IMG/VR virus record: IMGVR_UViG_3300036985_000289
Coordinates: 1-25,376 of that record
Source: a virus
Reading direction: 5' to 3' (one strand)
DNA: 25,376 nucleotides
Positions 1 through 25,376 of the stretch are shown in pieces (the stretch's first letter is position 1; each line of letters opens with the position of its first letter). Both the position numbers and the translations under genes were made by a program. Under the pieces are notes generated by a model. It made no database searches. It saw nothing but the letters and a program-made list of their open reading frames with translations, and had not been told where the DNA came from.

Positions 1-1262
1 CGAGCATAGTTATTATCTATGCGACCTGCAATGTGATGTATAAATTCTTTATTATCAAAACGATTTAAGAATTCAGTCATCTTGCCGATTGTCAACTGCG
101 ACAAGGGTTTCCGACTAACATGCACATGCATACCAACATTGTTTGCTATCTTAAGATCTTTTGGTATGTTATCGTAAAACTTTTTAAAGATGTCAAGATG
201 AATGTCTAATGTTGCAGGACATGTAACAATCTCAAAGCCATTACGAATTGAACCATCTGTTTTCATAAGAGCATGACCATGCATTAGTTTACCTACACCT
301 AGTTGTGCACGATTACGATTTTCTGTTTCGTATTCTAATTCACAACCTAAGTAAACTGTATTAGGTCTAACACGCGTAGCTTTGAATCTAAGCATGTTTT
401 CTACACGAGTAGAATAGTTATGAAGTTTGAATGAAGCATCAAGACAGTGATGACATACTTTATCAATCATAAGTTCGGTAACAGATTCGTTACCACAGTT
501 TGTACATGTTTCAATGTTTACTTCATCACGATTATATACATTACCATCATGAAAGAATTGTATAGAAGTAAGCCATATATCATATCGTTCATTGAATGTA
601 TAACCATACTCTCTTGGATCAGTAAACTTATGAATGTGTACCCAATCTTGAGTACCTAGTCTTACACGCTTTTGAGTGCCATCTACATGATACTCATTAG
701 TTAATGCATCTTTGTAGTAAGACCATGCAGGTATATCTTTAACTGCAAAAACATTTTCTACAGATACAGAATTATCTAATGATTCTAATAAGTGTGCTAT
801 TTCTACTGCTTCTTTAAGCATAACTTGAGTAGTAAGATTAGGTCGTAATGCATTAGAACGAAGTCGTCTTTTTAATGCACCCCAAAAACCTTTCTTTAGA
901 GTTCCATTTTTATTATAGAATTCTATTGGATTAACAAGATAATATAAAGCATCAATAATTGTAGTAGCGTTAGCTCTATAACTTTGATGACTTATTAAGT
1001 TTGTTTCTCTACATGCATCACGATGCACATTGTAGATAGTTAAACGTCTACTTTTGTTTGCTTCATCGTTGGTATAAAATTGTAACACACGCTGTTCTTT
1101 ATACCAAATGGTAGATAAAGTAAAGGTACTACGAACGGTTCTTTGTTCGCTGTAATCCCAAGTAGTATCTTCTTTAGTCCAATAAGTTTGTCGTATATCC
1201 GGATGTTCCCATCTAAACATATTAAAAGCTTTATTAAACTCATTAAAACTATACGGTCTCAT
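1..1262 (-). CDS. Amidoligase-domain protein with zinc ribbon (C-terminus beyond window)
   Basis: An open frame of 420 codons runs from ATG at 1262 to the left edge without a stop, so the C-terminus is missing. The start is fixed by AGGAG at 1269-1273, six bases upstream. The first 250 residues are unrecognised. C253xxC256 and C270xxC273 form a zinc-ribbon-like knuckle. They are followed by GCELEYE (306-312), KTDGS with D336, GFEIV (342-346) and GMHVHVS with H379 and H381. This order, GxExE, then K-x-DGS-x3-GxE, then HxH, is what I know from amidoligase_2-type COOH-NH2 ligases, which form amide bonds on peptides or proteins using ATP. Substrate and role here are unknown. It is the last visible gene of the leftward cassette and overlaps the upstream gene by 14 nt. 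The family call is fairly firm from motif order; the zinc-ribbon fusion is read directly; function is inference. Confidence 0.72.
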   Translation of the reverse strand, partial: MRPYSFNEFNKAFNMFRWEHPDIRQTYWTKEDTTWDYSEQRTVRSTFTLSTIWYKEQRVLQFYTNDEANKSRRLTIYNVHRDACRETNLISHQSYRANATTIIDALYYLVNPIEFYNKNGTLKKGFWGALKRRLRSNALRPNLTTQVMLKEAVEIAHLLESLDNSVSVENVFAVKDIPAWSYYKDALTNEYHVDGTQKRVRLGTQDWVHIHKFTDPREYGYTFNERYDIWLTSIQFFHDGNVYNRDEVNIETCTNCGNESVTELMIDKVCHHCLDASFKLHNYSTRVENMLRFKATRVRPNTVYLGCELEYETENRNRAQLGVGKLMHGHALMKTDGSIRNGFEIVTCPATLDIHLDIFKKFYDNIPKDLKIANNVGMHVHVSRKPLSQLTIGKMTEFLNRFDNKEFIHHIAGRIDNNYA

Positions 1263-1434
1263 CGACATCTCCTTTCATGGTTTCTATGAGATCTCTTGGT
1301 GGTTTTTTGTATGCACGGACAACAATGAATTCTTTCTTGTCCTTGCCCCATTTTACACGGGCACAATTATCCCAACCATTTCCCCAGAATACATCAAAAA
1401 GATTACGAGTGATATATTTATATTGTAATAACAT
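1249..1434 (-). CDS. Small conserved-looking hypothetical protein (61 aa)
   Basis: I do not recognise this gene. The protein starts MLLQYKYITR and is rich in aromatic and basic residues, with GNGWDNCARVKWGKDKKEF in the middle. An ATG four codons upstream (1446) is in frame, but GGAG sits six bases before the ATG at 1434, so the shorter form is preferred. Its stop lies 14 nt inside the amidoligase gene, and its last codons carry that gene's ribosome binding site, which suggests translational coupling. No membrane segment or known motif is visible. The opposite-strand frame at 1277-1570 is taken as its shadow. Confidence 0.6.
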   Translation of the reverse strand: MLLQYKYITRNLFDVFWGNGWDNCARVKWGKDKKEFIVVRAYKKPPRDLIETMKGDVDETV

Positions 1435-1483
1435 ACATGACTCCATTGACTACGGGCAAAATTACCCACATACCACACTCGTA

Positions 1484-1516
1484 GATTGCCGACCACGCAC
1501 CGCGTTGCGGACAATC
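1484..1516. other. GC-rich compound hairpin in a leftward intergenic gap
   Basis: The 33-bp element pairs GATTG with CAATC, CCG with CGG (one bulged base), and ACGC with GCGT around a 3-nt loop. It is markedly richer in G+C than its surroundings and lies in the roughly 100-bp gap between the 54-aa and 61-aa leftward genes. There is no T-run after it on either strand, so it does not look like a simple terminator. An RNA processing or stability element, or a protein-binding site, is possible. Confidence 0.5.
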
Positions 1517-1538
1517 ATACGAATGTGTTATAAGTGTA

Positions 1539-1703
1539 TTACTTGCACAAATATAAATACTGGGGATTAACAAGACCAATCACCATATATATTACACAGA
1601 GTGTTATAATTGCAAACACAGATACTAAAACAAATCTATCAAACCAAGATAGAATATGTTTATGTTTAGGTACAATTATATAATCATGTTTATAATCGTT
1701 CAT
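1539..1703 (-). CDS. Small single-pass membrane protein (54 aa)
   Basis: The start at 1703 is preceded by AAAGGA with an 8-nt spacer. The first 14 nt overlap the end of the upstream 65-aa gene. The N-terminal 20 residues are polar and basic (KHDYIIVPKHKH), followed by one hydrophobic stretch (about residues 24-45, FVLVSVFAIITLCVIYMVIG) and a short tail. By the positive-inside rule the N-terminus is probably cytoplasmic. No family is recognised. Small membrane proteins in early phage cassettes often act on host membrane targets, but nothing here shows a function. Confidence 0.6.
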   Translation of the reverse strand: MNDYKHDYIIVPKHKHILSWFDRFVLVSVFAIITLCVIYMVIGLVNPQYLYLCK

Positions 1704-1887
1704 TTAATTTATCCTTTAATAATTTAACTGTATCAGAATTGAGTTCAGCTAACACAAATGCTGCCCCATGTTTTTCTATTAGGTTTTCAAACTCACGAAG
1801 TGTCCAATAAAAGTGAGCTTCTTCTTGATCATTTTGTTGAGGTTCATCACCATGATCATAGTGATCATCGAAATCATCTGTGCTCAT
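1690..1887 (-). CDS. Small acidic hypothetical protein (65 aa)
   Basis: The frame is open from 1947, but AGGA lies six bases before the ATG at 1887, so the protein starts MSTDDFDDHYDHG. The N-terminal 25 residues are strongly acidic and His-rich (DDFDDHYDHGDE), likely disordered and possibly metal-binding. The second half is predicted helical (TLREFENLIEKHGAAFVLAEL and KLLKDKLNERL). It overlaps the 40-aa gene upstream and the 54-aa gene downstream by 14 nt each, so the three are probably co-translated. No family is recognised. Confidence 0.6.
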   Translation of the reverse strand: MSTDDFDDHYDHGDEPQQNDQEEAHFYWTLREFENLIEKHGAAFVLAELNSDTVKLLKDKLNERL

Positions 1888-1996
1888 GACAGTTCCTTTC
1901 TTCTTTACCTTTAGCATAGCCAACACGATAAGCAATCCATGATCCATATATTACTAGAACAAGAGATTGAATAAACAAGTAAGTTTCTATAGACAT
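1874..1996 (-). CDS. Small membrane protein (40 aa)
   Basis: ATG at 1996 follows AAGGA with a 6-nt spacer. One hydrophobic segment (residues about 5-22, YLFIQSLVLVIYGSWIAY) is followed by a basic tail (AKGKEERNCHEHR), so the C-terminus should stay in the cytoplasm. The end overlaps the acidic 65-aa gene by 14 nt. No family is recognised. It could alternatively be a holin-like or regulatory peptide, but leftward placement far from the lysis cassette argues against a lysis role. Confidence 0.55.
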   Translation of the reverse strand: MSIETYLFIQSLVLVIYGSWIAYRVGYAKGKEERNCHEHR

Positions 1997-2073
1997 TTTG
2001 ATTCCTTAAGTTTTAAATATTGTCTTGCAATTTTAAGAGATTGCAAGTTAACTCTAAATGTATTATTCACCAT
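1987..2073 (-). CDS. Possible 28-aa basic peptide
   Basis: A short open frame begins inside the end of the 58-aa gene (11-nt overlap) and ends inside the start of the 40-aa gene (10-nt overlap). It starts MVNNTFRVNLQ and ends ARQYLKLKESKCL. Only a distant AAGG (9-nt spacer) precedes its ATG. It fits the overlapping style of the cassette and fills an otherwise empty gap, but the evidence is weak. Confidence 0.3.
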   Translation of the reverse strand: MVNNTFRVNLQSLKIARQYLKLKESKCL

Positions 2074-2239
2074 TTGATGCAGCCTTGTATTGTAACACTT
2101 TGATCTTATTAATCAATAGGTTACGCTTTAAGTTGCGTTCATTTTTAGGGAAGGTTTTGTATATCTTCCAGAATGCATGAGCATAGATTTCTTGTAATGC
2201 ATCTGTATTATACTTGTCAAGTTTAATTTCTGTAGTCAT
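2063..2239 (-). CDS. Small basic hypothetical protein (58 aa)
   Basis: The start at 2239 follows AAAGGA with a spacer of about 7 nt. The protein (MTTEIKLDKYNTDAL...) has a central aromatic helix (LQEIYAHAFWKIYKTF) and a basic helix (NERNLKRNLLINKIKVLQYK). No membrane segment, cysteine motif or family is recognised. The 5' end overlaps the upstream 36-aa frame by 17 nt. It is probably co-transcribed with the rest of the leftward cassette. Confidence 0.55.
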   Translation of the reverse strand: MTTEIKLDKYNTDALQEIYAHAFWKIYKTFPKNERNLKRNLLINKIKVLQYKAASNGE

Positions 2240-2333
2240 GATGATTTCCTTTAGGATCTAATTGTTCAAGACGAACGCACAAATCATGTGCGAGTAATTC
2301 AATTGTTGCTTTACAGATTAAATATGAATACAT
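2223..2333 (-). CDS. Possible small hypothetical protein (36 aa)
   Basis: Two in-frame ATGs lie two codons apart. The one at 2333 has AAGGA with a 7-nt spacer and is chosen. The product is MYSYLICKATIELLAHDLCV followed by a polar tail. It overlaps the next gene by 17 nt and is the first gene after the terminator at 2401-2429. No family is recognised. Confidence 0.45.
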   Translation of the reverse strand: MYSYLICKATIELLAHDLCVRLEQLDPKGNHHDYRN

Positions 2334-2400
2334 AATCATTTCCTTATTATAAAGATTGTGCCCCATATATGCAAGAGGTGTTGGCTCTCGCGAATGAGAC

Positions 2401-2429
2401 AAAAAAAAAGCCCTGAATTAACAGGGCTT
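2401..2429 (-). terminator. Rho-independent terminator of the 126-aa gene
   Basis: On the minus strand an 8-bp stem (AAGCCCTG pairing with CAGGGCTT, 2408-2415 with 2422-2429) with a 6-nt loop is followed by an unbroken T-run (A-run 2401-2409 on the plus strand). It lies 22 bp past the stop of the leftward 126-aa gene. Some read-through, or a promoter between 2334 and 2400, must serve the small-gene cassette beyond it. Confidence 0.9.
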
Positions 2430-2450
2430 AAACTATGGAGATTATATAAC

Positions 2451-2831
2451 TTAGTTGATAATTGCTGCTGCTACATCACCTTCAATCTTTGTGTAATCAA
2501 CTCTTACTTTAGGAGTTGAAGGATTGTCAGTTGAATCTGTTGATGCAGAAGCATTGTACATTGATGATTGATTATCAATTGCTTCTGTATTACCAGAGTT
2601 AGCTCTCTTAGTTACAGAGAGTTTAATACGATTGCGTAGATCAGTGAGTTCATCTACGAGATCAACGATCTCTTTAGCAAAGGGAGATTTGTATCTGCGT
2701 AAACTTGTTTCTGCTTCTTGTAATAGTTGCAATGCTAGATAGATTCTTAGACCTGAGTTAGCTGGTTTTGTAATCTCATTGTACTTAGTAAAGTCAAAGT
2801 TAGATTTAGTTGTTGCTGTTGATTGTGCCAT
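2451..2831 (-). CDS. Hypothetical early protein (126 aa)
   Basis: The frame is open from 2888, but AGGAG at 2839-2843, seven bases before the ATG at 2831, sets the start (MAQSTATTKSNFDFTKYNEI). The middle (about residues 28-75) is predicted helical with charged heptad-like spacing (LRIYLALQLLQEAETSLRRY and EIVDLVDELTDLRNRIKL). The C-terminal third is Ser/Thr/Asn-rich and probably disordered, ending in a short hydrophobic tail (DVAAAIIN). No family is recognised. It has its own terminator and a long structured leader, suggesting it is regulated separately and possibly well expressed. An oligomeric DNA- or RNA-binding accessory protein is only a guess. Confidence 0.7.
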   Translation of the reverse strand: MAQSTATTKSNFDFTKYNEITKPANSGLRIYLALQLLQEAETSLRRYKSPFAKEIVDLVDELTDLRNRIKLSVTKRANSGNTEAIDNQSSMYNASASTDSTDNPSTPKVRVDYTKIEGDVAAAIIN

Positions 2832-2860
2832 AATAGTACTCCTAATTAAGGTTAAAGTTA

Positions 2861-2876
2861 TGTTACTTTCGTAACA
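2861..2876 (-). promoter_or_regulatory. GNRA-loop hairpin in the leader of the 126-aa gene
   Basis: TGTTAC and GTAACA form a perfect 6-bp stem. On the minus strand the loop is GAAA, a stable GNRA tetraloop; on the plus strand it would be TTTC. It sits 17 bases upstream of the Shine-Dalgarno sequence, so an mRNA stability or translation element is plausible. Confidence 0.45.
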
Positions 2877-3049
2877 ATTACATTGCAATCACATAATCAT
2901 TCGAGCATGTTACATAGCAGGCTGCTTGTGATGGACACAGCTCTGCTGGGTCTAGCACATTGCAGATGCTTCTGTAATAGGATTGAATGTTAGTGATTCA
3001 ATAAGTAATTGTCGAAAGTACACATCACTATTAATCCTTATAGGAGTGA

Positions 3050-3101
3050 TTATGGTGCGATCACGCAACAACCATAAAGATACATTGACTGACTATGTAT
3101 C
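3050..3101. repeat. Two adjacent inverted repeats
   Basis: The first pairs TTATGGT (3050-3056) with ACCATAA (3071-3077), enclosing TGCG/CGCA around ATCA (the T at 3056 can join either stem). The second pairs GATACAT (3079-3085) with ATGTATC (3095-3101), separated by nine bases made of TGAC copies. Perfect arms of seven bases set side by side suggest protein-binding sites or RNA hairpins. Confidence 0.5.
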
Positions 3102-3141
3102 AATAGAAAGTATGGCTAACGAAGGATATAGTGTTGCATAA
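3052..3141 (+). CDS. Possible 29-aa ORF in the control region
   Basis: ATG follows AGGAG with a 6-nt spacer, an excellent ribosome binding site. The peptide starts MVRSRNNHKDTLTDYVSIES and ends with NEGYSVA. It is an isolated rightward frame inside a region otherwise transcribed leftward, and two inverted repeats cover its first half, so it may be chance or a small regulatory peptide. No family is recognised. Confidence 0.35.
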   Translation: MVRSRNNHKDTLTDYVSIESMANEGYSVA

Positions 3142-3436
3142 TTACAGTGAGCTAAGTTATTGATTAGTTATGATGGAGTAATACACAATAGAATTACTTA
3201 AGCTAGGGTAATACAATAGGATCTATTGTTAATATATTGTGTGTATTGATAATGATTACAGTGTAATTATATTAACATTGTGTGTTAGTGTTAGGATACA
3301 TTGTTGAGTATTGGATGATGGGTAATCTAGGTGTATACCCAGGGGGGGAAATAAATTAATTATATATTATTTTACTACCCAGTAAACTAGATTTTATAAG
3401 AAATTATCAATTAGGTCTAGTACAGGTATTGAATAT

Positions 3437-3533
3437 GGGCACCACTAACGTGGGCTATTGAACTATGGTCCTCGTCTTACTCAAGTTCGTATTCTTAGAC
3501 TTCGGACTTACGTCCTCAGTCAACTAGGTACCC
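3437..3533 (-). ncRNA. Candidate structured RNA in the leftward leader
   Basis: Read on the minus strand, GGGUACC (3533-3527) can close with GGUGCCC (3443-3437) by seven pairs including one G-U wobble; the plus strand would have a C-A mismatch there. Inside is a hairpin at 3521-3498: GACU/AGUC, then a tandem 5'-GA/5'-GA internal loop, then GGAC/GUCC capped by GUAA, a GNRA tetraloop. A second stem pairs GAACU (3488-3484) with AGUUC (3464-3460). Tandem sheared GA and a GNRA cap are RNA motifs present only on this strand. A competing CCAC/GUGG hairpin near the 3' end overlaps the closing stem. It lies about 110 nt downstream of the leftward promoter. No known RNA class is matched. Confidence 0.45.
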
Positions 3534-3535
3534 TC

Positions 3536-3648
3536 TATTATATTATTATAATATTATTATATTATTATTATATTACTATTATTATATTATATTATAAATA
3601 TATAAATATAATTATAATATAATTATTATTATATAATTATAATTATTA
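3536..3648. repeat. 113-bp A/T-only low-complexity tract
   Basis: The tract is made of TATTA, ATTATA and similar short units and contains a single C (3576). It separates the candidate RNA from the divergent promoters. Such a tract melts easily; it could be a DNA-unwinding element of a replication origin or an UP-element-like region. No iterons or DnaA boxes are clear enough to call an origin. Confidence 0.75.
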
Positions 3649-3649
3649 G

Positions 3650-3678
3650 ATTTTAACAGAACTTTAATCACTTGTCAA
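3650..3678 (-). promoter_or_regulatory. Leftward sigma70-type promoter
   Basis: On the minus strand, TTGACA (3678-3673) is followed after exactly 17 bases by TAAAAT (3655-3650), five of six matches to the -10 consensus. Transcription would start near 3643 in the A/T tract and run through the candidate RNA toward the 126-aa gene. Around its -35 box is an inverted repeat, CTTGTC (3671-3676) with GACAAG (3699-3704). Confidence 0.65.
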
Positions 3679-3717
3679 GAAAAATATAAAATATTACGGA
3701 CAAGGGCTTAATAGCTA

Positions 3718-3746
3718 TTGACAAACGTTAAAAGTTATGGTATACT
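3718..3746 (+). promoter_or_regulatory. Rightward sigma70-type promoter of the morphogenesis operon
   Basis: TTGACA (3718-3723), a 17-bp spacer and TATACT (3741-3746) form a near-consensus promoter. The start site should be near 3753, leaving about a 20-nt leader before the ATG at 3773. This rules out the in-frame ATG at 3737, which lies inside the promoter. No other strong promoter is obvious downstream, so this one may drive the whole rightward operon. Confidence 0.75.
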
Positions 3747-3755
3747 ATTACCATA
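3736..3755. promoter_or_regulatory. Palindromic operator over the -10 box
   Basis: TATGGTA and TACCATA are perfect 7-bp arms separated by six bases. The -10 hexamer of the rightward promoter lies across the left arm and centre, and the expected start site lies in the right arm. A dimeric repressor here would block the promoter. No repressor gene is present in the window. Confidence 0.6.
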
Positions 3756-3772
3756 CGAGTGAAAGTTTATTT

Positions 3773-4423
3773 ATGATTCGAGAAAACCTCCCAGAAGATA
3801 CCAATCCAGACAAGCTCTCTGGCTATAAGCTAGATGACAAAGAGATTATCTTAAGCAAGAAACGTGGTCCTGGTTTTAAATTTAATAACCCTAGTTACTT
3901 TAACCTTGAACAGAAGACAGACGCTTGCGCTCTGTATTGTGTTTATGGTGATGTAGACCAAGTCAGTGAAATGACTGGTATAGATCCTAAGTTCTTACGT
4001 CAGTGGAAAGACGAACCTTGGTGGTCTGAGATCCAAAAGAAGGTGTTTGTAGAACAAAATGAAAAACTCGCCTCTAGAATTTCTGGTGTACTTGATCGTT
4101 CTCTTGATCATCTGGTCGATAGACTGGACAACGGGGACTATCTCTGGGACGTCAGGAAATCTAAACTGGTAAGAAAACCAGTAGACACTAAAGTTCTTTC
4201 TAACTTGTTCAACAATCTAATCACACGTAGGCAACTTATACGTGGCGAGCCTACTAGCATTACAACACAGGTAGCAGTGGATGATCGTCTTAAACTACTG
4301 GCTGCTCAATTTCAAAAATTCGCACTAGCTAAAGAAATCGAAGGGGAAACTTATGGCAACACCAATGAAAAAATCAGCACCTATGAAAAAACCAATGAAG
4401 AAGTCACCAATGAAAAAGGGTAA
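3773..4423 (+). CDS. terS: Putative terminase small subunit
   Basis: The small terminase subunit recognises phage DNA and hands it to the large subunit for packaging. Residues about 45-100 contain a helix-turn-helix-like stretch (TDACALYCVYGDVDQVSEM, then DPKFLRQWK), followed by a helical middle region with a conserved-looking basic turn (NNLITRRQLIRGEP) suited to oligomerisation. At 216 aa it is within the usual range. The start at 3773 is chosen because the earlier ATG (3737) lies in the promoter; the ribosome binding site is weak (GAGTGAAAG). It is the first gene of the rightward operon and six small genes upstream of TerL. The C-terminal tail repeats TNEK-like units and is overlapped in another frame by a micro-gene. 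The call rests on the HTH and position; homology was not tested. Confidence 0.6.
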   Translation: MIRENLPEDTNPDKLSGYKLDDKEIILSKKRGPGFKFNNPSYFNLEQKTDACALYCVYGDVDQVSEMTGIDPKFLRQWKDEPWWSEIQKKVFVEQNEKLASRISGVLDRSLDHLVDRLDNGDYLWDVRKSKLVRKPVDTKVLSNLFNNLITRRQLIRGEPTSITTQVAVDDRLKLLAAQFQKFALAKEIEGETYGNTNEKISTYEKTNEEVTNEKG

Positions 4424-4430
4424 ATGCTAA
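4353..4430 (+). CDS. Lys-rich PMKK-repeat micropeptide (25 aa) overlapping terS
   Basis: This frame lies +1 relative to terS over the last 71 nt of that gene and ends 7 nt past it. AGGGG with a 6-nt spacer precedes the ATG. The product starts MATPMKKSAPMKK, contains four MKK units, three written PMKK plus a final SPMKK, and ends KKGKC. It is followed after 3 nt by the next basic-protein gene, which fits the operon. Because the underlying DNA is a short tandem repeat, both frames are repetitive and one may be a by-product. Possible nucleic-acid-binding peptide; function unknown. Confidence 0.5.
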   Translation: MATPMKKSAPMKKPMKKSPMKKGKC

Positions 4431-4433
4431 GTC

Positions 4434-4607
4434 ATGGCTTCAAAGGTTAATGCTGCTAATAACTATACTAAACCAAGCTTACGCAAGAAGATAGTATCTC
4501 AAGTTAAAGCAGCAGCAACACACGGTACTAAAGCAGGACAATGGAGTGCTCGTAAAGCACAACTAGTAGCTAAGAAGTACAAAGCTGCTGGTGGTGGTTA
4601 TAAATGA
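4434..4607 (+). CDS. Small basic protein (57 aa)
   Basis: The frame starts MASKVNAANNYTKPSLRKKI, contains GTKAGQWSARKAQLVAKKYK and ends AAGGGYK. I recall similar short basic proteins in aquatic phages and some large DNA viruses with the same NYTKP...GQWSARKAQ...GGGY pattern, but no function is known to me. It overlaps the next gene by ATGA. High Lys/Arg content and lack of membrane segments suggest nucleic-acid binding or virion packaging; this is inference. Confidence 0.75.
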   Translation: MASKVNAANNYTKPSLRKKIVSQVKAAATHGTKAGQWSARKAQLVAKKYKAAGGGYK

Positions 4608-4855
4608 GTCATTTAGCTAAGCCACAACGTTCACTTAAAGCTTGGGGTGAACAGAAGTGGAAGACTAAGTCAGGTAAGAAGTCCAGTGTAACTGGAGAAA
4701 GATACCTACCTGAGAAAGCAATTAAAGCTTTAACTCCACAAGAGTATGCAGCTACAACAAAAGCCAAGCGAGAAGGTAAGGCTAAGGGTAAACAGTTTGT
4801 AGCACAACCTAAAAGTATTAAAGCCAAAACTAAAACGTATAGGAAAGTATCTTAA
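4604..4855 (+). CDS. Basic protein, DUF5872-like (83 aa)
   Basis: The pattern SLKAWGEQKWKTKSGKKS, then ERYLPEKAIKALTPQEYAA, then KREGKAKGKQFVAQP matches what I remember of the DUF5872 type found in phages and giant viruses. The order W-x5-W-x2-SGK, RYLPxxA and KGKQFVxQP is characteristic. No catalytic motif is known. It begins with a 4-nt ATGA overlap after the 57-aa gene and is the third member of the basic island. The opposite-strand frame over it is a shadow. Family name is from memory and should be searched. Confidence 0.78.
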   Translation: MSHLAKPQRSLKAWGEQKWKTKSGKKSSVTGERYLPEKAIKALTPQEYAATTKAKREGKAKGKQFVAQPKSIKAKTKTYRKVS

Positions 4856-4856
4856 T

Positions 4857-5039
4857 ATGGCAACTAAATCTAAAAATTGGATTGCTTCTGCAATCAAAAA
4901 GCCTGGAGCTCTTAAAAAGTCTCTAGGAGTTAAGAAAGGCGAGAAGATTCCTGCTGGTAAACTAGCAACTGCTGCTAAGAAACCAGGTAAAATGGGTCAA
5001 CGTGCTCGTCTTGCACAGACTTTAAAAGGTTTTAAATAA
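4857..5039 (+). CDS. Basic protein with KPGAL...GQRARLAQTL pattern (60 aa)
   Basis: The product contains NWIASAIKKPGALKKSLGVK, then KIPAGKLATAAKKPGKMGQR and ARLAQTLKGF. The same motif set recurs in small proteins of marine phages as I remember them; no function is known. Starts one base after the previous stop. About a quarter of residues are Lys or Arg, so nucleic-acid or capsid-interior binding is plausible. Confidence 0.75.
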   Translation: MATKSKNWIASAIKKPGALKKSLGVKKGEKIPAGKLATAAKKPGKMGQRARLAQTLKGFK

Positions 5040-5040
5040 A

Positions 5041-5304
5041 ATGGCTACCAAAAAGAAGGGCGTAAGCCTCTCTGTTGGTCGTGGTGAGAAGCTTCCTGTA
5101 TCAAAAGGTGCTGGACTTACGGCTAAAGGCCGTGCTAAGTACAATGCTGCTACAGGATCTAACCTAAAAGCCCCACAACCAGGTGGTGGTCCACGTAAAA
5201 GATCATTTTGTGCACGTATGTCTGGTATGCCAGGCCCAATGAAAGACAGTAAAGGGAGACCTACACGTAAAGCTGCAGCACTTGCTCGTTGGAAATGCAA
5301 GTAA
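5041..5304 (+). CDS. Basic protein, DUF6321-like (87 aa)
   Basis: The frame contains SLSVGRGEKLPVSKGAGLTA, KGRAKYNAATGSNLKAP, RKRSFCARMSGMPGPM and a C-terminal ALARWKCK. This order matches the DUF6321 type as I remember it. Two of the Cys (SFC and WKC) could pair or bind metal. It sits directly between the 60-aa basic protein and the 255-aa gene with no spacing beyond the stop codon. Function unknown; family from memory. Confidence 0.75.
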   Translation: MATKKKGVSLSVGRGEKLPVSKGAGLTAKGRAKYNAATGSNLKAPQPGGGPRKRSFCARMSGMPGPMKDSKGRPTRKAAALARWKCK

Positions 5305-6072
5305 ATGGACAAAGATTACGTTGAGTTCTATCCTTCACAGGAATACATAGATAAAAACTGGGCACCTGTTAAGGTTCCCATTAATTCTTTTACTTCTCTA
5401 GCTAAGTCACAGGCTATTGCAGAGAAAAAAGGAATACTAGCACCAGAAACTACAAAGTACTACCTACCCTCTGCTTTAACAGAGGGAAGATGGGGTGATT
5501 ACGGTGTAAATGAAGTAGCAGTCAACTACGGAACTGCTATGACTAAAGAGGCTAAGAGTACTTTAGATACTGCAGAAGATTATAAACGTCAACTTATGGC
5601 TTTATTTCATAATCAAAATCAAATCCCAAAGGGAGTTGATATAAGTCAAACAGTTGCTGCTATTAAAAAACAAAAGAAGATGTATGAAGATTCATCTACA
5701 GATGATACTTTATGGCAAGGAAATGAAAGACAAAAAAGACTAAGATCTGTTGCAGATTCACTAGGTATTGCTCATTTAACTAGACCTACAATTATGTTAG
5801 ATGCTAAGTATGACATGTATAGACCTGAAGAAGCTTCAACTATGTATGACAGAGCAGCACTTAAAACATTAGCTCTTGCTAACAAGTATCATGAGTCTGG
5901 TGGTAAAGCTTCTGGTCTTAAGCTTTGGGAAATGTATAACGGAGCAGGCCCTAAGGCCCGTGAGTATGTAAAGAAAGTTAAACATACTGATGAGATGATG
6001 AGTCATCCTGCTAACAAAGATATGTACAATGCATATCTAAAACTTGTAGAAGAACATAGAAAAGCTAAATAA
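5305..6072 (+). CDS. Protein with lysozyme-like C-terminal motif (255 aa)
   Basis: ATG follows the previous stop codon directly. N-terminal region (residues 50-80) has KYYLPSALTEGRWGDYGVNE; the C-terminal part has LWEMYNGAGPKAREYVKKVK (208-227). The latter resembles the YNGxGPxAxxYxxxV stretch near the end of lytic transglycosylase/SLT-like domains, and E60 could be a catalytic glutamate. I would therefore consider a virion-associated or diverged peptidoglycan hydrolase, but the middle (residues 90-200) is not recognised and no full SLT signature is visible. The position before the HNH and terminase genes is unusual for a lysis gene. Otherwise a hypothetical protein. Confidence 0.55.
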   Translation: MDKDYVEFYPSQEYIDKNWAPVKVPINSFTSLAKSQAIAEKKGILAPETTKYYLPSALTEGRWGDYGVNEVAVNYGTAMTKEAKSTLDTAEDYKRQLMALFHNQNQIPKGVDISQTVAAIKKQKKMYEDSSTDDTLWQGNERQKRLRSVADSLGIAHLTRPTIMLDAKYDMYRPEEASTMYDRAALKTLALANKYHESGGKASGLKLWEMYNGAGPKAREYVKKVKHTDEMMSHPANKDMYNAYLKLVEEHRKAK

Positions 6073-6332
6073 TGCCAAGTTCACCAAATTATAAAAGAGA
6101 CTACAAGGATGAATATAAAAAACATCATGCTAGTTCTAAAGATAAGACCGATAGGGCTACACGAAATAAAGCATCAAGGGCTAAGGGTCAACCAGGTAAA
6201 GATGTAGACCATAAGGTCCCTTTACGCAAAGGTGGAAGTAAGTCTTTAAGTAATACTAGAATTAAAAGTGTATCATCTAACAGATCAGCTAATGGTCATA
6301 AACCAGGCGAGAAACAGATTAAACGTAAATGA
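6072..6332 (+). CDS. HNH endonuclease
   Basis: An 86-aa protein with the HNH core VDHKVPLRKGGSKSLSNTR (residues 46-64) and a following NRSANG; the DH pair, the central N and the final N are the metal-binding and catalytic positions of HNH nucleases. The N-terminal half is very basic. HNH proteins encoded next to the terminase stimulate cos or terminase cleavage in HK97-like and other phages, so a packaging role is likely. It starts in a TAATG overlap and ends with an ATGA overlap into TerL, which supports coupling. Confidence 0.85.
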   Translation: MPSSPNYKRDYKDEYKKHHASSKDKTDRATRNKASRAKGQPGKDVDHKVPLRKGGSKSLSNTRIKSVSSNRSANGHKPGEKQIKRK

Positions 6333-7840
6333 AATTAACCCCAGAGCTTATCCATGGATTTGCTGGGGCTTGTTTAGCAAAGAGATATGACGGTTCAACC
6401 CCTACTCCGCAATGCCATCTGGAGTGGTGGGATCTCTGTTGCAGCGACAATCCTCTTGTAGCAATCGCAGCCCCGCGGGCACACGGTAAATCAACTGCGA
6501 TCACTCATGCCTACTTGCTCGCTGCTCTTTTATTTAGAGATAGAAAGTTTGCTTTAATTGTTTCAGATACTGAGAGTCAAGCAACTAACTTCCTCAGTGA
6601 TCTTAAAGATGAGATGGTTAACAATGAAGACTTGATTAACCTATTTGGTATTAAAGGGCTTGTTAAAGATTCACAGACTGACATCATTGTAGAGTTTACA
6701 GATGGTGAACAGTTTAGAGTTTTAGTACGTGGTGCTGAACAAAGAGTTCGAGGTTTGAAATGGGATCAACGTCGACCTGATTTAATTATATGTGATGATC
6801 TTGAAGGCGATGAACAAGTACAATCAAAAGACAGACGTGAGAAATTCAGAAGGTGGTTTTATGCTGCACTTCTTCCTTGTCGGTCTCAGCATGGTATTGT
6901 ACGTGTTGTGGGAACTGTGTTACATCTCGATTCCCTACTCAATCGTGTTATGCCTCCCGATTATGATGGCGATCATATTAAAGTTGAGCCACTAAAAACT
7001 TATTCAACACGTAAACGTGTAGAGTGGAGATCTGTAAGATATAGAGCTCACTCAGAAGATTACCAGCACATACTATGGGCTGACAGATATAATGCAGAAT
7101 TCTTTCAAACTAAGAAAGAAGATTATACTAAACAGGGTATCCCTGAAGTATATGCACAAGAGTTTTTAAACTATCCAATAGATGAGTCAACAGCTTACTT
7201 TAAACGTACTGAGTTTATTGAGATACCAAAGTTTACACTAGATGCAATCAAACACAAAGAAAAGAAACTTACTTACTACGCTGCAGTTGATTTTGCTATA
7301 TCAACTAGAGAACGTAGCGATTATACTGTCATTGCTATTGGCGGTATTGATTCCGATGGTATTATGAACATAATAGACATTCGAAGAGGAAGATGGGATT
7401 CCTTAGAGATTGTTGAAGAAATGTTTGCAGTACAAAAGAAGTTTCAACCTCAATACTTTGTAACAGAAAGAGGAGCTATTGAAAAAGCTCTAGGTCCTAT
7501 TCTAAGAAGAGAGCAGTTAGCTAGACAAGAATACATGAGTCTGTTTCCAATGACTCCTACAAAAGATAAACAAACTAGAGCACGTTCATTCCAAGCAAGG
7601 TTTAAAGCAGGTGGTGTTAAGTTTGATAAGAGTGCTGCTTGGTATCCAGATTTAGAAGAAGAGATGGTTCGCTTTCCTAAAGCTAGAAATGATGACCAGG
7701 TAGATGCTTTAAGTTGGTTAGGTCTTATTGTTGACCAAGTACAAGATGCTAATTCTCCTGAAGAAGAGGAAGAGTATGAATATCAAATGGCTAAGCGTGC
7801 TTCAACAAATGATGGACGTTCACAAATAACAGGATATTAA
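6329..7840 (+). CDS. terL: Terminase large subunit
   Basis: 503 aa, a normal size. ATPase: Walker A APRAHGKST (48-56), Walker B LIICDDLE (152-159), and the coupling motif GTVLH (195-199). Nuclease (RNase H fold): D321 in YYAAVDFAISTRERSDYT, E380 in VTERGAIEK, and NDDQVDA (454-460). It pumps DNA into the prohead and cuts concatemers, docking on the portal encoded directly downstream. It starts inside the stop of the HNH gene (4-nt overlap), and the portal ATG follows its stop codon with no gap. Confidence 0.95.
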   Translation: MKLTPELIHGFAGACLAKRYDGSTPTPQCHLEWWDLCCSDNPLVAIAAPRAHGKSTAITHAYLLAALLFRDRKFALIVSDTESQATNFLSDLKDEMVNNEDLINLFGIKGLVKDSQTDIIVEFTDGEQFRVLVRGAEQRVRGLKWDQRRPDLIICDDLEGDEQVQSKDRREKFRRWFYAALLPCRSQHGIVRVVGTVLHLDSLLNRVMPPDYDGDHIKVEPLKTYSTRKRVEWRSVRYRAHSEDYQHILWADRYNAEFFQTKKEDYTKQGIPEVYAQEFLNYPIDESTAYFKRTEFIEIPKFTLDAIKHKEKKLTYYAAVDFAISTRERSDYTVIAIGGIDSDGIMNIIDIRRGRWDSLEIVEEMFAVQKKFQPQYFVTERGAIEKALGPILRREQLARQEYMSLFPMTPTKDKQTRARSFQARFKAGGVKFDKSAAWYPDLEEEMVRFPKARNDDQVDALSWLGLIVDQVQDANSPEEEEEYEYQMAKRASTNDGRSQITGY

Positions 7841-9919
7841 ATGGAACTAGACGTAAAATTAAATATTAATAAACTTATTAACTCTCCTAACATTGTAGAT
7901 TTGTTAGATGAGAGGGACCTTACTACTATTGGGTTTCGTGTAATTAATGAGTTTAACTTAGATAAAGAATCACGTATTCAATGGGAAAAACGTGTAGAAA
8001 ATGCTATGAAGTTAGCTCTTCAAGTATCAGAAGCTAAGTCATTCCCATGGACTAATGCGTCTAATATTAAGTTTCCATTAGTAACTATTGCAGCATTACA
8101 GTTCCATAGCAGAGCTTACCCTGCTTTAATACCTAGTGATCAAGTTGTTAAAGTAGATCATGATGCTTCTACAAATCCTGATCCAAGAGTAGTTAAAGAA
8201 ATAGAAGATCGTAATACACGTGTTGAGAAACACATGAGTTACCAATTATTAAGACAAGATGATAATTGGGAATCAGAGATGGACAAAGTACTTATTACAG
8301 TACCTATTGTTGGTTGTGCTTTTAAGAAAACTTACTGGGACTTCAATGAAGATCATCCAGTATCAGAGAATGTTTTAGCAAAAGACTTTGTTGTTTCTTA
8401 TTGGACAAAAAACTTAAAAGACTGTAATCGTCAATCACATATTCTTTACTTATCAGCTAACGATGTCTTATCTAGACAACGTCGTGGCATTTGGTGCGAA
8501 GACTTTAAACTTAGACCTCAACAAACTATTCAAGAAGATGATTTAAGCCAAGCACAAGACCAAGCTCAAGGTGTTTACCAACCTCAATCAGATCCTGGTA
8601 CACCATTTGAATTTATTGAGCAACACCGTTGGGAAGACTTAGATGGTGACGGCTTTAAAGAGCCATACATTATTACAGTTCATAAAGATACTCGTAAAGT
8701 AGTTCGTATTGTAGCAAACTACTTTGATAGTTCAATTAAGAGAAATAACAAAGGTGAGATTTTAACTATTAAACCTGAAAGTTATTTTACTAAATACTCA
8801 TTCATACCATCACCTGACGGTGGTTTCTATGATATTGGATTTGGTATTCTATTAGGACCTCTTAATGAATCTATCAATACAATTATTAACCAACTTGTTG
8901 ATGCTGGCACTATGGCTAACACTGCTGGCGGATTCCTCTCAAGGGGAATTAAAATTAGGGGAGGCAATTATAATTTTGCTCCTATGGAGTGGAAGCATGT
9001 TGATTCAACTGGTGAAGATTTAGCTAAAGGTATTTACCCATTACCTGTTCGTGAACCAAGTAATGTTCTTTATACACTATTAACAACTCTTGTTAATTAT
9101 GGTGAAAGAATTGTAGGTTCTACAGACATTATGGTAGGTGAGAATGTAGGTCAAAATACTCCTGCAGAAACATCACGTACTATGGCAGAACAAGGTATGA
9201 AAGTATTTGCTGGTATCTTTAAACGTATTTACAGAGGTCTTAACGAAGAAGTTCGTAAGGTCTATCGTTTAAATCAACTATATCTACCTGAGCAAGTTAA
9301 TTTTGCAGGTGGAGCAGTTCTTGCATCAGACTATCAAAATGATAGCACAGACTTACGTCCTGCAGCAGATCCACATGTGGTCTCTGATGTACAACGTATT
9401 ATGCAAGCAGAAACATTAAAACAAACAGCTTTAATGGTTCCAGGATTTAACGTTTACAAAGTTATGCATAGGTATCTTGAAGCACTTAAGATTCCTAACA
9501 TTGAAGAAGTTCTACCTGATCCTGCAGGTCCTAACGCTATCCAAAGCGGTCCAGACGTTAAGGTTCAAGTTGAGCAAATTAAAGCCCAAGAACGTAAACT
9601 CTCACTTGAAACTAAGTTTAAACTTGGTGTCATGAAGTTACAACAAGAGGCTGAACTAAACAAGGCTAAGATCCTTAAGATGGAAGCTGACGCAGCTAAA
9701 TCTCTAGAAGAAGCTGGAGGTGTTAAAGCAGGTCATGACATCGCTATGCTACAAACTAAGTTAGGTGCTGCTAAAGCTCATCAAGAAGGTATCATGAAGT
9801 CGATTGAGTTAATGATGAAAGCAACCGAGGGAGCAGTAGAGTATGACAATAACGCAACAGGAATTCTTGGAATGGGTGGACAACCCAGTAACCAAGGCTT
9901 TGAAGAAAGCCCTACATAA
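7841..9919 (+). CDS. Portal protein
   Basis: The 692-aa product forms the ring at the capsid vertex through which TerL packages DNA. Recognisable portal features: N-terminal WEKRVENAMKLALQ and SFPWTNASNIKFPLVTIAAL, the core GILLGPLNESINTIINQLVD, and the stem/wing region VGSTDIMVGENV, then NTPAETSRTMAEQGMKVFAG. C-terminal residues about 580-660 are Lys/Glu/Ala-rich and predicted coiled coil (KAQERKLSLETKFKLGVMKL), perhaps a barrel-like extension into the capsid. The size is typical of podovirus portals. The last 77 nt overlap the next gene in another frame. Confidence 0.9.
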   Translation: MELDVKLNINKLINSPNIVDLLDERDLTTIGFRVINEFNLDKESRIQWEKRVENAMKLALQVSEAKSFPWTNASNIKFPLVTIAALQFHSRAYPALIPSDQVVKVDHDASTNPDPRVVKEIEDRNTRVEKHMSYQLLRQDDNWESEMDKVLITVPIVGCAFKKTYWDFNEDHPVSENVLAKDFVVSYWTKNLKDCNRQSHILYLSANDVLSRQRRGIWCEDFKLRPQQTIQEDDLSQAQDQAQGVYQPQSDPGTPFEFIEQHRWEDLDGDGFKEPYIITVHKDTRKVVRIVANYFDSSIKRNNKGEILTIKPESYFTKYSFIPSPDGGFYDIGFGILLGPLNESINTIINQLVDAGTMANTAGGFLSRGIKIRGGNYNFAPMEWKHVDSTGEDLAKGIYPLPVREPSNVLYTLLTTLVNYGERIVGSTDIMVGENVGQNTPAETSRTMAEQGMKVFAGIFKRIYRGLNEEVRKVYRLNQLYLPEQVNFAGGAVLASDYQNDSTDLRPAADPHVVSDVQRIMQAETLKQTALMVPGFNVYKVMHRYLEALKIPNIEEVLPDPAGPNAIQSGPDVKVQVEQIKAQERKLSLETKFKLGVMKLQQEAELNKAKILKMEADAAKSLEEAGGVKAGHDIAMLQTKLGAAKAHQEGIMKSIELMMKATEGAVEYDNNATGILGMGGQPSNQGFEESPT

Positions 9920-10067
9920 CGATAGGGAATACATGAAAGAGCAACTTATCAGAGGTTTGAGTTCTGATGAGAATGAAATAAGAGGCAGATGTAATGCAAT
10001 ATTAAATATCCTTAGTGTAACTTATGAGGATTTAGTAGAAGGAGCAAGAGAAGATGCAAAATACTAG
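9843..10067 (+). CDS. Small hypothetical protein overlapping the portal gene (74 aa)
   Basis: The frame begins 77 nt inside the portal C-terminus; GGAG lies nine bases upstream. Sequence MTITQQEFLEWVDNPVTKAL and following KKALHNDREYMKEQLIRGL are helix-rich, and comparable small proteins follow the portal in related phages as I remember them. A shorter start at 9933 (MKEQLIRG) has AGGG before it, but the N-terminal EFLEWxxNPVTKA stretch looks conserved, so the long form is preferred. It ends by overlapping the GroES-like gene by 14 nt. Function unknown. Confidence 0.68.
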   Translation: MTITQQEFLEWVDNPVTKALKKALHNDREYMKEQLIRGLSSDENEIRGRCNAILNILSVTYEDLVEGAREDAKY

Positions 10068-10362
10068 TGGAATTCACCCTAAGGGTCACAGAGTTTTAAT
10101 ACTCCCAGATCCAGTGGAAGAAGTAACACAAAGCGGTATTATTTTGTCAGTCGGTGAAAATAGAGATAGGGAAAGACTAGCACAACTAAAAGGTACTATT
10201 GTCGAATTAGGCAATACTGCATGGTCAGATCAACCAAGCCCCTGGGCTGAAGTTGGAAACCATGTAATCTTTGGTAAGTACTCAGGCCTTATCTATACAG
10301 GCGATGATGACAAAGAATACCGAATCATAAACGATTTAGATGTTGTAGCAATAGTCGATTAA
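10054..10362 (+). CDS. GroES-like co-chaperonin
   Basis: A 102-aa Cpn10-type protein: GHRVLILPDPVEEVTQSGII (mobile-loop side), GTIVELGNTAWSD, and VIFGKYSGLIYTGDDDKEYR with terminal DLDVVAIVD. It matches the beta-barrel pattern of bacterial GroES and of phage co-chaperonins such as T4 Gp31, which cap host GroEL so that it can fold the capsid protein. Its place between the portal and the scaffold genes fits capsid-folding. The mobile loop (about residues 23-40) should contact host GroEL. ATG at 10054 lies in the tail of the previous gene (AGGAG 15 nt upstream, GAAGAT closer). Confidence 0.85.
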   Translation: MQNTSGIHPKGHRVLILPDPVEEVTQSGIILSVGENRDRERLAQLKGTIVELGNTAWSDQPSPWAEVGNHVIFGKYSGLIYTGDDDKEYRIINDLDVVAIVD

Positions 10363-10372
10363 AGGAAAACAA

Positions 10373-11236
10373 ATGTCAGAAGAAAAACAAGTAGAGCAAC
10401 AAGAAGCAAGTACTGAGCAAGAAGTCCAACAGTTAGATCCACAAACTGAAAAAGAAGCCCGCTTATTTGGTTGGGTTCCTAAAGAAGAGTTTAGAGGTTC
10501 TGATTCTGATTGGGTAGATGCAGAAGTATTTGTTAAACGAGGCAAAGAGATTAATCCTATTCTCCGTAAGAACAATGAATTACTTATGAAGAAGTTGGAT
10601 GAAAAAGCCAAAGAGATTGACAGCATTAAAGAATCCGTTGAAGAGTTTAAGAAGTTCCAAAAGGAATCTTTTGAACGTAAGTCAGCTGAGTATGAAGTTC
10701 AAATAGCTCAGTTAAAGACTAAGAAACGAGATGCAATTGCAGCAGGGGATGGCGACACGGTAGTTGATATTGACGACCAAATCGATTCATTAAAAGAAGC
10801 TCAGAAAGAAGCTAAACTGGAAGCAGCTAAAAAACCAGAACCAGCTAAAACTGAAGCTCAAGTAAGTGTACCTGATGATCCAGAATTACAAAGTTGGTTA
10901 GGTCGTAATCAGTGGTTTGGTGAAGATACCGAAATGACTGATATGGCTAATGGCTTAGGAGCATCTGTACGCAAACAATTCCCTCACCTTACTGGTCGTG
11001 CTTTTTTAGATAAGCTTGATGATAAAATTGTGGAGTACTTTCCTCAAAAAGTCCTAGGCAAAAAAGCCAAAGGGAGTTCAGTAGATTCTACTGGAAACGT
11101 TAGAGGAGGTACATCATCTGGTAAAAAGTCTTATGATAGCTTACCTGATGACGCAAAACAAGCATGTGATCGATTCATTAAAAATGGATGGATTAAATCT
11201 AAACAAGAATATGTCGATTCATACGACTGGAGCTAA
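10373..11236 (+). CDS. Putative scaffolding protein
   Basis: 287 aa, acidic N-terminus rich in Glu and Gln, then the WVPKEEFRGSDSDWVDAEVF segment seen in many phage scaffolds. Residues about 75-165 are a long predicted coiled coil (KKLDEKAKEIDSIKESVEEF and following). The C-terminal part is basic (KVLGKKAKGSS) and would bind the capsid shell. AAAGGAAA precedes the ATG. Position before the capsid genes is standard. It would template prohead assembly and be removed before DNA packaging. Confidence 0.8.
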   Translation: MSEEKQVEQQEASTEQEVQQLDPQTEKEARLFGWVPKEEFRGSDSDWVDAEVFVKRGKEINPILRKNNELLMKKLDEKAKEIDSIKESVEEFKKFQKESFERKSAEYEVQIAQLKTKKRDAIAAGDGDTVVDIDDQIDSLKEAQKEAKLEAAKKPEPAKTEAQVSVPDDPELQSWLGRNQWFGEDTEMTDMANGLGASVRKQFPHLTGRAFLDKLDDKIVEYFPQKVLGKKAKGSSVDSTGNVRGGTSSGKKSYDSLPDDAKQACDRFIKNGWIKSKQEYVDSYDWS

Positions 11237-11247
11237 GGAGAACAATT

Positions 11248-11739
11248 ATGGCTAAAGCATTAACAATTGAAGAGAAAAAAGAACAGGCACTTACTAGAAC
11301 TACTACAGAACGTCCTACACGTGAACGTATTAGAAACGTTTTTAATGGTACTCAAGCTAAGTTAACTGTTAATCATCAAATCCCTGGATATGTACTACAC
11401 ATCTTTAATGATGAACCTGGTCGTATCCAAACCGCAATTGATGGAGGTTGGGAGTTTGTAGCTCCTGACGAAGTGGGCGGTGTAAAAGATAGCGTTACAT
11501 CTGGTAATACAGATTTAGGAGAAAAGGTAAGATACCTCGTCGGTACAAGTGAGAAAGGTGATGGTCTTTACGGCTACTTGTTAAAAATGAAACAAGAATG
11601 GTGGGAAGAAGATCAAAGAGAGTTACAAAAACGAAATGATCGAGTAGATGATGCAATTCGTGGTGGTGTAAACGTTAAGGACGGTACAAGTTCTGATGGT
11701 TTCTATACTCCTAAGGGTGGTATTAACTACAAAACATAA
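11248..11739 (+). CDS. Putative capsid-associated protein (163 aa)
   Basis: AAGGAG precedes the ATG. The central block (RERIRNVFNGTQAKLTVN, then HQIPGYVLHIFNDEPGRIQT and AIDGGWEFVAPDEVG) resembles a short conserved protein I recall between scaffold and capsid genes in podovirus-like phages; its exact role is not known to me. A helical basic segment (KMKQEWWEEDQRELQKRNDR) and a Gly-rich tail follow. Likely a virion or assembly protein by position. Confidence 0.6.
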   Translation: MAKALTIEEKKEQALTRTTTERPTRERIRNVFNGTQAKLTVNHQIPGYVLHIFNDEPGRIQTAIDGGWEFVAPDEVGGVKDSVTSGNTDLGEKVRYLVGTSEKGDGLYGYLLKMKQEWWEEDQRELQKRNDRVDDAIRGGVNVKDGTSSDGFYTPKGGINYKT

Positions 11740-11764
11740 ACTTAATTTCTAAAAGGAAATAAAA

Positions 11765-12388
11765 ATGGCTAACGCAAATATCCCTCGTGGACTTAGCCCA
11801 GTAGGTACAATTACTGGTGCTGCGTACAACGAGCAGGGTCGCCTCTATGCTATCGCTAACGACGCTTCTAACACTTACGCTATTGGCGACGTTGTTAAAG
11901 TTGCAGGTTCTAGCGATACAAACGGTGTACCTTATGTAACAAAAGCGGCTTCTTCTGATACACCAGTTGGTGTTATCGTAGGTATCCGCGTATCAGATCC
12001 AGGTGTATCTCTTGTAGGTACTACATTGGCTCTAAACACAATCTACTTGCCTCTTAACTCAGGTGTTCGCTATGTTTACGTAGTGGATGATCCATCAGTT
12101 ATTTTCCAAGTAACAGGTGATGCTACAGGTGTAGCTGCTGCTGACGTATTCAAGAATGCTGGTTTAACTATTACAGCTAACCAAACAACTCTTGCTCAAT
12201 CAGCTCCGCTATCAAACACAGTATTGAACGCTTCTTCTTTCTTAGCTATTGCGTCTTCTGGCTCATTAGCTTTACCATTACAAATTATTGGCTTAGTTCA
12301 AGCAGTTAATAATGAAGCTGGTGCTTACGCTCAAGCTTTGGTAAAATGGAATAAGCATCAATTCCTCAACCCAGTTGGCACGGCTTAA
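11765..12388 (+). CDS. Putative head decoration or structural protein (207 aa)
   Basis: The N-terminus MANANIPRGLSPVGTITGAA is typical of small phage structural proteins placed just before the major capsid gene, including head-decoration types. The protein is beta-rich, low in charge, with repeats of SGVRYVYVVDDPS-like strands and almost no cysteine. AAAGGAAAT lies before the ATG. Codon choice is richer in C- and G-ending codons than in the leftward genes, as expected for an abundant structural protein. Confidence 0.65.
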   Translation: MANANIPRGLSPVGTITGAAYNEQGRLYAIANDASNTYAIGDVVKVAGSSDTNGVPYVTKAASSDTPVGVIVGIRVSDPGVSLVGTTLALNTIYLPLNSGVRYVYVVDDPSVIFQVTGDATGVAAADVFKNAGLTITANQTTLAQSAPLSNTVLNASSFLAIASSGSLALPLQIIGLVQAVNNEAGAYAQALVKWNKHQFLNPVGTA

Positions 12389-12403
12389 TAAGGAGAATAT
12401 AAC

Positions 12404-13318
12404 ATGGCTGGTATTATAACAACCGCTTCACATCCGAAGGCCCTATGGCCAGGGATCAAAGCATGGTGGGGTCAAGTCTACGATGAACATAAAGAAGAAT
12501 ATTCTCAATTGTTCGACAGCGACACATCCTCAATGAACTATGAAGAAGATGTTCAACTTACAGGTTTCGGTTTAGCTCCAGTTAAATCCGAAGGTTCTGG
12601 CGTTGCATACGATTCAGAAATTCAAGGTTTCACAACACGTTATACACACATTGCTTACGCTTTGGGTTATATCGTAACAAAAGAAGAATTAGATGACAAC
12701 TTGTATGAACAAGTATCACGTCGTAGATCTGCTGCATTAGCTATGTCTTTCCGTCAAACGAAAGAAAACGTTGGTGCTAACATCTACAACCGTGCATTTA
12801 ATTCTACATACAAAGGTGGTGACGGTGTTGAATTATGTTCTACAGCACACCCTAACACATCTGGTGGTACATTTGCTAACGCTCCTACAGTTGCTGCTGA
12901 CTTGTCAGAAGCTTCTTTAGAAGATGCTTTAACAGCAATTATGGGTTTCCAAAATGACCGTGGTCTTTTGATCAATGTTATGCCAAGAAGCTTAATCGTT
13001 GCTCGTCAAAACTTCTGGAATGCTCATCGTATTCTTAAGTCAGCATATACACCATCAACAGCAAACAATGCAGTGAACGTTTTAGTAGCGACAAATGCTT
13101 TACCAGAAGGTATCGTAATGAACCACTACTTAACATCACCAAATGCATGGTTTGTTAGAACTAACATCCAAAACGGTCTTAAGTACTATAGCCGCGTTGG
13201 TATTCAATTCGATCAAGACAATGATTTTGATACAATGAATGCTAAGGCTAAGGGTTACGAAAGATATAGCTTTGGTTGGACAGATCCTAGAGCAATCTAC
13301 GGTGTTAACGGTCCTTAA
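12404..13318 (+). CDS. Major capsid protein
   Basis: 304 aa with the organisation of HK97-fold capsid proteins: N-arm GIKAWWGQVYDEHKEEYSQL, the E-loop segment with GFTTRYTHIAYALGYIVTKE, a P-domain helix (VSRRRSAALAMSFRQTKENV), SLEDALTAIMGFQNDRG, and the terminal strands FGWTDPRAIYGVNG. Cys141 in ELCSTAHPN is unusual but may be structural. AAGGAG precedes the ATG. A hairpin follows the gene, consistent with an mRNA segment made in excess. It is placed downstream of scaffold and decoration genes, in normal order. Confidence 0.88.
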   Translation: MAGIITTASHPKALWPGIKAWWGQVYDEHKEEYSQLFDSDTSSMNYEEDVQLTGFGLAPVKSEGSGVAYDSEIQGFTTRYTHIAYALGYIVTKEELDDNLYEQVSRRRSAALAMSFRQTKENVGANIYNRAFNSTYKGGDGVELCSTAHPNTSGGTFANAPTVAADLSEASLEDALTAIMGFQNDRGLLINVMPRSLIVARQNFWNAHRILKSAYTPSTANNAVNVLVATNALPEGIVMNHYLTSPNAWFVRTNIQNGLKYYSRVGIQFDQDNDFDTMNAKAKGYERYSFGWTDPRAIYGVNGP

Positions 13319-13338
13319 TTAGGGCTTAATTAAAGGCG

Positions 13339-13361
13339 GGAGGGGCTTAAAACGCTCCTCC
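13339..13361 (+). terminator. Hairpin after the capsid gene, possible attenuator
   Basis: GGAGGGGC pairs with GCTCCTCC (8 bp with one G-U) around a 7-nt loop and is followed by AATCTTTAT, a poor T-run. It lies 20 bp past the capsid stop. A second A/T-rich palindrome (TTAATTA with TAATTAA) starts at 13315 and spans the stop codon. Partial termination or 3'-end protection of the capsid mRNA is likely; complete termination is not, since the operon continues. Confidence 0.55.
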
Positions 13362-13383
13362 AATCTTTATCTAAGGAGTTTAT

Positions 13384-13443
13384 ATGTCATACCCAATTCA
13401 AGAAAAAAAAGGTAAACGCCCACCTGTCAAAAAGGGTAAATAA
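13384..13443 (+). CDS. 19-aa Lys-rich micropeptide after the capsid gene
   Basis: AAGGAG lies seven bases before the ATG. The entire product is MSYPIQEKKGKRPPVKKGK. It ends in KKGK like the PMKK peptide at 4353. The gene stands between two hairpins. It may be a real very small virion or DNA-binding peptide, or a translated leader; nothing shows which. Confidence 0.45.
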   Translation: MSYPIQEKKGKRPPVKKGK

Positions 13444-13461
13444 TTTTATTGTTCTCTGATG

Positions 13462-13479
13462 ACGCTTAGAGATAAGCGT
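13462..13479 (+). promoter_or_regulatory. GNRA-tetraloop hairpin in the capsid-to-decoration spacer
   Basis: ACGCTTA and TAAGCGT form a perfect 7-bp stem with a GAGA (GNRA) loop. No T-run follows, so it is not a terminator. An alternative pairing of GTTGT (13478-13482) with ACAAC (13491-13495) would compete with it and occlude the bases just before the AGGAG of the next gene. RNase processing, or translation control, is plausible. Confidence 0.5.
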
Positions 13480-13512
13480 TGTTAAAACATACAACGTCAA
13501 AGGAGATTTTTT

Positions 13513-14220
13513 ATGTCAAATCCAACAAGATTTTCAAATGGTGTGTCTACAAATGATGCACAGTATTTAATGGGTAACTATCCGTTACCAAGTCCATTTA
13601 CTTCAAGTGGCTCACGTTTAACAGGTGTTGCTGAATATGCAAATGACTTTACAGAATCAGTTTCAGAGTATACAGTTACTGGTACCTCATCTACATTTGC
13701 TTTAACAGATGGTAATGGTGGTTTAGGTTTAATTACTCCAGGTGCTGCTACTACAGCTACAGCTGCTTATAAAACAGCATCTAATGTTGCTTTTGTTGCA
13801 GGTAAATCTTTATGGTTCTCAACAAGAATTAAAGCTTCAGCAGTATCAGGTACTAAAGCATTTTATGTAGGTTTAAGAAAAGGTTCAGCAACAACCGATG
13901 GTTTATGGTTTGCTAAAGCTGCATCATCAACATCAGTTAATTTAGTTTCTACAGTAGGCTCTACAGCAACTACATTAGTAACAGGTGTTGCAACAGCAGT
14001 AGCTGATACATACCTTGAATTAGGTTTATATTTTGATGGTGTAGATTTATTCGTTTATAATAATAATCTTTTAGTAGCTCGAGTTTCTGCTCCAACAATT
14101 GGTACTTCAGGTACAACTTTAACTAGTGTTGCTTTAGGCCCAGTAATGCAAATTACTCCTACAGCTACAGATACATTAACTGTTGATTACATCCTAGCAT
14201 CTACTGAAGTTACAAGATAA
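13513..14220 (+). CDS. Putative beta-sandwich structural protein (235 aa)
   Basis: AAAGGAGATT precedes the ATG. The N-terminus (RFSNGVSTND and following) is like that of capsid-associated phage proteins. Residues 40-235 look like a lectin- or LamG-type beta sandwich: VAFVAGKSLWFSTRIKAS, KAFYVGLRKGSATTDGLWFA, DTYLELGLYFDGVDLFVYNN. A head-fibre or decoration role, perhaps binding glycans, is inferred. It is Ser/Thr/Ala-rich with low charge. No enzymatic residues are seen. Confidence 0.6.
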   Translation: MSNPTRFSNGVSTNDAQYLMGNYPLPSPFTSSGSRLTGVAEYANDFTESVSEYTVTGTSSTFALTDGNGGLGLITPGAATTATAAYKTASNVAFVAGKSLWFSTRIKASAVSGTKAFYVGLRKGSATTDGLWFAKAASSTSVNLVSTVGSTATTLVTGVATAVADTYLELGLYFDGVDLFVYNNNLLVARVSAPTIGTSGTTLTSVALGPVMQITPTATDTLTVDYILASTEVTR

Positions 14221-14232
14221 TAGGAGAATAAC

Positions 14233-14649
14233 ATGGCTAATTCAGTTCAGATTCAAACGTTAGTTGATAGTGAACGTAACTTAGTTGTTAAATTAGTTGG
14301 TATCTTAGATACAAGTAACGTAAGTTTAGCTACATTAATTGACCCAGCACTTCTTGCTTCAGTTAATTCTACAGGTCTAAACTCACAAAAACCTACTAAA
14401 GTAGCAATTAAAAAAGTAACTTATGACGTAGAAGATGGCTTAGCTGTTAACCTTTATTGGGATGCCACAACAGATGTACCTATCTGGAGGTTTGTAGGTA
14501 GGGGATTTGTAATGGGAGAACAAGTAGGTTTCTTACAAAACAATGCTGGTACAGGTGTAAATGGCAAAGTTTTATATGATACAGACGGTTATTCATCAGG
14601 CTCATTATCATTCAGTTTACTAATTGAATGTATTAAGCAGTGGAGTTAA
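14233..14649 (+). CDS. Hypothetical virion protein (138 aa)
   Basis: AGGAGAA precedes the ATG. Beta-rich sequence: LVDSERNLVVKLVGILDTSN, VAIKKVTYDVEDGLAVNLYW, VGRGFVMGEQVGFLQNNAG, ending LIECIKQWS. It resembles short proteins that follow the lectin-like structural gene in related phages, as I remember. No motif identifies a function; a virion role is likely from the position between head and tail genes. Confidence 0.55.
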   Translation: MANSVQIQTLVDSERNLVVKLVGILDTSNVSLATLIDPALLASVNSTGLNSQKPTKVAIKKVTYDVEDGLAVNLYWDATTDVPIWRFVGRGFVMGEQVGFLQNNAGTGVNGKVLYDTDGYSSGSLSFSLLIECIKQWS

Positions 14650-14650
14650 T

Positions 14651-15001
14651 ATGGAAGAGATCATAGGATTATTGTTCCATGCACGTAATGTTACCCACAA
14701 AGAACATTTACGTACTAAGAGTTATGCAGCGCATAAAGCTCTTGGACATTTCTATGAAGATGTTATTGAACTAGCCGATGATCTTGCAGAAGCATATCAA
14801 GGGGATGAAGGTATTATGCCAGACATCCCTTTGTTTGCTACTACACCGACAGAGCCAGTAGATGACTTCTTAGTTAAGCAAGTAAACATGATTGAAAAAT
14901 TACGTAACTCTGCTTCTTCTAGAAAAGCTATCCAAAATATCATTGATGAAATTATTGCTTTATATTTAAGTACTATTTATAAATTAAGGAATTTATCATG
15001 A
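14651..15001 (+). CDS. DUF5856-like protein (116 aa)
   Basis: GGAG, five bases upstream, sets the ATG at 14651; the open frame extends to 14624 but without a ribosome binding site. The product has LLFHARNVTHKEHLRTKSYA, then AHKALGHFYEDVIELADDLAE and AYQGDEGI, a helical pattern I recall from DUF5856 in phages and large viruses. Its His and Glu spacing looks like a four-helix ferritin- or DPS-like bundle, although that is only inference. It overlaps the 51-aa gene by ATGA. Confidence 0.68.
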   Translation: MEEIIGLLFHARNVTHKEHLRTKSYAAHKALGHFYEDVIELADDLAEAYQGDEGIMPDIPLFATTPTEPVDDFLVKQVNMIEKLRNSASSRKAIQNIIDEIIALYLSTIYKLRNLS

Positions 15002-15153
15002 TTACTTCTGATGCTAAAGTAAAACAAATGGAGATCTCTGCTATTATTACAAGAGCAGATGGAACTATTGAAAATCTTGGAACAATTCAATATTGGCACA
15101 AGAACCCTTTTAAACGATTTTTATGGAGAATTAAAAAATGGCTACACTATTAG
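14998..15153 (+). CDS. Small basic protein (51 aa)
   Basis: Begins in the ATGA overlap with the DUF5856-like gene and ends 16 nt inside the next gene. It starts MITSDAKVKQMEISAIITRA. The N-terminal 35 residues form beta strands (DGTIENLGTIQYW); the end is strongly basic and aromatic (KNPFKRFLWRIKKWLHY), perhaps amphipathic and membrane-binding. No family is recognised. Confidence 0.6.
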   Translation: MITSDAKVKQMEISAIITRADGTIENLGTIQYWHKNPFKRFLWRIKKWLHY

Positions 15154-15503
15154 TCAATACAGGTAAAGCTGTAGTTACGAACCGTATTAAAGGTTCAGGC
15201 ACTGAGCCTAATTATGTTGCTTGGGGTACAGGTGCAGGTACTACTGCTGCTACTGATACTACTTTGTTTACAGAAGTAGGCACTAGAACCTCAGGTACAT
15301 CAACACAACAAACAACTACAACAACAAATGATACTTACCAAGTTATTGGTACAGTAACAGCTGGTTCTAGTTTAACTATTACTAATGCTGGATTATTTGA
15401 TGCTTTAACTGTTGGTAACTTGTTTGTTAAAGGTGACTTCACTGGAGTTGCTTTAACTTCTGGTGACAGTATTCAGTTTACTTTCAAAACGCAATTTAGT
15501 TAA
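15138..15503 (+). CDS. Small tail or head-fibre structural protein (121 aa)
   Basis: GGAG with an intervening AATTAAAAA precedes the ATG. The pattern NYVAWGTGAGTTAATDTTLF, then EVGTRTSG, and TITNAGLFDALTVGNLFVKG, then SGDSIQFTFKTQF is common in short phage baseplate- or tail-fibre-like structural proteins (beta barrel). It is Thr- and Gly-rich. Likely a virion component; precise location not determined. Confidence 0.6.
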   Translation: MATLLVNTGKAVVTNRIKGSGTEPNYVAWGTGAGTTAATDTTLFTEVGTRTSGTSTQQTTTTTNDTYQVIGTVTAGSSLTITNAGLFDALTVGNLFVKGDFTGVALTSGDSIQFTFKTQFS

Positions 15504-15524
15504 TTTTGATTGGGGCCTTGAGCT

Positions 15525-16505
15525 GTGGCTCTTAATCAATCTGCAGTTAATGTAGAGGTAGTCAATGGAAGTGCTGGTGGAACTGTATTCACTAAGGCAT
15601 TATCTGTTGTTACCTCTGCTACAGCTTCTTTTTTAAGAGGTATTGGTGCTTTAAAAACTATTACAAGTACAAGTTCTGTACTTATAACACAGGCCCTTAC
15701 CTATGCTAAATCTTTACTAGCTTCAAGTACATCTGTTGTAACTATAGTAAGAGCTTTTGATAAGATTATTACTTTAATAAATGTTTTATCAACAGCTACT
15801 ATAAATCTTGTTACAATATTTTCTAGAATACTTTCTGCTACTTCATCTAGTACAGTTACTTTAATTAAAGAAATAGGTCTATTAATAACTTCTTCTATAG
15901 TATCTTCAATAGTTACTATAGCACAACAATTAAGTTATTTAAAAACTTTATCTGTTACAAGTACCGTTATTCCTATTTTACAACGTTACTTTAGTAAAAT
16001 TATTTTAGAAGTACAAGTAGTTGCAGCTACTATTTTATTAGCTACTAATAGGCTTATTACATTACTAGCTTATTCAAGTACATCAGTTACTATTACAAAA
16101 GCTATAGATAAAACTATAGATTTAGTAGTTTCTACAGTTACTGCTACTTTAACTAAAACACTAGCTTTAATTAAAACTTTAAGTATCTCTGTAAGCTCAT
16201 TAGTAACTTTAGTAGTAGCTAGATTTTACTTTAGAACTTTAACTGTAGTTTCATCAGTAACAGCAACAGTTAATAAATTCTTTAATAATGTATTGACAAT
16301 TTCGGTAAATTGTGGTATTATATTAAGTAGAGCTGTAAATAAGACTCTATCTGTACTATCCACAGTAATACCTCAATTAGTTGTAGCAGCTATCTTTTTA
16401 TTAATATTTCCAGTAGATAGAATAATCTATGCTGCGGAAAGAATAAGAAATGCTACTATAATTAAATTTAGAACCATATTCGCTGATAAGGATACTAGAG
16501 CATGA
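15525..16505 (+). CDS. Hydrophobic tandem-repeat protein (326 aa)
   Basis: Starts at GTG with weak GGGG upstream. Residues about 20-295 are built of some thirteen degenerate units of 19-22 residues of the form [ST]-x-V-T-hydrophobic, then a K/R position, then a hydrophobic strand (for example TSVTITKAIDKTIDLVVST and VTATLTKTLALIKTLSISVS). Charge is very low apart from the recurring K/R. The last 35 residues (VDRIIYAAERIRNATIIKFR) are more charged. I recall Ser/Thr/Val repeat proteins in uncultivated phages but know no function. Options are a solenoid fibre shaft, a membrane-inserting ejection protein, or a host-surface protein. It overlaps the next gene by ATGA. Confidence 0.7.
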   Translation: MALNQSAVNVEVVNGSAGGTVFTKALSVVTSATASFLRGIGALKTITSTSSVLITQALTYAKSLLASSTSVVTIVRAFDKIITLINVLSTATINLVTIFSRILSATSSSTVTLIKEIGLLITSSIVSSIVTIAQQLSYLKTLSVTSTVIPILQRYFSKIILEVQVVAATILLATNRLITLLAYSSTSVTITKAIDKTIDLVVSTVTATLTKTLALIKTLSISVSSLVTLVVARFYFRTLTVVSSVTATVNKFFNNVLTISVNCGIILSRAVNKTLSVLSTVIPQLVVAAIFLLIFPVDRIIYAAERIRNATIIKFRTIFADKDTRA

Positions 16506-16813
16506 GTGCTTCTTTTTCGTATAAAATAACCACAGAAAATGAACAGTTTACATTTGACTTTTCTACGGTAATGTCTTCAGGAGAAACAATCTCCTTGGCA
16601 ACTTCAACAGTACAAGTAGTATCAGGTACTGATCCAAGTCCTACAGCTATTTTAGTAGGATCACCTGTTATAAATGGACAAGTAGTTTCACAAAGAATAT
16701 CAGGTGGTTTAGATGGTGTTATTTATCGTATAGAAGTAACAGCCACTACATCAGCAACTAATGTTTTTACTATTGTAGCAGATCTTCCAGTTTTATCTCC
16801 AATTAACGTCTAG
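16502..16813 (+). CDS. Small Ig-like structural protein (103 aa)
   Basis: Starts inside the stop of the repeat protein (ATGA). Strand-rich: ENEQFTFDFSTVMSSGETIS, GQVVSQRISGGLDGVIYRIE, then VTATTSATNVFTIVADLPVL. This fits a small immunoglobulin-like or fibre-attachment module of the kind encoded beside phage fibre genes. It probably pairs with the preceding or following virion proteins. No catalytic residues are visible. Confidence 0.55.
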   Translation: MSASFSYKITTENEQFTFDFSTVMSSGETISLATSTVQVVSGTDPSPTAILVGSPVINGQVVSQRISGGLDGVIYRIEVTATTSATNVFTIVADLPVLSPINV

Positions 16814-16822
16814 GAGAATCCT

Positions 16823-17239
16823 TTGAGCTACACCCCTAGATATGACAATGGAGATTGGATAGCAGACTGTGATATCTGTGGTCGTAAATATAAAGCTAGT
16901 GCATTAAGCGAACGTTGGGATGGTTTAATGTGTTGTGATGATGACTGGGAAATCCGTCAACCACAAGACTTTGTAAGAGGTGTTCCTGATACTCAGATAG
17001 CTCCTTGGTTGAGACCTGAACCTCCAGATTACTTTATACCTATAGCATTTACTGCTCCAGCAGCTAATTTTAATGTTACTAGTAACTGTAGTTTATTAGT
17101 TCAATATGTAGAAGGTCCTGCTAAACAAAATATTACAAGTATAGTTACAGCATTCTTATCATGGGTAAGAAGGTTTCCTGTAAGTCCAGGTGCAAGAGAA
17201 GTTAACGGTTCATCAATTAATACAAACTCAATAAATTAA
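16823..17239 (+). CDS. Zinc-finger-like virion protein (138 aa)
   Basis: TTG start at 16823 with AGGAG six bases upstream; no better start is in frame. CDICGRKYKAS (Cys16, Cys19) and a second pair, CC, at 37-38 before DDDWEIRQPQDFVRGVPD make a zinc-knuckle-like N-terminus that I recall from phage structural proteins downstream of the capsid. The rest (from residue 65) is a short beta-rich domain with a basic end (LSWVRRFPVSPG). A structural or attachment role is likely. Confidence 0.65.
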   Translation: MSYTPRYDNGDWIADCDICGRKYKASALSERWDGLMCCDDDWEIRQPQDFVRGVPDTQIAPWLRPEPPDYFIPIAFTAPAANFNVTSNCSLLVQYVEGPAKQNITSIVTAFLSWVRRFPVSPGAREVNGSSINTNSIN

Positions 17240-17250
17240 TAGGATAGTCT

Positions 17251-17733
17251 ATGTCATCGAATTATCAATTTACCAATAATGCCGCCTCTACATTAGCGTC
17301 TAGTATCCTTATAGGAGCTACTTCTTTAACTGTAGCAGCAGGTACTGGTGGTTTATTTCCTACCTTAACAGGCTCTAACTTCTTCTATTGTACTCTACAG
17401 AATACAGCTGGTACTGTAATTGAAATTGTTAAAGTTACAGCAAGATCAACAGATACATTTACTATTGTAAGAGCTCAGGAAGGTACATCAGCTTCTGCAT
17501 TTGCTTTAGGTGATAAAGTAGAACTAAGACTTACAGCTGGTGAGATTAATTTATTATTTAGTGGTGTTACTCAAGGATCTGGTACTGATCAAGTATTCCA
17601 AGAGAATGGTTTAACAGTAAATACAAGCTATACATTAACAACAAGCCGTAATGCAATGAGTGTAGGTCCAATCACAGTTGCTTCTGGTGCAACAGTTACT
17701 ATCCCTAGCGGTGCTAGATGGGTAGTCCTTTAG
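17251..17733 (+). CDS. Putative tail fibre/attachment protein (160 aa)
   Basis: Beta-rich: FTNNAASTLASSILIGATSL, TVAAGTGGLFPTLTG, then EIVKVTARSTDTFTIVRAQE and GDKVELRLTAGEINLLF. This NNAASTLA...EIVKVTAR...VRAQEGT pattern is common at the N-termini of phage fibre-like proteins, so the gene probably encodes the virion-attached part of a fibre. It leads directly into the S74 fibre. GATAG lies before the ATG. Confidence 0.68.
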   Translation: MSSNYQFTNNAASTLASSILIGATSLTVAAGTGGLFPTLTGSNFFYCTLQNTAGTVIEIVKVTARSTDTFTIVRAQEGTSASAFALGDKVELRLTAGEINLLFSGVTQGSGTDQVFQENGLTVNTSYTLTTSRNAMSVGPITVASGATVTIPSGARWVVL

Positions 17734-17742
17734 GAGAAATAA

Positions 17743-18708
17743 ATGGCATCAACCATAAACGCAAGTACAAGTCCAGCAGCCATAGTCCAAACGGCTGACG
17801 GCACAGGAATTTTAGCTTTACAAACAGGTAACACCACAGCAGTTACTATAGACGCATCACAGAATGTAGGGATTGGCACTACAAGTCCCGTTGGAACAGC
17901 TGGAGTTAAACTTGATGTTCGTGGAAGTATTACAGGTGGAGCAGCTGGAAACGGAAGAGCTTCTCTTGAACAAGGTACAGCAACAAATTCAGGATATTTA
18001 GCTGTTTGGAATACGGATATATCAACACGATTAGGTTATGTTGGATATGCTACTTTAGCTGGAAGTGGAACATTTAATGTTATGTCTGATAATTCTACAA
18101 ATGCTTTGGCTTTTGGCACTAACGCCACAGAACGTATGCGTATAGACTCTAGTGGTCATGTTTATGTTGGCACAACAACATTTGTTCCAGGAGAAGGAAA
18201 TACTGCAACCGGAGTAATGATTGCTAATACAGGAAAAGGCTTTTTTTCTAATGGTTCAGATAGTGCAATAAATGCAAACAGAAATAATGATGGTGGTCTT
18301 ATAATTTGTAGAAGAAGTGGAAATTCAGTAGGTAGCATTTCAGTCACTTCATCTGCTACTGCTTATAATACTTCATCAGACTATCGTTTAAAAGAAAACA
18401 TTGCACCAATGATAGGTGCGCTAGATACAGTAGCTCAACTTAAACCTGTTACATACAAATGGAAAATAGATGGCTCTGATGGTCAAGGTTTTATTGCGCA
18501 TGAGTTACAAGAGGTTGTACCTGATTGTGTAACAGGTGAAAAAGATGCTGTAGATGAAGAAGGTAATCCAGTTCATCAAGGTGTTGATACATCATTTCTA
18601 GTAGCTACTCTAACAGCAGCCATCCAAGAACAACAAACCTTGATTGTTTCACAATCTGATCTCATCAACAGTTTAACAGCAAGAGTAACAGCATTGGAGG
18701 CTAAATAA
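17743..18708 (+). CDS. Tail fibre with Peptidase S74 (intramolecular chaperone) domain
   Basis: 321 aa, AGGAG upstream. Residues 1-60 include the frequently seen DASQNVGIGTTSP stretch, and the middle (60-205) is beta-rich. The C-terminal domain starts near S212 with SDYRLKENIAPMIGALDTVA, then LKPVTYKWK and GFIAHELQEVVPDCV. This is the S74 endosialidase-type chaperone that trimerises the fibre and then cuts itself off just before the conserved Ser of the SDxRLKENI motif. A short coiled coil (290-320) ends the protein. It ends in a TAATG overlap with the next fibre gene. Confidence 0.88.
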   Translation: MASTINASTSPAAIVQTADGTGILALQTGNTTAVTIDASQNVGIGTTSPVGTAGVKLDVRGSITGGAAGNGRASLEQGTATNSGYLAVWNTDISTRLGYVGYATLAGSGTFNVMSDNSTNALAFGTNATERMRIDSSGHVYVGTTTFVPGEGNTATGVMIANTGKGFFSNGSDSAINANRNNDGGLIICRRSGNSVGSISVTSSATAYNTSSDYRLKENIAPMIGALDTVAQLKPVTYKWKIDGSDGQGFIAHELQEVVPDCVTGEKDAVDEEGNPVHQGVDTSFLVATLTAAIQEQQTLIVSQSDLINSLTARVTALEAK

Positions 18709-19313
18709 TGTCAAGCGTAATCATAGCTGGAGATACCAGCGGTACCATAACACTTAATGCTCCAGCAGTATCAGGCACAACGACACTTACGTTGCCTACT
18801 ACTAGTGGGACTGTATTAACATCTGCTAGTTCTTTGACAGCTAGTCAATTACCAACTGGTAGCGTATTGCAAGTAGTTAATTATAGTTTTGGAACTTACA
18901 CTAACACAACAGCACAAATTCCTATTGATAATACAATACCTCAAAATACAGAGGGAACTGAATTAATGACTGTTTCTATTACACCTACATCTTCTTCAAA
19001 TAAATTAATTATTGATGTTCTAGTTAACTCATGTAATGACAACTCTGGAAGGTCTCAAACAATAGCATTATTTCAGGACTCTACTGCAAATGCGTTAAAT
19101 GCAAGTTGGGCATATCAACCTTCTGGCGGAACTGTTCCCATGTCTCAAATGATAATTAAACATTACATGACAGCTGGCACAACATCATCTACAACATTTA
19201 AAGTAAGATATGGTCCAAGTTCATTAACAACATTTGCTGTAAATGGAGATGGAAGCCAAAAATATGGCGGTGTATTTATTTCATCAATTACAGTTACGGA
19301 GGTAAAAGGATAA
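18708..19313 (+). CDS. Putative fibre-tip or receptor-binding protein (201 aa)
   Basis: N-terminus: DTSGTITLNAPAVSGTTTLT, LPTTSGTVLTSASSLTASQL, a repetitive attachment motif typical of phage fibres. The C-terminal part (60-201) is a jelly-roll-like domain with SSSNKLIIDVLVN, QTIALFQDSTANAL and KVRYGPSSLTTFAVNG. No chaperone domain is present. It lies between the S74 fibre and a 92-aa companion gene, so it may be an alternative fibre tip. Confidence 0.68.
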   Translation: MSSVIIAGDTSGTITLNAPAVSGTTTLTLPTTSGTVLTSASSLTASQLPTGSVLQVVNYSFGTYTNTTAQIPIDNTIPQNTEGTELMTVSITPTSSSNKLIIDVLVNSCNDNSGRSQTIALFQDSTANALNASWAYQPSGGTVPMSQMIIKHYMTAGTTSSTTFKVRYGPSSLTTFAVNGDGSQKYGGVFISSITVTEVKG

Positions 19314-19591
19314 TGAATAGGATAAAATCAATATATAAACTCTACCCTAATGTAGTTTCTATGGTAGCTGATGAGGCTTTTGATAAAGATGGAAATAAAG
19401 TAGAGATTGACTTAGCATTAGTTAATGCATGGGTAGATCCAGAAGCATACAAAGATAAACGTGCATCAGAGTATCCACCATATACAGACTACCTAGATGG
19501 TATTGTCAAAGGTGACAACGCACAAGTGCAAGCATACATAGACGCTTGTAAAGCAGTTAAGAATAAGTACCCTAAAGGAACAACATTATGA
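19313..19591 (+). CDS. Small fibre-companion protein (92 aa)
   Basis: TAATG overlap with the preceding fibre gene and ATGA overlap with the next. The C-terminal stretch YPPYTDYLDGIVKGDNAQVQ, then [19 protein letters not shown] resembles short proteins encoded next to phage fibres (DUF-type tail-fibre companions that I recall as chaperone-like or as unknown). The N-terminal IYKLYPNVVSMVADEAFDK is of mixed type. Function in fibre assembly is inferred. Confidence 0.6.
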   Translation: MNRIKSIYKLYPNVVSMVADEAFDKDGNKVEIDLALVNAWVDPEAYKDKRASEYPPYTDYLDGIVKGDNAQVQAYIDACKAVKNKYPKGTTL

Positions 19592-20688
19592 GCATGATTT
19601 TAGACGGCAGTAACGGCGTTACCTTTAACGACGCATCTCTACAAGGAGCTGCAGCGTCACCTTATGTGCTAAAGAACCGTATTATAAATGGTGCGATGGT
19701 GATTGACCAAAGAAATGCTGGTGCTAGTGTTACTATTACTGCTAACCCACAATATACTCTTGATAGATGGTTTGCTGGTGTAACTAACGCATCTAAAATA
19801 AGTGTTCAGCAAAGTTCTACAGCACCAACTGGATTTACAAACTCTATGTTAGTTACTTCATTAGCAGCGACAACTCCTGGGACTAATGATGTTTATTATA
19901 TTGCACAAAGTATTGAAGGATATAATGTAGCAGATTTAGACTTTGGTAAAGCTACTGCTAAAACAATTACAATTTCATTTTGGGTTCGTAGTTCATTAAC
20001 TGGAACTTTTGGTGCGGTCTTATTAAATGCTGGTAGTAATAGGTCTTTTCCATTTAACTATACTATTTCAACAGCTAATACTTGGACTCAAATTACTCAA
20101 ACAATAGCTGGAGATACTACAGGAACTTGGCTTACAGATAATAGCACAGGATTTCAATTAAGATTTGGTCTTGGTGCTGGCTCTACATATCAAGGTGTAG
20201 CTGGTTCATGGGGAACTACTAATGCCGTAACAACAACTACAGCAACAAATATCGTAGCAACAAACGGAGCTACATGGTATGTCACAGGTGTCCAACTAGA
20301 AATAGGCTCAACAGCAACACCATTTGAACGCAGACTTTATGGTCAGGAATTGGCTAATTGTCAGAGGTATTATCAACGTAATGTTGTAGGGCCTTCAACT
20401 CTTGCTGCATTTATGGTTGGGGTAGTAGGCTCTGCTACACAAGCTCAACGTCTTTGTGGTCCACTATCTGTAACTATGCGAGCAAGTCCTACATTTAATT
20501 ATAATAGCGTGAGGTTATACGATGTTGGAGCAGCTCCACCAGTTACATCAATTGCTGGTCAGGCTTGTAGTCCAACAATTGCGTCGGTTGATTTGAATGC
20601 ATCTACTGGCGGCTTAACTGTTGGAAGAGCTGTTGTTTTAATTGAGAATAGTTCGAGTGCTTTTACTGAATTTACAGCGGAGTTATAA
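19588..20688 (+). CDS. Tail fibre protein with carbohydrate-binding-like domain (366 aa)
   Basis: AAGGA lies eight bases before the ATG. Residues 1-35 contain a [12 protein letters not shown] attachment motif and [20 protein letters not shown], widespread in phage fibres. Residues about 60-240 form a jelly-roll: [40 protein letters not shown], and [20 protein letters not shown], followed by [11 protein letters not shown], typical of phage fibre heads. The rest (265-366) is a second beta-rich domain, perhaps the host-binding tip. A small companion ORF follows. Confidence 0.78.
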
Positions 20689-20689
20689 T

Positions 20690-20851
20690 ATGTATAAACA
20701 ATGTATAAATTTAATGGACAAATCAATTGCTAATTGCATAATTCGTTTAAGTGATGGAGCAGCAATTCCATTTGACCCAGCAAATTCAGACTACCAAGCC
20801 TACCTTAAATGGTTAGACGAAGGCAACACACCGTTACCAGCGGATGAGTAA
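20690..20851 (+). CDS. Small fibre-assembly-like protein (53 aa)
   Basis: GGAG, seven bases upstream, sets ATG at 20690, two bases after the fibre stop; the longer frame from 20642 lies inside the fibre gene. The C-terminus [20 protein letters not shown] matches the YxxYLxWxxEGNTPxPAD end of short phage fibre-associated proteins that I remember. The start [20 protein letters not shown] is of unknown type. Likely a fibre chaperone or companion. Confidence 0.6.
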
Positions 20852-20919
20852 TGAAGATCTTAGTTGGAGTCTTAGTTGTACTTTGTCTACTTGCTTGGGT
20901 ACATTGTTTAGGAGGGTAA
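20851..20919 (+). CDS. 22-aa membrane peptide
   Basis: A TAATG overlap joins it to the previous gene, and it ends one base before the next ATG. Product [20 protein letters not shown] is almost entirely a transmembrane helix or lipoprotein-like signal peptide, with no separate ribosome binding site beyond GGATGAG. It carries the AGGAGGG of the next gene. A leader or lysis-related peptide is possible; real existence is not proven. Confidence 0.4.
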   Translation: MKILVGVLVVLCLLAWVHCLGG

Positions 20920-20920
20920 A

Positions 20921-21193
20921 ATGAATATGGAAAAAATAACTAACATGTTGTTCCCAGTGATAGTCTCGGCTATTGCTTGGTTACTTACTTCAATGTCATC
21001 TATTCAAGCTGACTTAATTAATATTAAATCTAAAATGCCTATTCTTATTACAGAACAAGGTGTGCCGACTGACAGCCCAATATCAGCAGAACAAAGAGCG
21101 AGAGTTAAAGAAGAACTAAAAGCACAGATTGCGGAACTAAGTATTCGTGTAAGACTTTTAGAGGAACACGAAAAAACAAAGGGAAATAGATAA
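20921..21193 (+). CDS. Membrane-anchored coiled-coil protein, i-spanin- or holin-accessory-like (90 aa)
   Basis: AGGAGGG with a 4-nt spacer precedes the ATG. One hydrophobic segment (about 11-28, FPVIVSAIAWLLTSMSSI) is followed by a soluble part with a predicted coiled coil (EEQRARVKEELKAQIAELSI-like, residues about 57-90). N-terminal anchor plus coiled coil is the Rz-type i-spanin topology, but no Rz1 partner is clear, so a holin-associated protein is also possible. It opens the lysis block. Confidence 0.5.
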   Translation: MNMEKITNMLFPVIVSAIAWLLTSMSSIQADLINIKSKMPILITEQGVPTDSPISAEQRARVKEELKAQIAELSIRVRLLEEHEKTKGNR

Positions 21194-21678
21194 TGTTTAG
21201 TATCCTCTCATCCATACTAGGTTTTGCTACTGCTGGTTTACCAAGTATTCTTGGTTTCTTCCAACAAAAAGGTGATCAGTCTCATGAGCGTGAGATGGCT
21301 AGATTACAAAATGAACAGACTATGGCTATGGCCCAGGCTGGTTTTGTAGCACAAGAGAAGGTAGCTGCTATTGAATTAGAAGGTACCTATGCTGAAACTT
21401 TTGCACAAGAAAGACAGGCTCTTTATGAACACGATGCTAAAATTGTATCAGAATCTGCTCAATGGGTTAAGACTCTTAACGCTTCGGTTAGACCTATTGT
21501 TGCTTTTACTTTTGTTGGTTTACTTTTATTTGTTGATGTAGCTGGTTTTATTTGGGCTGTAAAGACTGTAGGATTTAGTCGTGAGTCTATGGACGTTATA
21601 TTTTCATCTGATGAAATGGCTATTGTAGGTTCTATTATTGGTTTTTATTTTGGTGCTAGGACTTGGGAAAAGAAATAA
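21193..21678 (+). CDS. Putative holin (3-TM type, 161 aa)
   Basis: Hydrophobic segments: residues 2-23 (FSILSSILGFATAGLPSILG), 101-125 (PIVAFTFVGLLLFVDVAGFI) and 142-157 (MAIVGSIIGFYFGARTW). A central amphipathic Gln/Glu/Ala-rich region (24-95) lies between the first two. The IIGFYFGARTW ending and this layout resemble the holin family used for gene-transfer-agent release, as I recall. It would permeabilise the inner membrane so the endolysin directly downstream can act. The overlap with the previous gene is 1 nt. Confidence 0.7.
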   Translation: MFSILSSILGFATAGLPSILGFFQQKGDQSHEREMARLQNEQTMAMAQAGFVAQEKVAAIELEGTYAETFAQERQALYEHDAKIVSESAQWVKTLNASVRPIVAFTFVGLLLFVDVAGFIWAVKTVGFSRESMDVIFSSDEMAIVGSIIGFYFGARTWEKK

Positions 21679-22125
21679 GTGAATGTATCAAAGGCTGGTA
21701 TCTTACTTATCAAACATCACGAAGGTGTGCGTAATCATCCCTACCGTTGCCCTGCTGGGCTTTGGACTGTTGGTGTGGGTCACCTTATTGGGAATGGCAA
21801 ATCACTGCCTGAATCTTGGAATAGAACTTTTTCACAAGAAGAAATAGATAAAATTCTTAAAGCTGACTTACGTCGTTTTGAGTTAGGCTTAAGTAAACTT
21901 TTACCTAATGTACCTCTTAAACAAAATGAGTTTGATGCCCTTGTCAGTTTTTGCTTTAATCTGGGTCTTGGATGCTTTCAGCGTTCAACCATCCGTCAAG
22001 CGTTGCTTAGAGACAATAAAGAAAAAGCTATGGAATCATTAGTAAAATACTGCCGAGCTGGTGGTAAAATACTTAAAGGTTTACAAACAAGAAGGTTAGA
22101 CGAAAAAGCATTATTCGAAAGATAA
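21679..22125 (+). CDS. Endolysin, GH24 muramidase
   Basis: 148 aa, GTG start directly after the holin stop; there is no other suitable start. KHHEGVRNHPYRCPAGLWTV holds the catalytic triad positions of phage lysozymes: E15, C24 (in place of Asp) and T30 in the E-8aa-C-5aa-T form. This is followed by GVGH and by the C-terminal NEFDALVSFCFNLGLGCF motif. No signal peptide or SAR anchor is visible, so release should depend on a holin. It hydrolyses the bacterial cell-wall peptidoglycan. Confidence 0.93.
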   Translation: MNVSKAGILLIKHHEGVRNHPYRCPAGLWTVGVGHLIGNGKSLPESWNRTFSQEEIDKILKADLRRFELGLSKLLPNVPLKQNEFDALVSFCFNLGLGCFQRSTIRQALLRDNKEKAMESLVKYCRAGGKILKGLQTRRLDEKALFER

Positions 22126-22126
22126 C

Positions 22127-22465
22127 ATGAACCTTATAACAGTTGAGTCGTGTAAAGCAGTTTATAGAATGTTACGTGAACTCCCACCTTTCAACAAATA
22201 TGAGTTACCTACACCTTCCGAGATAGAATTTTTAGTTGTAGATGATCCTGCAATGTATGGTCAATACCAACCTGAACCACACTGTATAACAATCAGTTCA
22301 GCTAAACAGAGTTATTTACAAACCCTAGAGAAAACAATGGCACATGAAATGGTGCATCTTATTTTATACCTTCAGGGTAAAAGATATGAGCTTCATAACA
22401 AAAACTTCTATAAACTAACATATCAAATAGCCGATATCTACGGCTGGGAACCCAAGGACTTATAA
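22127..22465 (+). CDS. SprT-like zinc metallopeptidase (112 aa)
   Basis: HEMVH (73-77) is a perfect HExxH zinc site with the preceding helix AMAHE..., and H90 in the ELHNKNFYKLTYQ segment is a candidate third ligand. The size and the end (AHEMVHLILYLQGKRYELHN) fit the SprT-like family of small metallopeptidases. Role unknown; it stands between the endolysin and a second holin-like gene, so a virion-maturation or lysis role is possible. The end overlaps the next gene by 1 nt (TAATG). Confidence 0.72.
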   Translation: MNLITVESCKAVYRMLRELPPFNKYELPTPSEIEFLVVDDPAMYGQYQPEPHCITISSAKQSYLQTLEKTMAHEMVHLILYLQGKRYELHNKNFYKLTYQIADIYGWEPKDL

Positions 22466-22650
22466 TGCCTAACGAACATTTAACAGATGCTACTAAACAT
22501 ATATTAGATACAGCATCAATAGCTACAGCAGTTGGAACACTAATACAAGTACTACCTGCTATTGCAGCTTTATTTACAATTGTATGGACTGTCATTCGCA
22601 TCTACGAAACAAAGACTATACAAAAACTATTAGGTAAACATAAAGGATAA
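22465..22650 (+). CDS. Holin-like small membrane protein (61 aa)
   Basis: One long hydrophobic segment, residues 17-45 (ASIATAVGTLIQVLPAIAAL, then FTIVWTVIRIY), is flanked by a short polar N-terminus (MPNEHLTDATKHILD) and a basic C-terminus (KTIQKLLGKHKG). The IRIYETKTIQKLLG ending is one I remember from T7-like phage holins or holin-like genes. A class II or III holin is the best guess, which would give this phage two holin-type genes. Confidence 0.6.
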   Translation: MPNEHLTDATKHILDTASIATAVGTLIQVLPAIAALFTIVWTVIRIYETKTIQKLLGKHKG

Positions 22651-22652
22651 GT

Positions 22653-23648
22653 ATGGCTACTTCAGGTACAACAACATTTAGCGTAACCCGTAATGACATT
22701 ATACAGTCATCCTTACGTCTATTAGGTGTGCTTGAAGAAGGTGCACAACCTACCGCACCAGCTATTGAGAATGCAAGTATGGTTCTTAATATGATGCTTA
22801 AAGATTGGATGACAGATGGTATTAAACTATGGACAGTTACTGAGTTAACTATTCCTTTAAAGGCTAACCAAACAACTTACACTATTGGACCTTCTAGTAC
22901 TTATGATTTAAATACTAATAAACCTTTAAGACTTATTCAATCTTTCTTAAGAAATATATCTAATACTACTAATCAAGTTGCAGAGGTATCCTTACTTTCA
23001 GGTGGATCAGGTTATACAGTACAACCCACTAATCCAGTATCATGCACTGGTGGTGCTGGTTCTGGTGCACAATTTAACTTAACCTATACTGGAGGTGTTG
23101 TTACTAAAGCTCTTCTTGCTAATAGTGGTGGTAATAATTATGCAGTAGGTGATGTTTTAACAATGTCTGGTGGTACCTTTACAACACCAGCAACGGTAAC
23201 TGTAGACTCTCTTTTAAATACATATATTGACTTACCTATGTCTATTCTTTCACAACAAGAATATAACATTTTAGGTTCTAAGTTTAACACAGGTACAATA
23301 AACTCTGTGTACTATTGGCCTTATGCAACATATGGAGAACTTAAAGTATTCTTAACTCCTAATTCAAGTACATCATCTACTTATGAATTACATATTACTG
23401 TTCAACGTCCTATTGAAGACATTACAACAGCTAATCAAACATTTGACTTTCCATCAGAATGGTTTCAATGTTTACGTTGGGGCTTAGCTTCAGAAATAGC
23501 AGCTGACTATGGATTACCTTTAGATAAACTAGGTGGTGTTATTGCTAGAGCAGAACAATATAAACAAAGATTAATGGCATGGGATACAGAGTATGCTTCT
23601 ACATTCTTCCAACCAGATATTAGAGCACAAGTACTAAGGTTTAGATAA
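22653..23648 (+). CDS. Head-tail adaptor, P22 gp4-like with inserted domain
   Basis: 331 aa. [20 protein letters not shown], then [20 protein letters not shown] (residues 9-60) is the helical N-terminal core of P22 gp4-type packaged-DNA stabilisation proteins, which plug the portal after packaging. The core resumes at 186-331 ([17 protein letters not shown], then [20 protein letters not shown]). Between them, residues about 108-185 hold a Gly-rich beta insertion ([41 protein letters not shown]). The usual gp4 is only about 165 aa, so this insertion is a large addition. It is directly followed by a gp10-like gene, in the P22 order. Confidence 0.78.
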
Positions 23649-25376
23649 TGCAAACATTACGCTTACCAATGACTTATGGGGTAGAGTTTCGTAATGATAC
23701 CACAGACAAAGGTTCTAAAATGGTTAACTGTTATCCAGATGACTATAATGGAACTCTTTATGCTAAGAAAAGACCTGGGTATGTTTCATCAGGTGTAGAC
23801 TTTGGAACGGGTACAGCACAAGGTTTATATACCTATGCTAGCAAAATATATGCAGTATTAAATAATACTCTTTATAATACTGACCTAACTACTACAACTA
23901 CAGTAGGAACATTAACAGGAACAGTTACTCCTTGTTCTTTTACTAATACCCTTAATAATGGGTATCTGTTCTTTCAAAAAGGTGACTCTGGTTACACATA
24001 TGATGGAACAACACTAACTAAACTTAGATCAGATAATGTAACATTTATTACTATTGATAGTGGTGGTACTGGTTACCCAGCTCCTGCTCTTTGGGCAGAA
24101 AATACAGCAGTAACTCAATATCAATGGCTTTACTATGGTACTAATGTATATTTAGTAACTGTTGCAGGTACTACAAGTACTACTGCTCCTACCTTTACAA
24201 GTGGTACAGCTAGTAATGGTTCCGCTACATTAGCCTATGTAGGAACTACTACTACAGTTTTACCTACTATTGTATTTGGAACTGAATGGAAAGCTACTAC
24301 TACTTATACACTTAATACACAGATATTTTATGGTAATAACTTATATACTGTAACTACTGCAGGTACAACAGCTTCTACAGCACCTACGTTTACATCAGGT
24401 TCTCAGACAGATGGAACAGCTACTTTAACATATGCTGGTACTAAAGCTACGGGTACAGCACTTCTTATTGATGGTATTTTAAATGGTATTACTATTACTA
24501 ATGGAGGTTCTGGGTATATAACTGCTCCTTCAATTACTGTAGGTACAGCTTGGGCTCCTTCTACAGCTTATACAATAGGACAACAGGTATACTCAGGAGC
24601 TAATCTTTATACTGTTGTTGTAGCTGGTACTACAGGTAGTTCTGCACCTACACATACTTCTGGAACAGCTTCTAATGGCAGTGCTACATTATTATGGGCA
24701 GGTCTTGCTGGAACTGCTAGTTGTTTATTAAATGGATTTCCTTCTACTCAAATAGTACCAGGAACAGCTTACTTTGATACTTATGTTGTTATTATGACAG
24801 AAGACGGTAAGATTTGGAATAGTGAACCTAATGATCCTACTAAATGGGATGCTTTAAACTATATTACTGCAGAAGCAGAACCTGATAAAGGTGTAGCTTT
24901 AGCTAAACACTTTAACTATTTAGTAGCTTTTGGTCAATGGTCTACAGAGTTTTTCTATGATGCAGGTTCAGCTGTTGGCTCACCATTCTTACCTAACCCT
25001 ACATTCCGTATTGAGTTTGGATGTGCTAATGGTAATTCTGTGGTTGAAATGCAACAAACAGTTGTATGGGTAGCTGTAGGACGTAATACTGGTAGAACAG
25101 TTCTTATGTTAGAAGGTACAAAACCTGTACAAATTTCAGATGTTTCTATTGAAAGAATCTTAAATCAATCTAATTTAACTAATGTTAGATCTTACTCATT
25201 AAAAATATCAGGTCATTATTTCTATGTCCTTAACTTATTAGATGATAATTTAACTCTTGTTTGTGATGTTAAGACTAAACAATGGTCTATTTGGACATCA
25301 TATGTTAATGGTCAAGAAACAATATTAGATGGTGTATTCTATACTTCTTACAATAATGAAGCATATGCACTTGACA
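23648..25376 (+). CDS. Tail accessory protein, P22 gp10-like, C-terminus beyond window
   Basis: TAATG overlap with the gp4-like gene; 576 codons are visible and the frame is open to the right edge. The N-terminal part (residues 1-125) and 355-576 (for example [20 protein letters not shown], then [33 protein letters not shown]) match what I know of P22 gp10-type DNA-stabilisation/tail-hub proteins. Residues about 130-355 carry two GGxGY strands (139 and 286) and three copies of a roughly 50-residue beta module. They are read in the DNA as three related repeats. It would sit under gp4 at the portal and join the tail tip or tailspikes. Confidence 0.72.
24115..24702 (+). repeat. Three ~150-bp coding repeats in the gp10-like gene
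   Basis: Modules at about 24115-24249, 24287-24442 and 24551-24702 share the order aromatic-rich start, YG/SGxxLYxVT, AGTT, APTxTSG, and GxATLxYxG. Sequences include [20 protein letters not shown] and [20 protein letters not shown]. They are degenerate at DNA level. Similar Y-x-V-G, APTHTSG modules occur in phage structural proteins as surface-exposed folds; here they are inserted within a head-tail protein. Confidence 0.7.

Follow-up and report, generated by a model that had tools for sequence, protein, structure and literature searches.

A marine phage amidoligase with a predicted zinc ribbon and its probable place in a reduced relative of the peptidoglycan modification cassette

Gene cassettes that combine an amidoligase, a glutamine amidotransferase (GATase) and, often, an ATP-grasp ligase occur in hundreds of phages, with the ATP-grasp gene alone found in 310 records, and were reportedly described in 2009. 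In RIO-1-like phages, phiEco32, LUZ24 and others, the wider arrangement is named the "peptidoglycan modification cassette" (PMC5498523), and it is also covered in two further papers (PMC3890496; PMC11945000). The cassettes of LUZ24, phiEco32, tf, RIO-1 and PSA-HP1 place an amidoligase, a class II GATase and a RimK-like ATP-grasp ligase before the primase/helicase genes (PMC5498523; PMC3890496), and the LUZ24 cassette additionally has a PF14395 COOH-NH2 ligase and a gamma-glutamyl cyclotransferase. These papers offer a change to the cell wall that blocks superinfection as a hypothesis, resting on Iyer et al. 2009 (PMC5498523; PMC3890496; PMC11945000). The pairing of a PF12224 amidoligase with a GATase has already been reported in the OM43 phages MEP401 and MEP402 and in more than 30 metagenomic genomes (PMC10580990). 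The amidoligases of these two Zobellviridae phages (MEP401 gp05 and MEP402 gp06) consist of an N-terminal domain, a ribbon and a catalytic domain, as does the gene studied here, and each adjoins a GATase gene (MEP401 gp06 and MEP402 gp07) with overlapping ends, with the cassette likewise before the primase.

The window analysed here, a viral record of 25,376 bases in IMG/VR, derives from a marine phage and is probably a fragment, because its leftmost gene is cut. This gene is the amidoligase, of which only the 5′ part is present at positions 3-1268 on the minus strand, amounting to 422 of about 520 codons. The earlier note had described an open minus-strand frame of at least 420 codons without a stop, and this is what we find: the frame runs off the contig end and encodes 422 amino acids from the ATG at 1268, or 420 amino acids from the ATG at 1262. 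Residues are numbered here from the Met at 1262, which agrees with full-length relatives. The protein starts with an N-terminal domain (residues 1-250; 513-1262, minus strand) of long beta strands, helices and then a beta-rich part, followed by a predicted zinc ribbon, C253xxC256-x13-C270xxC273, at 444-506 (C253 504-506, C256 495-497, C270 453-455, C273 444-446). The remainder, 3-368 on the same strand, is a C-terminally cut glutamine synthetase (GS)-like COOH-NH2 ligase (Amidoligase_2) catalytic domain, assigned from a PF12224 match on a relative, fold matches and motif alignment. It contains the GxExE motif (333-347, with E308/E310 at 333-341), K-x-DGS (249-263, with K334 at 261-263 and D336-G337-S338 at 249-257), G..E (231-239, with E344 at 231-233) and GxHxH from G377 to H381 (120-134), all on the minus strand. 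The four cysteines have the residue numbers given in the earlier note, and the GxExE, K-x-DGS and HxH motifs follow them as it describes.

Relatives of the window protein are numerous. A scan of viral contigs recovered 25 loci at 69-90% identity and a profile scan recovered 68 loci, many at 34-45% identity, while chromosomal counterparts are distant catalytic domains only, in five actinomycetes. Frames of the main family close at about 510-550 residues, and the IMG/VR relatives supply the missing ∼100 residues of the C-terminus, which the earlier note had proposed to seek beyond the window. Across 31 sequences, with identity down to 24%, the four ribbon cysteines are invariant, which bears out the claim that a zinc ribbon is fused ahead of the catalytic motifs; metal binding by the ribbon is a prediction. 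A comparably tight CxxC-x8-20-CxxC arrangement arose by chance in 3 of 6000 shuffles of the relatives. In the same 31 sequences GxExE, DGS, G..E and GxHxH show little or no variation, and the closing ExR, which lies beyond the window end and is read from relatives only, is nearly invariant. The catalytic motifs, final ExR included, also align with those of amidoligases from LUZ24, phiEco32 and other phages. Pairwise dN/dS values between the window gene and six relatives are 0.15-0.25, or 0.23-0.37 when the N-terminal domain is taken by itself, so all parts of the protein are under selection.

The family assignment rests largely on a full-length relative, L026, which is 84% identical to the window protein and matches PF12224 at E 7.5e-6 (26.4 bits against a cut-off of 22). 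The window protein had no match in Pfam or NCBIfam, nor did a PF12224 search of the window record yield one, most likely because the C-terminal half with the ExR is missing. An AlphaFold model of L026, built with the 31 sequences, has a mean pLDDT of 86.5 and a pTM of 0.58, the latter leaving the domain arrangement uncertain. Against the PDB, Foldseek matched this model to glutamine synthetase (E 8.1e-4), YbdK (E 1.3e-2, probability 1.00) and PafA (E 2.7e-2), with further matches to Dop, gamma-glutamylmethylamide synthetase and a predicted glutathione synthase. The earlier note had named the amidoligase family and had held that a different fold would speak against it; both the Pfam match and the GS-like fold agree with the family. 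That the motif residues gather in a single ATP-binding pocket, as the note had asked, would follow indirectly from the fold match. The phage amidoligase has the core fold in common with YbdK and PafA/Dop at 8-14% identity. The substrates of YbdK and PafA/Dop differ, and with glutamine synthetase, YbdK and PafA all matching to a similar degree, the substrate cannot be read from the fold. Among viral models, 44 proteins match at E ≤ 0.001, many of them named amidoligase. The best match to L026, A0A6J7WX64 from an uncultured Caudovirales phage (70% identity over the full length, TM-score 0.79), showed no noted difference, and such proteins are already annotated "Amidoligase enzyme". The window protein is thus a sound, well-conserved member of Amidoligase_2 whose own new features are modest.

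The N-terminal domain is specific to this lineage. Classical cassette amidoligases of the LUZ24 and phiEco32 type lack it; their catalytic motifs are the same as those of the window lineage. Modelled alone, window residues 1-248 gave a confident AlphaFold prediction (pLDDT 91.2, pTM 0.83). Its best Foldseek hit in the PDB had an E value of 0.34 and a probability of 0.15, and sequence searches of the domain against PDB, Pfam and PHROGs returned no match, in keeping with the earlier description of an unrecognised 250-residue N-terminus. The domain is unrecognised by sequence and by fold within one Foldseek search, and we therefore do not call it a new fold.

The window stops before the GATase gene, so the cassette of this gene is reconstructed from relatives. 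A complete GATase adjoins the amidoligase in 64 of 71 loci, several of the rest stopping at a contig edge, and its start mostly overlaps the amidoligase stop or falls within a few bases of it. Its signatures (Met-Cys, HFRIKTHG, HNG and SDT) mark a class II glutamine amidotransferase, and it matches GATase_4, GATase_6 and phrog_25883, with a Pfam score of 18.8 of 23 bits, below the curated cut-off. In the window's clade a RimK-like ATP-grasp gene follows (phrog_2599, E 9e-75; Pfam 17.9 of 21 bits, again below the curated cut-off), giving the order amidoligase, GATase, ATP-grasp, small CxxC protein and primase, with the cassette directly before the primase, helicase and polymerase genes. The small conserved CxxC protein (MRCxACNKxLNDFESTRK...LCNxC; 13288-13506 in L026) lies between cassette and primase in most relatives, and is there even where the ATP-grasp is missing. 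From this gene order, the amidoligase would be the first gene of the known phage cassette of amidoligase, GATase and, often, ATP-grasp. The MEP401 and MEP402 amidoligases are 33-36% identical to that of the window, and their cassettes lack the ATP-grasp of its closest relatives: protein, PHROG and Pfam searches found none in MEP401, MEP402 and their clade, although the Pfam model also misses the LUZ24 copy. Neither the PF14395 ligase nor the gamma-glutamyl cyclotransferase, both present in LUZ24, was found in any of 10 OM43-type records, not all of which are known to be complete. The lineage is therefore best described as a reduced relative of the peptidoglycan modification cassette, not as the full one.

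Another difference concerns the ribbon, which is on the GATase in LUZ24-type cassettes and on the amidoligase in the window lineage. We compared classical loci (L098-L100 and L104-L109) with OM43-type loci (L001-L096). Among 59 distinct OM43-type amidoligases with a complete neighbouring GATase, 57 carry the ribbon, and the two without it are 5′-truncated fragments; the GATase also has a ribbon in only one of these pairs. The classical set shows the reverse: each of its nine GATases has a ribbon towards its C-terminal end, and no ribbon occurs on any amidoligase examined, the identity of the APT65 amidoligase being uncertain. This contrast was not found in the literature searched, and probably represents only one or two evolutionary events. 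A literal transfer of the ribbon between GATase and amidoligase was considered and is unsupported, as an hhalign comparison of the N-terminal domain and ribbon with the C-terminal portion of the classical GATases detected no homology. The distribution suggests that one ribbon is needed per amidoligase-GATase pair, which would fit a docking role. A more specific proposal, which we consider unlikely, is that the two enzymes form an amidation complex in which the ribbon serves for docking, the GATase bearing it in classical cassettes and the amidoligase here, and that in this lineage a novel fold at the N-terminus directs the system to another substrate.

We consider it fairly probable that the amidoligase and GATase act as a pair in glutamine-dependent amidation, with the ATP-grasp extending the product where present. 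The GATase would hydrolyse glutamine through its N-terminal cysteine to release ammonia, and the amidoligase would use ATP to phosphorylate the carboxylate of the substrate, converting the acyl phosphate to an amide. In most of the lineage, the RimK-like ATP-grasp would then attach a peptide or a single amino acid. Docking, either of the substrate or of the partner enzyme, would be the most likely role of the N-terminal domain and ribbon. Cell-wall peptides, modified so as to block superinfection, are our tentative first choice of substrate, a choice that we hold at less than even confidence, with a host protein next.

The earlier note had raised a modified host protein or a peptide product as candidate outcomes. 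If a host or phage protein is the target, the amidoligase would join an amine or amino acid to its side chains or its C-terminus, the ATP-grasp would extend the tag like RimK and the GATase would serve as an accessory amidase, an arrangement comparable to PafA with Pup. The fold match to PafA/Dop points this way, as do the RimK-like ATP-grasp, whose PHROG is named "ribosomal protein S6 glutaminyl transferase", and the large N-terminal domain and zinc ribbon, which suit recognition of a macromolecule. However, the matches to glutamine synthetase and YbdK are about as good as that to PafA, and the cassette has no conserved small gene for a substrate. A 65-aa early ORF overlapping the amidoligase start (1249-1446, minus strand; found in 27 loci) was rejected as a substrate: other members, L026 and L006 among them, do not have it at this position, and it is therefore not an obligatory partner. 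Protein modification seems rather unlikely. Lower still, as improbable, we rate a contribution to phage replication through the synthesis of a small, peptide-like metabolite or of a modified cofactor or nucleotide. Metabolite clusters do contain some amidoligases and the cassette directly precedes replication genes, but classical cell-wall cassettes hold the same place and no nucleotide-modifying or transport gene was seen in the cassette. Least credible, to the point of being very improbable, is a degenerate, non-catalytic amidoligase retained as a binding protein. Such a protein would fit the great divergence of the family and the weak Pfam score of the MEP402 amidoligase (19.6 of 22 bits, below the cut-off), but not the low dN/dS and the near-invariant catalytic motifs. 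Glutamine-dependent amidation, most plausibly of cell-wall peptides, is the reading we retain.

Elsewhere in the window, several plus-strand genes were noted. The terminase (6329-7840) is 75% identical to that of MW202796.1, in which no relative of the window amidoligase was detected, so the late genes may have a different history from the early ones. A Cpn10/GroES homologue (10054-10362; PF00166, E 1e-10) lies just after the portal gene, at the same place as a chaperonin 10 gene in MW202796.1, and its product may act as a phage co-chaperonin in the folding of the capsid, like T4 gp31. Positions 4604-5304 encode three small, strongly basic proteins in a row, all rich in lysine, the third being a DUF6321 member (E 2.5e-22). 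A 326-aa protein with degenerate TSTVTLI-like repeats (15525-16505) has no Pfam match, and related DNA copies lie 231-306 bases apart. A SprT-like protein (22127-22465; E 2.1e-7) adjoins the lysozyme gene.

The amidoligase gene is largely of an already described kind, the new details being the reduced cassette and a ribbon on the amidoligase instead of the GATase. The N-terminal domain and the consistent placement of the ribbon provide concrete handles on the substrate and on partner docking. The reduced two-gene form is present in the cultured phages MEP401 and MEP402, which makes the modified target easier to test. If the ribbon does dock the two enzymes into one amidation complex, these phages would carry the system in its minimal functional form.
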